Positions 1-64,000 of a DNA stretch of 64,000 nt are shown in pieces. Position numbers and translations under genes: made by a program. The notes under the pieces are model-generated. The model was given only the letters and a program-made list of their open reading frames with translations. It was not told the origin of the DNA and searched no databases. Within the stretch, counting starts at the first letter, position 1. Every line of letters begins with the position of its first letter. The stretch is from Hyphomicrobiales bacterium (lineage in GTDB: Bacteria > Pseudomonadota > Alphaproteobacteria > Rhizobiales > Rhizobiaceae), in contig UCOA01000086.1 in the NCBI GenBank assembly GCA_900474095.1, positions 1-64,000 of the forward strand, given 5' to 3'.

Positions 1-1
1 G

Positions 2-157
2 GTCAAGGTTGTCCGCACGGCTCTGCAGAACGCAGCTTCGGTTGCCGGCCTGCTCGTCACCACCGAAGCCATGATTGCAGAACTTCCGAAGAAGGAATCT
101 GCTGGCGGCGGCATGCCCGACATGGGCGGCATGGGCGGCATGGGCGGTATGATGTAA
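2..157 (+). CDS. groEL: Chaperonin GroEL, 3' end only
   Basis: This is the last 51 codons of a 60-kDa chaperonin, the ring-forming ATP-dependent protein folding machine of the cytosol. The readable tail runs [18 protein letters not shown], then [10 protein letters not shown], and ends in the Gly-Gly-Met repeats ([12 protein letters not shown]...) that mark GroEL C-termini. The gene starts outside the window. The frame opens at base 2 and stops with TAA at 155-157. The identification is secure from the tail alone; which groEL paralogue it is cannot be told. Confidence 0.97.
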
Positions 158-193
158 CGGGTTTCCTTTCGGAACCCCGGTCGTCATTCGATG

Positions 194-227
194 CGAAGAG
201 GGATCCGGCCAACCGGATCGCTCTTCG
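194..227 (+). terminator. Stem-loop after groEL
   Basis: The 15-base arm 194-208 pairs with 213-227 with one mismatch around a CCAA loop, 36 bases after the groEL stop. No clear T-run follows, so it may act as a weak terminator or as an mRNA 3' stabiliser. Confidence 0.6.
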
Positions 228-467
228 TGACACATCGGCAAGGCTCCTGGACTGAATCTCTAATCTCGATGTGCCGTTGAACGCCGAAAGGCTGGTTTGC
301 GCCACGGGCTCCCCGAACCCAAGCTTGTCGAACGCAATTGGCGTGGGCTGATTACGCGATGACGCGATCCTGAAAGGATCATTCATGGTGATGTTTTGTC
401 TCAGCCTGAAACCCAAAGGCGAAGGGCTAGGCTTTGTCCGATGCCCGGCAACGCGCGGTTCCGCCAC
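228..467. other. Intergenic stretch, no gene seen
   Basis: Between the groEL stem-loop and the glycosyltransferase I see no convincing gene. Open frames here on the minus strand look like chance readings. The upstream control region of the next gene must lie here, but no clear promoter elements could be picked out. Confidence 0.4.
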
Positions 468-1346
468 ATGATCGCATATCTCCTTCTCGTCCACCGTTAC
501 CCCGAGCAATTCAAGCGCCTGTTCAAAGCCATCTATGACCCGCGAAACCATTACGTCGTGCACGTCGACAAAAATTCCGGCCCTGAACTCGCATCCGAAA
601 TCCGCGCCTTCCTGCTGCCCTATGGCAATGCCGATATGCTCGACGGCAAGAAGGCGCTTTGGGGCGGTTATAGTCTTGTGGAGGCTGAGCTTCGCGGTAT
701 GGAGCGTCTTTTGCAGATGGGGGAATGGAGCCATTTCATCAATCTCAGCGGCCAGGATTTTCCGCTGAAAAGCCAAAAGCAGATCATCGCGTATCTTGTC
801 GCCAATAAGAATCGCGAATTCATCAAGGTCCTGGACCAAGCGCGGGACCGCCCCGACACCATGCTCCGCGTCAGCGAGTTCGTGGTTGAGTCGGACAATC
901 GCATTGAACAAACGGCGGTTTCCAGACCGTTCCTATCCGGCGCAGCGCCGTATATCGGCAATCAATGGATGATCGTCAGCCGGGCATTCTGCGACTTCGT
1001 CTGTCACGATCAGCGTGCCGACCGTTACAAGACATTCTACCAGAACACGTTTATCCCCGACGAGGGTTTTTTCCAGACGGTTATGATGAACACTTCTGTC
1101 CACAACGATATCGTTAGCGACGACCTGCGGATGATCGACTGGGTGCCGGATGGCGATATCAAGTTGCGCCCAAGAACCTATGTCAGCGATGATGCCGATG
1201 CGCTGAAGGCGAGCCCCGCCCTGTTTGCCCGCAAGTTCGATCAGACCGTTGACGGGGATATTATCGCGACGCTGGAACGGCATCTCGCCGCTCGCGATGT
1301 GGCGAATATCGACACGCCTGCCGTGTTGCCGGCAAACGCAGCGTGA
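468..1346 (+). CDS. GT14-type (core-2/I-branching) glycosyltransferase
   Basis: The protein of about 292 residues matches the core-2/I-branching beta-1,6-N-acetylglucosaminyltransferase family (GT14) as found in bacteria: an MIAYLLLVHRYPEQF start, a HVDKNSGPE segment, then LWGGYSLVEAEL and the NLSGQDFPLKS core. Such enzymes add a sugar to surface glycans, exopolysaccharide or LPS; the acceptor here is unknown. I chose ATG 468 because the family normally begins with the IAYLLLVH strand. ATG 441 and TTG 396 are in-frame alternatives, and none has a strong ribosome-binding site. It stands alone, not in a polysaccharide cluster. Confidence 0.8.
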   Translation: MIAYLLLVHRYPEQFKRLFKAIYDPRNHYVVHVDKNSGPELASEIRAFLLPYGNADMLDGKKALWGGYSLVEAELRGMERLLQMGEWSHFINLSGQDFPLKSQKQIIAYLVANKNREFIKVLDQARDRPDTMLRVSEFVVESDNRIEQTAVSRPFLSGAAPYIGNQWMIVSRAFCDFVCHDQRADRYKTFYQNTFIPDEGFFQTVMMNTSVHNDIVSDDLRMIDWVPDGDIKLRPRTYVSDDADALKASPALFARKFDQTVDGDIIATLERHLAARDVANIDTPAVLPANAA

Positions 1347-1647
1347 GGGCTTTCCTCAGCACTGTAGACTTATCGGCGTCGGGTCAAGGTGGGACGTCGG
1401 TCTATGATCAGGCGACCTGAAGATGAGCGATTTTACTCCACATCTGCATCGCGACCCCTCAGTTTGCCAGCGCCGCCTACATCCTGCTGACATAGCCGAA
1501 TCCGGAGTCATGATCGGGGTCTTGACCCCCCGCCAAAGCCGCCTTCGGCAAGCCAGACCAACAGTCGCGACTACGCGTCCGATGACGAGCGGCGCGGACA
1601 GCGCGCTTCGATCCCTTTGCCGGAATGCCCATGAAAGCATCAACTCA
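1347..1647. other. Intergenic stretch between convergent genes
   Basis: About 300 bases between the ends of two convergent genes. Open frames on both strands have no family features, and I see no stem-loop with a T-run. Confidence 0.4.
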
Positions 1648-2586
1648 TCAATTTTGGTCATGCAGCTTGAGGAAGTCCGAGACAGTCGCAAGGCAAAGGG
1701 CTTTTTCCTCGACATGTGGCATATGGCTGGAGTCTTCGAACAACACCCAGCGGCAATCGGGAACATTTTCCACGTAAGGGCGAACGACCTCCGGGGTTGC
1801 CTCGTCATGACGCCCGGAGATCAACAGGGTCGGAGTGGAGATTTGTGATAGGCGGTCCTCGATGGTCCAGTCCTTCATCGTACCGATGACGTGGAATTCG
1901 GTCGGGCCGTTCATGTTGCGGTAGACGGTGTTGTCGACATCCATTATCGCAAAGGTGCGGGCCACTTCGGGCGGCCAGGGGACGACACGGCAGACATGGC
2001 GGTCGTAGAACACACGCGAGGCGACGATATAGTCCGGGTCTGTCAGGGTACCCGCTGCCTCGTGCTTCAGCAGCGTATCCTGCACCGCCTGCGGCAGGTT
2101 GCGGCGCAGGCGGTTGGCCTCTGCCACCCAGGTGTGCATATTGGCCGGCGAATTAGCGATCACCAGTGCCTTCAGTCCTTCCGGCTGGCGCACCGCATGT
2201 TCAGCGCCGAGCATGCCGCCCCAGGATTGGCCGAGGAAGGCATGGCGGCGGGTAATGCCGAGGTGGCTTAGTAGCGTGTCGAGTTCCTCCAGAAACAGCG
2301 GCACCGTCCAGAAGTCCGGGCCTTCCTCCGGAAGGCGCGTGGACTTGCCATTGCCGAGCTGGTCGTAATGGATGACGGCGCGGCCATCGAAGGCTGCGAT
2401 ATCCTTAAAGGAATCGACGTAGTCGTGTGTGCAGCCGGGGCCACCATGGGCGACCACCAGCGGCAACAGGGGAGAATCGAGCGATCCGCTGACGCGATAC
2501 CATGTCCGGAATTCGTGAAACGGCATGAAACCTTCCTCAACAGCCACCGTCACGTTCTTCTCCACCCGTTCGCTCAAGATGGGCAA
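1648..2586 (-). CDS. Proline iminopeptidase-family alpha/beta hydrolase (first copy)
   Basis: Alpha/beta hydrolase of the proline iminopeptidase family (peptidase S33), which removes N-terminal proline from small peptides or hydrolyses related amides. The HGGPG oxyanion motif is at residues 47-51, the nucleophile elbow GQSWGG has Ser121, and Asp261 (GRHDEATP) and His288 (SSHMPHVE) complete the triad. The 312-residue call uses a TTG start. A GTG a few codons in (before TVAVEEGF), preceded by GGTGGAGAAG, or the ATG of [10 protein letters not shown] are alternatives. It lies 33 bases downstream of the luxR gene on the same strand and is probably cotranscribed with it, the arrangement known for plant-responsive LuxR solos. 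Confidence 0.88.
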
Positions 2587-2619
2587 ACCATAATGCGGGG
2601 GCGCCGGGACCGGCAGCTA

Positions 2620-3420
2620 TCATAAGTAATAGGGTGTGTCGTCAAGCAGGCGATAGTGCGTGGCGCGCACCACGGCCTGTGTCCGGTTCTTGGCGCCGAG
2701 TTTCTTCGCCGCCCCATTGAGGTGCATGACGACGGTCGGTACCGAACGATCGATGATCCGAGAAATCTCTTTGGCGGAGAGGCCTTCGGCCGAGTAGCGC
2801 AGGCATTCCCGCTCGCGTTTGGTCAGTCGCGTCTTCGTCGATGCGCGCGCATCCCGGTCAAAAACCGGATAGGCGGTTTCATGGAAAACATGGGCGAGCA
2901 GGCCAAAATCGGCAAGCGCATGGCCGGCATCCCGTTCGAAATCGCGCTTGTCGCCGACGCGCAGGCCCGTCACGGTTGCGTAGTCGCCGCGCGGCATGTG
3001 CACTGGTACCGTCACGCCGCAGGACATGTCGCGCTCGCGCAGATAATGCGCCACCGGCGCCGTCTCCTCGGTCATGAAACGATTGATCAGAGTGCCGGCG
3101 TTCCTGTCATAGTTCCAGAAGAAGGGTGTCGTCGTGCGCAACGCAAGTTGCTGTACGGGATCGATACGAAAATAGCCGCGTTCGCACCAGTATTCGTGCA
3201 TGTCGTTGGAAATGTTGCGAAGCTTCAACAGCGACGGGATCATCAGGTCACCGGCCAGATCATAAGGTACCGGCGTATAGTCGTAGATCAGCGCATCGAA
3301 ACCCAGCCGCTTCATCGCTTCAAAGACCTGATCGATGCGGCCTTCAAGCGTCGCCACTGCCGAGAAACGCTGTCTGATCTCACCGATATCGTCAAACATA
3401 GCCGAACTCCAGTCATACAT
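2620..3420 (-). CDS. LuxR-family solo regulator of the plant-responsive (PipR/OryR/NesR) type
   Basis: A 266-residue transcription factor with an autoinducer-binding domain (about residues 25-180) and a C-terminal LuxR helix-turn-helix (LTKRERECLRYSAEG onward, about 203-260). Aligned to TraR from the invariant Asp-Pro (87-88) and Trp102, the ligand-pocket Trp57 is replaced by Met74 and Tyr61 by Trp78. That pair of changes is the known mark of LuxR solos in plant-associated bacteria (OryR, XccR, PsoR, NesR, PipR), which sense plant compounds rather than acyl-homoserine lactones. No luxI-type synthase is in the window. Proline iminopeptidase genes flank it on both sides and a peptide-type ABC transporter follows, as in the PipR locus. 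ATG 3399 is an alternative start. Confidence 0.93.
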   Translation of the reverse strand: MYDWSSAMFDDIGEIRQRFSAVATLEGRIDQVFEAMKRLGFDALIYDYTPVPYDLAGDLMIPSLLKLRNISNDMHEYWCERGYFRIDPVQQLALRTTTPFFWNYDRNAGTLINRFMTEETAPVAHYLRERDMSCGVTVPVHMPRGDYATVTGLRVGDKRDFERDAGHALADFGLLAHVFHETAYPVFDRDARASTKTRLTKRERECLRYSAEGLSAKEISRIIDRSVPTVVMHLNGAAKKLGAKNRTQAVVRATHYRLLDDTPYYL

Positions 3421-3535
3421 GCGATTGAACCTGCCGGGAGCGATCCTATCACTTCTTATAGCTGGCGCAGAACCGATATTCCGCTAAAAATTAGCCATGC
3501 TCAAAAGATGGGCAAGCGGTTTGTCGGAGATAGGG
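3421..3535. promoter_or_regulatory. Divergent control region between luxR and second iminopeptidase
   Basis: The luxR-pip unit and the pip-transporter unit diverge from this roughly 115-base gap, so both promoters and any LuxR operator should be here. I looked for a 20-base lux-box-like palindrome and saw only an unpaired ACCTGCC half-site at 3429-3435, so the operator is not proven from sequence. Confidence 0.45.
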
Positions 3536-4426
3536 ATGTGGCGGGAGGTCGAGCCTGACGAGCGCTATGAGGTCGAGGTTGATGGCTTCAAGGTCGTCGC
3601 ATATTGCTTCGGAATCGGCGATGAGGTGGTGTTTTGCCTTAACGGCGGACCGGGGCTGCCATGCGATTACCTGCGCGAGGCGCATTCCTGCCTAATCGAC
3701 GAGGGATACCGCATCGTCGCCTTCGATCAACTCGGCACCGGCGCGTCGGACCGTCCGGCGGATTCTGGCCTTTGGACGATCGGCCGTTATGTCGAGGAGA
3801 CCGAGACGGTGCGCAAGGCACTGAACCTCGGCAAGGTGCATATGCTCGGCCATTCCTGGGGTGGCTGGCTTGCCATCGACTATGCGCTGACCTATCCCGA
3901 AAACCTGAAGACGCTGATCCTCGAGGATACGGTTGCCGACATGCCGCATCTGGTCCAGGAACTCGAACGACTGCGTGCGGCCCTGGGGTCCGAAACCGTG
4001 GCGATGATGCAAAAGCACGAGGCGCAGGGAACCATCGATCACCCGGAATACCTGGCGGCGATCACCATCCTCAACTACCGGCACGTCTGCCGCCTTTCCG
4101 ACTGGCCGGCCCCGGTCAAGCGGTCACTGGATGACTGGAACATGGGTCCCTATGGCACCATGCAGGGGCCGAACGAGTTTCTCTATATCGGTAATCTGAA
4201 GGACTGGAACCGCGTTCCGGATCTGCCGAAGATTACCGTTCCGGTTTTGATCACCTGCGGCGAACACGACGAACTGACGCCCGCCTGCGCGCTTCGTATG
4301 AAGCTCGGCCTGCCGGACGCGGAGTTGAAGGTGATTGCCAATGCAAGCCATATGCCTTTCTATGAGAATCCGCAGGCTTACTATCCGGCCCTGCTCGATT
4401 TCCTTTCACGGCGCGGGTCGACGTGA
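3536..4426 (+). CDS. Proline iminopeptidase-family alpha/beta hydrolase (second copy)
   Basis: Second S33-family hydrolase, about 296 residues, clearly diverged from the copy at 1648-2586. Counting from ATG 3536, NGGPG is at 36-40 (Asn for the usual His), the nucleophile elbow GHSWGG has Ser107, with Asp245 (CGEHDELTP) and His272 (ASHMPFYE). I prefer ATG 3536, preceded by GGAGATAGGG, over the in-frame ATG 3497. It is the first gene of a rightward unit that continues 57 bases later into the ABC transporter genes, so it probably trims or hydrolyses the imported peptide or plant signal. Confidence 0.9.
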   Translation: MWREVEPDERYEVEVDGFKVVAYCFGIGDEVVFCLNGGPGLPCDYLREAHSCLIDEGYRIVAFDQLGTGASDRPADSGLWTIGRYVEETETVRKALNLGKVHMLGHSWGGWLAIDYALTYPENLKTLILEDTVADMPHLVQELERLRAALGSETVAMMQKHEAQGTIDHPEYLAAITILNYRHVCRLSDWPAPVKRSLDDWNMGPYGTMQGPNEFLYIGNLKDWNRVPDLPKITVPVLITCGEHDELTPACALRMKLGLPDAELKVIANASHMPFYENPQAYYPALLDFLSRRGST

Positions 4427-4483
4427 TGACAACAGCAAGGCCCATGGCAGCTGAGCTCCGGTGGCTGAAAGGGGCGCGCGCCC

Positions 4484-5422
4484 ATGCACCGCTATAGGTT
4501 CGTTCTGTTTCGGCCATTGCAGTTGCTGCCGGTTCTCTTCGGCATCAGCATCATCATCTTCATCCTGGTGCGGCTCATTCCGGGCGATCCGGCCCGCGTG
4601 CTGCTCGGCACCCGCTCGACACCGACGGCAATTGCCCGCATCCGGGCGCAGTATGGGCTCGATGAGCCGCTATGGCTGCAATATTTTTATTTTCTTGAAA
4701 ATCTCGGCCAGGGCGAAATGGGCAAGTCGATCCTCTACAAGATCGACGTGTTGAAGCTGATCGCCACCCGCATCGAGCCGACCCTGACCCTGGTCCTGGC
4801 AAGCGTTCTCCTGTCCATTCTCATCGCGGTTCCGATGTCGGCGATCGCCGCGCGCAACAACGGGCGCCTTGCGGACCATGCCGTGCGGATCGTCTCGACG
4901 CTTGGCATCGGTCTTCCCCCCTTCTGGCTTGCGCTGATGCTGATCATCCTGTTTTCCGTCCGGCTCGGCGTCTTACCGGTCTCCGGCTATGGCGAAACGA
5001 TTGGCGACAAACTGGCACATCTGGTCCTGCCGAGCCTGACGATTGCGCTGTCTCTCTCGGCGGTGCTGACGCGAAGTCTGAGGGCGGCGATGATCGTTGC
5101 CTTGAAATCGGACCTAGCGACAGCTGCACGAGCGCGCGGCATGCCGGAAAACGTCGTCTTCTGGCGGCATGTCTTGCCAAATTCGCTGGTGCCGACACTC
5201 AATCTGCTCGCCGTCAATATCGGCTGGCTGATCGGCGGCACCGTCGTCGTCGAAACGGTCTTTGCCATTCCGGGCATGGGGCAACTGCTGGTGCGGGCAA
5301 TTTTCTCGCGCGACTACATGGTGGTGCAGGGCGTCGCCATGGTCTTTGCCTGCGCCACAGTGCTGGTCAATTTCCTCGCCGACATCGTCACGGTCAGCCT
5401 CGATCCGAGGATCCGGCTATGA
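4484..5422 (+). CDS. Peptide-type ABC transporter permease (DppB-like)
   Basis: A 312-residue inner-membrane permease of the dipeptide/oligopeptide/nickel family. The N-terminal membrane segment is followed by IPGDPARVLLGTRST, about six membrane spans are visible, and the coupling loop (EAA-type) is readable near DLATAARARGMPENVVFWRH. It forms a heterodimer with the next gene product. Its stop overlaps the following ATG by four bases (ATGA at 5419), indicating coupled translation. Confidence 0.95.
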   Translation: MHRYRFVLFRPLQLLPVLFGISIIIFILVRLIPGDPARVLLGTRSTPTAIARIRAQYGLDEPLWLQYFYFLENLGQGEMGKSILYKIDVLKLIATRIEPTLTLVLASVLLSILIAVPMSAIAARNNGRLADHAVRIVSTLGIGLPPFWLALMLIILFSVRLGVLPVSGYGETIGDKLAHLVLPSLTIALSLSAVLTRSLRAAMIVALKSDLATAARARGMPENVVFWRHVLPNSLVPTLNLLAVNIGWLIGGTVVVETVFAIPGMGQLLVRAIFSRDYMVVQGVAMVFACATVLVNFLADIVTVSLDPRIRL

Positions 5423-6273
5423 CTTCTGGCGCGACGGCCACCCGCATGAACGTGCCCTGGAGCCGTTTTCTCGGCCGGCATATGACGTGGACGATTGGTG
5501 CTGGAATTCTCGGACTATTCCTGGCTGTCGCTCTCGCCGCGCCGTTGGTCGCACCTTATGACCCGATCTATCAGGATGCCACCGTCCGTCTCGCCATGCC
5601 GTCGTTTGCCCATCCCTTTGGCACGGACAATTTTGGCCGGGATATCCTCTCGCGCGTCATCTGGGGCACCCGCATCGACCTGCAGATCGCCGTCATCGGC
5701 GTCGTCTTTCCGTTTCTCATCGGTACCTTCATCGGCACGGTCGCGGGCTTCTTCGGCGGCATCGTCGATACTGTCTTCATGCGGCTGGTCGATATAATCC
5801 TCGCCTTTCCCTTTCTCGTGCTGATGCTCTCGATCATCGCCATCCTCGGCCCGGGACTGTCGAGTTTCTATATTGCCATGGCCCTGGTCGGCTGGGTCTC
5901 CTATGCGCGGTTGATACGAGCGCAGATGCTGGTGTTGAAGAGCAGCGATTATGCCGTGGCTGCCGTCAGCCTTGGTTTCAGCCGCGCTCGCATCATGTTC
6001 CGCCACCTTCTGCCGAATGCGGTTGCCGGCTCCATTGTCTTTTCCATGTCGGATGCAGTGCTGGTGCTGCTCAATGGCGCAGCGATCAGCTATCTCGGCC
6101 TCGGCGTTCAGCCGCCGGTCGCCGAATGGGGTGTCATGGTTGCCGAGGGCCAGAGCTTCATCACCTCTGCCTGGTGGATCACGCTGTTTCCCGGCCTGTC
6201 CATCATCGTCCTGGCCTTCGGCTTTAGCCTGCTGGGCGATGGCCTCGGCGAATGGCTGGGCGTGAACGAATGA
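5419..6273 (+). CDS. Peptide-type ABC transporter permease (DppC-like)
   Basis: A 284-residue permease partner. It has the N-terminal DppC/OppC-type segment, then AVALAAPLVAPYDP, HPFGTDNFGRDILSRVIWGTR and the EAA-loop region SDYAVAAVSLGFSRARI. Both ends overlap their neighbours: the start with the DppB-like gene, and the stop with the ATG of the ATPase gene at 6270. Together the two permeases form the channel for substrate delivered by the binding protein at 8015. Confidence 0.95.
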   Translation: MTSGATATRMNVPWSRFLGRHMTWTIGAGILGLFLAVALAAPLVAPYDPIYQDATVRLAMPSFAHPFGTDNFGRDILSRVIWGTRIDLQIAVIGVVFPFLIGTFIGTVAGFFGGIVDTVFMRLVDIILAFPFLVLMLSIIAILGPGLSSFYIAMALVGWVSYARLIRAQMLVLKSSDYAVAAVSLGFSRARIMFRHLLPNAVAGSIVFSMSDAVLVLLNGAAISYLGLGVQPPVAEWGVMVAEGQSFITSAWWITLFPGLSIIVLAFGFSLLGDGLGEWLGVNE

Positions 6274-8018
6274 GCGGCCCGGTGCTTTCCATCCGCAACC
6301 TGACGGTAAAGGTTCCGATCGACGGCGAAACCCGCACGCTTATTGATGCCGTCTCCTTGGACCTCGCCAGGGGCGAAATCCTCGGATTGGTCGGCGAAAG
6401 CGGCTCCGGCAAGAGCATGATTTGCCGCGCGCTTGTCAAGCTTCTGCCGTCCCCCGCGATCGCGATAACCGGCGGCTCCATTCTGCTCGAGGGCAGAGAA
6501 CTGACGGCGTTCGATGAAGATGCAATGCGGGCAGTGCGCGGGGTGGAGATCGGCATGATTTTCCAGAACCCGACCAGCCATCTCGATCCTGTCATGCGTA
6601 TTGGCGACCAGATCGCCGAAGGTATCCGCTATCATCAGGGCCTTGGCCGCGACCAGGCACGGCTTGCCGCTGTCGATATCCTCGGCCAGGTGGGATTTCC
6701 TCATCCCGAGAGGCAATACGACAGTTATCCGCACGAGTTCTCCGGCGGTATGCGCCAGCGTGCCATGATCGCGGTGGCTCTGTCCTGCAATCCGAAGATC
6801 CTGATCGCCGACGAGCCGACCACTGCGCTCGACGTTACCATCCAGGCGCAGATCTTGCGTCTTCTGATGGACCTGCGCGACAAACGCGGCCTGTCGATCA
6901 TCCTGATCACCCATGATCTCGGGATCGTCGCCCAGACCTGCGACAGCATCGCGGTGCTGCGCAACGGTCAGCTTCTAGAGCACGGTCCCAAGCGCCGCGT
7001 TCTTGCCGATCCACAGCATGCCTATACGGTCAGCCTGTTGGAAAGCCATCCGTCCACTCCGCAGGAGGGGGGCTCAAGGGCAATCGCTAAGGTTGCGCCG
7101 CAATCGCTGGCGCGGCCGCTGCTGGAAGTCGACGATCTGGTGGTGCGCTTTCCGACGCCGGGCCTTGGGTTGTTCTCCGGCAAGAAAAAACCCGTCGCCG
7201 CCGTCAATGGTGTCAGTTTGCGGATCATGCCGGGCGAGACCGTTGGCATCGTGGGGGAGAGCGGGTCCGGCAAGAGCACGCTTGCCCGCGCCATTCTCGG
7301 TCTCACGCCGCTGACGTCCGGCCATGTCAGCTTTGAAGGATCCGAACTTGCCCAAAACCGTCGCCATACGCTGGCCAAGCTGAGGACCGAGGCGGCCATG
7401 GTGTTTCAGGATCCCTACAACGCACTCAACCCGCGCCTCACCATCGGCGCCATGCTCGCCGAAGTCCTTACCGTGCAGGGCAACACACCGTTGGCGCGCA
7501 TTCCGGCAAGGATCGGCGAATTGCTCGATCTGGTCGAACTGGACCACGCATTCTTGAATCGTCGCCCCCGCAGCATGAGCGGCGGGCAGTGCCAGCGCGC
7601 CGGCATTGCCCGAGCGCTCGCAGTCAATCCAAAGCTGATCATCGCCGATGAATGCGTGGCGGCTCTCGATGTCACCATCCAGGCGCAGATCATCGACCTC
7701 TTTCGCGATCTGAAAACACGGATGAACCTGACGCTGCTGTTCATCTCCCATGATCTCGCCATCGTGCGCAATCTCTGTGACCGCGTCGTCGTCATGTATC
7801 GCGGCGAGATCGTCGAGGAAGGCCGCTGCGGCGCGGTGTTCGACAGTCCGAGCCACGCCTATACAGCAGCGCTAATCAGCGCCATTCCCGATATCGACCC
7901 GGACAAGCCGTTGCCTAAAGGGGATTTGCCGCCGCTGAGCGAGCCGAAGGCGGTGCCGGATCTTCGAGGCCAACCACTGATCAGCATGCACTATCAACAA
8001 AGGGAACAGCGATCATGA
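6270..8018 (+). CDS. Fused two-domain peptide ABC transporter ATPase (DppD-DppF)
   Basis: A 582-residue protein holding both ATPases of a peptide transporter in one chain. Domain 1 has Walker [10 protein letters not shown] near residue 45, the signature [11 protein letters not shown] and Walker [13 protein letters not shown]. Domain 2 has GESGSGKST near 330, [14 protein letters not shown] and [13 protein letters not shown] linker of about 50 residues between them carries the oligopeptide-transporter C-terminal region. ATG 6270 overlaps the previous stop (ATGA) and is preferred over ATG 6252. The second Walker B has Cys-Val where DEPTSALD-type proteins have Pro-Thr. Coupled by ATGA to the next gene. 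Confidence 0.95.
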
Positions 8019-9535
8019 AAAGCAAATGGAAGACTCTAAGCATAGCCACGGTGCTTGCCGTGGTGGTCACATTCGGGGCCAGCATCGCCGAAGCCGCGGG
8101 GGTGCTTACCATCGGACGCCGAGAGGACTCGACCACGTTCGATCCGATCAAGTCGGCGCAGAATGTCGACAACTGGGTTTTCTCAAACGTCTTCGATGTG
8201 TTGATCCGTGTCGACAAAACCGGTACCAAGCTGGAGCCCGGCCTGGCGGAAAGCTGGACAGTGTCCGATGACGGCCTGACCTACACATTCAAGATCCGCG
8301 ATGCAAAATTCTCCGACGGTTCGCCAATCACGGCCGGAGACGCGGTCTTCAGCCTGCTGCGCATCCGCGACAACGAAGGCTCGCTGTGGAGCGACAGCTA
8401 CAAGATCGTCGATACGGCCGAAGCCGCCGACAACCGGACGCTGGTCGTTAAGCTGAAAACGCCGTCCGCCCCGTTCCTGTCGACACTGGCGCTGCCGAAT
8501 GTTTCGGTGCTATCGAAGAAGGGCTTGGAAGAAGCGGGCGAGGAAGCCTTCGCCGAAAAGCCGATTGCCTCATCCGGCGCCTTCACCGTCAAGGAATGGC
8601 GCCGAGGTGACCGCGTCATCCTCGAAAAGAACCCGAATTTCTGGCAGGCGGACCGCGTTAAGCTCGATGGTGTCGAGTGGATCTCGGTGCCCGACGACAA
8701 CACCCGCATGCTGAATGTTGAGGCCGGTGAACTGGACACGGCGATCTTCGTGCCGTTCTCGCGGGTGGAAGAGTTGAAAAAGAATCCGAACCTTGAGGTT
8801 CACATCGATACATCGACCCGCGAAGATCACCTTCTGATCAACCACGAGCACGGTGCGCTCGCCAAAAAGGAAGTCCGCCAGGCGCTCGACATGGCGATCG
8901 ACAAGAAGGCTATCGTCGATACCGTTACCTTCGGGCTTGGCGAAGTCGCCAATTCCTATATCCCGAAGGGCTCGCTCTATCACTACGATGCCAACCATCA
9001 GTACCCGTATGACCCGGAAAAGGCCAAAGCGATGCTGGCGGACGCCGGAGCGTCGGATTTGTCGCTGAACTACATCGTCAATACCGGCAACGAGGTCGAC
9101 GAGCAGATCGCCGTTCTCCTGCAGCAGCAGCTTCAAAAGGCTGGCGTCACCGTCAACCTGCAGAAGGTCGATCCGAGCCAGAGCTGGGACATGCTGGTGG
9201 CTGGCGATTACGATATCTCAGTGATGTATTGGACCAACGACATTCTCGACGCGGACCAGAAGACGACCTTCGTACTCGGTCACGACACCAACTTGAACTA
9301 CATGACGCGGTACAAGAACGACAAGGTCAAGGATCAGGTGGCCGAAGCCCGACTCGAACTCGATCCCGTCAAGCGCGAGGCCATGTATGTGGATATTCAG
9401 AAGATGGCCAAGGACGACGTCCACTGGATCGATCTCTATTACAGCCCCTACATCAACGTTTCGCGCAAGAACATCGAGAACTTCGATCAGAATCCGCTCG
9501 GCCGGTTTTTCCTCGAAAACACCGTCAAGAACTGA
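8015..9535 (+). CDS. Periplasmic substrate-binding protein of peptide ABC transporter
   Basis: A 506-residue solute-binding protein of family SBP_bac_5 (DppA/OppA type). Residues 1-28 form a Sec signal peptide ([16 protein letters not shown], cleavage near SIAEA-AG). The mature part opens with LTIGRREDSTTFDPIKSAQ and contains AESWTVSDDGLTYTFKIRD, the family signature region. It begins inside the ATPase gene stop (ATGA) and is the last gene of the unit. In the known PipR locus a transporter of this kind imports the plant-derived ligand; whether the ligand here is a peptide or an ethanolamide-like compound is not visible. Confidence 0.95.
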   Translation: MKSKWKTLSIATVLAVVVTFGASIAEAAGVLTIGRREDSTTFDPIKSAQNVDNWVFSNVFDVLIRVDKTGTKLEPGLAESWTVSDDGLTYTFKIRDAKFSDGSPITAGDAVFSLLRIRDNEGSLWSDSYKIVDTAEAADNRTLVVKLKTPSAPFLSTLALPNVSVLSKKGLEEAGEEAFAEKPIASSGAFTVKEWRRGDRVILEKNPNFWQADRVKLDGVEWISVPDDNTRMLNVEAGELDTAIFVPFSRVEELKKNPNLEVHIDTSTREDHLLINHEHGALAKKEVRQALDMAIDKKAIVDTVTFGLGEVANSYIPKGSLYHYDANHQYPYDPEKAKAMLADAGASDLSLNYIVNTGNEVDEQIAVLLQQQLQKAGVTVNLQKVDPSQSWDMLVAGDYDISVMYWTNDILDADQKTTFVLGHDTNLNYMTRYKNDKVKDQVAEARLELDPVKREAMYVDIQKMAKDDVHWIDLYYSPYINVSRKNIENFDQNPLGRFFLENTVKN

Positions 9536-9851
9536 GTTGCACGGCCTTCTTCGGAACAAGCTGTCCGCTGCGTTTGGTGGATGGCTTGTGTATGAACTGC
9601 GATGCACCTCTGCTTGTTGGGTGAATTGGTCAGCGGGTGCTATCGGAACGCGCAGAGTGCCTCCATTCACAGCGGACTCCGTCCATCAAAATCTGTGAGA
9701 CTATGGGCGATTACCGAGACGTCCTCCCACCCCTAACCGCTGCATTTGACCGAGCAATTAGGTTGAAAGCAGTTGAGTCGACGTTTGACATGAGGGACGG
9801 TCGCGTCGCGGTGGGCGAAGCCCGCTTGTGGACGTTCGCCCGATGAAAGGG
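9536..9851. other. Intergenic stretch, nothing recognised
   Basis: A gap of about 316 bases between the transporter binding protein and a convergent VOC gene. I see no reliable coding potential, RNA gene or terminator with a T-run. Confidence 0.4.
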
Positions 9852-10226
9852 TTAGGCCTCGGGTTCGTGACAAACCACTTCAAGGTTGTGCCCGTCCGGA
9901 CCAATGACAAAAGCTGCATAGTAGTTCGCGTGGTAGTGCGGGCGTAGCCCGGGCGCACCATTGTCTTTGCCACCCGCCTCCAGAGCCGCGTGATAGAAAG
10001 CTTCGACTTGCTGGCGATTCTCGGCCGTGAACGCCAAGTGGAGATGCGCCGGCTTCTCCTCGGTTTGGTACAGGCACAACGAAGCCTTGCCCTTTGGGCT
10101 AAGCTCGACACCGTACGTCGGCGATCCCTCCGAGACAACAGCTACGCCGAGCGGTTCGAGTGATTTGAGGAAGAACGCTTTGCTCGCTGAATAGTCGCTA
10201 ACTCCGAATTTGACGTGGTCAAACAT
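9852..10226 (-). CDS. VOC-family (glyoxalase/bleomycin-resistance fold) protein
   Basis: A small vicinal-oxygen-chelate protein of 124 residues with two beta-alpha-beta-beta-beta units. It begins MFDHVKFGVSDYSASKAFF, carries a HLHLAFTAENRQQVEAFY second module, and ends with YYAAFVIGPDGHNLEVVCH. Candidate metal ligands are the first-module His, HLHLAF and the Glu of NLEVV. Start ATG 10226 is favoured by the AGGGGAACTC ribosome site; the frame stays open for 19 more codons upstream. Substrate unknown: the family includes glyoxalases, dioxygenases and resistance proteins. Confidence 0.85.
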   Translation of the reverse strand: MFDHVKFGVSDYSASKAFFLKSLEPLGVAVVSEGSPTYGVELSPKGKASLCLYQTEEKPAHLHLAFTAENRQQVEAFYHAALEAGGKDNGAPGLRPHYHANYYAAFVIGPDGHNLEVVCHEPEA

Positions 10227-10336
10227 GAGTTCCCCTGAAGTGTGTGGGCCTGCCTGACGGAGAGGCAATCGAAGCATGCCCACTGCTGCGCGCCTTGCAA
10301 TGTATCTGCTTGCGCTGCAAAGCCGCTGCCGCTTTA

Positions 10337-10376
10337 TGTCTCAGACATTAATGGCATGTCTCAGCCATTGATGGCA
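10337..10376. repeat. Tandem pair of 20-base repeats
   Basis: Two adjacent 20-mers, 10337-10356 and 10357-10376, share 18 of 20 bases (TGTCTCAG-nCATTnATGGCA pattern). They lie just upstream of the broken toxin gene and could be a duplicated protein-binding site or slippage scar. Confidence 0.6.
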
Positions 10377-10408
10377 AGGAACAGAGGGCGGGAAGTTCAG
10401 AGGGGCAG

Positions 10409-10520
10409 CGCCTCTTTGGGTATCTTCAGCAAATTGGAAGCGAGAATCCGAAGGCGGCGTTGCACGTAGACGAGGAGATCGTCCAAGCCGTTCGTCGTCT
10501 CGGTTTCGCGAGATTCAAGT
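10409..10520 (+). pseudogene. Remnant of a ParE/RelE-type toxin gene
   Basis: Reading from 10409, the plus strand gives RLFGYLQQIGSENPKAALHV followed by DEEIVQAVRRL. This parallels residues 15-45 of the intact toxin at 46867 (TIFSYIEKESPRAAVHV then DEEIVRAARQL). After Leu the match stops and a UGA follows. A short DNA stretch near 10600 (GAACTTGT...GCCGCGGA) resembles a later part of the same toxin gene, so decay is by substitutions and small indels. No antitoxin gene is visible beside it. The call rests on residue-by-residue comparison within this window. Confidence 0.7.
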
Positions 10521-11040
10521 TTGAGCATGCCGCCGCCAAGGGGACGCCCCTCGATTTCTCTGCTGAGTGACAGGAAGTTGGTCTCGGAGCCCATGGCGAA
10601 CTTGTCGCGACGTACGCCGCGGACAGAATTGCTGCAGGTCGCTGCGGCGATTACGCACCAAACTTGCGGAGACGCCTGGCATGTAGGGGAAGTCAGGCAC
10701 CTGCTCGTCCGGGACGGAATACCATGGATCGCGCACCCCTGCATTTACATGCTTCGCGCCTTCAGGCCGGCCACGCTGTCAAGGTAACGCAGCAAGGAGG
10801 TCGGCAGCTTTGCTGGTTGCTCTGCCAGTGACCGACATAGGAATAGGGCGTGCACACGCAGCGGGCTCTTGAAGCATTGGTATGGGATGAATGACGGATT
10901 GCCCGCCGCGCATTCGAAACGCCTGACGGCATTGGATCGCTTCAGGGCTGCATCCATTTTGAGCGGTATCCTAGAGCCTATGCATCAGGAGCATGGGTGG
11001 CGTGAGCTATTGTCGCTGTTTTGAAACGATTGAAAGACCT
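10521..11040. other. Non-coding or decayed stretch
   Basis: After the toxin remnant, about 500 bases hold no gene I can support. Open frames on the minus strand (such as one at 10745-10957) lack family features and a ribosome-binding site. Confidence 0.35.
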
Positions 11041-11118
11041 ATGTTCCACATCATCGAAACGACGCCGGAGCCGAGCAAGGTTGCTGACGTCAGAAAGCCT
11101 TCAGGAACGAGGATTATC

Positions 11119-11265
11119 ATGAACGTTGCACGCTCTTTCAACAACTGGCGCAAATTCCGTCAGACCATTACCGAACTTGGCCGCATGTCTGCCCGCGAGT
11201 TGCAGGACCTTGGTATTGACCGGGTCGATATCCGCAGCGTTGCCCGCGCATCGGTCGCTCGCTGA
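11119..11265 (+). CDS. DUF1127 small basic protein
   Basis: A 48-residue arginine-rich protein: MNVARSFNNWRKFRQ, then LGRMSARELQDLGIDRVDI and a short basic tail. This is the DUF1127 family, abundant in Rhizobiales and linked in other bacteria to phosphate or carbon metabolism and RNA interaction. ATG 11119 follows GAGGATTATC and gives the usual 47-48-residue length; ATG 11041 would add 26 residues not typical of the family. A strong terminator follows, so it is a single-gene unit. Confidence 0.9.
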   Translation: MNVARSFNNWRKFRQTITELGRMSARELQDLGIDRVDIRSVARASVAR

Positions 11266-11297
11266 GAGCGGCAGCTATAACTGCTTCACATAGCACG

Positions 11298-11325
11298 ACG
11301 CCCGCTTGCGACGCGGGCGTTTTTG
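11298..11325 (+). terminator. Intrinsic terminator after DUF1127 gene
   Basis: Perfect 8-base stem ACGCCCGC (11298-11305) with GCGGGCGT (11313-11320), a 7-base loop, then a T-run (TTTTTG). Confidence 0.9.
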
Positions 11326-11520
11326 TTTGAAGCATCCATGTCTGAGATGTCCCTGTCTCGTTTGTTGCCAGCATTTTCGACAATGTCCTTCTTGCAATCA
11401 ATGACGACTACAAGAAGGCACGGTCCGTGAGATGCTATGTCGATTTTTTTTGGCGGAAAACCGTGAAAAATATGCCGGTTCCTCTAGGACGTGTGGACTC
11501 TTGAGATTCCCAAGGCATCA

Positions 11521-12801
11521 CTAGTGAACCGAGCCGGTAGCAACGCGGTTGCGACCGGTTTGCTTCGCCCGATAAAGTGATGCATCGGCTTGGTTCTGAA
11601 GCTGCCCTGGCGAAACGACCTCGTGATCTGGCGCGTGAGTCGCCACCCCAATACTAAGAGTCACGTAGGGCGATACGCGGGACGCGGGATTCGGAAGAGA
11701 GGCAGCTTCGACGCTCTCGCGAATTCGTTCCGCCACAGCGATCGCCTCAGGCTCGTCCACCCCCGTCAACAAGACGAGGAACTCCTCACCGCCGTAGCGG
11801 GCAACAAGATCGCGGTTTCGCCTCACACAGCTCTCTATAATGCCCGCAACCTTCACGAGGCAGCGATCGCCCTCGGCATGCCCGAGGCGATCATTCAGGT
11901 TCTTGAAGTCGTCGATATCACACATCAGCATTGCAGCACCCCCGTCGCGTTTCAGACCACCGCTCCAGAGTTGATTGAGCGTTTCCATCATCCAGCGCCG
12001 GTTGGCGATGCCGGTTAAGGGATCAGTTCTCGCGAGGCGCTCAAGCTGGGCATTTGCGTCAGCAAGTTCTACGACACGGCTCCGGTCTCGCAATTCGAGA
12101 AGGAAAGTCTTCTGGGCGAGAATCGTCATGGTGCGCCGAGCAACGACCGTGGCGAGGATGCCGCTGGCGAAAAATAGCGCCGCCGCTATGGCGCTTCCCT
12201 TTTCCAGGCTGGGGTTTTGCAGCTGAAAAACCAGGTAGAGACCAAGCGCAAAGGCAGCGATCGTCACTGTCCAACCCAGCGGAATACCGAAGATAATAAT
12301 GGCGGTAATGGCCACGAACAGCATGATATTCAAGTGCCGTTCGTAGAACTCCCCGCCCGCGCTCACGCCCACTAGGGCGACCGACAGGAGGATGAGGAAC
12401 ATCCCTGCGATGATAGATAGTCTTTGGAGCCAAAGCGCGCGCGGTCTTCGCCAGACGAATGCGGTTGCCAAAGCGGCGGGCGGGAGGATGCAGGCCGGCG
12501 GGAGCATCGAAAGCGCAATTACCTTTGGAAGCAGGATTGCGTTGAGGCTCAACGTCAACGCATCCAAAACGGCCACCCATGTCATCCAGGCGCGAATGAT
12601 TTTTGCCGTTCGGGGCCAGGAACGCTCTTGAAACAGGCGGCGAAGCTCACCCTTGAGGCGGATGTCACGTGTGCGGCCTGCGAGAACGTGCTCGACTTCA
12701 GCCGTGATAGCAGGGTTCTGCACCTGTATCTGCGTCCTTGCAGACGCGCTCACCGGACTCGCCGAAATTGCACTCTCCTGGATGTCCATTTTTACCCACA
12801 T
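11521..12801 (-). CDS. Membrane diguanylate cyclase (GGDEF)
   Basis: A 426-residue protein making the second messenger cyclic di-GMP from two GTP. After about 75 cytosolic residues there are roughly six hydrophobic segments (about 70-220), then a linker (LRDRSRVVELADANAQLE) and a GGDEF domain from about 258. The active site is GGEEF at 337-341. An RxxD inhibitory site, RNRD, lies five residues before it at 328-331, so product feedback inhibition is expected. The CDIDDFKNLND metal/substrate segment is intact. ATG 12801 follows GGAGATGCTCCGCT. Stand-alone gene; input signal unknown. Confidence 0.93.
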   Translation of the reverse strand: MWVKMDIQESAISASPVSASARTQIQVQNPAITAEVEHVLAGRTRDIRLKGELRRLFQERSWPRTAKIIRAWMTWVAVLDALTLSLNAILLPKVIALSMLPPACILPPAALATAFVWRRPRALWLQRLSIIAGMFLILLSVALVGVSAGGEFYERHLNIMLFVAITAIIIFGIPLGWTVTIAAFALGLYLVFQLQNPSLEKGSAIAAALFFASGILATVVARRTMTILAQKTFLLELRDRSRVVELADANAQLERLARTDPLTGIANRRWMMETLNQLWSGGLKRDGGAAMLMCDIDDFKNLNDRLGHAEGDRCLVKVAGIIESCVRRNRDLVARYGGEEFLVLLTGVDEPEAIAVAERIRESVEAASLPNPASRVSPYVTLSIGVATHAPDHEVVSPGQLQNQADASLYRAKQTGRNRVATGSVH

Positions 12802-12825
12802 AGCGGAGCATCTCCCGCTGGCAAG

Positions 12826-13140
12826 TCAGAGCGACAGGCCCCAAATCTGAGGGACAGTCAAAATCGGGCCAATGACTTGCAATAGTTCAAAAACGGAACC
12901 GGGCCAGCCGTGGGTCATGATGAGCGGCAAAGTGTTCGCATGACGCGAGCGCACGTGAATGAAATGAATGTCGAGGCCTCCGATATTCGTCAGAAACTGC
13001 GGAAAGGCATTAAGCTTCGCCTCCGCCTTGCGCCAATCGTAGTCCGTCTCCCAATAGCGCACCACCGCCTGAAGCTTCGAAGATCGACGAGCTCTGCCGC
13101 CGGGACAACCACTCGGAAGCGGCGAAGGTCGCCAGCCCGC
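12826..13140 (-). pseudogene. Truncated, frameshifted epoxide hydrolase remnant
   Basis: Two minus-strand frames together resemble the N-terminal region of an epoxide hydrolase. One frame gives LRRFRVVVPAAELVDL; the next gives VVRYWETDYDWRKAEAKLN, then GLDIHFIHVRS and LIMTHGWPGSVFELLQVI (the HGWPGS oxyanion motif). The frames do not join and the gene ends at 12826 before the nucleophile Asp region, so it cannot make an active enzyme. It lies immediately upstream of the cyclase gene start. Confidence 0.75.
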
Positions 13141-13312
13141 AAGGCCCCTTGATGTTCGCTTGGGCGCAGCCCTGCGGGGCGAGACACCGCAAGGGCTGTC
13201 GCCAGGGCTCCATTCAGGAGCAGAGCACCCGGCGGGAAGGCGCAAAGGGATTGGCCGTTACTCGGCGGTCTTTTTCACACTTCCTTACTTTCGAGGATCC
13301 ATGTCGAAACGC

Positions 13313-13714
13313 TCACTTGACCGGAACGACAAGCGGGGTGCCTTTCTCGACGATGTAGGTCGCGAGCTCCGATGCCTTGCCGCTGCCGACATTTTTCGCA
13401 ACATGAGCCACCCCGGCCGGAATGAACAGGGCCTCGCCGGCATGAAGGGTAACCGGCGCTCTGCCCTCGAGCTGGTATTCCAGCGAGCCTTCGAGGACAT
13501 AGGCCACCTCTTCACCCGGATGAGAGTGCTTGATGGAGATCGCGCCAGGCTCGAAATCGACGCGTGCCTGAACGGCCTCGCGCCCGGGCGTGCCGAGATC
13601 GTGCCGCACAAGGTCGGTGCGCTGAATTCCCGATTGCTGCGCGTTGGCGGCGTGCAGTACCAATCCACTTCCAATAATCAGCAGTGCAGCCGCCATCATA
13701 CGAGACATTTTCAT
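13313..13714 (-). CDS. Secreted cupin-domain protein
   Basis: A 133-residue small protein with an N-terminal signal peptide (MKMSRMMAAALLIIGSGLVL, cleavage near HAANA-QQ) and one cupin barrel. The metal-type motif reads HSHPGEEVAYVLEG, followed by LHAGEALFIPAGVAHVAKN, giving His-His-Glu and a later His as likely metal ligands. ATG 13714 follows AAGGAACCC. Periplasmic single-cupin proteins of this kind have no agreed substrate. Nothing next to it points to a pathway. Confidence 0.88.
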   Translation of the reverse strand: MKMSRMMAAALLIIGSGLVLHAANAQQSGIQRTDLVRHDLGTPGREAVQARVDFEPGAISIKHSHPGEEVAYVLEGSLEYQLEGRAPVTLHAGEALFIPAGVAHVAKNVGSGKASELATYIVEKGTPLVVPVK

Positions 13715-13732
13715 AAGGGTTCCTTTCCGCAT

Positions 13733-14042
13733 TGTGCGAGCCTTCGTCTGTGAGGCCAGCGCCCCCATTTGAGTGCGTTCGTGTATTGACGATGTGTCCG
13801 CCAGACGGGCCATTTGTAACGGCATGTATCGCCGCTCGCTTCCCGGCTTTGCATTGGCGATAAAGGCGGCGTGGTCCGGGTGTGTCGGGCTGTTTGACAC
13901 GGTTCGACACACATGGCTTGAAAAAATACCGATACACAAGAAACGCGCCGATCTCCTCTGCGCGCTGGGGATGACGTGCCGCCCTGGCCGTCCTAAGAGG
14001 ACGATCGGATTGAACGGTATCATTCAGCGGGCTGCCGGGGCA
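13733..14042. other. Upstream region of cupin gene, no gene seen
   Basis: About 300 bases. Long minus-strand frames run through here only as upstream extensions of the cupin frame and have no features. Confidence 0.35.
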
Positions 14043-14215
14043 CTCCACCGTAGGCACCAATGATCTGGATGCTGCAACCAAGAGGCACATACGGTCGCTT
14101 TGGCGGCTGGCGGCTCTGACGAGGGCGCTCCCGGTCCGAGAGGGGATAATCCGACGGCCCATATTGCGTATATTTCCGCGATCCCGAGGGCAACAAGCTC
14201 CTGGTGGACAGGTTG
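14043..14215 (+). pseudogene. Decayed VOC/glyoxalase-family gene
   Basis: The plus strand gives three pieces of one VOC protein in shifting frames: STVGTNDLDAATKRH (N-terminal strand and helix), AAGGSDEGAPGPRGDNPTAH (the central loop), and YFRDPEGNKLLVD (the C-terminal metal-binding strand). A block is missing between the first two and a frameshift separates the last two. There is no ribosome-binding site. It is a different VOC subtype from the intact gene at 9852. Confidence 0.7.
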
Positions 14216-14491
14216 GGGCCTGCGTCGAGCATCACCTTTGACCGGGCCGCCGGATATTCGGAAGCCACGGTGGCCACGGGCCGACCTCTTGAACCCAGAC
14301 AGTGTTGCGCCCAGCGCATTCGACGGCCCGCATCCGTTCAGGCACCGCGGATATTGACAAGACGACCGGCCTGACACCAAGGTTCCGCATGTTCGTCCGG
14401 CATGGATGGTGTCCGCTTGCCTGAGACGGTGATTATCGTTTTACAATCAAGGCCATCGACGCTGAAGCTATCGTCTTGTCACTTGAAATTT

Positions 14492-15718
14492 TCATTTCAC
14501 GACCGTTTTTATCTTGGCGACAGATTCGAGGGTGCGATGGACCGGGCACTTGCCGGCAATTTCGACAATCTTGTCGCGAAACTCCTCCGAGATCTCGCCA
14601 TCGACGGAAATGATGCGTTCGAAATGGTCGATCCGGGCGCTGCCACTGCGTTCGGATTCTGTGCACTCCTCGCAATCCTTGGCATGGATCTTCGCATGCG
14701 ACACGTCGACGCTGATGCCCCCCAACGTCAGCTTCTTGTGCTCGGCATAGAGGCGCAGCGTCATCGACGTGCAGGCGCCAAGGGCGATGGACAGAAAGTC
14801 ATAGGGTGATGGTCCAGAATTGAGCCCGCCCACGTTTTCGGGTTCATCGGCGAAGAGGCGGTGGCTGCCGGCCTGAACCGCATTCTGAAACCTGCTTTCC
14901 CCTGTCTCCGTCACGCGGACATGTTCGATCGGTCCTGTGCCCTGCGGCGTGTCGGCGGCGAGATAACGCGTCAGCCATCCCGAAATGATCCGTCCGGCGA
15001 ACGCCGCATCCTCCAGGTTGCTGAGCAGGTGGTCTGCCTTGTCCAGCGATACAAAGCTCTTGGGATGTTTAGCCGCGAGGAAGATTTCCGTGGCGTTCTC
15101 GATTCCAACCGTCTGGTCCAGCGGTGCGTGAAGGATGAGGAGCGGCTTTTTCAGGCTTGCAACAGCGTTTTTGATGCGCTGTGTGCGTGCGTCCTCGACA
15201 AATTGTTTTCTGACAAGGAACTTGCGACCGGCAAGATCGACTTCGGCCGCGCCATTCTTTTCAATCTCCTCGAGGCTCGTTCCGAAGTTCTTCAACACGT
15301 GGGCCACATCGGCCGGCGCGCCGATCGTTGCCACAGCGCGCACTTCAGGAATGTCCTTGGCGACGGCTAGGACAGCCGCGCCGCCGAGCGAGTGACCAAT
15401 CAGCAATGACGGGGCCTGATAACGATGACGTAAATAATCGGCGGCCGAAAGCAGATCGGCAACATTGGAGGAGAAATTTGTCGAGGCGAATTCGCCTTCG
15501 CTCGATCCCAGACCCGTGAAATCAAAGCGCAGGACAGCGATACCTTCGCGCACGAGCTCCGCTGCGATGCGGCGCGCTGCCGCTAAGTCCTTTGAACAGG
15601 TAAAGCAATGGGCAAACAGCGCGTAGGCGCGTAAGGGCCCGCTTGGCAGGTCAAGGCGGGCGGCCAGGGTTGCGCCGGAATGGCCGGCAAATTGAAGCCG
15701 TTGCGTGTTGAAGGCCAT
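14492..15718 (-). CDS. Bifunctional alpha/beta hydrolase - OsmC family protein
   Basis: A 408-residue fusion. Residues 1 to about 260 are an alpha/beta hydrolase with the GHSLGG elbow (Ser110) and downstream Asp (HAPLDQTV) and His (DKADHLL). Residues 275-408 are an OsmC/Ohr-type peroxidase domain with the two redox cysteines Cys316 (GACTSMTL) and Cys391 (GKCPVHRTL). OsmC proteins reduce organic hydroperoxides. The fusion is a known arrangement in Proteobacteria, and the hydrolase may release the peroxide or acyl substrate for the OsmC part. MsrA next door suggests an oxidative-stress neighbourhood. Confidence 0.93.
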   Translation of the reverse strand: MAFNTQRLQFAGHSGATLAARLDLPSGPLRAYALFAHCFTCSKDLAAARRIAAELVREGIAVLRFDFTGLGSSEGEFASTNFSSNVADLLSAADYLRHRYQAPSLLIGHSLGGAAVLAVAKDIPEVRAVATIGAPADVAHVLKNFGTSLEEIEKNGAAEVDLAGRKFLVRKQFVEDARTQRIKNAVASLKKPLLILHAPLDQTVGIENATEIFLAAKHPKSFVSLDKADHLLSNLEDAAFAGRIISGWLTRYLAADTPQGTGPIEHVRVTETGESRFQNAVQAGSHRLFADEPENVGGLNSGPSPYDFLSIALGACTSMTLRLYAEHKKLTLGGISVDVSHAKIHAKDCEECTESERSGSARIDHFERIISVDGEISEEFRDKIVEIAGKCPVHRTLESVAKIKTVVK

Positions 15719-15852
15719 TGTAAAGCTTCCTCGCTGTAGGATTGATCAATCTACATTGGCAGCTGAATCAACCATCCAGACCCCCGTTCCAACGCGGCTG
15801 GCGTGCTCCCGCCATCTCGCCCGGCCAATCGTCGGCGCAAGTGGCGGCCCGG

Positions 15853-16359
15853 CTATTCGGCCGCCGACCGCCGGGGCAGCACCCAGTTGGGGCGGGGATA
15901 GTGGCAGGTATAGCCGCTCGGGTAGCGCTCCAGGTAATCCTGGTGCTCCGGCTCGGCCTGCCAAAAGTCTCCCACCGGCTCGACTTCGGTCACCGCCTTG
16001 CCCGGCCACAGACCCGAAGCATCGACATCTGCGATGGCGTCCTCGGCTATTCGCTTCTGCTCATCGTCGACGTAGTAAATCGCGGACCGGTAGGAAATGC
16101 CGATGTCGTTGCCCTGCCGGTTCCTGGTGGTGGGGTCGTGGATCTGGAAGAAGAGCTCGAGTATCCGCCTGTAGCTGATCGTCTCGGGATCGAAGACGAT
16201 CTCGATGGCCTCAGCGTGGGTGCCGTGATTGCGGTACGTTGCGTTCGGCACATCGCCGCCGGTGTAGCCCACACGGGTCGCAATGACCCCGGGAAGCTTG
16301 CGGATCAAGTCCTGCATCCCCCAGAAGCAACCACCAGCCAAAACAGCTTTCTCGGTCAT
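15853..16359 (-). CDS. msrA: Peptide methionine-S-sulfoxide reductase MsrA
   Basis: A 168-residue repair enzyme that reduces methionine-S-sulfoxide in proteins with thioredoxin. The catalytic motif GGCFWG is at residues 9-14 (Cys11), followed by [19 protein letters not shown] and the [11 protein letters not shown] segment. Tyr and Glu of the active site are in place. It ends in [10 protein letters not shown] without a clear distal resolving Cys. The gene stands alone; a broken msrB fragment lies just upstream at 16423. Confidence 0.96.
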
Positions 16360-16422
16360 TTAAATCTCCTCTACTTGGTCGGTAAACGCGTCGCCATGGG
16401 CGGAGCGGACCTCGGTGCGGGC

Positions 16423-16590
16423 TCATACGGTAGGAGCCATCTCCCGCAGTTCCTTGATATTCACCGATACGATCGGTTTGGTAAAGCTCGACCAGCCGCA
16501 GCCGGATTCTAATTTGTCGGCCGAGGCGAACAGCGGTTCGCCGGAAACGACGTCGAGATCGTTCCTTGGCACCTTGTTGGCCCGTCGCCT
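16423..16590 (-). pseudogene. Fragment of methionine sulfoxide reductase MsrB
   Basis: The minus strand reads [20 protein letters not shown], then [16 protein letters not shown] and VNIKELREM, then a stop. This is the N-terminal third of MsrB, including the GCGW-S-FTKPI stretch. The zinc Cys of the usual CGEPLF is Ser here, and the catalytic C-terminal half is absent. It sits between msrA and the flavoprotein gene, suggesting an msrB was partly deleted at this junction. Confidence 0.75.
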
Positions 16591-17945
16591 TAGCCCAAGC
16601 CCCTCAGAAGCGTCGGAATCAGTTCCGACACCGTTGGATGGATCGGAACCGACCACTGGAGATCGGTGTAGCGGGTACCGGCGTTCATGGCATCGATGAA
16701 CCCGTGAATCGCTTCGTCGCCTTCTATGCCCAGAATCGCGGCCCCGAGGATTTCCCTGGTTTCGGCGTCGGCTATTACTTTCATGAAGCCCCTCGTTTCA
16801 TCCCGTTCCTTTGCCCGTCCAACCTGGGCCATGGGGCGCTTGGAGACAAAAACCTTGCGCCCCAAGGAGGCTGCCTCCCTTTCGGTCATTCCGACACGGC
16901 CGAGCGGCGGATCGATGTAGAGGGCATATGCCGGAATCCGGCTCGACACCTTGCGGTCTTCGCCGTTGAGAAGGTTGGCGGCAACGATCTCGAAGTCATT
17001 GTAGGAGGTGTGCGTAAAGGCTCCGCGCCCGTTACAGTCGCCGAGCGCCCAAATGCCTGGAACGTTGGTCGAGAGCGTGTCGTCGACAGCGATGTAGCCA
17101 CGGGGAGTTACCGCGACACCGGCGACGTCGAGGCCGAGATCATCGGTGTTCGGCTTACGCCCGGTCGCTACAAGAACGTGGCTGGCGTCGATGTCGCCGC
17201 CGTCCAAGGATATCCGTATTCCCTCTCCATATCGAGCAAAGGCGATGCGTTCCGCTCCGGTGCGGACGTCAATTCCCTCCGCCTCAAGGATTTCCCGGAT
17301 GGCTTCGGAAACGTCCTCGTCTTCGCGCGAGGCGATGTGGGCTCCGCGCTCGATCACGGTGACTTTGGCGCCGAACCGTCGATACATCTGCGCGAACTCC
17401 AAGCCGATGTAGCTTCCGCCGATAACGCCGAGGTGGCGGGGCAGGGTGTCGAGGTCCAGGATTGACGTGCTGGTGAGGTAACCGATGTCGTTGATTCCCG
17501 GCAGGTCGGGGATGACCGGACGAGCCCCGACGTTGAGGAATATCCGCGGCGCGGCGAGGGTCTCGCCGTTAACGCCGACCCTGTCGGCTGCTTTAAATTG
17601 GGCTTGGCCATAGATGGTGGTGACAGCATCCATACTGCCGAGCCAGTCCGCCAGTCCATTGCGGGCGTCCATGGTTATCTGGTGTGCACGGCGTCGAACC
17701 GCCTGCATGTCGACTGCGACTTCGCCCGCGATCTTCACGCCCAACTCGGGGCCGCGCCGGCTGACATATGCCGCTCGGGCGCTGGCCACCAGCGTCTTGG
17801 TGGGCATGCAACCGGCATTGACGCAGGTTCCGCCGAGGAACTTTCGTTCGATGATCGCAAGCTTCATGCCGCGTTCGGCCATCCTCGCTGCGAGGAAGGG
17901 GCCAGCTTGGCCAGCACCGACGAAAATCGCATCGAACCGCCGCAT
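16590..17945 (-). CDS. Class I pyridine nucleotide-disulfide oxidoreductase (mercuric reductase-like)
   Basis: A flavoprotein of about 451 residues. From ATG 17945 (SD GGAG): FAD motif VGAGQAGP near 9-16, redox disulfide [13 protein letters not shown] with Cys41 and Cys46, the NAD(P) motif [19 protein letters not shown], the second FAD motif [15 protein letters not shown], and a dimerisation domain with the catalytic His region [12 protein letters not shown]. No N-terminal HMA domain and no C-terminal Cys pair are present, so mercury reduction is unlikely. This subgroup is usually annotated as FAD-containing oxidoreductase of unknown disulfide substrate. ATG 17972 is an alternative start. Confidence 0.92.
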
Positions 17946-18089
17946 CAGACTGCTCCGAAACCATCCAGACAATGATCATTGAGGAGACGTTTCACCCCGT
18001 GCCTCTCGCTTAGCGACCGAGCATACCACATGGATCGGCCCAAGCGCACCGCTATGCGTTCGGGGGCGCTGGACTAAAATGGGCAAGTC

Positions 18090-18280
18090 GCTTCAGGATT
18101 TGGCAGCCGTAGCGCGCGGCTCACCAGACTTTTGGAGATGCCGCTCATACCCATGGCCTTGACCAGATCGTCGACAGAACGGGTCGAGATTTCCTGGATA
18201 TAAGCTTCCTGGATAACCGCTGTCAGAGCCTTCACGACGGTGAGGGGAAGGAATTGCTCCAAGCGCAGGTGCACGGCATC
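18090..18280 (-). pseudogene. IS256-family (mutator type) transposase fragment
   Basis: A short minus-strand stretch reads KALTAVIQEAYIQEISTRS followed by VDDLVKAMGMSGISKSLVSR. This is the DNA-binding region of IS256-family transposases. Both flanks are lost: the residues before and after do not continue the family. It is a dead remnant only about 60 codons long. Confidence 0.85.
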
Positions 18281-18535
18281 GTTGTATTCGGCGAAGGAAG
18301 GATTGAAATATGAGCGATGCCAAGGGCAAGCCCAGCGCAGTGATTGCCCGAGAATTTAAAGGCACGCTCGCCTTCGCAGAGATCACCGTGAACATCCGCG
18401 GCAAGTCACAGTATCGTCCATCCGCCTCCACGCAGCCGACCGACGGGTCGTGCAAGCCTGAGGCCTGGGCCTCCTTTCACCGCAGCAGCGCGGGACCGCC
18501 ATTCCTCAACATTTTATTTTTGGGCTGCGCCCGCA

Positions 18536-18558
18536 TTTGCGGCTGAAACAGCCGCAAA
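18536..18558. repeat. Perfect 10-base inverted repeat
   Basis: TTTGCGGCTG (18536-18545) pairs with CAGCCGCAAA (18549-18558) around AAA. No T-run follows on either strand. It may be an old insertion-sequence end or a factor-independent stop for leftward RNA; function open. Confidence 0.5.
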
Positions 18559-18700
18559 GGCCGCGTTGAATGCCCAAAGTATCAATGGTTGCGATTGAAA
18601 AACGTCGCAATCCCTCCTGTTTGCGACACCGCATTTTCCCATTGAGAAATCCGCTTGCCGGGCTTGCCGTTCGGAAAAACGCGAATATACTCAGGAATAA

Positions 18701-18722
18701 TTATTTCCACAGAGTGAAATAA
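18701..18722 (+). promoter_or_regulatory. Operator-like dyad in front of dmmD
   Basis: TTATTTC (18701-18707) and GAAATAA (18716-18722) form a perfect inverted repeat with an 8-base spacer, ending 16 bases before the dmmD ATG and touching its AAGGGA ribosome site. Its symmetry and position suggest a repressor operator for the methylamine operon. A second, weaker inverted repeat (TTGCGA...TCGCAA) lies at 18589-18610. No regulator gene is adjacent. Confidence 0.5.
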
Positions 18723-18738
18723 ATAAGGGAACAAGTCC

Positions 18739-19872
18739 ATGGCATTGAGCTGGCGTTTTTCCGCCCTTGCAGACCGGCATCGTGCGCTGGGATCGAATCT
18801 TGAGGACTGGAGCGGCATGGGAACCGCCTGGACCTACGACAAGGACATCTACGAGGAACACATCGCCGTGCGCACCAAGGCCGGCATCATGGATGTGTCG
18901 GGCCTGAAAAAGGTCCATCTCGTCGGCCCGCATGCGATCGCCATCCTGGAATACATCACCACCCGCGACATGACCAAGATCTATCCCGGCAGGTCGGTCT
19001 ATGCCTGCATGCTCAACGATCGCGGTCATTTCACCGACGACTGCATCGTCTACCGCACCGGCCCGAACTCCTGGATGTTGGTGCATGGCTCTGGATCCGG
19101 TTTTGAGGAAATCGTCAAGCAGGCCGCCGGCCGCAACTGCGCCGTCCTGTTCGACGACGATCTGCATGACCTCTCGCTGCAAGGCCCGCTCGCTGTCGAT
19201 TATCTCGAAAAATACGTTCCGGGTATCCGCGATCTCAGATATTTCCATCACATGCAGACGACGCTCTTCGGCGCGCCCGTGATGATCTCGCGCACAGGCT
19301 ATACCGGCGAACGCGGTTACGAAATCTTCGTGCGCGGCCAGGATGCCGGCATGGTCTGGGACCGCATCGTCGATGAAGGCAAGGCGGTCGGCATCATCCC
19401 CGTCTGCTTCAGCGTTCTCGACATGCTGCGCGTCGAAAGCTACCTGCTCTTCTATCCCTACGACAATTCTCAGATGTATCCGTTCGCCAACGAGCAGCCG
19501 GGCGACAGCTTGTGGGAACTCGGCCTCGATTTCACCGTCAGTCCTGGCAAGACCGGCTTCCGCGGCGCCGAGGAACATGCCCGCCTCAAGGGTAACGAGC
19601 GTTTCAAGATCTTCGGTCTCTTGGTTGAGGCCGACGGCCCGACCGATCTCGGCGACGCGGTTTGGGCCGGCGACAAAAAGGTCGGCGTCATCACCTGCTC
19701 GTCCTATTCCAAGCTCACCAACCGCTCCATGGCAATCATGCGGGTCGACGTGCCCTATGCTGTGCAAGGCACCAGGCTCGAGGTAAAGGGTAAAAACGTC
19801 AGCGCACCGGCAATCGCGCATACGATTACCTTCGACGATCCGGAAAAGAAGAAGCGGACGGCGCAGGGCTGA
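18739..19872 (+). CDS. dmmD: GcvT-like tetrahydrofolate-binding protein of methylamine operon (DmmD)
   Basis: A 377-residue aminomethyltransferase-family (GcvT) protein. Family marks include SGLKKVHLVGPHAIAILEY, DRGHFTDDCIVYR, the SRTGYTGERGYEIF core and PGKTGFRGAEEH. Such proteins pass one-carbon units (formaldehyde level) to tetrahydrofolate. As the first gene of the dmmDABC-tmm run, it most likely captures the formaldehyde released when dimethylamine is demethylated. The ATG follows AAGGGA and overlaps a probable operator. A DMSP- or glycine-specific role is less likely, given the next three genes. Confidence 0.88.
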   Translation: MALSWRFSALADRHRALGSNLEDWSGMGTAWTYDKDIYEEHIAVRTKAGIMDVSGLKKVHLVGPHAIAILEYITTRDMTKIYPGRSVYACMLNDRGHFTDDCIVYRTGPNSWMLVHGSGSGFEEIVKQAAGRNCAVLFDDDLHDLSLQGPLAVDYLEKYVPGIRDLRYFHHMQTTLFGAPVMISRTGYTGERGYEIFVRGQDAGMVWDRIVDEGKAVGIIPVCFSVLDMLRVESYLLFYPYDNSQMYPFANEQPGDSLWELGLDFTVSPGKTGFRGAEEHARLKGNERFKIFGLLVEADGPTDLGDAVWAGDKKVGVITCSSYSKLTNRSMAIMRVDVPYAVQGTRLEVKGKNVSAPAIAHTITFDDPEKKKRTAQG

Positions 19873-19882
19873 GGAGATTGGC

Positions 19883-20488
19883 ATGCTCGTTCAAGGGATC
19901 AAAAGCAGACCGGAATACAAGGGCCTCGACATCGACCCCCATGCCAAACGCCACCTCTTCGTCCTCGAGGGCGATGGGGCTCAGGCCCTGATCGATCAAG
20001 CCACGACGAAGGGCAGCGAATTCCTGACGAAATCGGAAATCCTCTATCTGGCCGCGGGCGCCGCGCCTAAAGCCTATGACGTCACACTTTCGGCGCTCTC
20101 CCCGGACATCTTCTGGCAGGCGCCGACGCTCCAGCCGCTCCTGTTTCGGCTGCGGGCCTGTCTCGATCTGGCGCGTATGGGAACCCGACTTTATGTTTCC
20201 GGTACCGAGGGCTTCATCGGCCAGATCATGCAAGTGGGTATGGACTACGGCATCGATTACCACTCCATCCACACCGAACATCGCGGCTCGACGGCCAGGC
20301 GCGTCCAATGCGTGCACTGCAAGGGCATCACCGACAATGTGACGACAAGCCCCTTTGCCTGCACCCATTGCAGCCTGCCGCTCCTGGTGCGCGACCATTA
20401 CTCCCGACGCCTCGGCGCCTTCCAGGGCGTGAATATCGATGCGGAAGAACCCGGTACCGCCTCTGCGCCTGAGGAGATGTTCCCGTGA
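19883..20488 (+). CDS. dmmA: Dimethylamine monooxygenase subunit DmmA
   Basis: A 201-residue protein with an N-terminal alpha/beta domain (about 1-125) and a C-terminal zinc-ribbon. The ribbon reads CVHCKGITDNVTTSPFACTHC, giving two CxxC knuckles near residues 139-159, followed by RDHYSRRLGAFQGV, a stretch typical of DmmA-family subunits. It is part of the heme-dependent dimethylamine monooxygenase that demethylates dimethylamine to methylamine and formaldehyde. It starts 10 bases after dmmD (SD GAGGAGA) and overlaps dmmB by four bases (GTGA). Confidence 0.85.
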   Translation: MLVQGIKSRPEYKGLDIDPHAKRHLFVLEGDGAQALIDQATTKGSEFLTKSEILYLAAGAAPKAYDVTLSALSPDIFWQAPTLQPLLFRLRACLDLARMGTRLYVSGTEGFIGQIMQVGMDYGIDYHSIHTEHRGSTARRVQCVHCKGITDNVTTSPFACTHCSLPLLVRDHYSRRLGAFQGVNIDAEEPGTASAPEEMFP

Positions 20489-21450
20489 GCTTGAATACAG
20501 ATATGCCCGTCAGGGTCGCAGCGGTAACGCAGGTGACCGACCTCGTCAAACGCTTCCGCTTCGAGCGGATGGACGGCCATCGCATGCCGTTCTTCTCTGG
20601 TGGTGCCCATGTCGTCGTTTCGATGAACGACAACGGCCTGCTGCGCCGCAATCCGTATTCGCTGATGTCCAATCCAGACGACAATAGCGCCTATGAAATC
20701 AGCGTATTGCGTGTTCCCAATTCACGCGGCGGCTCGATCTTCATGCACGAACAGGTACGTCCCGGCGATCAGCTTACGGTGAGCCAGCCGGTCAATCTCT
20801 TTGCGCCGGACCATCGCGGCCGCAAGCATATCCTGTTTGCCGGCGGCATCGGCATCACCCCGTTCATCGCCATGATCGAGCAGTTCAGCCGCGACAACAT
20901 CGCCTTCGAACTGCACTACGCCATCCGCTCGCGTTCGCACGGCGCCTACTGGCAGCAACTACTCGATCGATACGGCCCGCGCCGGATCAAGATCTACGTC
21001 GACGAGGAAAAAACCTCCATTCCCGTCGCCGAGATCGCCGACAACCAGCCGCTCGGCACGCATCTCTATGTCTGCGGTCCTACCGGCATGATCGACGGCG
21101 TGCTGATGACGGCACTCAAAGCCGGATGGCCGAAGGAAAACCTGCATTCTGAACGCTTCCTTGCGCCGCCCGCTGGTCTGCCGTTCCAGGTCTTCCTCGA
21201 GACGTCCAACATTCACATGACGGTCGGCGAGCATCAAAGCATTCTTGAAGCCGCCGAAGCGCATGGCTGCGACGCCCCCTACATGTGCCGTGGCGGCGCC
21301 TGCGGCCAATGTGAGACCGAAGTACTTTCGTGCGACGGCACGCTGCAACACAACGATATTTACCTGTCGGACGATGAAAGGGCGTCCGGCAAAAAAATCA
21401 TGATCTGCGTATCGCGCTTCAAAGGCCAGCAACTCGTTCTTCATCTCTAG
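20485..21450 (+). CDS. dmmB: Dimethylamine monooxygenase reductase subunit DmmB (PDR/VanB type)
   Basis: A 321-residue phthalate-dioxygenase-reductase-type protein that feeds electrons from NAD(P)H to the oxygenase. The flavin-binding barrel has RRNPYSLMSNPDD, the nucleotide-binding motif is FAGGIGITPFIAM, and a plant-type [2Fe-2S] domain has CX4CX2C (CRGGACGQC) plus the distal Cys of IMICVSRFKG. The start is GTG 20485, overlapping the dmmA stop, so translation is coupled. Confidence 0.92.
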   Translation: MSLNTDMPVRVAAVTQVTDLVKRFRFERMDGHRMPFFSGGAHVVVSMNDNGLLRRNPYSLMSNPDDNSAYEISVLRVPNSRGGSIFMHEQVRPGDQLTVSQPVNLFAPDHRGRKHILFAGGIGITPFIAMIEQFSRDNIAFELHYAIRSRSHGAYWQQLLDRYGPRRIKIYVDEEKTSIPVAEIADNQPLGTHLYVCGPTGMIDGVLMTALKAGWPKENLHSERFLAPPAGLPFQVFLETSNIHMTVGEHQSILEAAEAHGCDAPYMCRGGACGQCETEVLSCDGTLQHNDIYLSDDERASGKKIMICVSRFKGQQLVLHL

Positions 21451-21522
21451 AGCGCGTCATTTGAACGATGAAGCGCTCCATCCCATTGTTTTACCGTAGT
21501 TCCAGCACCGAAGGCCAGAAAG

Positions 21523-22563
21523 ATGACCATCACGTTCAGGAACGAGACGTTCCGCGACGACTTCACCTTCCGAAACAGCCTCCACAACATCAGGCGTTTT
21601 CCCTTCCCCTTCGACCGCGACGAGTACATGTATTCGGTCAACATGGAACCGCATGTCCGGGGGCGGCAAGACAGCGTTTTCGAAAACCTGATCGATGTCG
21701 ACGAGCACTATGTTGCCGAGATGCACGACCGGGCGCTGGTGCTGAAGGAAGATCCTCTGCGCTGCCAGGCCTTGTCGCACATGATGGCGGCGCAATGGGA
21801 CACGGTGGAACTGCTGATGGAACATCAGTCGCAGGACTATCCCGAGCACTTCACCTTGGAAAAGAACGACGACCGCTGGCGCTGGATCAATCGGCCGATG
21901 GGGATCGATGACACGTTCACCTTTGGCGATCCCTCCACCCTGCGCTATCCGCCGATGGAATACATCACGAGGCAGGCGCAGGGCGATTTCTGCGTCGTCG
22001 ACCAGCGTGACAATAACCTCTGGATGGATGCCGGAATGGTCACCACCCAGGCCGACTGGTCGCTCGATTTCGATATCGGCATGAACTTCATGGAATGGCA
22101 CGGCCCGGTGCCGCTCGCCCATCAGATCGGCGTCTTCGATCGTGCCCTGAAATTCCTGCTCAACCTGCAACAGGGCAGACCGACACGTCGCCTGAACTGG
22201 ACGATGACCGTCAATCCGCGTCTTGATACCAGCCCGGAAAACTACCACAAATGGGGGCCGGACCGCACGACGGTGACGCCCGAGAATGTCGGCGAGAAAA
22301 TGCACCTGCGCGTCGAACTGCAGAGCCTCTGGCGCCTGCCGCGCTCCAACGCCATCCTCTTTGTCATCCGCTGTTATCTGATCAGTTTCAACGAATTGGT
22401 GACGGTGGCGAAATGGGGCCGCCGCCTGCCTCGGGTATTGAAAAGCCTGCCGCCCGAGATCGTCGACTACAAGGGGCTGACGCGCAACCGGCCGATCATG
22501 CTGGATTGGCTTTCGAAATACGATGATGGGGCGCCGACGAGCGCTGGCAATTTCCCGGATTGA
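21523..22563 (+). CDS. dmmC: Heme-dependent oxidative N-demethylase subunit DmmC (DUF3445)
   Basis: A 346-residue protein of the DUF3445/heme-dependent oxidative N-demethylase family, the probable oxygen-activating subunit of the dimethylamine monooxygenase. Recognisable stretches are RFPFPFDRDEYMYSVNME, PTRRLNWTMTVNPRLDT and LRVELQSLWRLPRSNAILFV followed by IRCYLISFNELV. The family binds heme; I cannot assign the ligand from sequence alone. It follows dmmB by 72 bases on the same strand. Confidence 0.87.
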   Translation: MTITFRNETFRDDFTFRNSLHNIRRFPFPFDRDEYMYSVNMEPHVRGRQDSVFENLIDVDEHYVAEMHDRALVLKEDPLRCQALSHMMAAQWDTVELLMEHQSQDYPEHFTLEKNDDRWRWINRPMGIDDTFTFGDPSTLRYPPMEYITRQAQGDFCVVDQRDNNLWMDAGMVTTQADWSLDFDIGMNFMEWHGPVPLAHQIGVFDRALKFLLNLQQGRPTRRLNWTMTVNPRLDTSPENYHKWGPDRTTVTPENVGEKMHLRVELQSLWRLPRSNAILFVIRCYLISFNELVTVAKWGRRLPRVLKSLPPEIVDYKGLTRNRPIMLDWLSKYDDGAPTSAGNFPD

Positions 22564-22572
22564 TGGCTTGAC

Positions 22573-22661
22573 TGCCCCTCATCCGCCCTGTCGGGCATTT
22601 TCCCCGTACCGGGGGAAGCTGCCCAGCGGCGGCCGGCGCTTGCGGGAGAGGGCTGGGGGCA
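22573..22661. repeat. Rhizobial intergenic mosaic-type repeat
   Basis: The sequence CCCCTCATCCGCCCTGTCGG, then TTTTCCCCGTACCGGGGGAAG and GGCTGGGGGCA has the layout of the palindromic RIME-type elements scattered between genes in Rhizobiaceae, with roughly inverted ends (TGCCCCTCATCC / GGCTGGGGGCA). It lies between dmmC and tmm and would fold in the mRNA. Confidence 0.7.
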
Positions 22662-22726
22662 ATTCGCAGACGCAGGCGAAAACACCAAAGACACGTGAAA
22701 CGACATAAAAAAGGGAACTGAAAAAC

Positions 22727-24064
22727 ATGACCAGAGTAGCCGTGATCGGCGCAGGGCCATCGGGCCTTGCCCAGTTGAGAGCCTTCCAATCGGCAGCCCA
22801 GAAGGGCGTAGAAATCCCCGAAGTGGTGTGCTTCGAAAAGCAGGCTGACTGGGGCGGCCTGTGGAACTACACCTGGCGCACCGGCCTCGACGAATATGGC
22901 GAACCCGTCCACGGCAGCATGTACCGCTATCTCTGGTCGAACGGCCCCAAGGAATGCCTCGAGTTCGCCGACTATTCCTTCGAGGAGCATTTCGGCAAGC
23001 CGATCGCATCTTATCCGCCCCGCGCGGTGTTGTGGGATTATATAAAGGGCCGCGTCGAAAAGGCCGATGTGCGCAAATGGGTGCGCTTCTCGACCCCGGT
23101 GCGCATGGTCAAGTTTGACGAGGCAACCAAGAAATTCACGGTCACCGCCCACAACCGCATCGAAGACCGGATGTATGAGGAGGAATTCGACTATGTCGTC
23201 GTTGCCTCCGGCCATTTCTCTACCCCTAATGTTCCCTATTTCGAGGGCGTGAAGACCTTCAACGGGCGCGTCATGCACGCCCACGACTTCCGCGATGCGC
23301 TGGAATTCAAAAACAAGGACGTGCTGATCGTCGGCCGCAGCTATTCGGCCGAGGACATCGGTTCTCAATGCTGGAAATACGGCGCGAGATCGGTCACAAC
23401 GAGCTACCGTTCCAAGCCGATGGGCTTTAGATGGCCGGAACGCTTCCAAGAACGCCCGCTTTTGCAAAAACTCGTCAATAAGACCGCCCATTTTGCCGAC
23501 GGCTCGACCAAGGAAGTCGATGCGCTAATCCTGTGCACTGGCTATCTCCACCACTTCCCGTTCCTGCCCGACGATTTGCGCCTGAAGACCGCCAACCGCC
23601 TCTGGTCCGACAGTCTCTACAAGGGCGTCGTCTACGAGGACAATCCGCAGCTGTTTTATATCGGCATGCAGGACCAGTTCTACACGTTCAACATGTTCGA
23701 CGCGCAGGCCTGGTGGGCGCGCGACGTGATCATGGGGCGCATCGGACTGCCCACGCCGGAAGAAATGAAGGCGCACTTCAACAAATGGCGTGCACGCGAG
23801 GAAAAGCTGGAGGACGCCGAGCAGATGATCTGGTTCCAGGGCGACTATGTGCTGGAATTGCTGGAAGACACGGACTATCCGAAGTTCGATGTCGAAGGCA
23901 CCAACCAGATCTTCATGGAATGGGAACACCACAAGGCCGAAAGCATCATGGGCTTCCGTGACAATGCCTACCGCTCGGTGATGACCGGCAACATGGCGCC
24001 GAAACACCATACGCCGTGGCTCGACGCACTCGACGATACGCTGGAAGTCTATCTGAAGAACTGA
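22727..24064 (+). CDS. tmm: Trimethylamine monooxygenase Tmm (flavin monooxygenase)
   Basis: A 445-residue bacterial flavin-containing monooxygenase that oxidises trimethylamine to its N-oxide with NADPH and oxygen. Visible motifs are the FAD site GAGPSG (8-13), [20 protein letters not shown], the FMO signature [13 protein letters not shown], the NADPH region [11 protein letters not shown] and [15 protein letters not shown]. The C-terminal part ([19 protein letters not shown] and beyond) is typical of Tmm rather than general FMOs. It closes the dmmDABC unit and is followed by a perfect terminator. Confidence 0.93.
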
Positions 24065-24087
24065 TCTCGGCATCATCAGCAAAAACC

Positions 24088-24120
24088 ATTCTGAAGGTCA
24101 GTCCCTCTGACCTTCAGAAT
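24088..24120 (+). terminator. Strong stem-loop after tmm
   Basis: A perfect 14-base stem (24088-24101 with 24107-24120, loop TCCCT) begins 24 bases after the tmm stop. A run TTTTTG follows within a few bases. It closes the methylamine operon. Confidence 0.88.
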
Positions 24121-24793
24121 CGATTTTTGCGATCGGGCCAAACCGTCAAAGCGTAACGGGAACCAACCAACGCCAAAACTCTTCCAATTCGCCCTACAAT
24201 AAGCACGAGTTAGCCATTGGCCTTCAGAGCAGTCTTCTCGGTCGTATGAACGGCGGTTGCCGAATTTGCCGTGCCCGCTTTCGGAAATGCGCTCCCTTAC
24301 CAACATGGGCGGATTCTCGCCGGCTTTTCACAGTTATGCAATGTGTGAGAAAAGAACGGGCGGCAACCACAGAAGTGCCAAAATTCACACGAAAATCTCA
24401 CATTAACTGCCTAGTCTCAAATTAAGTGCCGCACTATCTTATTGAAAATATTAGCGTGAGGGTCTCACGGTTAACTGCAAAAGGACAAGCGTCAGGATTC
24501 GTTTCCGGTTTCAACGATCTCGCAATGGCGAGGCAGGCGGTCCGCCCGCCTCTCCAAGTGCTCTGCTCGATGCGTTGCAGCCTATTCTATCTCAGCGATA
24601 GTCCGAACGAAGGTCTCCTTCGGGCCAACATGCCCCCAGTCCCCTGGAGCCTGACTTCCGTCTGGAAGTGGGCAAGCGAGCGATGGCATTGCGCCCTGAA
24701 CGTAGCCACTCACCGGTGGAACTGAAGGGCACCAATCGAGTGGGGCAAGTCGACCGCGATTCTTAATGCGATGCCCTTCTGCGGGGCAAGGTC
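24121..24793. other. Intergenic stretch of about 670 bases
   Basis: No gene I can support. Base composition is less GC-rich than the neighbours in places. A near-perfect 11-base inverted repeat (GAGGCAGGCGG / CCGCCCGCCTC) is near 24530-24555. Frames in this region have no ribosome sites or family features. Confidence 0.35.
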
Positions 24794-25180
24794 TTATGTG
24801 TTCCCATGCAAGCTCTGAGCATACACATAAATGGCCTGACCGAGAAAATTCACCATGCGAGGATGATAGCTGTTGTGAAAATCCCTCATGTTTTCATTCT
24901 CCTCGTAGAAGAGAGCCATACCGATGTAGGCCTCCTTTGTAGGAACATAGAAGCGACAAGCAATTGAATAATGCTGTGCTATGATCGCCTGGACATCAGG
25001 AGTGGAGGGCGATGAGTCATCCAATATGGCGGAAAGCTTCTTATAGAGCGCATCCCAATCCGCATGAACTTGCGGTCTGTCTACGTGCGACCAGTTAGCG
25101 GTATCAGCGAGAGATTTTTTCTGCTCAGCGCTCAGCGCGCTTCTGCACTGGGATAGGAATTCACTAGAGGCATTTATCAA
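24794..25180 (-). CDS. Stand-alone TipAS-domain protein
   Basis: A 128-residue all-helical protein matching the TipAS antibiotic-recognition domain, normally the C-terminal ligand-binding half of MerR-type TipAL regulators. Matching stretches are DTANWSHVDRPQVHADWDAL, PSTPDVQAIIAQHYSIACRF and HPRMVNFLGQAIYVYAQ. In TipAS the domain wraps around thiopeptide antibiotics. No MerR DNA-binding part precedes it, so it may bind and sequester a ligand, or be the leftover half of a regulator. Codon use is less GC-rich than average here, hinting at transfer. Confidence 0.72.
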   Translation of the reverse strand: MINASSEFLSQCRSALSAEQKKSLADTANWSHVDRPQVHADWDALYKKLSAILDDSSPSTPDVQAIIAQHYSIACRFYVPTKEAYIGMALFYEENENMRDFHNSYHPRMVNFLGQAIYVYAQSLHGNT

Positions 25181-25536
25181 CTTTTATCACTCCGAGTATA
25201 CGGTCTGGACCAGCCCCTCTTTACACAAAAAAACGTTGCTGTGTATCCGCGCTGGCGTTTGTCACAATGGCGGGGCTTCGGGCGGCCTGGTCTGATCCGA
25301 GTACTTTCTGCCAGCGTCCTGATGCGTCGTCGTCAGAACGTCCCTGCCGGGACGTGGGTACGGTGATTCCGCGAGATGGGGTGCAACCGCAGTTGACCGG
25401 CGGATTGCGTCATACCACATTGGAACACTCGACCTGCGAAGCCCCATCATGCGGCGACCGTGTATCGACCGCGAAGACGACCCTGCTTCCGGCAAACGCT
25501 CACTCGGCACGCGCGCAATCCAGATGCTCGGCCCCT
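25181..25536. other. Stretch between TipAS gene and IS21 remnant
   Basis: About 350 bases with no recognised gene. The upstream region of the TipAS gene is at its left end; the rest is probably non-coding flank of the IS21 remnant. Confidence 0.35.
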
Positions 25537-26084
25537 GTGTTGATTTCCACTGAGAGCTGACCCGCCTTTTAGGTATCGTTCTTGTCGATCGTGGTGGTCA
25601 AGTTCCTTCGTTTCTCCTTTGTCGTTTTGGGTTCATGCGCCGAACTATTCTTGAAGCGGAAGCTGTCGTTTCCGGTCTCAAGGATGTGGCAGTGGTGGGT
25701 AAGCCGGTCGAGCAGCGCGGTGGTCATCTTGGCATCGCCGAAGACGCTGGCCCATTCGCTGAAGCTCAGGTTGGTGGTGATGATGACGCTGGTGCGTTCG
25801 TAGAGTTTGCTGAGCAGACGGAAGAGCAATGCCCCGCCTGAAGCACTGAAGGGCAGGTAGCCAAGCTCGTCGAGGATGACGAGGTTGGAATGGACAAGGC
25901 GATTGGCGATCTGGCCGGAGCGTCCCTGTGCTTTCTCCTGCTCCAAGGTGTCGACCAGTTCGACAGTCGAGAAGAACCGGACACGCTTGTGATGATGCTG
26001 GATAGCCTGGACGCCGACGCAGTTGCTATGTGCGTCTTACCCGTGCCGGGGCGCATCGAGGAAAGACATCGGTCACGCCCGCCT
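25537..26084 (-). mobile_element. IS21-family remnant
   Basis: An end-like sequence (TTGATTTCCACTGAGAGC, 25542 on) of the type found beyond istB, plus the broken istB gene. The istA gene and the other end are missing; the resolvase gene begins where the istB N-terminus should be. Confidence 0.75.
25569..26075 (-). pseudogene. istB: istB ATP-binding helper, truncated and frameshifted
   Basis: The C-terminal two thirds of IstB, the AAA+ helper of IS21 transposase: [17 protein letters not shown], then [20 protein letters not shown] (Walker B) and [19 protein letters not shown]. The Walker A part ([10 protein letters not shown]) is in another frame just upstream, so a single-base loss separates them. 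Residues before Walker A are gone, replaced by the resolvase gene end at 26085. No istA accompanies it, so it is inactive. Confidence 0.9.
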
Positions 26085-26690
26085 CTAAAGCGAGGTGTCG
26101 GGCGCATCTTTCTTCCCGGACCCGGTCCATCCAATCCGCCTCAGTGTGTCGATCAGCGTCGAGCGCGGCACCTTGAACGTTCGGCAAACGGACGCCTTGC
26201 TGGAGCCAGCCTCCAGGGCTGCAAGAATCTGCTCGACCTTTTCGGCGTCGATCGCCGGAGGCCTGCCGCCTTTGCGGCCGCGCCGGCGCGCCGCAGCCAG
26301 GCCGGCATTGACCCGCTCCGTGATCAACGCTCTCTCGTATTCGGCAAGCGAGCCGAACAGGTTGAACAGAAACGCACCATGCGAATTCGTCGTGTCGATC
26401 GCCTCCGTCAGAGAGCGAAAGGCGACGCCGTTTACCTTCAACTCTTCAACGATACGGATCAGGTGAGAGAGCGATCGGCCTAACCTATCGAGCTTCCAGA
26501 CAACCAACACGTCGCCCTTGCGCAATTCCCCGAGGCAGGTCTTCAGACCCGGCCGATCGTCGCGCGCTCCGGAAGCGCGATCTTGATGCAGATGACGCTC
26601 ATCAACCCCGGCCGCGATAAGGGCATCACGCTGCAGGGCAACCGATTGGCGCTCATCACTACTCGACACCCGCATATAACGGATCAACAT
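26085..26690 (-). CDS. Serine recombinase (Tn3-type resolvase)
   Basis: A 201-residue small serine recombinase. The catalytic N-terminal domain starts MLIRYMRVSSSDERQ, with the nucleophile Ser at 9 or 10, the LRKGDVLVVWKLDRLGRSL helix and the FNLFGSLAEYERALI E-helix. A helix-turn-helix tail (SSKASVCRTFKVPRSTLI) follows. It resolves transposition cointegrates at a res site, or acts as an invertase. Inverted repeats just upstream (26690-26755) fit a res site. No Tn3 transposase is seen. ATG 26699 is a longer alternative. Confidence 0.93.
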   Translation of the reverse strand: MLIRYMRVSSSDERQSVALQRDALIAAGVDERHLHQDRASGARDDRPGLKTCLGELRKGDVLVVWKLDRLGRSLSHLIRIVEELKVNGVAFRSLTEAIDTTNSHGAFLFNLFGSLAEYERALITERVNAGLAAARRRGRKGGRPPAIDAEKVEQILAALEAGSSKASVCRTFKVPRSTLIDTLRRIGWTGSGKKDAPDTSL

Positions 26691-26755
26691 GTGCGACAAA
26701 CCTCAAATCAGGAAATTGTCGCACAGTCTCGCATTCCGACAGGGTTTGTCGCGCA
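26690..26755. promoter_or_regulatory. Probable res site of the resolvase
   Basis: TGTGCGACAA (26690-26699) and TTGTCGCACA (26716-26725) are a perfect 10-base inverted repeat, and a third copy of the motif, TTTGTCGCGCA, is at 26745-26755. Repeated TTGTCGCA half-sites directly upstream of a resolvase gene are what a res site looks like. Confidence 0.72.
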
Positions 26756-26955
26756 GAAAATTGCCATCCTACGACGCCAACTTCACCCTGCGACGGTGCT
26801 GCGCGGAAATCATGTGTTTCCCGTCACCAACAAAACCCTTAGCGGGTATTATTGCGCGGCAGCGAAACGGCTGCCTCGACGAGAATCCAACTGAAGATCA
26901 CTAGGATATTGGCAATAGCCTCGCAGCCACATTTTCATCGCTTGGCAATTTCATC

Positions 26956-29900
26956 TCACCTCTTACCAAATGCTCCTGCCGTCGGCGTCGAGACGATGAT
27001 GGCTTCACCGGAAGCGAGCGTCGTCTGCTCGCAGCCGGCCAGGGCCTCGATCCGGCCGTCGAGCCTTCGCACAGAATTTTTGCCCAGCTCGCCGGCCTCA
27101 CCGCCCGCAAGGCCATGCGGCCGCACCGTTCGGTGCGACGACAGAACCGAGCAGTCCATTTCCTCGAGGAACCTTATGGTGCGGACCGTTCCACTGCCGG
27201 CGGCAAAAGCGCCCTTACCGCCGGAATCCGGCCGGATGTGGAAGTCCTCCAGCAGGACGGGATAGCGGGTTTCGAGGATTTCCGGGTCCGTCAGACGCGA
27301 ATTCGTCATATGGACATGCACCGCATCGGTACCGGCAAATCCGGTTCCATCATTGTAACGGCCGGCCGGCGAACCGGAGCAGATCGTCTCGTAATATTGA
27401 TGGGTCGCATTGCCAAAGGTCAGATTGTTCATCGTCCCCTGGCTTGCCGCGACCGCTCCAAGGGCGCCGAAGAGCGCGTTGGTGACGTGCTGGCTGGTCT
27501 CGACATTGCCGGCGACGACGGCCGCCGGATAGACCGGCCGCAGCATCGATCCTTCCGGAACGATAATGCGGATCGGCCGCAAGCAGCCGGCATTCATCGG
27601 GATCGTGCCCTCGACCATCACCCGGAAGACATAGAGGACAGCGGCTCGCGTCACCGGTTCGGGCGCGTTGAAATTGTTCTTCTGCTGCGCGCTGGTGCCG
27701 GTGAAATCGACCGTCGCCTCCCGCTTCTCGCGGTCGACCGACAGCTTCACCTTGATGATAGTGCCCTGATCCGTCGGGTATTCGAACGCGGAATCGCTAA
27801 GCGTCGCGATCACCCGGCGCACGCTCTCCTCGGCATTGTCCTGGACATGCCCCATATAGGCGGTCACCACATCGAGACCGAACTGGGCGATCATCTTGCG
27901 CATCTCATGCACGCCCTTTTCATTGGCGGCGATCTGCGCTCGGAGATCGGCGACGTTCTGGGCAACGTTGCGGGCGGGATAGGGATGGTCAGAGAGGAGG
28001 CGAGCGATCCTCTCCTCGTCGAAGCGGCCGCGGTCAACGAGAAGCACGTTGTCGAGAAGCACGCCCTCCTCGTCGACGGTGGTCGCAAGCGGCGTCATCG
28101 AGCCGGGTGCCGTCCCGCCGACATCGGCATGGTGGCCACGCGACGCGACATAAAAGAGGATATCGCGACCCTTCTCATCGAAGACCGGCGTCACGACGGT
28201 GATGTCCGGCAGATGGGTACCGCCATTGTAGGGCGCGTTCAGCGCGAAGACGTCACCCGGCCGGATGCGGCCGCGATTGGCGGAAATGACGGCCTCGACG
28301 GAACGGTCCATGGAGCCGAGATGCACCGGCATATGCGGCGCATTGGCAACCAGCGCGCCGACGGCATCGAAGACTGCGCAGGAAAAGTCAAGCCGTTCCT
28401 TGATGTTGACGGAGGAAGCGGTGTTCTGCAGCGTCACCCCCATCTGCTCGGCGATCGACATGAACAGGTTGTTGAAAACTTCGAGCAGCACCGGGTCTGC
28501 TTCGGTTCCGATCGCCTTCGCGCGCTCATAGGCACGCACGCGCTTGAGGACGACATGGTCGCGGGTCGTGACTTCGAAGGCCCAGCCGTCCTCGACGACA
28601 ATCGTCTGATGCGGTTCGACCACCAGCGCCGGCCCGGCCGCGCTTGCGCCGGCGTTCAGCTCCCGGCGCAGGAAGACCGGTGCGTCGTGCCACTTGCCGC
28701 TGGAGAAGAAGCGCGTGATCCGGGACGGTTGAGGCTCAGACCCGTCGAGCGGCAGGTTCGGCTCGACCGGATCGGCGCCGCCGCCGATCGCCTCGATCTC
28801 ATAGGCCTCGAAGACGATCTCCCTGCCTTCGAAGACAAAGCCGAACTGCTTCAGATGCGCTGTCTCGAAGTCTCGCGTCATCGTGGCGGCGTCGGCGACC
28901 ACGACCGCGATCGTCGTGTCCGTGCCGGCGTAACGGAGATGGGCGCGATGGATCACCTCGATCCCGCCATCCGGGACCCCCTGCGTCCTCAACTCCTCGA
29001 ATACGGTGTCCGTCAGTTGCTTAGCCAGCGGCCGCAGTGTTTCGAGCGCCGCATCGAGCGGTTCGGAAAGCGTGCGCTGGCGCGTCCCGCGGATATCGGC
29101 GAGCCCCATGCCATAGGCCGACAGGATGCCCGAGAACGGATGGACGAGCACGGTCGACATTCCGAGCGCATCGGCCGTCAGACAAGCATGCTGTCCGCCG
29201 GCGCCGCCGAAGGAGGTCAGCACGTAGTCTGTCACGTCATAGCCGCGCTGAACGCTAATTTTCTTCACCGCATTCGCCATGTTCTCGACGGCGATGGCGA
29301 GAAAGCCGTCGGCGACCTCTTCGGCCGTTCGCCCGTCGCCGATCGTGCGGGCGAGCTCCTCGAAGGCAAGGCGCACGCTCAAGGCATCCAGCGGCTCGTT
29401 GCGATCGGGGCCGAAAATCGCCGGAAAGAGAACTGGGTCGAGCTTGCCGAGCATGACATTGGCATCCGTCACCGTGAGCGGTCCGCCACGGCGATAGGCC
29501 TTGGGGCCGGGATTGGCGCCGGCCGAATCCGGTCCGACGCGGCAGCGGCCATTGTCGAAATGAAGGATGGAGCCGCCGCCCGCCGCGACCGTGTGGATCG
29601 ACATCATCGGCGCGCGCATGCGCACGCCGGCGACCTCGGTTTCAAACGAGCGTTCAAGTTCGCCCTCGTAGTGCGAGACGTCGGTGGAGGTGCCACCCAT
29701 GTCAAAGCCGATCATCTTTTCGAAGCCGGCAAGCTTTGAGATCTCGACGGCGCCGACGACCCCGCCCGCCGGGCCGGAGAGAATGGCGTCCTTGCCCTGA
29801 AAAAGATGCGACGCCGTGAGGCCGCCCGAGGACTGCATGAACATCAGCTTGGCGCCGTTGTCGCCATCGGCGCCAAGTGCATTCGCCACCTGCTCGACGT

Positions 29901-30567
29901 AGCGGCGCAGGATCGGCGAGAGATAGGCATCGACGACGGTCGTATCTCCCCGCCCAACGAGCTTGATCAGCGGCGAAACCTGGTGACTGACGGAGACCTG
30001 GGTGAACCCCACCGCCCGGGCGAGATCAGCGGCGATCCGTTCATGATCGGGATAGCGATAGGCATGCATAAAGACGATGGCGACGGTGCGAAAGCCCTCG
30101 GCGAAACGGCGTTCGAGTTCGGCGCGGATGGCGGCAGGGTCGGCAACGATCTCTACTTCTCCGTCGGCGCGCACGCGCTCGTCGATTTCAGCGACCGCAC
30201 TATAGAGCAGTTCCGGCTTGACGATTTCCTTGGCGAAGATATCGGCACGCGCCTGATAGCCGATTTCGAGCGCATCGCGAAATCCGCGCGTAATCAGAAG
30301 CAGGGTCGGCTCGCCCTTGCGTTCCAGCAGGGCGTTGGTGGCAACGGTGGTGCCCATCTTCACGGCGTCGATCGCCCCCGGCGGAATGGCGTCGTCACTC
30401 GACAACCCCATCAGTTCCCGGATGCCCTGAACCGCGGCATCGCGATAGGCTTCCGGGTTTTCCGACAGAAGCTTGTGCGCCACCAGCCCGCCATCAGGCC
30501 GCCGGGCAACGATATCCGTGAACGTACCGCCACGATCGACCCAGAAATCCCATTTGCCATTTGCCAT
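26956..30567 (-). CDS. Single-chain hydantoinase/5-oxoprolinase (HyuA-HyuB fusion)
   Basis: A 1203-residue ATP-dependent enzyme of the hydantoinase/oxoprolinase family. Residues 1 to about 690 are the HyuA-like, actin-fold ATPase half ([17 protein letters not shown] near the start, [34 protein letters not shown]). From about 715 on is the HyuB-like half ([48 protein letters not shown]). The one-chain layout is that of 5-oxoprolinase, which opens 5-oxoproline to glutamate with ATP; N-methylhydantoin or another lactam is possible. It diverges from a TRAP transporter likely to import the substrate. Confidence 0.93.
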
Positions 30568-30629
30568 CGTCGTTGTCCCACCTTTGGAAAGTGCAGCTTC
30601 CCGGCTGCTTCGACAGCAACAGAAACATT

Positions 30630-30661
30630 TTGTCGATAAAACGTCAATGATTAGTTGACAA
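30630..30661. promoter_or_regulatory. Possible operator in the oxoprolinase/TRAP divergent region
   Basis: Nested inverted repeats: TTGTC (30630-30634) with GACAA (30657-30661), and GTCAA (30643-30647) with TTGAC (30655-30659). They sit between the divergent oxoprolinase gene and TRAP operon. Short arms make the call tentative; the MarR-like protein at 33767 would be the natural binder. Confidence 0.35.
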
Positions 30662-30782
30662 GAAAATGCCTCCTAATGCATCATGCTTACAGAACGGGCA
30701 AAGACGTCGAAGAGCGCGGCCCGACAACCGGCAACCGAGGGGAGCCGAGCCATGACCACATTCTCCATGCGGAGGACTAGCC

Positions 30783-31370
30783 ATGTCCTCTGAGCGGATT
30801 TCATCCGACGACAAATCCCCGTCCATCCTGCGCCAAGCTCTGGATGGTCTCTATCTCTGGTCCGGCTACCTGGCCGGTGCCTTCCTGGTCGCCATCTTCC
30901 TCATCATGCTGGCACTGTCGGCTGGACGGCCACTCGGCATAGATCTTCCGGCCGCGGACGACTTCGCCTCCTGGTGCATGGCCGCCACGGCCTTTCTCGG
31001 GTTGGCGCATACGTTCCGCTCCGGCGAGATCATCCGCGTCGGGCTGCTGATCGACCGATTTAGCGGGCGCCAGCGCCAGGCCATCGAGATCCTGTGTCTT
31101 GTGATCGGCGCGGCCTCGATGCTGTATTTCGCCTGGCAGGCGATCCAGATGACAATCTTCTCCTGGCGCTTCAACGACCTGTCGCAGGGCGTCATCGCCG
31201 TTCCGCTCTGGATTCCGCAACTCGGCTTTAGCGGCGGGCTGATGGTGCTTGCGATCGCCTTCATCGATGAATTGATCCATGTCATCCTCGGCGGTTCGCC
31301 ACGGTACGAAAGGCCACCGGCGGAAACCCCCGAAGAGGTCATCGAACGCGCCATGCAGAGCGGGGCATAA
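30783..31370 (+). CDS. TRAP transporter small permease (DctQ-like)
   Basis: A 195-residue inner-membrane protein with four hydrophobic segments, including LAGAFLVAIFLIMLALSAG and SGGLMVLAIAFIDELIHVIL, plus the GIDLPAADDFASWCMAATAFLGL region typical of DctQ subunits. It works with the large permease and the periplasmic receptor as a sodium-driven TRAP importer. ATG follows GAGGAC. The large-permease gene begins four bases after its stop. Confidence 0.93.
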   Translation: MSSERISSDDKSPSILRQALDGLYLWSGYLAGAFLVAIFLIMLALSAGRPLGIDLPAADDFASWCMAATAFLGLAHTFRSGEIIRVGLLIDRFSGRQRQAIEILCLVIGAASMLYFAWQAIQMTIFSWRFNDLSQGVIAVPLWIPQLGFSGGLMVLAIAFIDELIHVILGGSPRYERPPAETPEEVIERAMQSGA

Positions 31371-31374
31371 GACG

Positions 31375-32691
31375 ATGGACACACTTCAACTGGTTGAAAT
31401 CGCTGGCATCGTCCTCGTCGCCTTGCTTGCGCTGCTTGCCAGCGGCGTCTGGATCGGCGTCGCTCTTCTCGTCTGCGGCTGGATCGCCATGCTGTTCGTG
31501 CCGGGCGGCATTCCGATCGGGTCCGTGCTTGCTACAAATTCCTGGAGCAACAGCGCCTCCTGGAGCCTCGCAGCACTTCCGCTCTTCGTCTGGATGGGGG
31601 AAATCCTGTTCCGCACCCGTCTCTCGGAGGAAATGTTCCGCGGCCTCGCGCCCTGGCTCGGCTGGCTGCCGGGACGGCTGATGCATGTGAACGTCATCGG
31701 CTGCGGGCTTTTCGGTTCGATTTCCGGCTCGTCGGCGGCCACCACCGCGATGATCGCCAAGATCGCTCTGCCGGAGTTAAAAAAACGCGGTTATGACGAG
31801 ATGGTCAGCCTCGGTTCGCTCGCCGGCGCCGGTACGCTCGGCATTCTCATTCCGCCCTCGATCACCATGGTGGTCTATGCCGTCGCGGCAAATGTCTCGA
31901 TCATCCAGATCTTCCTCGCGGGCTTCTTGCCGAGCCTCATCGTCATGATCCTCTATTCCGGCTACATCGCAATCTGGTCGCTGATGAACCCCGACCGGAT
32001 GCCGCCGGCGCCGCCGGCAATGACATTGAGAGAGAAACTCAAGGAGTCTCTCAATCTCGTTCCCGTCCTGCTGCTGATCGTGCTGGTCTTCGCCACGCTT
32101 CTTCTCGGCTGGGCGACGGCGACGGAATGTGCCGCCTGGGGCGTGCTCGGTTCGCTCGGAATCGCCGCTTGGTCCGGAACGCTGACGCGCAAGGCCTTCT
32201 GGGAAAGCGTGATGGGCGCGACACGGCTCACCTGCATGATCATGCTGATCCTCACCGGAGCTGGTTTCATGTCGATCGCCATGGGCTATACCGGCATACC
32301 CAATGCGCTGGCCGCCTGGGTCGACAGCTTCAACCTCAGCCCTTATGCGCTAATTGCCGTGCTGACCATCATGTATATCCTGCTCGGCGCAGCACTCGAC
32401 GGCCTTTCGATGATCGTCCTGACCACTGTCGTGGTCCTGCCGATGATCCAGCAGGCTGGCTTCGACCTCGTCTGGTTTGGGATCTTCCTGGTGCTGATCG
32501 TCGAAATGGCGGAGGTTTCGCCACCGGTCGGCTTCAATCTTTTCGTCCTGCAAACCATGAGCGGACGAGACAGCCTGACGGTGGCGCGCGCCGCGCTGCC
32601 CTTCTTCTTCCTGCTTGTGGCGACAGTCGCCATCATCACGGTCTTCCCGGACATCGTGATGGTTCTGCCGCGAATGGCATTCCCGGGCTAA
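31375..32691 (+). CDS. TRAP transporter large permease (DctM-like)
   Basis: A 438-residue, twelve-segment membrane protein. The family motif GLFGSISGSSAATTAMIAKI is followed by LPELKKRGYDEMVSLGSLAGAG and LGILIPPSITMVVYAV; the C-terminal half has AEVSPPVGFNLFVLQ. ATG 31375 (MDTLQLVEIAG) gives the usual length; the frame is open 32 codons further upstream into the small-permease gene. Confidence 0.95.
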   Translation: MDTLQLVEIAGIVLVALLALLASGVWIGVALLVCGWIAMLFVPGGIPIGSVLATNSWSNSASWSLAALPLFVWMGEILFRTRLSEEMFRGLAPWLGWLPGRLMHVNVIGCGLFGSISGSSAATTAMIAKIALPELKKRGYDEMVSLGSLAGAGTLGILIPPSITMVVYAVAANVSIIQIFLAGFLPSLIVMILYSGYIAIWSLMNPDRMPPAPPAMTLREKLKESLNLVPVLLLIVLVFATLLLGWATATECAAWGVLGSLGIAAWSGTLTRKAFWESVMGATRLTCMIMLILTGAGFMSIAMGYTGIPNALAAWVDSFNLSPYALIAVLTIMYILLGAALDGLSMIVLTTVVVLPMIQQAGFDLVWFGIFLVLIVEMAEVSPPVGFNLFVLQTMSGRDSLTVARAALPFFFLLVATVAIITVFPDIVMVLPRMAFPG

Positions 32692-32709
32692 TCATAGGAG
32701 ATAATAAGA

Positions 32710-33693
32710 ATGGGAACTTCCAACCTAGCCCGCCTTGGCCTTGCCGCCATGGCCTTCCTCGCAGGGACAACAGCATCCCTCGCGGACACCCAATGGGTCT
32801 TGCCGTCCGCCTATCCGCCGGCCAACTACCACGTCCAGAACCTCACCCAGTTCGCCGCCGATGTGGAGGCGGCCAGCAAGGGTGAGCTGAAGATTACCGT
32901 TCACCCCAGCGCCGCCCTGTTCAAGGCGCCGGATATCAAACGGGCGGTTCAGACAGGTCAGGCGCAGGCCGGCGAAGTCCTGATGTCGTTGCATGAAAAC
33001 GAAAATCCGATCTTCGGTATCGATGTCGTTCCGTTCCTCGCAACGAGTTTCGATCAGTCGAAGAAGCTCTGGGCAGCGTCAAAGGAAACGGTCGCCGCCG
33101 CGCTTGATGCCCAGGGGCTGAAGCTGCTCTACGCGACGCCGTGGCCGCCGCAGGGCATTTTCACCAAGAAGGAGCTGGCAAGCGTCGCCGACATGAATGG
33201 CCTCAAATGGCGGGCCTATAACGTCGGCACCTCGCGCATCGCCGAACTTGTCGGCGCACAACCGGTCACTATCCAGGCGGCAGAACTGCCGCAGGCGCTC
33301 GCGACCGGCGTGGTCGACGGCCTTATGACCTCGAGTGCCACTGGGGTCGACAGCAAAATCTGGGAGTCGCTGACCCACTACTATGATACGCAGGCCTGGA
33401 TTCCGAAGAACGTGATTTTCGTCAACAAGGCGAGCTTCGAAGCCCTGGATCCTACGGTTCAAACAGCGGTTCTGGATGCGGCGTCGGCAGCCGAGACGCG
33501 CGGCTGGGAGCTCGCGGCCGAAAAGACTGCTGGCTACATGGATCAGCTGAAATCCAACGGCATGACGGTCGGCGCACCGGGTGACGCCCTGAAAAACGGG
33601 CTTACGGAAATCGGCGCAAAGCTTACCGAAGACTGGCTTGCCAAGGCAGGCGACGAAGGCGCCGCCGTTCTGGATGCCTATAAGAAAATGTAA
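32710..33693 (+). CDS. TRAP transporter substrate-binding protein (DctP-like)
   Basis: A 327-residue periplasmic receptor with a signal peptide (MGTSNLARLGLAAMAFLAG, cleavage near SLA-DT). Family marks are SAYPPANYHVQNLTQFAADV, FGIDVVPFLATSFDQSKKLW and GLKWRAYNVGTSRIAELVGA, the last carrying the Arg that binds ligand carboxylates. Substrate is probably a carboxylated compound such as 5-oxoproline, judging from the divergent oxoprolinase gene; this is inference from position. The ATG follows AGGAGATAATAAG. Confidence 0.94.
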   Translation: MGTSNLARLGLAAMAFLAGTTASLADTQWVLPSAYPPANYHVQNLTQFAADVEAASKGELKITVHPSAALFKAPDIKRAVQTGQAQAGEVLMSLHENENPIFGIDVVPFLATSFDQSKKLWAASKETVAAALDAQGLKLLYATPWPPQGIFTKKELASVADMNGLKWRAYNVGTSRIAELVGAQPVTIQAAELPQALATGVVDGLMTSSATGVDSKIWESLTHYYDTQAWIPKNVIFVNKASFEALDPTVQTAVLDAASAAETRGWELAAEKTAGYMDQLKSNGMTVGAPGDALKNGLTEIGAKLTEDWLAKAGDEGAAVLDAYKKM

Positions 33694-33702
33694 TAGAAGC
33701 CG

Positions 33703-33730
33703 AACGCCGCCGGACAGTTCCAGCGGCGTT
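33703..33730 (+). terminator. Stem-loop between TRAP receptor and regulator genes
   Basis: AACGCCGC (33703-33710) pairs with GCGGCGTT (33723-33730) 10 bases after the receptor stop. No T-run follows, so it may only attenuate readthrough into the regulator gene. Confidence 0.6.
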
Positions 33731-33766
33731 TGGACCCAATGAATTTCGATATGGAGAGCCTGGACT

Positions 33767-34288
33767 GTGACAAGTGACGCAGAAACCCTCGGACCCATCG
33801 TCTCGTCAGGACATCTCGCGACGGGCGCCCTACCTGCGCTGTCGGAGATCGAATTCGGCATGATCATGCTCAATCATGCCTTCAGTCGCTGGATGGTGCG
33901 CTGCATGGCCGCGGCCGGCATTCCCGATTTGTCGCCGATGGACGTTCTGGTTCTTCACAACATCAACAGCCGCGGCAAGCCGAAAACGCTCGCCGACATC
34001 TGCCTTGTTCTCAACATCGAAGACACCCATGTGGTCAACTACGCGCTGAAGAAACTGGAGCGGCTGAAACTGATCAAGGTCGGCAAGCGCGGCAAGGAAA
34101 AATTGGTGATGGTGACCCCAGCCGGCGAAGCCGCCTGCACGCGTTACGCCGCGGTCCGTGAAACGCTCCTTGTCAAATCCGTGCTTGCTACAGAAGTCTC
34201 GGGCGAAACCCTGTCGGCGATCGCCGCGCGCATTCGCGCCCTTTCCGGTCACTATGACCAGGCCTGCCGGGCGGCGGCATCGCTTTAA
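33767..34288 (+). CDS. MarR-like winged-helix regulator
   Basis: A 173-residue predicted regulator with a winged-helix domain at about 50-125 (DLSPMDVLVLHNINSRGKP, LADICLVLNIEDTHVVNYAL, recognition helix, then LIKVGKRGKEKLVMVTPAG as the wing). This MarR subgroup is commonly found beside TRAP or amidohydrolase-type catabolic genes. The start is GTG 33767 with GGAGAG ten bases upstream. As last gene of the TRAP unit it probably controls the divergent promoters at 30568-30782. Confidence 0.87.
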   Translation: MTSDAETLGPIVSSGHLATGALPALSEIEFGMIMLNHAFSRWMVRCMAAAGIPDLSPMDVLVLHNINSRGKPKTLADICLVLNIEDTHVVNYALKKLERLKLIKVGKRGKEKLVMVTPAGEAACTRYAAVRETLLVKSVLATEVSGETLSAIAARIRALSGHYDQACRAAASL

Positions 34289-34346
34289 CGTCCGTGAACT
34301 GGCACAAAATCTTATTTAGTCGGGAGTTTCGCGATAAAATCGTGTC

Positions 34347-34609
34347 CTAGAAGACATAGACTGAACGACCTACCGCGCTGTGTATTTGGTAAATTGAGTT
34401 GCGGGTCGGGTGCAGTGTCTCCTGCCTGATCGACGGCCGGCCGATCGCCTTGTGCCGGCTCGACGCCGCACCGCCGGTTCGCATCTCCTCCAGCAACCGA
34501 CGGACCTGGCGCTCGCTCAGATCAAGCACATGCGCCGCCGACACCGTCGTCATCCGGCCGGCGATCACCTTCCGACAAAATCGCGCTCGCTCATCGCTAT
34601 CAGTCCCAT
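34347..34609 (-). pseudogene. ISNCY-type transposase N-terminal fragment
   Basis: On the minus strand MGLIAMSERD begins at 34609 and, after a frameshift, continues as VIAGRMTTVSAAHVLDLSER, QVRRLLEEMRTGGAAS and RHKAIGRPS. This is the helix-turn-helix start of ISNCY-family transposases. The catalytic domain is absent, so it is a dead fragment of about 85 codons. Confidence 0.8.
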
Positions 34610-34615
34610 CCTGAC

Positions 34616-34997
34616 GCTCGCAAGGTGTAGGGCGGCAGAATGTGATCGCCTTCCCAAATGGGTTTCACGGGCGCAGTTTGGGCACATTGGCTCTTGCAGC
34701 CACCAGCCATCACCGCGGATCTTCCGGCGGGCTGTTAGACGGTGTCCAGCGAAGCATTTAAGGTGGCTATCTCGGCCAAGATATAGACACAGCAGGCCTC
34801 CTAGAAAAGCAGTGCTCGAAAGGCGGCGGTCTCGACTTGTAAACACCTCAAACGGGCGCAAACCGCAGGCCCTGCAATAAGCGCCTCGCCCCCAACCCTG
34901 TCTTGCAGCGCAGCAGATACGGCGGGACGCGCAGCGAGTCTGTCCTCCTGCTCCGCGAGATGTCTCGACTCCGCGCCTGGCGGAGCCGAGACCCACA
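34616..34997. other. Stretch of unclear content
   Basis: About 380 bases upstream of the ISNCY fragment. A minus-strand frame contains CRACGLRPFEVFTSRD and MCPNCARETHLGRRS, which look like worn zinc-ribbon pieces, but I cannot assemble a gene from them. Confidence 0.3.
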
Positions 34998-35615
34998 TCA
35001 GCCCGCTATCGATGCCCATTGAGGTGCGATTCCCGTACCGCGGCCGAGGGCAAAACCAAGACGAATGTTGAGCATGCCGAGAGGTTCGAGCAGGCGTGCA
35101 GCGTCCAGCGAACCTGTCTTTTCGATCGCGAAGCCGGCATCTTGAACCAGTGCGGCGGATACTTCGACTGCATCATCGTCACCCGCAAGGAAAACTGGGA
35201 TCCCCATCGTCTGTTCGACGGGAGCAGCAAAGAGGCTGGCAAAGATCGTATTAAACGCCTTTACCACCTTGGCACCCTTGGCCCGATGCTGAATTTCTTC
35301 GGCTGCCGACGTATCATTGGCAAACAGCAGTCCAGAGAAATCAGGCTTTAGCGGGTTGGTAATGTCGATGACGATCTTACCGTCCAACGCCGCAGAACCG
35401 GCAAGCTCCAGTGCCGAAGCATAGGGTAGCGCCAGCACCACAATCTCGGCCTCGGCAATCGCGGCTGAAATTGACGCACTCTTGGCACCAAGCTCGCTTG
35501 CAATCGACTTTGCGGCGTCGTCATTGCGCGAAGCGAGGATGAGACCGCGCTTGCCAGCAAGGCGACGAGCTAGCCCTGCACCCATATTTCCAGTTCCGAG
35601 AATAGCGATTTTCAT
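34998..35615 (-). CDS. NADPH-dependent F420-reductase-like / coenzyme-binding oxidoreductase
   Basis: A 205-residue Rossmann protein of the F420-dependent NADP reductase-like family (YadI/NPD type). It opens MKIAILGTGNMGAGLARRL, has the LILASRN phosphate-binding loop for NADP, then VVLALPYAS, KIVIDITNPLKPDFSGLL and KVVKAFNTIFASL. Rhizobia lack F420, so it is probably an NADPH-dependent reductase of unknown partner. ATG 35615 follows AAAGGAAACGATCAC. Divergent from the LysR gene at 35718, the common layout for a LysR-controlled target. Confidence 0.88.
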   Translation of the reverse strand: MKIAILGTGNMGAGLARRLAGKRGLILASRNDDAAKSIASELGAKSASISAAIAEAEIVVLALPYASALELAGSAALDGKIVIDITNPLKPDFSGLLFANDTSAAEEIQHRAKGAKVVKAFNTIFASLFAAPVEQTMGIPVFLAGDDDAVEVSAALVQDAGFAIEKTGSLDAARLLEPLGMLNIRLGFALGRGTGIAPQWASIAG

Positions 35616-35717
35616 GTGATCGTTTCCTTTGTCAGATTGAACGTAGCTGACATAGCTCACCATCATCCCACCGATAATGGCATTGATCAGAGTTAGATAA
35701 TTGCATAATTGTATCGA

Positions 35718-36626
35718 ATGGACGATCTGACCAACATGAAAACCTTCGTAGCGGTGGCGACTGCTGGCAGCTTTGCAAAGGCTGCCACGCGGCTCAATCT
35801 GTCGCCCGCGATGGTTGGTCGGCGAATTCAGGCACTGGAGAACGACTACGGCGCCAAACTGATCGAGCGCACCACGCGGACACAACGCCTGACCGAGATC
35901 GGGGCGAAGTTTCTAGAGAAAGCAAGCCGGGTCATCGATGAGTTGGAAGAGCTGAAGGACATCGCCGATCCGCGGAATACGGAGTTATCCGGTCTCCTCC
36001 GCATTAGCGGACCGACCACCCTTGGTGTAAAACGTCTGGCGCCGTCGATCGCACGTTTTGCCAATGAACATCCTGACATTACCCTGGAACTCAACCTCTC
36101 GGACCGGAGCGTCGACCTGATCTCGGAAGGCTATGACCTCGCGATTCGGGTCGCTGAGCTTCGGCCATCGTCTCTCATAGCTAGAAGGATAGGCACATAC
36201 CGCTTCGTCTGCTGTGCTTCACCCCGTTATTTGGAAAGGCACGGCCTGCCCACCAACCCTGAGCAACTGGAGCGGCATCGCTGCATATTGAGCCTCAATC
36301 TCGTTCCGCGTGATCAATGGCATTTTGAAGACAAGGAAGGACGGACACGGACGGCGCGGATCAGCAGCAATATCGGTATCGATAACGGCGAAGCGATGCG
36401 GGTCACGGCACTGGAGAGCGCGGGCATTGTCTACGCGCCGCAGGTTCTGGTCGAGGAAGACATAGCTTCCGGAATGCTTACGGAAATTCTCGTTGACTGG
36501 GGTAAAATCAGTTTACCCATATACGCAGTGCATCCGTCGCGGCAATTTGTGCCTCGTCGTGTCACAGCCATCGTGAGTTGGATTGCGCGGGATCTAAAAC
36601 AGGAAGCTCAGCGCATTGGCTTTTGA
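35718..36626 (+). CDS. LysR-family regulator
   Basis: A transcriptional regulator of about 302 residues. Its winged helix-turn-helix (MDDLTNMKTFVAVATAGSFA, then AATRLNLSPAMVGRRIQALE) occupies residues 1-62 and the periplasmic-binding-like effector domain runs from about 90 (LSGLLRISGPTTLGVKRLAP, SLIARRIGTYRFVCCASPRY). It belongs to the CrgA/AaeR-like group. Divergent from the reductase gene at 34998 with about 100 bases between them, so it probably controls that gene. Confidence 0.93.
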   Translation: MDDLTNMKTFVAVATAGSFAKAATRLNLSPAMVGRRIQALENDYGAKLIERTTRTQRLTEIGAKFLEKASRVIDELEELKDIADPRNTELSGLLRISGPTTLGVKRLAPSIARFANEHPDITLELNLSDRSVDLISEGYDLAIRVAELRPSSLIARRIGTYRFVCCASPRYLERHGLPTNPEQLERHRCILSLNLVPRDQWHFEDKEGRTRTARISSNIGIDNGEAMRVTALESAGIVYAPQVLVEEDIASGMLTEILVDWGKISLPIYAVHPSRQFVPRRVTAIVSWIARDLKQEAQRIGF

Positions 36627-36735
36627 CGTCCAGGATGCTTGTTCCTTTGTGAGGGGACGCGCCTCCTGCCTCTTGGGCGTACCCCCCTCCAGCCCGCGCG
36701 GCATGAATGTTTCCTGAAATCGCGGCGAAACGATC

Positions 36736-36903
36736 CCATGTCACGCCTCTACGTGAGACATGAGCCAGCTTGTCGGGATTGTGATATAGATCGCAGCCAC
36801 CCGTTCTTCGCCATCAGGATCGATCGTCAGCACGCTGTCGATGCCGTCTGCATTGCTGATGATAAGGCCAGCACCGCCATTGACGCGCTCTACGCCCAAG
36901 TTG
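36736..36903 (-). pseudogene. C-terminal fragment of an ECF41-type sigma factor
   Basis: The minus strand reads NLGVERVNGGAGLIISNADG, then GIDSVLTIDPDG and RVAAIYI, and after a one-base frameshift NPDKLAHVSRRG. This is the SnoaL-like tail of ECF41 sigma factors, with the hallmark VNG-GL and NPDKL motifs. The sigma2 and sigma4 domains are missing. It is a relic, perhaps of a carboxymuconolactone decarboxylase/sigma pair as is usual for ECF41. Confidence 0.72.
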
Positions 36904-37042
36904 CCAGACAGTATCGATATTCTTTTTCGCTAGGGCGCGTGGACAAATCGCTGACGGTCCGCGGACCTACCGCTTGGGTTACAAGTGATCATACTTGTCC
37001 GGCGGTCGCTGCATGACCGGTATCGGCTAGCCGCGTTAGCCG

Positions 37043-37468
37043 CTATGCGACTAAGAACGCGGTTATTTCATCGGCCAAGCCTGCGAGAAACGTGACCCGA
37101 TCCGGATGAGGTTCCGGCACATTTGGCGGCAATTCGTCCATGTACGTGAAATGGCCGGCATCGGGATCAACTTGGACCGCCACAGATGCCTGAGCGGCGA
37201 GCACATCCACGAGAAAGCGAGATTGGGCCGGCGGCGTGATAGTATCCTTGGCTCCCACCCAGATTTTCATCGGCACCTTGATACGGTGAAGCGCGCCTGG
37301 ACGGCGGAAGAAGTCCGTCGGCGGAGCCAAGAGGGCCAATCGCCCAAGGCGTGAAGTCGAACCAGTAATCAGTTGCTGCCCGCACTTTGGCTGCTCGACC
37401 TCGATCCGCGTAATGGTAAATGGTTCCAACTCGTTGGACACGATGGTGGTATCGGTCTCAATTCCCAT
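37043..37468 (-). pseudogene. C-terminal part of a dienelactone-hydrolase-like alpha/beta hydrolase
   Basis: A frame of 141 codons contains HRIKVPMKIWVGAKDTITPP (the Asp loop) and VDPDAGHFTYMDE (the catalytic His), the last third of an alpha/beta hydrolase. The nucleophile elbow is absent. A second frame just upstream reads AATDYWFDFTPWAIGPLGSA, like the missing preceding section, so a frameshift probably broke the gene. The frame start ATGGGAATTGA overlaps the stop of the preceding small frame. Confidence 0.55.
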
Positions 37469-37637
37469 ATTTTTCCTCAATCATCACAATAGGTTTAGCA
37501 TCGTCTTCCGCGTCAAACGAAGCCCAAAGTATCTCTGTCATTGACGTCCCGACCTCGGCGTCGGACACCATTCCGAGGTAGCGATAGGCAAGCTGGACCA
37601 ACCGCGTCAGCAATGCGACGGGGACTAGGGTAGCCAT
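37458..37637 (-). pseudogene. Short fragment, possibly a dehydrogenase C-terminus
   Basis: A 59-codon frame (MATLVPVALLTRLVQLAYRY, then LGMVSDAEVGTSMTEILWA) that loosely resembles the end of a short-chain dehydrogenase. There is too little to be sure. It sits between the hydrolase fragment and the AraC gene, in a patch of relics. Confidence 0.3.
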
Positions 37638-37777
37638 GCGGTGAAGCTCGCTATGACTTCGCCTGATGGAATGCCCATGTTCAGCGAACGCGCTGCTTAG
37701 CCGGATCGGGAGATTTGGGTTGAAAGCTGCTTGTCCGCCGCCGTGGACGGAAACGGACAAGTCGCCACTGAGGTTCG

Positions 37778-38659
37778 CTATTTCAGGGGCAGGAAGAGCT
37801 CTGCCACCGCCGCATGATCAGGTGCTTCCGGACAGAAGGTGAGGCGCTGGCAATACAGGGGGAAATCCCTCGCTTCCTCGCCACTGGCCGGCAGCCAATC
37901 GCGATAGAGGTAAAGCGCGGTAGGCTCCAGATCATCAGTATTGCCGACGACTTTCAGCACGGCGCAACGGCCGCCGGGGATCATGCCCGCCTCAATATGC
38001 TCTCCGTTCGTCTTGATCGGCTGATCAGTGCTGACACAAAGGTCCAGCCGATATTCGTCCGGAGACGTCACACGCGAATCGGAATGGAAGATGTTGAAAG
38101 TCAAACTGGTCTTCGGATCCAGACCAGTGGCTTTGCGCCATGCTATGAAGCGTTTGATCGTGTCGCCGATCCTTGCCGGGTCACCTCGATGTTTCATGAT
38201 CGCGACAGGGGTCGGAGACACGTCGCGGATTTCGATGTCATCGGCTGCAAATGTCCTTTGCATATGCTTAGTCCTTGCGAGTTTGAGAGGCCCGAGGGCG
38301 GCAAGCCACGGCTCCCAATCGGGAGATTTCCTGAACTGCGAAGGCGACTGGCTGAACCGTTGCCGAAATGCGCGAGCAAAGGCGTCAGGAGCTTGGTAGC
38401 CGGCATCCATCGCTATCTCGGTCACGCTGTCTACGTCCCTGTAGGCCAACCTGTAGGATGCCCGCTTCATGCGGACGAGATGGATATAGCGATGCACAGA
38501 CAGCCCAAAGGCGGCCACGAACTGCCGATGGAAATGATACTTGGAGAAGGCGGCCACGCAACTCAACTCGTCTAGGTCCAGTTTGCGGTCAAGATGTTGA
38601 TCAATGTGATCTAGGACCCGTTGCATCCGGGCATGGTAGTTTCGAAGCGTCGTCGTCAT
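37778..38659 (-). CDS. AraC-family regulator with GyrI-like effector domain
   Basis: A 293-residue regulator. The two helix-turn-helix motifs of AraC lie at residues 5-105 (LDELSCVAAFSKYHFHRQF; VTEIAMDAGYQAPDAFARAF), and a GyrI/SbmC-like small-molecule-binding domain follows (IEIRDVSPTPVAIMKHRGDP to the end). ATG 38659 follows AAGGACTGGATA. Related proteins (Rob/SoxS-like with GyrI domain) sense drugs or amphipathic ligands. No divergent target is obvious. Confidence 0.93.
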   Translation of the reverse strand: MTTTLRNYHARMQRVLDHIDQHLDRKLDLDELSCVAAFSKYHFHRQFVAAFGLSVHRYIHLVRMKRASYRLAYRDVDSVTEIAMDAGYQAPDAFARAFRQRFSQSPSQFRKSPDWEPWLAALGPLKLARTKHMQRTFAADDIEIRDVSPTPVAIMKHRGDPARIGDTIKRFIAWRKATGLDPKTSLTFNIFHSDSRVTSPDEYRLDLCVSTDQPIKTNGEHIEAGMIPGGRCAVLKVVGNTDDLEPTALYLYRDWLPASGEEARDFPLYCQRLTFCPEAPDHAAVAELFLPLK

Positions 38660-38848
38660 TATCCAGTCCTTACCGTGGCAGGACCAAATAGCCCCGCACA
38701 AGTGCTGTGCGCTCGACCGATCTTGCGGATTATCAGGCTTGGCTGCTCAGTAATAACGTCGGCCTATAAGGTACCCTGCAACGGGCGTTCCGGGTTTTGC
38801 ATGCGGCGTAACGGACACCCGAGTATCACTCCCGGCTTGGTTCCTATT

Positions 38849-39736
38849 TCAGGCAAGCTCGGAGAGCGAGGTTGTCCAATCACCGAACTGCCGACACGCT
38901 GGCTTGTCGGGTCGTCTTAGTGTCATCCAGTAGGATTTGTCTTCGTTCTCGGGTCTGTTTGAGAGCAAAATCAGACTTCCGCTTTCAATCTCCCGTTCAA
39001 ACAGCGCCACCGGGCATTGTGCCACGCCTTGCCCGCCAAAAATTGCCGCGGCAAGCAGATTGAAGTCTTGGTACAGGGGGCCTCGATCAGGAGAGAATGT
39101 TACCCGTCCGGCCGCTCTCATCCATTGCGCCCAGACATACGTCGTTTCGTCATGGAGCAACTCGGCGGAGTCGATCGTCATAAGGTCAACGCTCTCATTT
39201 GCCTTCTCAAAATAACCCTTCGAACATGCGGGATATGTGATCCCGGGCATCAATCTGACCGCCTCCTGACCCGGCGGAATCTCGACGACACCTTTGTGAG
39301 CCTGGATGGCGATGTCAGCGCCTTCCAGCGATATTCCCGGAATGGCATAAACAAGATGCAGCCGGACATTCGGGTAGCGGCTTTGAAAGCCCTGCAGTTT
39401 TGGCACCAACCACCACGAGGCGAAGGACGGAATGACGGCAATCGTGAGATCAGGTCCTTCGCCCTTTCGTCGGACCTCTGCGCAGGCCTGAGCTAATCGC
39501 GCAAGAGCGTCTTCGACAACACCTCCGAGCATTACGGCATCCTCGCCGGGCGATATGCCGCGACCATCCCGTTGAAACAGGGATCGTCCAAACCAGTCCT
39601 CAAGAGCCTTTATGTGGTGACTGACCGCGGAATGGGAGATGTTGAGTTCTTTCGCCGCCTTTGTGACACTTTGCAGCCTTGCAACAGATGCCAGCGCGCG
39701 GAGCGCGGCAAATGGCGGAATTCGGGATGAATTCAT
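38849..39736 (-). CDS. LysR-family regulator (GcvA type)
   Basis: A 295-residue regulator starting IPPFAALRALASVARLQS then TKAAKELNISHSAVSHHIKA, the GcvA-like helix-turn-helix, followed by an effector domain with GPDLTIAVIPSFASWWLVPKL. It diverges from the ectC-like operon at 39860 with 123 bases between. A perfect ATATGT-N11-ACATAT dyad overlaps its own start codon, fitting the T-N11-A rule for LysR sites and autoregulation. Confidence 0.93.
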   Translation of the reverse strand: MNSSRIPPFAALRALASVARLQSVTKAAKELNISHSAVSHHIKALEDWFGRSLFQRDGRGISPGEDAVMLGGVVEDALARLAQACAEVRRKGEGPDLTIAVIPSFASWWLVPKLQGFQSRYPNVRLHLVYAIPGISLEGADIAIQAHKGVVEIPPGQEAVRLMPGITYPACSKGYFEKANESVDLMTIDSAELLHDETTYVWAQWMRAAGRVTFSPDRGPLYQDFNLLAAAIFGGQGVAQCPVALFEREIESGSLILLSNRPENEDKSYWMTLRRPDKPACRQFGDWTTSLSELA

Positions 39737-39757
39737 ATGTCTGTTTTCCTAACATAT
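39735..39757. promoter_or_regulatory. LysR-type binding site candidate
   Basis: ATATGT (39735-39740) and ACATAT (39752-39757), a perfect inverted repeat with an 11-base spacer, overlaps the LysR start codon and lies about 100 bases before the ectC-like gene. It fits the LysR T-N11-A pattern. Confidence 0.6.
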
Positions 39758-39859
39758 TTGTTCGATTTATGTGCTTTATTTCATCCGTCCCGCTTGTCAA
39801 ATTGGGGCGTGAAAAAGCAACTCACTGCTGCTTTATGAACGAATTGGGGTTCGTGAACG

Positions 39860-40240
39860 ATGTTCGTACGCACGCTGGCAGAGCTTATCGGGACAGAGCG
39901 AGATGTTGACTGGGGTAACGGGCTAAGCCGGCGGTTCGTTCTGGAGCGAGACGGACTTGGCTTCGCGCTTATGGAGACGACGGTCCGCGCCGGCAGCGAA
40001 TCGCATCAGCAATACCGCAACCATCTTGAAGCTTGCTATTGCATCGAAGGCCGCGGCGAGATCCAAGACAGCGAGGGCAATATCTGGGCACTTGAGCCGG
40101 GAACACTCTACGCTTTGGACAAACACGACAAACACGTTCTTCGTGCCCACACGGACATGCGGCTCGTGAGCGTGTTCAATCCACCGATCAAAGGTCAGGA
40201 ATCACACAACTACGCAAATGGCGCGCACTCCTCGTACTGA
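39860..40240 (+). CDS. ectC: Stand-alone ectoine synthase-like cupin protein (EctC family)
   Basis: A 126-residue cupin of the L-ectoine synthase family. Residues that build the iron and substrate site in EctC are present: Thr40, Tyr52, His55, Glu57 (YRNHLEACYCIEGRGE), Tyr84 and His92 (YALDKHDKHVLRAH). EctC closes N-gamma-acetyl-diaminobutyrate to ectoine and can run backwards. No ectA, ectB or ectD is in the window. It is instead first in an operon with an amidase, a VOC protein and a cyclase, under a divergent LysR. An orphan EctC in a catabolic setting may act on a related cyclic amidine or lactam. Family sure, reaction uncertain. Confidence 0.87.
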   Translation: MFVRTLAELIGTERDVDWGNGLSRRFVLERDGLGFALMETTVRAGSESHQQYRNHLEACYCIEGRGEIQDSEGNIWALEPGTLYALDKHDKHVLRAHTDMRLVSVFNPPIKGQESHNYANGAHSSY

Positions 40241-40314
40241 TGACAATCCGGTGAACGGAAATGCGCTAACAATGACAGCGCAATTTGCCAAAGGCTTTTT
40301 CAATCTGGGAGGCG

Positions 40315-41595
40315 ATGGTGGTGGCTGGTTTCGTTCATAAGTTCGATCACGATGCGACGGCTATTGCTTTCGAAGTGGGTGCAGGCCGTCTGACGGCGAG
40401 GTCGGTGGCCGAAGGTTTCATCACCCGGACCTTGATGAAAGAGCCGGACATCCAGGCGTTCGCTGCATTCAATCAGGAACTGGTACTCGAACAAGCCGAT
40501 CGCATCGACAGACGTCCTGAAAAGGGACTGCTTGCCGGTGTCCCGATCGGCGTCAAGGATATCTTCGATACGGTGGAGTGGGCGACCGAGTTCAATTCGC
40601 CGATCTATCGCAACAATCGATCTTCGCGAGATGCCAATGCCGTCGCTCTTCTCGGGCAGGCGGGTGCGGTCATCATGGGCAAGACAGCTACTGCCGAATT
40701 TGCATTCATGCATACCGGCCCTACCCGCAACCCATATGATCTGTCACGAACGCCGGGCAGTTCGAGTGCGGGATCGGCCGCGGGACTCGCGGCGGGCTTT
40801 TTTGCCGGGGCGCTCGGAACGCAGACCGCCGGTTCTCTGATCAAGCCTGCCTCCTATTGCGGGCTCTACGCTTACAAACCCTCATACAACCTGGTTTCAC
40901 TCGAAGGCGTCAAACCACTTGCATCCAGCTTTGATACGGTGGGCTGGTATGGTGCATCCGCGAGGGATCTCAGCCTGATTGCGCAGGTATTGATCCCCGG
41001 TTTAGGAAGGTACACTGCGGCCAATGGGGGATTGAAGATCGGCTTTTGTAGAACGCCGTATTGGGGTATGGCCGACCCAGATGTTCACCAAGCTGTCATC
41101 GCAGCCGCAACCTCGCTTGCCGCGCGGGGTCATGACGTCAATGAGATTGTTCTTCCATCGGCTTTCGAAGCAGTTGCCCGTGATCACCAAATCATAAGCG
41201 ACTGCGAAGGTGCCAGGGCGCTCCACAAGGAACAAGCGGCCGGCGCAAAATCCATGAGCCCGCAGCTTGCCGAAATGTTTGCGCGCGCCTCGGCGATTTC
41301 CTGGGAAGAGGAAGTCGCGACACGGAACCGGCTGGGGTTGCTCGTTTCTGTTCTGAACGCCACCATCGAGCCCTATGATGCCGTGATTGCGCCGAGCTGC
41401 GCCCACGTAGCCCCGGTCGGCTTGGCAGCTACGGGAACGTCAGACTTCATCAGGCTTTGGACCGCATTTGGCCTTCCTCAAGCCAATATTCCGCTCATGC
41501 GCAGGGACGGGGAATTGCCGATAGGTCTTCAGGTCATTGGTTCAGCTTTTTCCGATGTAAAGCTTCTGCACTGTGTGGAGATCTTGTCCGAATGA
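40315..41595 (+). CDS. Amidase-signature family hydrolase
   Basis: A 426-residue amidase-signature enzyme (Ser-cisSer-Lys triad). Lys is in GVPIGVKDIFDT, and the Ser pair in RTPGSSSAGSAAGLAAG with the nucleophile in GTQTAGSLIKPASYCG. It hydrolyses an amide bond; substrate unknown. ATG 40315 is preferred because GGGAGGCG precedes it; the frame is open ten codons further. It lies 74 bases after the ectC-like gene and 33 before the VOC gene, so probably one operon. Possible role: deacylating the product of the EctC-like step. Confidence 0.92.
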   Translation: MVVAGFVHKFDHDATAIAFEVGAGRLTARSVAEGFITRTLMKEPDIQAFAAFNQELVLEQADRIDRRPEKGLLAGVPIGVKDIFDTVEWATEFNSPIYRNNRSSRDANAVALLGQAGAVIMGKTATAEFAFMHTGPTRNPYDLSRTPGSSSAGSAAGLAAGFFAGALGTQTAGSLIKPASYCGLYAYKPSYNLVSLEGVKPLASSFDTVGWYGASARDLSLIAQVLIPGLGRYTAANGGLKIGFCRTPYWGMADPDVHQAVIAAATSLAARGHDVNEIVLPSAFEAVARDHQIISDCEGARALHKEQAAGAKSMSPQLAEMFARASAISWEEEVATRNRLGLLVSVLNATIEPYDAVIAPSCAHVAPVGLAATGTSDFIRLWTAFGLPQANIPLMRRDGELPIGLQVIGSAFSDVKLLHCVEILSE

Positions 41596-41628
41596 GTTCG
41601 TTAATCCGCATCATCAAGGAGAATCCCT

Positions 41629-42042
41629 ATGCGCTCTGCCTTTCACCTCGCCTATCACGTGACCGATCTGGAGACTTCGAGACGTTTTTATGGTGATGTC
41701 CTCGGTTGCCGGGAAGGCCGCAGTTCTGACACTTGGGTAGATTTCGATTTTTTCGGGCACCAGATTTCCTTGCACCTCGGCACACCATTCGTCGTCACCC
41801 GAACCGGCAAGGTCGGCGACCATATGGTGATGATGCCACATCTCGGCGTCGTGCTGCCGCTCGATGACTGGTTTGCGTTGGCGGACCGCCTTCAGGCAGC
41901 GCAAATCAAATTTGACATCCCGCCGGTCGTTCGCTTTGCCGGCGAACCGGGCGAGCAGCGCACAATGTTCTTCCTCGATCCCAGCGGCAATCCAATCGAA
42001 GTCAAGGGTTTCCGTGATTTCGACGGCATATTCGCGCGCTGA
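41629..42042 (+). CDS. VOC-family dioxygenase-like protein
   Basis: A 137-residue vicinal-oxygen-chelate protein. The first module has FHLAYHVTDLETSRRFYGDV (His ligand), the middle FFGHQISLHLGTP, and the end FFLDPSGNPIEVKGF (Glu ligand). This arrangement is closest to small extradiol-dioxygenase-like or glyoxalase-like proteins. ATG follows AAGGAGAATCCCT. Third gene of the ectC-like operon. Confidence 0.88.
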   Translation: MRSAFHLAYHVTDLETSRRFYGDVLGCREGRSSDTWVDFDFFGHQISLHLGTPFVVTRTGKVGDHMVMMPHLGVVLPLDDWFALADRLQAAQIKFDIPPVVRFAGEPGEQRTMFFLDPSGNPIEVKGFRDFDGIFAR

Positions 42043-42104
42043 GAAATATACGCATCACCGCAGACATCCATCCCACAGCCGCAAACCGAAAGGCTGCTAA
42101 ATCA

Positions 42105-42778
42105 ATGCCCCTGATCGACCTTACCCACGACTTTGCCGATGGCATGCCAGGATTTTCGTTGAAACGGAGGGCGAGGTCAAGCAATTCACCGCCAGCATTC
42201 GTCCTTTCGTCACGCATGAAGCATCTGCTCTCTTCTATGATCACAAAGCGAGCTTCGAAATTACTGAAGTGTGCTTCCAGACCTCCATCGGCACATACAT
42301 CGACGCACCGCGCCACCGATGGAAAGACCGCCGCGATATTGCCGAACTACGCCTCGACGAGCTTGTCCTGCCGGGCGTCGTGGTCGATGCCACGCCCGCC
42401 GAGCCTGGCGCGCGGATTGGTCTCGACCAGATCGATCTGCCTGCAGACATAAAGGGCAAGGCGGTTCTGGTGCGATTCGGGTGGGACCAACACTGGGCCA
42501 CTGAAACCTATGAACAGTATCCGTTTCTTGACCGTGATGTCATCGATGCGTTGATCGCGCGGGGCGCTTCCTTGCTGGGTGTCGATACTTTCAATGTTGA
42601 TACACGCGCCGATCCCGCTCGTCCCGCTCATTCGCTCCTTCTTGAGCGTGATATCTTGATCGTCGAGAACCTGCGCGATTTGCACCTCCTGCCAAAGGAC
42701 GGCTTCCGTTTTTTCGCCATTCCCATCAAGGCCGTCGGCGCCGCCGCCATGACCGTTCGCGCCTTTGCCGAGGCATAG
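42105..42778 (+). pseudogene. Cyclase-family (kynurenine formamidase-like) hydrolase with a frameshift
   Basis: The gene starts MPLIDLTHDFADGMPGF in one frame, then needs a shift near 42165 to continue as TEGEVKQFTASIRP, THEASALFYDHKASFEIT, QTSIGTYIDAPRHRWKD, VLPGVVVDATP and onward to 42778, a full-length cyclase family protein of about 225 residues. These metal-dependent enzymes open formamides, isatin or cyclic amides. The metal motif here is GTYIDAPRH with Tyr for the common His. Apart from the shift the sequence is well kept, so the break is recent, programmed, or a sequencing error. Confidence 0.85.
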
Positions 42779-42958
42779 TAATGCTACAATCGGATTCGAA
42801 CATAAGACCCTCACGGTAAAACCAAAATCACAGGGGTCACGATCCGCGCCCGGTTGCGACCCCTGGTCAAGCCTTGACGACTTTGCGTTTCAAAGCTCTC
42901 ACTCTTAAGACAATCCACCTGTTTGGTAATTTCACTTCCACCACACTTTAGAATTGAG

Positions 42959-43759
42959 ATGAACATGCAACCTATTGATTTTACGCTGAATAAATACCGG
43001 GATCGACCGATCGCTTTCATCGACCGATTCGACGGGCACGGCCTGGACACATCAAAATGGCTTCCCATTTATATGCCTCACTGGAGCTCACTTCCACGAT
43101 CAAGACCGCGCTATGATTTTAAAGACAACAATCTCGTATTGAGAATTGACCACGATCAAGAGCCATGGTGCCCAGAGTTTGACGGCGCGGTAATCGTCTC
43201 CTCGATCCAGACAGGGCAGTTCTCCGGGCCTCTTGGCAGTGGCATCGGTCAGCACCGCTTTAAGCCGGGTCTTGTCGTGCGGGAGGAGCAGCCGGAAGAG
43301 AGACTGTATACACCCCTCTATGGTGCCTTCGAGTTAAGGGCGAAGGCGGATATTTCAGAAAACAACCTCGTAGCATTGTTTCTGATCGGATTCGAAGATG
43401 AACCCGACGCATCCGGGGAGATTACCGTGATGGAAATCTTTGGCCGGAACGTTTCTGCCGAAGGCACGAGACTTGGGCACGGCATAAAGGCCATAAATGA
43501 CCCACGCTTGACGACCGATTTTCATGAAGATCTGCTGCCTTTTGATGTTGCCGACTGGCATGTCTATGCAGCTGAATGGTCTCCATCAGGCGTGTCATTC
43601 TTTCTGGATGGGCGTCTGTTACGCCACGTTCCACAATCGCCTGCCTATCCGATGCAGGTGCTCCTTAACATTTACCAGCTGCCGTCCGAGAAGCAGATCA
43701 AACGAGAAACGCCCGCTACTTTAACAATTGACTACTTTATTGGGTACGCGCCCGCGTAA
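42959..43759 (+). CDS. Glycoside hydrolase family 16-like protein with altered catalytic motif
   Basis: A protein of about 266 residues with a GH16 (laminarinase/kappa-carrageenase fold) beta-sandwich: FDGHGLDTSKWLPIYMPHW near the start, YGAFELRAKADIS, the active-site strand GEITVMEIFG, then WHVYAAEWSPSGVSFFLDGR and a C-terminal strand. GH16 enzymes use ExDxxE; here E154 and E159 are present but the middle Asp is Thr156. It may be weakly active or a sugar-binding protein. No signal peptide is seen from ATG 42959. Codon use is less GC-rich than its neighbours. Confidence 0.85.
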   Translation: MNMQPIDFTLNKYRDRPIAFIDRFDGHGLDTSKWLPIYMPHWSSLPRSRPRYDFKDNNLVLRIDHDQEPWCPEFDGAVIVSSIQTGQFSGPLGSGIGQHRFKPGLVVREEQPEERLYTPLYGAFELRAKADISENNLVALFLIGFEDEPDASGEITVMEIFGRNVSAEGTRLGHGIKAINDPRLTTDFHEDLLPFDVADWHVYAAEWSPSGVSFFLDGRLLRHVPQSPAYPMQVLLNIYQLPSEKQIKRETPATLTIDYFIGYAPA

Positions 43760-43837
43760 AAAACCCTTCACCACCAGCCTCAAAGCTCACATGAGGATTT
43801 CGCCGTCAAGATCAATCACTTTTTCATAGCGTGCTCC

Positions 43838-43975
43838 TTTCGATCTGTATCGAATCCATGGCTGAGCCACCTTTCATGACGCGGCATGTTTCCGTCGCCG
43901 GTTCAAACAACACCACTATCCCGCTTGCGTAGCGGCAAGGCTCAGGAGAACGGGACCAATCTAAAGCGCGGCATT
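43838..43975. repeat. Diverged copy of an IS-end-like sequence (copy A)
   Basis: This stretch shares TGCTCCTTT, a GAGCC-containing block, CACCACTA-CCCGCTT and an exact 24-base block starting GGCTCAGGAGAACGGGACCA with 47240-47391. The 47-kb copy lies downstream of the IS110-type transposase, so this is probably the non-coding end of a related element left behind. Confidence 0.6.
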
Positions 43976-44111
43976 TGAAGCCCGACTTAGAGGCGTGGCG
44001 GCCGCACTGAGGTCGACGCTGCGTAAGCGCTGTCTCCGCCCCATTGGATTGGCTGTATTTTGAGGCTTGCTGGGTGTGCGAGAAGGTTTCCAGGACTATC
44101 TGGAGATTTGC

Positions 44112-44528
44112 ATGGCAGATGATGGATTTGTTGGGCGCTACGAAGTTGTCGAGCTGCGCCGCGGAAACCGGCGTTGGCCCGATGATGTGAAGGCGCGGAT
44201 TGTCGCGGAAAGCCTTGAGCCTGGTGTTCGTGTTGTTGATGTCGCGCGCCGTCATGACGTTGTTCCGCACCAGCTTTCCTTCTGGCCCCGGCAAGCGCGC
44301 GAGGGCATTCTGGCCCTGCCTTTTGAGGCTATGCCGGACCTGTCGGAGAGCGGCGATGCCGAACCTTCATTTGTGCCTTTGGCGATTACAGCGGAGCCGA
44401 GCGATGCTGTGAGTGTTTCGGCGGTCTTGACGCTGGAGATCGGCCCGGACGTTGTTATGCAGGTTCCCGGTGACGTGCCGGTTGAACGTGTGGCCGCCCT
44501 GGTGCGAGCGATGCGAGGGACGGCATGA
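44112..44528 (+). CDS. IS66 accessory protein TnpA
   Basis: A 138-residue IS66 OrfA protein with an N-terminal helix-turn-helix: YEVVELRRGNRRWPDDVKAR, IVAESLEPGVRVVDVARRHD, VVPHQLSFWPRQAREG. It is needed for transposition with TnpB and TnpC. ATG 44112 starts MADDGFVGRYEV; the frame opens 15 codons earlier. Overlaps tnpB by four bases (ATGA). Confidence 0.93.
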   Translation: MADDGFVGRYEVVELRRGNRRWPDDVKARIVAESLEPGVRVVDVARRHDVVPHQLSFWPRQAREGILALPFEAMPDLSESGDAEPSFVPLAITAEPSDAVSVSAVLTLEIGPDVVMQVPGDVPVERVAALVRAMRGTA

Positions 44529-44878
44529 TCGTCGCGGGCCAACGACTGCCGATCCTGATTGCAACGCGGCCGGTGGACTTCCGCTGTGGGCATCAGGCGC
44601 TGGCTCTGATGGTGCAGACCGAGTTGAAGCTCGACCCGCATTCCGGGGTGACGGTGATCTTCCGGTCGAAGCGCGGTGATCGCCTGAAAATCTTGGTGTG
44701 GGATGGCACCGGAATGGTGCTAACCTACAAAATTCTTGAACATGGAAACTTTGCCTGGCCCAAGGTTCAGGATGGGACGATGCGTCTTTCCAGGGGTCAA
44801 TATGAGGCTTTGTTCGAAGGTCTTGACTGGCGACGGGTGATAGTGCAACGGGTGACCGCGCCGTCGGCGGCAGGGTGA
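44525..44878 (+). CDS. IS66 accessory protein TnpB
   Basis: A 117-residue IS66 Orf2 protein: LIATRPVDFRCGHQALALMV, VIFRSKRGDRLKILVWDGTG and QYEALFEGLDWRRV are the family core. It is coupled to tnpA by an ATGA overlap. Intact, but its partner tnpC is truncated. Confidence 0.95.
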   Translation: MIVAGQRLPILIATRPVDFRCGHQALALMVQTELKLDPHSGVTVIFRSKRGDRLKILVWDGTGMVLTYKILEHGNFAWPKVQDGTMRLSRGQYEALFEGLDWRRVIVQRVTAPSAAG

Positions 44879-44940
44879 ATATCCGGCCGTCTTTGCATTG
44901 TTTTATTTGGCTTTTTTGTGCTGCCTTGCTATAAGGCCGC

Positions 44941-45342
44941 ATGTCGTCGCCCGTTGATCTCAGCCTGTTTCCGAACCTTCCGCCACAGGTGGTGAAGGCG
45001 TTTGCGGCGATGCAGTTCGAGCTGTCGGTCGAGCGTGCTGCACGTCAGCATGAGCAGGCTGTGGTGGCCGAAAAGGACGCGTTCATCGCCGAGTTGAAGG
45101 AACTGATCGAGAAGCTTGAGGGGCAGGTTCACGACTATCGGCGCACGAAGTTCGGGCCGAAATCGGAAAAGCTCGATCCGGCGCAGATGGAACTGGCGCT
45201 GGAAGACCTTGAAACGGCGATTGCCGTAGCTGGTTTCCCCATCCAGATCTTTTCGATCATTCTGCCCATTCGGGTCGTCGACTTCTCGCCTCCTTCTCGG
45301 CGTCGGATGGTTGGGTGCTGCATCTGGGTCATACAGCCGTAG
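44941..45342 (+). pseudogene. IS66 transposase TnpC, truncated by IS110 insertion
   Basis: The first 96 codons are IS66 TnpC: a coiled N-terminus (FAAMQFELSVERAARQHEQA, ELKELIEKLEGQVHDYRRTK) and the FGPKSEKLDPAQMELALEDL hallmark. At about 45227 the frame runs into inserted DNA and ends after 38 foreign codons. The DDE catalytic domain is missing, so the element cannot transpose on its own. Confidence 0.93.
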
Positions 45343-46390
45343 CCAACGCCGGATCTCGATGATCTGCATTCTTCGTCAGCATGGCCCAGATTGCCCGTGC
45401 CATTTTGTTGGCCAACGCGACCGCGACCAGCATTTTCGGTTTTCTCCCCAGCATGCGCGCCAGCCACGATCCCGCGGCGATGGATCTGCGCCCGAGCCAG
45501 CTCAACCGCGACATTGCCCCGATAATCAGCAACCGGCGAATGTCGAACTGGCCGGCCTTCGAGACGCGCCCCAGCCGCTCCTTGCCGCCCGAGGAATGCT
45601 GTCGCGGGACGAGCCCGAGCCAGGCCGCGAAATCTCGGCCGCGTTTAAAGCTTGTCATCGCCGGGGCGAAGGCCTCGACCGCAAGCGCCGTTATCGGACC
45701 TAGCCCCGGCATCGTCTGCAACCGCCGTGTCATATCCGTTTCGGCCGCCACTTCCTTGATCTTCTTGGTCTTGGCTTCGATCCGAACTGTCTTCTCGCCG
45801 ATTTGCGCCAGAAGATCCCCGCATTCCTCGTAGACCAGGGCGGGCCGGTCGCTATTTGGCTCGTTGAGAAGCGCCTCGATCCGTCTGAGATGGACAATGC
45901 CCTGCGGGAGTATGACCGTATTCGTAGAGTACCGTACGCAGGACATTCACGAGCTCGGTGCGCTGATAGACGAGACGTTCGCGGGCTCGAAACAGCACCG
46001 CCTTGGCTTGCTGCCATTCCGACTTCGGTTCCACAAAGCGCATCTCGGGTCGCTGGGCCGCGATGACGATCGCCTCGGCATCGGCCGCGTCGTTTTTCTG
46101 CCGCTTCACGAAGGGCCGGACATATTGTGGCGCAATCAGCTTTACCTCATGGCCGAGCGCCACCAGTTCCCGAGCCCAGTAATTCGCGCCGCCACAGGCT
46201 TCCATCACCACGACCGCAGGTGATTGATCCGCCAGGAACTTCACAAACTGGGACCGTGATAGCTTCTTGCGGAACCTTAGCTGGCCCGTCATCGACCATG
46301 GAGCTGGAACACATTTTTTGCCAGGTCCACACCAATCATCGTATCCTTCATTTTGCCGCCTTCTCCGCTTCGTGGGTTAACGCACCACAA
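45228..46390 (-). mobile_element. IS110-family element inserted in IS66 (copy 1)
   Basis: About 1.16 kb of IS110-type DNA with a frameshifted transposase gene. The left border is set by the break in IS66 tnpC; the right border is approximate. IS110 elements lack terminal inverted repeats and use a non-coding end to encode the targeting RNA. Confidence 0.75.
45329..46351 (-). pseudogene. IS110 transposase (DEDD type) with two frameshifts, copy 1
   Basis: The start MKDTMIGVDLAKNVFQLHG at 46351 meets a stop; in the next frame it continues MTGQLRFRKKLSRSQFV, VVMEACGGANYWARELVALG and RQKNDAADAEAI, and after a second shift near 45930 the C-terminal domain follows: LQTMPGLGPITALAVEAF, SSGGKERLGRVSKAGQFDIR. 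Catalytic DEDD Asp (GVDLAK) and the Ser region are in separate frames. It is a dead member of the group whose recombinases are guided by bridge RNA. Confidence 0.88.
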
Positions 46391-46561
46391 CTTTGGCACA
46401 TTGCGATGCCGTCTGGGGAGGGCGGCAACCATCCCATCTCAACAGGAACATTGCTTTCAGAGGGCCATGTGAAGTCTTCGGAATCCGGCACATTTCGCTG
46501 GGACCTCTAGTATTTGTCATGCAGATGCATTACATTCACAAGTGATGAAGGAGGCTCGAAC

Positions 46562-46870
46562 ATGGCTTCAAATGCACTTGTCCAGACTCGGATTGATGCC
46601 GACGTCAAAGAGCGCGCCACGGCGGTTCTAGAAAATATGGGTCTGACGGTCTCGGATGCTGTCCGTATCCTGTTAACCCGGACAGCGAATGAAGGCGCCC
46701 TGCCGCTAGAACTGGTTAGCCACAGCGAGGCCTGCGATGCCTGGTTCCGTGCGAAGGTTTTGCAGGCGCTCGAGGACACGCGACCCGACGTCGAGGATGC
46801 CGACGTCGATGCGCACTTTCGTGAGCGCCGTGCGGCAGCTATGCGCAAGGTCGTGGCGGGTGATCGATGA
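46562..46870 (+). CDS. RelB/DinJ-type antitoxin
   Basis: A 102-residue ribbon-helix-helix antitoxin of the RelB/DinJ family. The DNA-binding N-terminus reads LVQTRIDADVKERATAVLEN, MGLTVSDAVRILLTRTANEG, and the acidic and basic tail probably wraps the toxin. ATG 46562 follows GAAGGAGGCTCGAAC. It overlaps the toxin gene by four bases (ATGA), the usual type II layout in which antitoxin and complex repress their own promoter. Confidence 0.95.
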   Translation: MASNALVQTRIDADVKERATAVLENMGLTVSDAVRILLTRTANEGALPLELVSHSEACDAWFRAKVLQALEDTRPDVEDADVDAHFRERRAAAMRKVVAGDR

Positions 46871-47160
46871 GGCTCGTCTGGGCGCAATACGCGCTTGATG
46901 ATCGCGACACAATCTTCAGCTACATTGAGAAAGAGAGTCCGAGGGCGGCGGTCCACGTGGACGAGGAAATCGTCCGCGCTGCCCGTCAACTTGTCGACTT
47001 TCCCGAAAGTGGTCGTTCTGGCCGGATTGCTGGAACTCGCGAACTTGTTATCCCGCGGACTCCCTACATCGCGGCCGACGTGGTGTTAGCGGATAGGATT
47101 CGTATTTTGCGTGTTTTGCACGGCGCTCAGATGTGGCCCATCGAACTCGGCCACGAGTAG
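46867..47160 (+). CDS. RelE/ParE-family toxin
   Basis: A 97-residue ParE/RelE-superfamily toxin: VWAQYALDDRDTIFSYIEKE, SPRAAVHVDEEIVRAARQLV, GRSGRIAGTRELVIPRTPYI, then LADRIRILRVLHGAQMWP. RelE-type toxins cut ribosome-bound mRNA, ParE-type poison gyrase; the sequence with RELVIP and RILRVLHGAQ is ParE-like. Its partner is the overlapping antitoxin gene. A worn homologue lies at 10409. Confidence 0.95.
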   Translation: MRLVWAQYALDDRDTIFSYIEKESPRAAVHVDEEIVRAARQLVDFPESGRSGRIAGTRELVIPRTPYIAADVVLADRIRILRVLHGAQMWPIELGHE

Positions 47161-47239
47161 ACGTGACGACATCGCTTCAGGTTCGATTCCGTTCACATCA
47201 GGTTTTTTGTCAATGGTTCATTCAGGTGGCATCGAATTG

Positions 47240-47395
47240 CTCCTTTGTAGGCGGATCCACGGTCTGAGCCCATAGCATTTACCGGCCCGTCCTCGGACCC
47301 TGTACAATCTCACATCCGGTCGCCGCTTGTTACGGCTACACCACTAACCCGCTTTCGACGGGAACGGGCTCAGGAGAACGGGACCAATCTCAAGA
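47240..47395. repeat. IS110 non-coding end (copy B)
   Basis: Homologous to 43838-43975, including an exact 24-base block GGCTCAGGAGAACGGGACCA+4. It lies downstream of the IS110 copy 2 transposase, where related elements encode their guide RNA (seekRNA/bridge RNA). The hairpin CCCGCTTTCGACGGG fits a structured RNA. Confidence 0.55.
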
Positions 47396-47502
47396 TCGGC
47401 GGGTAAAGCCAAACGGAATCCCGGTCCGCTCACCTGGATCCGTCAGGGCTGATCAAGCCCTGACGATTAGAATTTGTGTATAGCGGCTGATTTGATCACT
47501 TA

Positions 47503-48664
47503 AGCGCTTTTCATGATCGCACTCTCGATTACGACGCCGGAGCTCACGTACTTCCAAAGTGCAACCAGCAACTTGCGAGCCAGAGCCACGATCATCGGCT
47601 GTTTGAGACGGCCGCTGTTGCGTGCGATGCGCTCCTTGAACCAGAGAGCGAGCGCCGAGTTCGGTTGATGGCGCAGCCATAACCAGGCGAGTTCGACCAT
47701 CGTCGCTCGCAGACGCGGATTCCCGCCTTCGAGACACCTTGCTCACGATTGACGGTGCCGCTTTGCCAAGGGGAGGGAGCAAGTCCCGCGTAGGCAGCGA
47801 CTTGGCGCCGATTGTCGAAGTGTCGGAACAGCCCTTCCGAATAGAGTATCGTCGCAAACTCAGGACCAATTCCCCTGATCCCTAAAAGCGCAGTTGCTCT
47901 TGGCGGTGTGTCGGCTGTCTCGCGAGCGATCAAAGCATCTCGTTCTGCTTCTACAGCCTTGATCTGTGCAAGCAATAATTCGAGGCGATCGAGTTCTCGG
48001 CAGATTTCGGCCTTCAGGTGTTTTGATAGCATCCGGCCATCACCAGTGCGAGCGTCGTCTAGTCGCTGACGACGATCGCGACGCAAAGGTTCGTACTCTC
48101 GTATTCCTTGCGTGAAGAGCAGCCCTTTATGCGATTGACGTGGAAGACGCGTTCCGCAATCAGGGTTTTCCGCTCTCGCCCGAGGCGACGAATGTCTTCC
48201 TCATCGGGCGTGAGAAGTTTAACCATCGAACAAGCACGCGGCTCGCCGCGTTTCCAGGCCATCAAAGCGCGTATCAGCGTTTCGCCGTCGATGCGATCCG
48301 TCTTCGCCCGACGATGGCGGCGTGGCATGGCAATGGATGCGGCCTCCACAATATGGCTCTCGATCCAGGCTTCCTTGCTGAGAACTCGCCCCAGCCAGAA
48401 GCCATCAAGTCCGGCCTCCTGGATCACCACCATCGGATAAAGCTTGTCCTTACGCCGCTGGGCTTTCTGGCGAAGTGCGGCAAAGCACGAGAACAAGCCG
48501 GCGATGTCACCTCCGGTAACCGTATGGCGAGACATCTTTTCGCTTCCTGGCGATAAAGCTGTCACGAGCCATGTCGATTTGCTCAATTCCAACGAGACGA
48601 AAATTGCGCCAAGATCGATGGGGGTAGCGGTCTGCGCTTGAGTTTGATCTGCTGTTATCGGCAT
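47503..48664 (-). pseudogene. IS110 transposase with frameshifts, copy 2
   Basis: Starting MPITADQTQAQTATPIDLG at 48664, the N-terminal DEDD domain reads FVSLELSKSTWLVTALSPG, RRAKTDRIDGETLIRALMA, up to VNRIKG. A frameshift leads to RRDRRQRLDDARTGDGR, then GIRGIGPEFATILYSEGLFRH, and a second leads to MVELAWLWLRHQPNSALALW and the stop at about 47503. With two breaks it cannot be active. It is distinct in sequence from copy 1. Confidence 0.9.
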
Positions 48665-49282
48665 GATTGGCCTCCAGAGAGTTTTCTAGCGACCTCACTC
48701 TGCCACGGTGCAGGCCGCTACTCACCCCTGATGGGATCTCAAGGCGCACAAGTTTTTCTGCCCTTTTCACTTTGACAGGGGCGGGATGTCGAGATGCTGG
48801 CTTCCAACCAAGCTGTGCGGCGAGCTGATGTCGGACGGCGCAGCGCCTCCGGATATCCAGCTTTCAGACGGTTTCCATCAGATCGCGGCATAGATGGTTC
48901 CTTCGTCAGCCACGGGAGCTTCTCCCGCGAACAATCGATCCAGCAAGATCCTGGCTTGAATGGATTTCTGACTGCGTGAAGGGTAGGAGCGGGGCGACCG
49001 CCACGGGACGAGTATATCCTGACGCTGGCTGGACAGGATTTACTTCCCTCTTGTTTGATCCTTGGCGCGTGGGCGAGCAAGCACCATCGCGGCGGAGACG
49101 TCACTCAACCGGAACCGGTGCACCGATCGGTACTCGTTCCATTCGCACTGTCATGCCGCACTGATGCCGAAAATTGTCCAAGAAAGCTGGCTCGCTGGCG
49201 CCAGGCAAGGAAGCAGACATCATCTTCGAACGATCTGCCTGCATAATTTAAAAGAGATATGCAGGCATTCAACACTGATCGC
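48665..49282. other. Stretch of about 600 bases, no gene seen
   Basis: Contains the right flank of IS110 copy 2 and no gene I can support. Frames on both strands are short and rich in improbable codons. Confidence 0.35.
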
Positions 49283-49648
49283 TCAGGGTTGCGCCTTAAG
49301 ATAGGATATGAGGTCCTGCCGGTCCTGGTCTTTGGATATCCTGACTGTCATCGTCGTGCCGCGTACAAGGGTGACCGGCGCGGCAAGATATGCATCCAGG
49401 TTCTCCTCCGTCCAGACAAGATCTGCCTGGGCGAGTGCTTTTGAATAGCGTGCGCCTTTGACCGAGCCGGCTTTGCGGCCGACGACGCCCCCGAGCGATG
49501 GGCCGATCTTGTTCGTGCCATTCACCGTATGACATGCGCTGCAGCGGGTAAAGAGCTTTTCACCCCGGCTTGCATCGCCTTCTGCGGCGGCGACCGACGG
49601 ACAGAGCGCCAGTGCGGTGAGAACGACAATTGACGCAGTTTTTTTCAT
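49283..49648 (-). CDS. Class I c-type cytochrome
   Basis: A periplasmic cytochrome c of about 121 residues with a signal peptide (MKKTASIVVLTALALCPSVA, cleavage near AAA-EG), the heme site CSACH after GEKLFTR, and a distal Met ligand in the GTTMTVRI region. The body GPSLGGVVGRKAGSVKGARY is typical of cytochrome c2/c550-like proteins. It may carry electrons from the molybdo-hydroxylase at 51071-53752, since related IorAB-type enzymes use cytochromes; that link is inferred. Divergent from an AraC gene. Confidence 0.92.
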   Translation of the reverse strand: MKKTASIVVLTALALCPSVAAAEGDASRGEKLFTRCSACHTVNGTNKIGPSLGGVVGRKAGSVKGARYSKALAQADLVWTEENLDAYLAAPVTLVRGTTMTVRISKDQDRQDLISYLKAQP

Positions 49649-49892
49649 GGTCTTGGGCACAATGATCCCTTCCGGGTTTTCAGTTCTGGGGATTGGCACG
49701 TCTGCCATCCTGTGGACAGGCACACAATTTACCCCTGCGTGCGGAGCAGCCGGGAGATTCAGTAGCGATCTTCCACCCTGCGCGTTAGCTCAATCCTGTT
49801 GTATTCTTGCCTATTACTGTCGGCATCAAAAAAACGTGATAAGACAGAAGATAGCCTTCGGGATAGATGATCAGAATCAAACGAGGACTCCA

Positions 49893-50849
49893 ATGGACCA
49901 AAACCTACCGCGGAGCGAGGAGTCGAGTGCGCGAACCGAGTCTATTCGAGGGCGTATTCTCGACGCGCTCTCGCAATTGCCATGGGACGGTTTCAGCTTC
50001 AAGCATTCGATTCCAGGACTTTCGCTTTACAGGATTGTGGAGTCTGTCGGCCCCTTTTCCAGTGTGTACGAACCCAGCGTCTCGCTGATCATCAAGGGCA
50101 GCAAACGGGTCAATGTCGGCGACGAAACGCTCGTCTACGATGAATCATGCTTCTTTCTGACCGCCATTGGTATGCCCATGACTGGCCAGATTTGTGCGGC
50201 GAGCGAGGGGGAACCCTATGTCGCAGCTATGTTGCGGCTTGACCTTGAGAAACTGCGGCGCCTGATTACCGAATACGATATACAGCCGGCGGAGATGCCT
50301 GATCCTGATCGCGGCGTCGCGATCGGCGCGGCCACCCCGGAATTGTTCGATGCTTTCCTGCGGCTGATTTTGCTCGCAAATTCGCCGAAGGACATAGCAT
50401 TCCTTGGCAATCATATTCATACAGAAATTCTCTATCGGCTGCTCTCGGGCGAGCAGGGCGCGCGACTGCGGCGTTTTGCGCTTGCTGGCACCAACAGCAA
50501 CCGCGTGGCAAAGGCGATTGCCTGGCTTAAGGAGAACTACACCTTGCCGCTGCGCGTCGAAGAGTTGGCTGACATGGCGAACATGGGCGTCTCCACGCTC
50601 CACCATCATTTCCGCGCGATGACTGCCATGAGCCCGCTCCAATTCCAGAAGAATCTGCGGTTGCATCACGCGCGAGAGCTAATGCTTTCCGGGGCGCTTG
50701 ATGCGACAACTGCCGCGCTCAGGGTCGGCTATGAAAGCCCTACGCAGTTCAGCCGGGAGTATCGGCGCAAGTTCGGTCACCCCCCGCTACGTGACATAAG
50801 GGGGATTCTGGATTCCGACCCTTCGGCAGGGCGCGGCCCAGTGGGTTAG
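49893..50849 (+). CDS. AraC-family regulator
   Basis: A 318-residue regulator with an N-terminal cupin-like AraC_N domain (GFSFKHSIPGLSLYRIVESV, SVSLIIKGSKRVNVGDE) and C-terminal twin helix-turn-helix (LRVEELADMANMGVSTLHHH, ALRVGYESPTQFSREYRRKF). ATG 49893 follows GAGGACTCCA; an upstream extension of 92 codons in frame is unlikely. It precedes the molybdo-hydroxylase genes and probably regulates them; aldehydes or aromatic compounds are likely effectors. Confidence 0.94.
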   Translation: MDQNLPRSEESSARTESIRGRILDALSQLPWDGFSFKHSIPGLSLYRIVESVGPFSSVYEPSVSLIIKGSKRVNVGDETLVYDESCFFLTAIGMPMTGQICAASEGEPYVAAMLRLDLEKLRRLITEYDIQPAEMPDPDRGVAIGAATPELFDAFLRLILLANSPKDIAFLGNHIHTEILYRLLSGEQGARLRRFALAGTNSNRVAKAIAWLKENYTLPLRVEELADMANMGVSTLHHHFRAMTAMSPLQFQKNLRLHHARELMLSGALDATTAALRVGYESPTQFSREYRRKFGHPPLRDIRGILDSDPSAGRGPVG

Positions 50850-51070
50850 CTAACAGGATGCCTGGCCCAAGGTGACGGCCATCCGAGCAGGCCCTTGAAG
50901 TTGCATGTCGCGAAAGCCGACAGGAATAGGCAATAATCAGACAGGATCGAACCTACCACGCGTCACGGTCGTGCTCTACAGTCGCGCAAGACTGGCAAAC
51001 GGCAGCAGTGCGTGATCCGGCGTGTGCGGATCAATCTCTGCCATCGCGCCCACACCACAAGGAGAACACG

Positions 51071-51529
51071 ATGGTGACTCTAACGATCAACGGCACCGAG
51101 CATCAAGTCGAAGCCGAGGCGGACATGCCGCTTCTGTGGGTAATCCGCGACCTCGTCGGCCTGACCGGCACAAAATTCGGTTGCGGCATGGCACAATGTG
51201 GTGCCTGCACCGTCCATGTCGATGGTGCCCCCGTGCGGTCCTGCCAGACTTTTGTCGGCGATATCGACGGAGCGAAGGTCACGACCATTGAGGGACTGAC
51301 GGGTAGGGTTGCGGAAACTGTACAGACCGTTTGGGCTGATCTCGATGTCCCGCAATGCGGTTACTGCCAGTCTGGCCAGATCATGTCGGCTGCCGATCTG
51401 CTTACAAACAATCCGAAGCCGACCGACGACGACATCGACGCAGCGATGGCCGGCAATCTCTGTCGTTGCGCCACCTATCACCGAATCCGCGCCGGGATTC
51501 ACGAAGCTGCCAAGCGTCTGGAGGCCTGA
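51071..51529 (+). CDS. [2Fe-2S] small subunit of molybdo-hydroxylase (IorA-like)
   Basis: A 152-residue iron-sulfur subunit. The plant-type [2Fe-2S] cluster is in [20 protein letters not shown], with the second cluster in [10 protein letters not shown] and [12 protein letters not shown]. It passes electrons from the molybdenum centre to an acceptor. ATG 51071 follows AAGGAGAACACG. Four bases separate it from the large-subunit gene, so the pair is a two-subunit enzyme of the isoquinoline 1-oxidoreductase type, without an FAD subunit. Confidence 0.95.
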
Positions 51530-51532
51530 GCC

Positions 51533-53752
51533 ATGATCCCGAAACTGATGCAATCTCTCGTTCGTCCCGCCGCACAGGTGCAGGCGTCCCGGCGGCAATT
51601 CCTACTTGGGGCACTTTCTGTCGGCACCGGTGTCGCAATCGGCTACCGCATCCTGGCGGCGTCGCCCGCGACCGCAGGTGAGACGGCAGCAGATGAGAGC
51701 GGGTCGCATGCCTTCACCCCCTATCTGACGATCGGCGGCGATGGCAAGGTCACCGTGCTTTCCTCCCAGTTCGAAATGGGGCAGGGATCCTATAACGGCC
51801 TGGCGACACTCGTGGCGGAAGAGCTCGACGCCGACTGGTCGACGATCGACGTGAAGGGTGTCGCCGGCAATGTGCAGGCCTACGGCAACGTCGCCTTCGG
51901 CGGCGCCATTCAGGGAACGGGGGGCTCCACGTCGATGGTCACCTCATGGGAGCGCTATCGCAAGGCGGGCGCTGGCGCGCGCGCCATGCTGATTGCCGCC
52001 GCGGCGTCAGATTGGGATGTCCAATCGGCTGAAATCACGATCGCAAACGGTATCCTGACGCATCCGTCAGGAAAGAGTGGCGGGTTCGGAATGTTTGCAG
52101 CCAAGGCGGCGACAATGCCGGTGCCGAGCGAAGTGACGCTCAAACAACCCGGGGAATGGAAACTCATCGGCAATGCCAAGCTGAAGCGCTTCGACAGTGC
52201 CCGCAAAGCCAATGGGACCGAGCAGTACACGATCGACGTCAAGCTTCCGGGCATGCTGACCGCTGTGATGATTCACCCGCCGTTGTTCGGCGCCAAGGTC
52301 AAGTCCTTCGAGGCCGCGGCGGCCCGTTCCATGAAGGGCGTCGTCGACGTCGTCGAGACGCCGCGTGGCGTTGCCGTGGTTGCCGAGCAGATGTGGGCCG
52401 CGATCAAGGCCCGCGATGCAGTGACTGTGGAGTGGGATGAGACCGGTGCCGAAAAGCGCAGTACTCCTGACTTGATGGCGATGTATCACGACATGGCGGG
52501 CAAGGCTCCGGCAGCCGTTGCGCGCAAGGATGGCGACGTCGATGCCGCCTTTGCATCCGCCACCAAGGTCATCGAGGCAAGCTTCGAGTTTCCCTATCTC
52601 GCGCACGCCGCGATGGAGCCGCTGAACGCTGTCGCGCGCAAGAACGAGGACGGAACGCTGGAAGTATGGGGGGGACATCAGTTCCCCGATGTGTACCAGA
52701 CGCTTGCCAGCGAAATTGTGGGTATCACGCCCGATAAGGTGCATCTTCATGTCATGAAAACAGGGGGCAGTTTTGGTCGGCGTGCGGTATTCGACGGCGA
52801 TGTGATCGTCGAGGCGGTGCATATCGCCAAGGCGCTCGGATACAGGGCACCTGTGAAGGTACAATGGACGCGGGAGGACGATATGCGCGCCGGCCGCTAT
52901 CGGCCAGCCTATGTGCACAATTTAAAAGCCGGGATAGACGGTCACGGCAAACTCATTGCTTGGACCAATCATGTGGTCGGTCAATCCATTGTTTCGAAAA
53001 CCATGTTTGACGGCATGGTCCAGAACGGTGTCGATCCGACATCTGTGGAAGGGGCGAGCAATTTGCCTTATGCCATTGCCAACCAGACGGTCGGTCTGAC
53101 GACAACGGAGGTCGGCGTTCCGGTCCTGTGGTGGCGATCGGTAGGTTCGACGCATACCGCTTTTGCCGCAGAAGTCTTCCTGGACGAAGTCGCCGAGGCG
53201 ACGGGGCGCGATCCGATCGAGTTCCGCTTGTCGATGCTCGAGCCGCAATCGCGCCACGCGGTCGTCCTCAAGCTCGCGGCGGAAAAGGCCGAATGGACAA
53301 AGCCCTTGCCGGCTGGCCGCTTCCGGGGTGTTTCCGTTGCGGAAAGCTTTGGTACGGTGGTGGCGCAGATTGCTGAGGTTTCGGCCAATGGCAGCGGAAA
53401 CATCAAGGTCGAGCGGGTTGTCGCAGCCGTTGATTGCGGGTTGGCGATCAATCCCGACCAGGTCCGAGCCCAGGTAGAGGGCGGCATAGGCTTCGGTCTG
53501 GGCGCCATAATGGGTGAGGAGATCACCTTGTCCGAGGGCAAGATCGATCAAGGCAACTTCGATTTGTACACGCCGCTTCGGATCGACGCGATGCCAGCCG
53601 TGGAGGTGCACATTCTCGCCTCTGCAAACTCGCCTTCGGGGATCGGTGAACCAGGCGTTCCGCCCATCGGCGCCGCAGTCGCCAATGCCGTGTACAAAGC
53701 ACTCGGCAAGCGGATCCGGGTCATGCCTTTCGCCAAATCGCTCAACGCTTGA
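51533..53752 (+). CDS. Molybdopterin-binding large subunit (IorB-like)
   Basis: A 739-residue molybdenum-cofactor subunit of the xanthine dehydrogenase family. A twin-arginine signal ([20 protein letters not shown], residues 19-38) indicates export folded to the periplasm with its small subunit. Molybdopterin-binding stretches are [38 protein letters not shown] and [20 protein letters not shown], whose Glu is the catalytic base. IorAB-like enzymes hydroxylate N-heterocycles or aldehydes; the substrate here is unknown. Confidence 0.95.
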
Positions 53753-53758
53753 CGAAAC

Positions 53759-53784
53759 ATCCCCGGCCGGGTGCGGCCGGGGAT
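53759..53784 (+). terminator. Strong stem-loop after iorB-like gene
   Basis: A perfect 11-base stem (ATCCCCGGCCG / CGGCCGGGGAT) with loop GGTG begins six bases after the stop codon. No T-run is obvious, but the stem is very GC-rich. Confidence 0.78.
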
Positions 53785-54079
53785 TGGTCCTTATAGAAAA
53801 ACGCCGGCAGCCTGCGCGCTGTTCCTCAGTCGTCGAGAAGAGATTGCCGCGCAGCGATGGGCGGGGAAGCCACCCGGTCAATCGATGCACAATTCGCCAA
53901 GCTTCGGTTCACCATTTTGATCAAGACGCCTGCGCACTCGTCAGCCGTGCGCCAAGATAGTCCGCCTTCACGCCACAAAGGAGTCGAAGGCTTGCTTCCG
54001 GGCCTGCTTCTTGTTTTCATCCGGGCTTGCGACGTTCGGGAGCCTTGCGCGTTTTTTGGAGGTTGAAGAGGATATACAG
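53785..54079. other. Upstream region of the maturation genes
   Basis: About 295 bases without a supported gene, presumed promoter region for the xdhC-type genes. Frames on both strands lack features. Confidence 0.35.
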
Positions 54080-54439
54080 ATGAAAGTGAAACCCGGGATC
54101 AGCACCGCATCGCTAATGCCATCCGAGATTTCTGATCCGCTTGTGACGGCAGAAATCTGGAAAAAGGGTGGCCGCGAGGTTGCGATTGCGACCGTGATCG
54201 AAACATGGGGGTCGGCGCCGCGACCGGTGGGAAGTCACTTGGTCATTGACCGAGACGGTAATTTTGAGGGCTCCGTTTCGGGAGGCTGCGTTGAAGGTGC
54301 CGTGATCGCGGAAGCGATCGACATCATCAGTGACGGCAAGGCAAAGCTTCTGGAGTTCGGTGTTTCGGACGAGACCGCCTGGCGCGTCGGACTTTCGTGC
54401 GGCGGGCGCATCAGCGTCCATGTCGAGAGGCTCGACTGA
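54080..54439 (+). CDS. XdhC/CoxI family protein, N-terminal type
   Basis: A 119-residue protein matching the first XdhC domain: EVAIATVIETWGSAPRPVGS, FEGSVSGGCVEGAVIAEA, and the CGGRISVHVERL end. XdhC proteins bind the sulfurated molybdenum cofactor and insert it into molybdo-hydroxylases. Here it is a separate gene from the Rossmann part that follows; ATG 54080 follows GAAGAGGATATACAG. Its stop overlaps the next ATG (TGATG). Confidence 0.92.
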   Translation: MKVKPGISTASLMPSEISDPLVTAEIWKKGGREVAIATVIETWGSAPRPVGSHLVIDRDGNFEGSVSGGCVEGAVIAEAIDIISDGKAKLLEFGVSDETAWRVGLSCGGRISVHVERLD

Positions 54440-55146
54440 TGGATTTTACCGTTCTGACGCGCCTGAATCTGGCCCGTCGATCTCGCGTTCCCGTGGTTCT
54501 CGTCAGGAACCTTGAGCAAGGCACGGACCGTGTGATCACTGAAGACGAAGATCTAGGTGGTGCATTGGGTGAAGCTATTTTGCAGAGCTTCCGCTCAGGT
54601 CAGTCCCTGCTTGTCGAAGTGGATGGAGACAGGCTGTTTCTGAACGTGCAATTGCCGCCGCCGCATATGGTTATCATTGGTGCGGTTCATATAAGTCAGG
54701 CACTCGCTCAAATGGCTTTGCTCGCTGGTTTCAATGTCAGGATCGTTGATCCGCGGACAGCTTTTGCCACGCCCGATCGCTTTCCCGGCATCGAACTGGC
54801 TGCGGATTGGCCGGCGGATGTGCTCAAGGAACGGCCGCTTGATGCACGAACTGCGCTTGTTGCCCTAACACACGATCCGAAGATAGACGATTTCCCAATC
54901 GCCAATGCGATCCGTTCCGGCTGTTTCTATGTCGGTGCACTCGGCAGCCGCAAGACCCATGCGTCGCGTATCGAACGCCTGCAGGCAGATGGCTTGAGCA
55001 AGGATGACGTTTCGAGAGTTCGGGCGCCGATAGGCCTCAACATCGGAGCTGCAGGCCCCGCTGAAATTGCCGTGGCTATTCTGGCCGAAGTCATTCAGTC
55101 CCTGCGCCTTCGCGACATCTCCTCACCAACGAAGATCATTACATGA
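54439..55146 (+). CDS. XdhC-family protein, Rossmann domain type
   Basis: A 235-residue protein with the C-terminal XdhC domain: HMVIIGAVHISQALAQMALL (nucleotide-binding loop), RIVDPRTAFATPDRFPGIEL, LVALTHDPKIDDFPIANAI, GALGSRKTHASRIERL and APIGLNIGAAGPAEIAVAIL. It probably pairs with the upstream small protein to make a complete XdhC for cofactor sulfuration and insertion. The overlap at 54437-54441 and the ATGA overlap with the next gene show coupling. Confidence 0.92.
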   Translation: MDFTVLTRLNLARRSRVPVVLVRNLEQGTDRVITEDEDLGGALGEAILQSFRSGQSLLVEVDGDRLFLNVQLPPPHMVIIGAVHISQALAQMALLAGFNVRIVDPRTAFATPDRFPGIELAADWPADVLKERPLDARTALVALTHDPKIDDFPIANAIRSGCFYVGALGSRKTHASRIERLQADGLSKDDVSRVRAPIGLNIGAAGPAEIAVAILAEVIQSLRLRDISSPTKIIT

Positions 55147-56777
55147 AGTTCGGTACGTATCCAGTCGAGGTGGTGCAGGGGATGGTACTTGCCCATTCGG
55201 TCAAGTTGCCTGAGGGCGCGCTTCCCAAAGGACATGCGGTAACCGCCAGTGATATCTCACAGCTCAAGGCTGTCGGCATCGAGCGGGTAGTGGCTGTGAT
55301 GATGGAGGGTGGCGACCTCAGCGAGAATGAGGCAGCACGCCGGTTGTCGCAAGCCATCGCCGCCCGCCATTTACGCTACTCCCAGGCGACAACCGGACGC
55401 GTCAACGTTTATGCGACAAGCTCTGGCCTTTTTGTCGTCGACAAAGCGGTTGTCGACCAGGTTAACCGCATTGATCCTGCCATCACGCTTGCCTGCCTTG
55501 CTGACCATACGAGGGTGAATGCCGGGGACATGGTTGCGACCATCAAGATCATCCCGCTTGCAGTGCGAGGGGCAGCCGTTGAAGCTGCCTGCAGCGCACT
55601 TCGTGCAGCCCCGGTGTTCAAGATCAAACCGTTTTGCAAATTTTCGGTTTCGCTTATATCAACCGAACTGCCGTCGCTTAAAGTCTCAGTCATGAACAAG
55701 ACGAAACGCGTCCTCGAACGGAGGCTTGCTGTTTCCGGAAACGGTCTTGTCCGCGAGCAGCGCGTGGCGCATGAATGCTTGGCTCTTTCCAGGTCGTTGC
55801 AAGACGTGATCTCGGCAGCGGATGAAGCGCCCAAGCTCGTCATCATTTTTGGCGCCTCGGCCGTCGCTGACACCGCCGACGTCATTCCAGAAGCAATCCG
55901 AGCGGTAGGGGGAGAAGTGGTGGCTGTCGGAATGCCCGTTGATCCCGGCAACCTCCTGGTCCTCGGCCGCGTTGACAACACTTACGTCATCGGTGCGCCT
56001 GGCTGCGCGCGGAGTCCAAAGGAAAACGGCTTCGACTGGGTCCTCGATCGGATCGTCGCTGGCGAGAAGCCCGACGCTCACGATCTGGCTGGTATGGGTG
56101 TGGGAGGACTTCTGACGGAGATAACCATGCGGCCCCAGTTGCGCGATGGCCCGTCTATGCAGACTACGACCCCATCGGTTGCGATCGTTCTTCTTGCGGC
56201 CGGTCGTTCAAGCCGCATGGGCGAGGGCGGTTCTCATAAGCTTTTGGCGGAGTTCGACGGACTGCCGCTCGTGCGGCGTTCGGCTCAAACAGCACTGGAA
56301 AGCAATGCGCGTTCCGTGACGGTCGTCACAGGACATCGCCGAGCCGAGATTGAGCCGGCGCTGTCGGGATTATCGGTTAGCACCATAGAGAACCCGGACT
56401 ACGTGTCCGGCATGGCAAGCTCGCTCATTACCGGCATTTCGCAAGAGGCGGTACGGGACGCCGATGGAATCCTGATTATGCTTGCCGACATGCCGGGCGT
56501 TTCGGCGGACGATCTCAATATCTTGATCGCTGCGTTTGTTGACTCGGGAGCGCGTGCCATTGTGCGCGCTGTCTCACGTGGCAAGCGTGGCAATCCCGTC
56601 ATTTTACCACGCTCACTGAATGCAGCCATTCTGCGTCTCGAGGGCGATGTCGGCGCGCGGCATATCATTGAGACAGCGGGTGTCCCAATTGTCGACATCG
56701 AGATCGGCGATGCGGCCCACCTCGACGTCGACACGTCGGAAGAGGTGACTTTGGCAGGTGGTCTGTTGAGAAATTAG
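55143..56777 (+). CDS. Molybdopterin-binding / MocA-like nucleotidyltransferase fusion
   Basis: A 544-residue fusion. Residues 1 to about 335 form a MoeA/MogA-like molybdopterin-binding region (GMVLAHSVKLPEGALPKGHA near the start; IIFGASAVADTADVIPEAIR and LGRVDNTYVIGAPGCARSPK). Residues 345-544 are a MocA-type cytidylyltransferase (IVLLAAGRSSRMGEGGSHKL, MLADMPGVSADDL, GKRGNPVILPRSL). MocA-type enzymes make molybdopterin cytosine dinucleotide, the cofactor form of this enzyme family. Starts inside the previous stop. Confidence 0.92.
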   Translation: MKFGTYPVEVVQGMVLAHSVKLPEGALPKGHAVTASDISQLKAVGIERVVAVMMEGGDLSENEAARRLSQAIAARHLRYSQATTGRVNVYATSSGLFVVDKAVVDQVNRIDPAITLACLADHTRVNAGDMVATIKIIPLAVRGAAVEAACSALRAAPVFKIKPFCKFSVSLISTELPSLKVSVMNKTKRVLERRLAVSGNGLVREQRVAHECLALSRSLQDVISAADEAPKLVIIFGASAVADTADVIPEAIRAVGGEVVAVGMPVDPGNLLVLGRVDNTYVIGAPGCARSPKENGFDWVLDRIVAGEKPDAHDLAGMGVGGLLTEITMRPQLRDGPSMQTTTPSVAIVLLAAGRSSRMGEGGSHKLLAEFDGLPLVRRSAQTALESNARSVTVVTGHRRAEIEPALSGLSVSTIENPDYVSGMASSLITGISQEAVRDADGILIMLADMPGVSADDLNILIAAFVDSGARAIVRAVSRGKRGNPVILPRSLNAAILRLEGDVGARHIIETAGVPIVDIEIGDAAHLDVDTSEEVTLAGGLLRN

Positions 56778-57322
56778 TCCCTGGGAGCTGAAGTCTTTGG
56801 CAACGAATGGCATCACCGTGTGTCGATTGATCAATCAAAAGTGTGCGGCCGCGTCTTTGAGACCTTAAATCGGCTTACGGTGCAGGCGCTTGAACTACAT
56901 GGGCGCGGTCAAGCGCACAAGTGTTGGAGCAGGGGAGACGCCGATGGAAGCTCAGCGAAACTCTTAGGCTTTACCGGACTAATTCTCGGCCACGCTTGGC
57001 GCTCTCGCCCGCAAGCGGCTCCATCGACGTCGGCTGACCCGCTTCGTTGAACCAAATGCGGCGTCTTGCCAACCCTAACGCCCGAGTCCGCTGCGCATTG
57101 GTCGACCTCCTTTGCGCACGGCGGTTGGCTCCTGGACTGGTCATTTTCGGATATTGTGCTAGTTGTGAGAGTGGGCGTCGCCTCTCTCGAGGGCAAGTTG
57201 CCGTGGCGTGGCTAATCACGACTGGGGGAACCATAGCTTCGAGATACGTCGGAGCTTCTGGCCACGTTGACGCGCCAACCAGTCGCCGTTGATGACATCA
57301 GCTACCTTTGCGACACCGGGCG
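56778..57322. other. Convergent-gene gap of about 545 bases
   Basis: Lies between the end of the rightward maturation operon and the leftward pao operon. It contains a perfect palindrome GATTGATCAATC (56825-56836) and no supported gene. No RNA gene recognised. Confidence 0.35.
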
Positions 57323-57550
57323 TCACGCCGCTTGCGGCGTCGCAATTTCCGAGTCGCGATAGCAGGCCACAAGTCCATCGTGCCAGGTTCGGATTTCCCC
57401 CGCATTGTAAACAGGCCCGCTTGGCGACGAAGTGCGTTCCAACTCTGTCCCATGCGGAGCCACATGCCACAATCCAGTTTGCTCCGCCTCTACCAACGAG
57501 ACAGCCTCTGAACCTTTTCCGGGATAGCCGGCGTTCGGCTCGTGGTTCAT
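57323..57550 (-). CDS. Small ORF overlapping the end of the paoC-like gene, unknown
   Basis: A 75-residue frame whose ATG overlaps the paoC stop (ATGA), the coupling pattern used elsewhere in this window. The sequence starts MNHEPNAGYPGKGSEAVSLV and includes ELERTSSPSGPVYNAGEI. I recognise no family, cysteine cluster or signal peptide. It may be a fourth operon gene, a truncated larger gene, or chance. The downstream side ends in a plain stop with no terminator hairpin. Confidence 0.4.
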   Translation of the reverse strand: MNHEPNAGYPGKGSEAVSLVEAEQTGLWHVAPHGTELERTSSPSGPVYNAGEIRTWHDGLVACYRDSEIATPQAA

Positions 57551-59760
57551 GCGGTCAGGACATCCTCAATCTTGATCGGCAATGTCCGCACACGCTTGCC
57601 CGTCGCGTGGAACACTGCGTTGGCAATTGCCGGAGCGGTACCCACCAGCGCGATCTCGCCCAGCCCTTTCACGCCAAGTGGGTTCACATGTGGGTCGACC
57701 TCGTCGACGAACAGTGCCTCCAGCTTCGGAGTATCAAGGTTTACAGGCATGAGGTAGTCAGCCATGTGGGCGTTGACCGGCCGTCCGTCACGCACATCCA
57801 GAACAGTGCGTTCCATCAACGCCATACCGATGCCCCCGATCATGCCGCCCGTGCATTGGCTTCTGGCAAGCAGCGGGTTAACTACCCGCCCGATGCCATA
57901 CGCACCGACAAGGCGACGTACCCTGATCGTTCCGACGTCCGGATCGACCGAAACTTCGGCAAAAACTGCCCCGAAGGAATGCATCGAATACTTTTCGGCA
58001 GTCTCCGGATCGCGTTGGGCCGAACCGTCAACCTCGATCGGATTGCCCGTCTTGGCCAAGATGTCCTGGTAGGATAGTCCCGGGGATGCGTCTCCGCGTC
58101 GACGGAGGCGTCCGTCCACCCATTCAAGGGCTTCCATCGAAGCCTCAAAGACAGGCGAGCCAGCATCGGCAATCGCCTGGCGAGTTGCCTGCGACTGCAC
58201 TTCCAGGCAAGCGGCACGGATGGCGGACCCCACCGAAGCCATCGTCCAGGAGCCGCCGTGGGAGGGTGTTGGCGGGTAGTCCGTCGTGCCAAGCCCGAAC
58301 CGTACCTGTTCCGGCTGCAAGCCCAGGAATTCCGCCGCCACCTGCGTCATTGACGTATAAGTGCCCGGCCCCATGTCGCTGGCGGCCGCTTCAACTTCGG
58401 CAGTTCCGTCCGCGAGCAGCCGCACCCTGGCGCTCGAGGGCGCATGGAAAGCTGGGTAGGTGGCGGTTGCAGTGCCCATGCCGATCAGAAGACGTCCATC
58501 GCGCATGGAACGCGGTTCGGGAGTCCTTCGAACCCAGCCGAAGCGTTCGGCACCAAGTCCATAACATTGGATCAGCGAGCGGCTGGAGAAAGGCTTGTTT
58601 TCAGCTTCGTCAATCTGCGGCTCGTTCCGGCGTCTCAACTCGATCGGGTCGACCCCTAGCTTGTAGGACAGCTCGTCCACGGCACTTTCGAGCGCAAAGA
58701 TACCGCTTGCCTCGCCGGGGCCGCGCATGTGGTTCGGCGTGGCCGTATCGAGTTGTGCAAGGCGGTACTGGGTGCGCACGTTTGGGCAGGAATACAGGTA
58801 GTCGGTGACGGCGGTCAGGGCTTCCGTGAACTGCTCGTAGCGGCTCGTCTCTCCGGTACCTTCGTGGATAACGCCCGTAATTTTGCCATCGGGAGTGGCA
58901 CCCAGCGCAACCCTCTGGAGCGACCGCGGCCGATGGCCGGTCGTGAAGAACATCTGCTTGCGGGTGAGCACAAGCTTGACTGGCCGCCCGACATGACGCG
59001 CCGCAAGTGCCGCTAGCGTCACATGCGGCCATGTCCTCAGGCTCGTGCCGAAGGCACCGCCGATGAAGGGACAGATGACCTCGACGTTGTCGACGGGCAG
59101 GCCGAACACCGCGGCGATCTCCGCCTGCTCGTTCATGAGAAACTGGCTCTTGCTCCATAGGGTCAGCCGATCGCCGTGCCAGGCGGCGATCGTCGCATGC
59201 GGCTCCATTGGGTTATGGTTCTCACGGGCTATGTCATAGACCTCGTCGACCTTGACGGCCGCCTCCGCCACCGCGGCATCGGCATCGCCCCGCGATCTGT
59301 CGGCAGTGCCCGTCCCCGGAACGATTCTGGCTACCTGCTGATCGGCGTGGTCGACGATTGGTTGACGGGCGTCATAGGTGATACGCATCGCGGCGGCGGC
59401 GCGCTCGGCATGGTCGATGGAATCCGCCACGATGATGGCGACGGGCTGGCCGTAAAAGCGAACGCTGTCGTCCTGCAGTACGTGAAGGCGTTCACCGACC
59501 GCTGGATCGATGACGGCCTTGTGCGGCAGATAGGCCAATTTCGGAGCATTGCGGTGCGTGATCAACGCAACGACACCCGACATGCCCTCAACATCGGCGC
59601 TTTCTATCCCGGTCAATCGGCCAAGTCCGACGGTCGCGCTGACCAGCACGGCGTAGAGCTGGCCTGGCTGGTTGAAATCGGCGGCATAGCGCGCCTTGCC
59701 CGTGACCTTGGAGCGGCCGTCGACGCGGGTCAAAGGCTTTCCAATTACGTTCATCTTCAT
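57547..59760 (-). CDS. paoC: Molybdopterin-binding subunit of aldehyde oxidoreductase (PaoC-like)
   Basis: A 737-residue molybdenum-cofactor subunit starting MNVIGKPLTRVDGRSKVTGK, with RYAADFNQPGQLYAVLVSAT, GGAFGTSLRTWPHVTLAALA and the C-terminal VKGLGEIALVGTAPAIANAV, whose Glu is the catalytic base. PaoABC is a periplasmic aldehyde oxidoreductase that detoxifies aromatic aldehydes. Coupled to paoB by ATGA at 59757. Its substrate range may differ from the E. coli enzyme. Confidence 0.93.
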   Translation of the reverse strand: MKMNVIGKPLTRVDGRSKVTGKARYAADFNQPGQLYAVLVSATVGLGRLTGIESADVEGMSGVVALITHRNAPKLAYLPHKAVIDPAVGERLHVLQDDSVRFYGQPVAIIVADSIDHAERAAAAMRITYDARQPIVDHADQQVARIVPGTGTADRSRGDADAAVAEAAVKVDEVYDIARENHNPMEPHATIAAWHGDRLTLWSKSQFLMNEQAEIAAVFGLPVDNVEVICPFIGGAFGTSLRTWPHVTLAALAARHVGRPVKLVLTRKQMFFTTGHRPRSLQRVALGATPDGKITGVIHEGTGETSRYEQFTEALTAVTDYLYSCPNVRTQYRLAQLDTATPNHMRGPGEASGIFALESAVDELSYKLGVDPIELRRRNEPQIDEAENKPFSSRSLIQCYGLGAERFGWVRRTPEPRSMRDGRLLIGMGTATATYPAFHAPSSARVRLLADGTAEVEAAASDMGPGTYTSMTQVAAEFLGLQPEQVRFGLGTTDYPPTPSHGGSWTMASVGSAIRAACLEVQSQATRQAIADAGSPVFEASMEALEWVDGRLRRRGDASPGLSYQDILAKTGNPIEVDGSAQRDPETAEKYSMHSFGAVFAEVSVDPDVGTIRVRRLVGAYGIGRVVNPLLARSQCTGGMIGGIGMALMERTVLDVRDGRPVNAHMADYLMPVNLDTPKLEALFVDEVDPHVNPLGVKGLGEIALVGTAPAIANAVFHATGKRVRTLPIKIEDVLTA

Positions 59761-60734
59761 GCGACCTCTCCTGCCATTTCAAGCGCTCGGACGATCGTCC
59801 TGGGCAATAGCACGACCTTGAAGGCGTTGTGGTGCAATGGCCGAACGCCCTCGGTGGCCAGTTGCGCGGCTTCCTCGAAGGCCTGCCTGTCCGGCTTTCT
59901 TCCGCCAAGCGCGGCCTCACACGCGCGCAGCCGCCAAGGACGCGTACCGACGCCGCCTGCCGCAATGCGGGCCTCGCGGATCACGCCGTCCTCGATTGCG
60001 AGGACGGCAGCGGCGGACACCAAAGCGAATTCGTAGGAGGCACGATCGCGGACCTTGAGATATCGGGCGCTGCGCGCATGGGGTCCGCTCGGCACGCGGA
60101 TTTCGACGATCAGTTCGCCTGGCAGCAACGTATGTTCGAGATCAGGCGTATCACCAGGCAGCCGGAAGAGTTCCTCCACGGGGAAGCTGCGCTCGCCCTG
60201 CGGACCTTGAACCCGCATGGTGGCGTCGAGCGCCACCAGCGCCACCGCGACATCGGAAGGATGCGTCGCCACGCAATGGTCGCTCGTGCCGAGGATCGCA
60301 TGCCCCGCGTTCAGCCCCTCGATCGCGGCGCAGCCTGATCCGGGCGTGCGCTTGTTGCAGCCGGCATCAAGCATGCGGAAATATGGACAGCGCACACGCT
60401 GCAGCAGGTTCCCGCCCATCGAGGCCATGTTCCGCAACTGAGGCGACGCGCCTTCGATCAGGCTTTCCGCGATCAACGGCTGCAGGCGCTTGACGTTTTC
60501 GTCGGCGGCGACTTCGGCCATGCGCGCGAGCGCGCCAATGATCAGGTCTTCGCCTTCCACACGAATGTCGCCCAGAGGCAACCTGTTGATATCGATGAGC
60601 CGCTCCGGGCGCTCTACCTCATCCCGCATCAGGTCTACGAGAGTGGTTCCACCGGCGATGTAGCGCGCACCCGATGCGGCAGCGGCGATCGCGACCTGGG
60701 TGCTGCCTGCCTTTTCCAGCGTGAAGGGAAACAT
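59757..60734 (-). CDS. paoB: FAD-binding subunit with 4Fe-4S site (PaoB-like)
   Basis: A 325-residue FAD subunit of the CO dehydrogenase/xanthine dehydrogenase medium family: ARYIAGGTTLVDLMRDEVER (FAD pyrophosphate loop), NMASMGGNLLQRVRCPYFRM and LVSAAAVLAIEDGVI. The stretch RCPYFRMLDAGCNKRTPGSG followed by C supplies the cysteines that hold a 4Fe-4S cluster in PaoB. It links the 2Fe-2S subunit with the molybdenum subunit. Its start lies three bases after the paoA stop. Confidence 0.93.
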   Translation of the reverse strand: MFPFTLEKAGSTQVAIAAAASGARYIAGGTTLVDLMRDEVERPERLIDINRLPLGDIRVEGEDLIIGALARMAEVAADENVKRLQPLIAESLIEGASPQLRNMASMGGNLLQRVRCPYFRMLDAGCNKRTPGSGCAAIEGLNAGHAILGTSDHCVATHPSDVAVALVALDATMRVQGPQGERSFPVEELFRLPGDTPDLEHTLLPGELIVEIRVPSGPHARSARYLKVRDRASYEFALVSAAAVLAIEDGVIREARIAAGGVGTRPWRLRACEAALGGRKPDRQAFEEAAQLATEGVRPLHHNAFKVVLLPRTIVRALEMAGEVA

Positions 60735-60737
60735 GGG

Positions 60738-61346
60738 TCAGCTCCTTTCCGCCACGTCCGCGACTGCCGCGATGATGCCCGGGTAAGCGCCGCAACGGCA
60801 TATGTTCCCGCTCATCCAGAACTGAATCTCCTCAGGCGATCCCACATGACCTTCGGCTATGCAGCCAAGGCCGGACATGATCTGGCCCGACGTGCAGAAA
60901 CCGCATTGGAGGCCCTCGTGCTCAACAAAGGCCGCCTGAAGAGGGTGAAGCTCACCGTCGTTTTCCAGTCCTTCAATAGTCTGGATGTCGGCACCGTCGT
61001 GCATCGAAGCTAGCGTCAGGCAAGAGACGATACGTTTTCCGTCGACGAGAATAGTGCACGCGCCACAGGCACCCTGATTGCAGCCCTTCTTGGTTCCGGG
61101 GAGATCGAGCGTCTCTCGCAGGACATCGAGGATAGACTGGCGCGGGTCGACAATGAGGGTATGGGCACGACCGTTCACGGTCATCGCTACGGCTATGTCA
61201 CTGCTGACGCCTGCAGGAGAGCTTGTCGCCGCCGCCGGTTGAAGCGGCAATGCGGCCAGCGCTACCGCCCCGGCTGTTGCCTGAAGCGCTTCCCTGCGCG
61301 ATACAATTGGACCAGACGAATGCATTTCCGACGAATTCTCGGCCAT
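60738..61346 (-). CDS. paoA: [2Fe-2S] subunit of aldehyde oxidoreductase with Tat signal (PaoA-like)
   Basis: A 202-residue iron-sulfur subunit. A twin-arginine signal (VSRREALQATAGAVALAALP, about 16-35) sends the assembled complex to the periplasm. The clusters are in GTKKGCNQGACGACTILVDG and CGFCTSGQIM with NICRCGAYPGI. ATG 61346 (MAENSSEMHSSG) has GAGGATAG upstream; the frame is open further. First gene of the leftward paoABC unit. Confidence 0.93.
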   Translation of the reverse strand: MAENSSEMHSSGPIVSRREALQATAGAVALAALPLQPAAATSSPAGVSSDIAVAMTVNGRAHTLIVDPRQSILDVLRETLDLPGTKKGCNQGACGACTILVDGKRIVSCLTLASMHDGADIQTIEGLENDGELHPLQAAFVEHEGLQCGFCTSGQIMSGLGCIAEGHVGSPEEIQFWMSGNICRCGAYPGIIAAVADVAERS

Positions 61347-61544
61347 GAAGGAGCTATCCTCTTCAGCTAGATGATCGCGAAGAGGATAGTTCCTGTGCCG
61401 CTGTGACACCGTCGCGATATTTCGGGAATTGTCTTAATCTTGCGGCAATCGACGGAGAGCGAGACGGCTCAGCGCAATGGCTTGGTGCGGCCCCGTTCAG
61501 GGGATTTGATGGCCCGCGACGACTGGGGTTGGGGGGTGCCACGA

Positions 61545-62492
61545 TCAGAGTCGGCGACGGAACTCGCTCGGCGTGAGGCCAACCACTTTGTGGAAATTCG
61601 CCGAGAAAGAGGAGGGTGTTTGGTACCCTACGACAAGAGCGATGTCGGTGATGCGCAACGTCCCGTCTTTCAGGAGCTTCTTCGCATAGGCGATCCGCTG
61701 CCGGGTCAGCCATATATGCGGCGTACACCCGGTCGCCATGCGGAAGGCCGTGCAAAAATGGAAGCGGCTCAAATTGACCAGATCGGCCAATTCCTGGATG
61801 CGGATATCCTGCGCAGAATTTTCCCGCATATAGGCGGTGACGCGCTTGACCTGCCAGCCCGCCAGCCCGCGCCGCGGTCCAGACGAGATCGGCATCGAAG
61901 TTGCTGAGTGGGCTCTGAGGAGCTGAAGGCACACAAGATCGAGGAGCTGCTCAACGAACAGGTGCGACATCGCATCTCCCGAACTGATCTCGTCGTTGAT
62001 CAACGACATGATCGTAAACAGTTTGGAATCGCTAAAATTTACGCGGTCAAGCAGCTCGGGCTCGCGGCCATTCCCTACCTGATCGGCACAAGACAGGAGG
62101 CGATTATGGCCCAAAAAGATGTTCGAGACCTCGACGGCACCGTCCACCCGCCACTGACCATCATGCCCTCTCGGCGCGAATGTTATCGTCCCGATCGCCG
62201 CGGGCGCGCGAATAATCTGGCGGCCTATCTTCACCGAGGCCATACCATGGCCTGAGTACTTCGCAGAGATGACATGATCTTTCAGGGGCGGTAAATTGTA
62301 TTCGAACGGCTCGTTCCGCCATCGGCCGACTAGACGGGTATCGCCTGAAAATACCTCTGGAATCACGGGTGGCAAAATGCCCCGCTGCAAACGACTTATA
62401 TGAACCGTCGTGTCCGCAAGCGCTTGATTCAGCCTCATCTGGATTTCTCTTGTCGAGCTGTAAGAGCCTGTGTCCTTGCGCGACACTAGCAT
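61545..62492 (-). CDS. AraC-family regulator upstream of pao operon
   Basis: A regulator of 315 residues from ATG 62492, or 297 from ATG 62438 (MRLNQALADTTVHIS). The N-terminal part is a poorly conserved sensor; the C-terminal helix-turn-helix pair reads IRIQELADLVNLSRFHFCTA and ITDIALVVGYQTPSSFSANF. It is followed, about 200 bases later and on the same strand, by paoABC, so it is the probable activator of those genes, with an aldehyde or aromatic inducer. Confidence 0.92.
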   Translation of the reverse strand: MLVSRKDTGSYSSTREIQMRLNQALADTTVHISRLQRGILPPVIPEVFSGDTRLVGRWRNEPFEYNLPPLKDHVISAKYSGHGMASVKIGRQIIRAPAAIGTITFAPRGHDGQWRVDGAVEVSNIFLGHNRLLSCADQVGNGREPELLDRVNFSDSKLFTIMSLINDEISSGDAMSHLFVEQLLDLVCLQLLRAHSATSMPISSGPRRGLAGWQVKRVTAYMRENSAQDIRIQELADLVNLSRFHFCTAFRMATGCTPHIWLTRQRIAYAKKLLKDGTLRITDIALVVGYQTPSSFSANFHKVVGLTPSEFRRRL

Positions 62493-62922
62493 TTGTCGTT
62501 TCGCCGGAAAACATCGTTCTAACAGCTAAACCTACATCTTTGAAGGTGTAGGTACAACTCGGGGCGCGGACGAGGTGGTCACAGCCCCGACACCTTTCGT
62601 CAAACCAAGTGCGGTCAGTTAACCTTCAGCTTCACGTATTTCGGGTCGTGGTCGCTCGTCTGCTTCGGTTCCGGCATTACCGAATTAACGTGCAACGTTG
62701 TCAGCTCGGACGTCTGGTTAGCCCCGAGTTTTGCGACGCGGTTTACCTGCGACAGCGTAGCCGTGAGTTCGGGACAATATCGTGTGACATTCTCTATTCG
62801 AGGACAGCGTTGCCAAGTGTAGGGCTGTACGCCTTCTCAAGATGAGCTTGATAATGCCCTTCGAAATTTTCAAGCGTCGACGTAAGCGGTTCCCCGCAGC
62901 GTCTTTAGGGCGACACGCTAAA
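62493..62922. other. Gap of about 430 bases, nothing recognised
   Basis: Between the AraC and XRE genes. A small hairpin ACCTACATC...GTGTAGGT lies near 62530-62553. No gene, IS end or RNA that I can support. Confidence 0.35.
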
Positions 62923-63159
62923 TTAATCCACCGTAAGTCGATCGAGAAGCTCGTGTGGGTCAAAATTAAGGACTGACGCGAGTTCCAAAAACTCGACTAC
63001 ATCTACGCGACGCTGACCGCTTTCCAGCCGTGCGACGAACGATTGGTATTCGCCGAGCCTCGAAGCCAGTTCTGTCTGTGTGAGGCTCGCCGCTTCGCGC
63101 CTCTCAACCAGGAGCGCGATCAATGCCTTGTGTTTCGGTGACCCAAGTGTTTTTGCCAC
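62923..63159 (-). CDS. XRE-family helix-turn-helix regulator
   Basis: A small DNA-binding protein of about 78 residues: AKTLGSPKHKALIALLVERR, SLTQTELASRLGEYQSFVAR, LESGQRRVDVVEFLELA. This is a Cro/CI-type HTH at residues 15-65. GTG 63159 is preferred: GGGAAG precedes it and the family starts with (M)AKTLGSPKHKAL. The frame also opens at TTG 63174. Often such proteins are autonomous or antitoxin-like; no toxin gene is adjacent. Confidence 0.88.
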   Translation of the reverse strand: MAKTLGSPKHKALIALLVERREAASLTQTELASRLGEYQSFVARLESGQRRVDVVEFLELASVLNFDPHELLDRLTVD

Positions 63160-63267
63160 AGCTTCCCATCTCAATCAGGTGATGGGGGCTTCATTTATAT
63201 CTGTTTTTCAGTTATCTTAAATTCAGATAATTTGATGACTTGATCACCCATTGGAGGGACGCCGGCC

Positions 63268-63462
63268 ATGAAACTGCGCCAAATCAGCTATTTCGTTGCG
63301 GTTGCCGATGAGCTTCATTTCGGTCGCGCAGCGGCACGCGTGCATATTGCTCAGCCGGCGCTGTCGACGCAGATCCAGGCGCTGGAGCGCGCGCTCGGCG
63401 TCCAGCTGTTGTCCGGATGGCATGGGGTTGCCTGGAGCTCCGAGACCCGACGGCACGCTTGA
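63268..63462 (+). pseudogene. Truncated LysR-family regulator (helix-turn-helix only)
   Basis: The first 48 codons are a perfect LysR DNA-binding start: [48 protein letters not shown]. Then the match breaks off and 16 unrelated codons precede the stop. The effector domain is missing. The break near 63413 marks a deletion or recombination joint. Confidence 0.88.
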
Positions 63463-63583
63463 CGACATCATCGATATTGCCCGCTCGCTGGTCAGGCCGC
63501 CCACACACCTTGCAACAGCGCTGTCGCGGTGAGCGCTTCGACGTGCGGCGCAGTGGAACAAGCACCGGCAACGCCGGCTATCA

Positions 63584-64000
63584 TTAAAAAATCACTTCAG
63601 ACACGGCAGACGATTGATGTCGCGCAATCCAGTCCGGTCCAAGAGACCGCAGGCCACAAGCCCGCATCCCGCCGATCCGGGCGATGACGCCATCATCGAC
63701 CGGGCACACGCGCTTTATGGCAGCGATGCAGCCACCGCGGTTGCCTACTGCGGGCTGGTCGCCTGGTTCGAGGGCGAGGAGGTCGAGTTTCGCCGGTTTG
63801 CACGACTGTTTCGCAGGCTCATGAACTAAAATCTTCGAGCCGTCTCCGGCGGGGAATTCGTTATCGGCTCTGCCGTTGTCGTGGGACTGCGGTTCAACAC
63901 TCTTGGCAACGACGCATGACGGCTCGATGCGGGCCTTGGCCTCGCGGCCGAGCCAGAGCACGAAGGGAATATGCGTCTGCTGGGACGGTGCGATGAAATA
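63584..64000 (-). pseudogene. Right-edge fragment, phosphoethanolamine transferase-like (EptA type)
   Basis: The minus strand entering from the right edge reads YFIAPSQQTHIPFVLWLGRE, then CVVAKSVEPQSHDN. The QTHIPF-LW and SHDN motifs are those of the C-terminal sulfatase-fold domain of lipid A phosphoethanolamine transferases. After SHDN (about 63875) the family sequence stops and unrelated codons continue to a stop at 63584, opposite the small gene at 63617. So the gene is probably truncated here. Its main part lies beyond the window. Confidence 0.55.
63617..63829 (+). CDS. Small conserved hypothetical protein
   Basis: A 70-residue protein, MSRNPVRSKRPQATSPHPAD, then GDDAIIDRAHALYGSDAATA, YCGLVAWFEGEEVEFRRFAR, LFRRLM. 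It looks like a small rhizobial protein with an amphipathic helical core; I recall similar short hypothetical proteins in this family but cannot name one. No domain known. It is in an otherwise broken area. Confidence 0.6.
   Translation: MSRNPVRSKRPQATSPHPADPGDDAIIDRAHALYGSDAATAVAYCGLVAWFEGEEVEFRRFARLFRRLMN

Follow-up and report, generated by a model that had tools for sequence, protein, structure and literature searches.

Positions 1648–9535 of the window (the whole 64,000-nt stretch of DNA analysed) encode a LuxR-family regulator, two unlike members of the proline-iminopeptidase family and a complete peptide-type ABC importer; the gene set described in the original prediction is real and occupies exactly this interval. 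The minus strand carries luxR (2620–3420), a NesR-type PAB LuxR solo gene whose product matches PF03472 (101.5 bits) and GerE (52.6 bits), and downstream of it pip2 (1648–2586), which encodes a pipA-like hydrolase. On the plus strand, pip1 (3497–4426) encodes an aapA-like hydrolase and opens a divergent gene row, which continues with an AapB-like ABC permease gene (4484–5422; family profile match), an AapC-like permease gene (5419–6273) whose start overlaps the stop of the preceding one, a gene for a fused double ATPase (AapD+AapE; 6252–8018; family profile matches) and a gene for a periplasmic binding protein (8015–9535). Both hydrolases exceed the TIGR01250 cut-off of 167.65 bits (pip1, 265.4 bits; pip2, 261.9 bits) and share 36% identity across 261 aligned columns, in agreement with the claim that luxR lies between two unlike proline iminopeptidase genes. 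These genes "diverge around luxR", as had been proposed, only in the sense that luxR and pip2 share the minus strand and pip1 and the transporter the plus strand. The two permeases, the double ATPase and the binding protein likewise bear out the claim of a complete peptide-type importer. The closest solved relative of the binding protein is AapF of the PipR system (PDB 7kz8; 353 of 480 aligned residues identical, 73%).

The true starts of luxR, pip1 and pip2 are probably downstream of the longest-ORF starts. Candidate starts, each preceded by GGAG, are ATG 3399 for luxR (259 aa), ATG 3536 for pip1 and GTG 2553 for pip2. The first two agree with the annotated starts in S. meliloti Ak57, where the annotation of pip2 begins five codons earlier.

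Residue alignment of LuxR confirmed the residues named previously in longest-ORF numbering: Asp87, Pro88 and Trp102 are kept, and Met74 and Trp78 occupy the TraR W57 and Y61 positions. Counted from the start at 3399, these are Asp80, Pro81, Trp95, Met67 and Trp71. In TraR numbering, M57, W61, D70, P71, Q73 and W85 are present in 59/59 rhizobial LuxRs, as against W57 in four Pseudomonas-like copies (L089–L092). The autoinducer-binding and GerE domains are both present, and the AlphaFold model (mean pLDDT 88.9) has full-length LuxR quorum-sensing receptors as its best PDB matches. The original prediction had proposed a phylogeny of this protein. In the tree that we built, which by name took in nesR of Ensifer aridi LMR001 and an S. 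meliloti copy and not OryR, XccR or GM79 PipR, the protein groups with other Trp61 LuxRs, mostly pip-linked (33 rows against nine others with long branches among them, support 100/98). Seven further LuxRs from its own genome, among them the two that adjoin a luxI, fall outside this group. Since three luxI-family genes lie elsewhere in the genome (contigs C243, C49 and C157, none on the locus contig C214), the gene is "solo" only by the absence of an adjoining luxI.

W61 and Q73 are given as PAB marks in the available text of PMC3821632, and W57M and Y61W in that of PMC4338825. The protein studied here combines both domains and M57/W61 with D70, P71 and W85; its gene has no adjoining luxI, adjoins two pip genes, groups with nesR in the tree (100/98) and lies beside a pip promoter with a CT-N12-AG lux-box. 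These sequence features support membership in the PAB (OryR/NesR/PipR) LuxR solos, an already described group. The description "PipR-type" fits as regards the plant-associated LuxR-solo group recovered in the tree, but not in the strict sense: the PipR subgroup (GM79) is marked by W57 together with W61, and Met57 is found here, as in NesR and OryR.

NesR of Ensifer aridi and Sinorhizobium meliloti is the closest characterised protein that we found (LuxR 75–76% identical). Its locus shares the gene order, fused ATPase, M57/W61 and operators described here; apart from diverged sequences and a different genomic setting, no difference was found. Of the related loci confirmed in a single scan for close relatives, 58/58 have all seven genes in the same order and strand, which exceeds chance; S. 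meliloti 4H41 and E. aridi LMR001 are among them. The LMR001 gene is nesR itself: at 783 bp it has the right length, and two of the deletion primers tabulated in PMC8877191 match it. The locus of Pseudomonas sp. GM79, as given in the available text of PMC4981722, likewise has pipR and pipA on one strand and aapA with the transporter divergent from them, and it shares W61 and the AapF-like binding protein; it differs in having W57 and separate ATPases. The divergent layout had been presented as a departure from Pseudomonas, whereas it equals that of GM79. The ATPase fusion is present as predicted, but it is the common state among the Hyphomicrobiales copies compared: the ATPases form a single open frame in 63 copies and two genes in seven others, none of which belongs to this class. 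We therefore rejected the idea that layout and fusion together are new. More distant loci share less. OryR and XccR of Xanthomonas are described in the literature as M57/W61 LuxR solos adjoining pip, but the text available for PMC4981722 gives them an APC-type transporter gene in place of a linked ABC importer. Kosakonia PsrR also has M57/W61 and an adjoining pip but other neighbour genes, and the accessible part of PMC7301841 reports that HEHEAA, ethanolamine and rice root macerate did not induce pip.

The new detail of the locus is a pair of lux-box-like sites. The 20-bp element CCTATNACTTNTNATAGCTG occurs twice in the cassette, and these are its only copies in the whole genome at ≤1 mismatch. 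Candidate operator 1 (CCTATCACTTCTTATAGCTG, 3445–3464, plus strand) lies in the luxR/pip1 intergenic region, with its core CT(N12)AG, the motif of PMC4471428, at 3446–3461. Candidate operator 2 (CCTATTACTTATGATAGCTG, 2614–2633, minus strand) lies upstream of pip2 and overlaps the stop codon of luxR. A conserved TAAAAA (3485–3490, plus strand), 40 nt from the start of operator 1, may serve as the -10 element of the pip1 promoter. Neither candidate operator nor the TAAAAA coincides with a sigma-70 consensus promoter, for which a search of 1300–10000 gave one match as against 3.0 in shuffles. At ≤1 mismatch, the site is present upstream of pip1 in 65/65 rows and upstream of pip2 in 65/66, counts in which locus G091 is entered twice each and from which five and nine rows, respectively, of more distant copies were excluded beforehand. 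Across 199 genomes of the family, all 26 sites found lie 0–83 bp from the cassette luxR. The LuxR is encoded in 16/16 site-bearing genomes, six of which have one site only, and the site was found in 0/176 genomes lacking the LuxR. In seven of the 23 LuxR-positive genomes, whose LuxRs are more divergent (43–51% identity), no site was found at one mismatch. CT(N12)AG sites were also spotted by eye in the four Pseudomonas-like copies, but the operator sequence there differs. The literature searched, some of it as partial text, yielded no NesR binding site.

We consider it probable, at roughly 80%, that the locus is a NesR-type PAB LuxR-solo cassette working as an import-sense-degrade circuit that shuts itself off, and a self-limiting circuit with a local regulon is the most likely form. 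The AapF-like protein would bind a small molecule of peptide-like or amide-like type that probably comes from plants, and the ABC transporter would import it. In the cytoplasm, this compound would enter a LuxR pocket altered by Met57, Trp61 and Gln73 (TraR numbering), and the ligand-loaded dimer would bind both lux-box-like operators, each apparently positioned as a class II LuxR site ahead of a conserved -10-like element. Loaded LuxR would then activate both pip2 and the row of pip1 and transporter genes; breakdown of the ligand by the two aminopeptidases would in turn shut the circuit off. For the operator role, ligand class, plant origin, activation, degradation and feedback we draw on the analogy with PipR of GM79. 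The available text of PMC4981722 describes that circuit as genetically tested: the reporter depends on both pipR and aapB and responds excessively in peptidase mutants. PipR keeps W57, so the ligand need not be common to both systems. That this LuxR responds to plant compounds we infer only, again by analogy; a plant-compound response of NesR was unaddressed as of PMC3821632, judging by the text available, and PsaR2 is reported in the accessible part of PMC3909224 not to respond to kiwifruit leaf macerate. The three luxI genes of the genome and the E. aridi nesR promoter, whose activity was close to background (PMC8877191), also count against the proposed circuit.

Other explanations differ mainly in the ligand. 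An AHL receptor answering one of the three genomic LuxI enzymes is highly improbable. The luxI-family genes would be compatible with it, as would the binding of the S. meliloti nesR promoter by ExpR/AHL (PMC5977203); the latter suggests that AHLs may act on nesR expression. However, both W57 and Y61, which AHL quorum-sensing LuxRs keep, are replaced, no cognate luxI was found, and the tree separates this protein from the LuxRs beside luxI in its own genome. We rejected an AHL receptor with a cognate synthase on the residues and the tree. PipR and OryR, moreover, do not answer the AHLs tested, according to the available portions of PMC4981722 and PMC4471428.

The proposed circuit overlaps with a nutrient-scavenging reading, in which a peptide-use operon responds to the substrate that it handles, be it peptides or hydroxylated amides of whatever source, and no dedicated signal from plants is involved; the two differ in the source of the ligand. 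The transporter and peptidases belong to catabolic-type families, the sole sites found at ≤1 mismatch adjoin luxR, and peptone and the tripeptide Ser-His-Ser elicit a PipR response as well (PMC4981722, available text). Yet nesR deletions in E. aridi are reported to affect symbiosis and salt tolerance (PMC8877191), and a Kosakonia psrR mutant, uncomplemented, colonises roots less in the accessible part of PMC7301841; we regard scavenging as conceivable but on balance doubtful. Nearly even odds attach to a further possibility, compatible with the import-sense-degrade circuit, that its rhizobial version selects, through Met57 and the diverged LuxR, a ligand distinct from HEHEAA. The M57/W57 split between rhizobial and Pseudomonas-like copies points this way, as does the reported failure of a close binding-protein homologue to bind HEHEAA (PMC10134790). 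LuxR also diverges faster than the transporter (74% identity in the same-genus genome G415, versus 91–94% for the permeases and binding protein), but the binding protein retains 73% identity to AapF.

As a locus, this is one further rhizobial example of a group already described. The candidate operator offers a precise, conserved target for that group, predicts local action of NesR and makes the sensing question for rhizobial PAB LuxR solos testable with a small reporter. Tentatively, and with some scepticism, we suggest that in rhizobia the NesR cassette moves horizontally as a self-contained module for sensing, import and degradation, that only two operators genome-wide, both within the cassette, serve its regulator, and that Met57 makes its compound a different one from HEHEAA. 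If so, import and destruction of a single compound would account indirectly for the broad consequences described in nesR mutants (methionine cycle, stress, nodulation).

We looked for mobile-element ends of the cassette and rejected the idea: no direct repeat of at least 9 bases was found between 1347–1680 and 9500–9960, which share only two 9-base inverted matches, and the window contains no tRNA. In 26 genomes of relatives searched with each flank, visual comparison of the two match lists revealed no empty site; among the matches listed, no left and right flank lay within 5 kb of each other. Left-flank matches outside the own genome were fragments of up to ~120 bases, and right-flank matches were dispersed across many contigs. 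Homology breaks off sharply at the cassette ends.

The genes of the cassette lie where the original prediction placed them, and profile matches bear out their family assignments. luxR (2620-3420, minus strand) stands between two peptidase genes, pip2 (1648-2586, minus strand) and pip1 (3497-4426, plus strand), and pip1 is followed on the plus strand by genes for two permeases (4484-5422 and 5419-6273), an ATPase (6252-8018) and a binding protein (8015-9535). The importer is complete, as proposed: besides a binding protein and a pair of permeases it has two ATP-binding domains, both within one 588-residue chain. In addition, the two peptidases are indeed unlike each other (36% identity over 261 aligned columns). 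The starts of the second permease, ATPase and binding-protein genes overlap the preceding stops (5419/5422, 6252/6273 and 8015/8018), an arrangement as in one operon. Judging from the sequence, the likelier true starts are ATG 3399 for luxR, ATG 3536 for pip1 and GTG 2553 for pip2, because each follows a GGAG, because the S. meliloti Ak57 annotation begins luxR and pip1 at the equivalents of 3399 and 3536, and because homologues align late, from residue 7 or later of LuxR in 35 of 58 and from residue 6 or later of pip1 in 54 of 58. The same annotation begins pip2 five codons before the equivalent of 2553.

A single scan of genome contigs, whose reach is limited to close relatives, yielded 80 matching stretches and 58 confirmed loci. 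In all 58 the gene order is identical, with luxR and pip2 sharing a strand and pip1 and the genes for both permeases, the ATPase and the binding protein lying on the opposite one (pip2 of L024 is cut by a contig end); S. meliloti 4H41 (L060) and Ensifer aridi LMR001 (L055) are among them. The LMR001 luxR is nesR as presented in the relevant part of PMC8877191, since the strain is the same, the gene has the tabulated 783 bp and two deletion-primer pieces match its ends. The locus is well conserved. We conclude that it is of a known, already described kind, because passages in PMC4981722, PMC10134790, PMC4338825 and PMC3821632 describe such loci. The section in PMC4338825 gives XccR, OryR, PsoR and NesR this gene context with W57M and Y61W and lists Rhizobium among the bacteria that have it, and that in PMC10134790 counts Rhizobium, Agrobacterium and Shinella among the members of this subgroup. 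For the PipR circuit of Pseudomonas GM79, the account in PMC4981722 has pipR then pipA, a likely operon of aapA with the importer genes aapBCDEF, a proposed PipR site overlapping the 5′ end of pipR, and a reporter that depends on pipR and aapB and is more active in peptidase mutants. AapF of that system, whose structure is solved, is identical to the window binding protein at 353 of 480 aligned residues. pip1/aapA is missing and the importer kept in one congener (L098, genome G411) and in two copies of Rahnella type (L093 and L102).

Fusion of the ATPases, taken as a single open frame of 560 codons or more, was checked in 78 sources and found in 63 (the window, 56 of the 58 loci and six others); every one of the 63 that could be placed belongs to the Hyphomicrobiales. 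In L026 and L034 a frame break or sequencing fault leaves the ATPase match in two pieces. Seven copies outside the class (L089-L093, Klebsiella variicola L101 and Rahnella victoriana L102) have two ATPase genes, and six sources had no match close enough to judge.

Comparison of the luxR/pip1 intergenic region revealed a near-invariant block, CCTATCACTTCTTATAGCTG, that recurs at the 3′ end of luxR. The resulting candidate operators are site 1 (3445-3464, plus strand) and site 2 (2614-2633, minus strand), upstream of pip2. Against CCTATNACTTNTNATAGCTG, site 1 has no mismatch in 64 of 65 rows and one in the other, and site 2 has none in 59 of 66 rows, one in six and two in one; L089-L092 and L101 were set aside on both sides and L093, L095, L102 and L105 on the pip2 side, and the G091 locus enters each count twice, as L074 and L096. 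The luxR stop codon falls inside site 2 in 61 of 75 loci and upstream of it in 5; the remaining 9 have no site 2 at two mismatches. CT(N12)AG, which a passage of PMC4471428 gives as the motif of las and pip boxes, is present in both sites; a search of the open literature for the operator strings gave two unrelated matches and no relevant paper. Measured from the start of each site, an AAA(A/T)T element occurs at 42 nt in 53 of the 65 site 1 rows (at 41 or 43 nt in 10, not detected in 2), and a (T/C)TAT(G/C) element at 40 nt in 59 of the 66 site 2 rows (at 69 nt in one, not detected in six). A lux box centred at -42.5 would put these elements at about the -10 position and the transcription starts near 3496 and 2581. 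A sigma-70 consensus scan found no match at the -10-like element of either candidate operator.

The sites are closely tied to this luxR. At up to two mismatches the window contains no sites other than these two (0.00 in shuffles), and at up to one mismatch the whole genome likewise has just two. A site occurs in 12 of 61 relatives; among the 41 of these also searched for LuxR, gene and site are found together in the same 11, and the 30 others have neither. In 199 family genomes, with LuxR called at E 1e-60 or better, LuxR was found in 23 and a site in 16, all among the 23, leaving 0 of 176 LuxR-negative genomes with a site (Fisher 1.6e-18, a value too generous because related genomes are not independent). 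All 26 sites in these genomes are 0-83 bp from the LuxR match. A reversed control pattern matched in 4 of the 199, so that a few stray matches could be expected; despite this, no site was found away from this luxR in the set. Counting against the operator link, at one mismatch seven LuxR-positive family genomes (LuxR identity 43-51%) have no site and six of the 16 site-bearing genomes show just a single one. Weaker sites may also exist elsewhere in the genome.

By analogy with the GM79 model, import of a ligand, putatively of plant origin, would lead to its sensing, to activation of the peptidases and importer and then to destruction of the ligand, and the two candidate operators would serve just two transcription units, pip1 with the importer, and pip2. 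These candidate operators are what the locus adds to the GM79 model, and they and the prediction of a local regulon, rather than the claim of the original prediction, carry the weight of the finding. Met57 speaks against taking HEHEAA, the ligand of the PipR system, to be the ligand here; the relevant section of PMC10134790 reports no HEHEAA binding by a close homologue of the binding protein. Response of NesR to plant compounds is described as not yet addressed in a passage of PMC3821632, and PMC13133039, on quorum sensing in Rhizobium, defers LuxR solos to a later paper in the part concerned.

Met74, Trp78, Asp87, Pro88 and Trp102, numbered from the longest luxR frame, do occupy TraR positions 57, 61, 70, 71 and 85. 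M57, W61, D70, P71, V72, Q73 and W85 are present in all 59 LuxR sequences, window included; Q73 marks the PAB group (OryR/NesR/PipR) in a section of PMC3821632. With the 3399 start, the tryptophan at TraR position 61 becomes Trp71, which is how a passage of PMC7301841 numbers it in OryR and PsrR. Four copies outside the class (L089-L092), whose genus fits Pseudomonas, combine W57 with W61, as PipR does according to parts of PMC4981722 and PMC7301841. The proposed kinship held in a LuxR tree of 42 of the 87 sequences, with OryR, XccR and GM79 PipR not among them by name: the window and 32 further W61 proteins are separated (support 100/98) from the remaining nine, which are seven LuxRs of its own genome and two distant ones, and the program's warning of long branches concerns mostly these nine. 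An AlphaFold model of LuxR (22 rows; mean pLDDT 88.9, pTM 0.83) best matches the full-length receptors QscR, SdiA and RhlR, with whole-chain TM-scores of about 0.5-0.6, and reaches about 0.85 against the LasR ligand domain.

The genome, 6.40 Mb in 279 contigs, contains nine matches to PF03472 at E 0.001, of which eight pass the cut-off; the cassette luxR is among these. None of its three luxI-family genes, two of which adjoin a luxR (contigs C157 and C49), is on the cassette's contig; the cassette luxR is therefore locally unpaired, in a cell equipped to make AHLs. Three more LuxR-like proteins of this genome (C84:6963-8271 and C142:5703-6125) have D70S and L, A or Y for W85 and are, by sequence, other LuxR types.

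To our knowledge, pip adjoins every PAB LuxR solo described in the literature; in contrast, a LuxR with M57/W61/Q73 at L094:8973-9740 has neither pip gene matched within its 19-kb stretch, and its neighbours are a divergent amino-acid permease gene and a downstream DUF1348 gene. In Roseicitreum antarcticum, from intertidal sediment, a LuxR with L57/W61/Q73 (L105:6001-6690) is near a pip gene, a nitrilase gene and iron-type ABC transporter genes.

The cassette has sharp ends (1648-9588), homology stopping at gene boundaries: DNA similarity to the window sets in between 1648 and 1706 in 57 of the 58 loci, the exception being L024, truncated by its contig end, and stops at 9535-9588 in all 58. 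In Pararhizobium sp. A13 the similarity extends from 1633 to 9664. Six close copies compared pairwise share flanks only in L012/L013 and L014/L015, short pieces aside. Judged by its LuxR, the cassette is patchily distributed, occurring in its own genome, in 10 of 24 same-genus genomes, in 23 of 199 family genomes and, at E 1e-20, in 14 of 398 phylum genomes, two of the 14 not of this kind. Identity to the window LuxR is 92-97% in five of the same-genus genomes and 65-75% in the other five, which are no closer to it than the S. meliloti LuxR. Sharp ends, unshared flanks, patchy spread and uneven LuxR identity fit movement of the cassette as a unit; no repeats were found at its ends, and repeated loss could instead explain the patchiness. 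There are 153 plasmid records with LuxR matches, 123 from Rhizobium; one match, at 97% identity, is on a 1.5-Mb replicon of Pararhizobium sp. A13.

Left of the cassette, 396-1346 encodes a Core-2/I-branching-type glycosyltransferase with no match in the 58 loci at E 1e-10. Across 2620-9535, the same-genus copy L099 (G415) has a LuxR 74% identical to that of the window, and permeases and binding protein 91-94% identical; on this sequence comparison, the regulator diverges fastest or was exchanged. The L103 copy is on a chromosome-sized 3.72-Mb record, CP090106, titled pSymB. Near the cassette locus lies gltB, which we take to be a chromosomal gene, and the pSymB label may be wrong.
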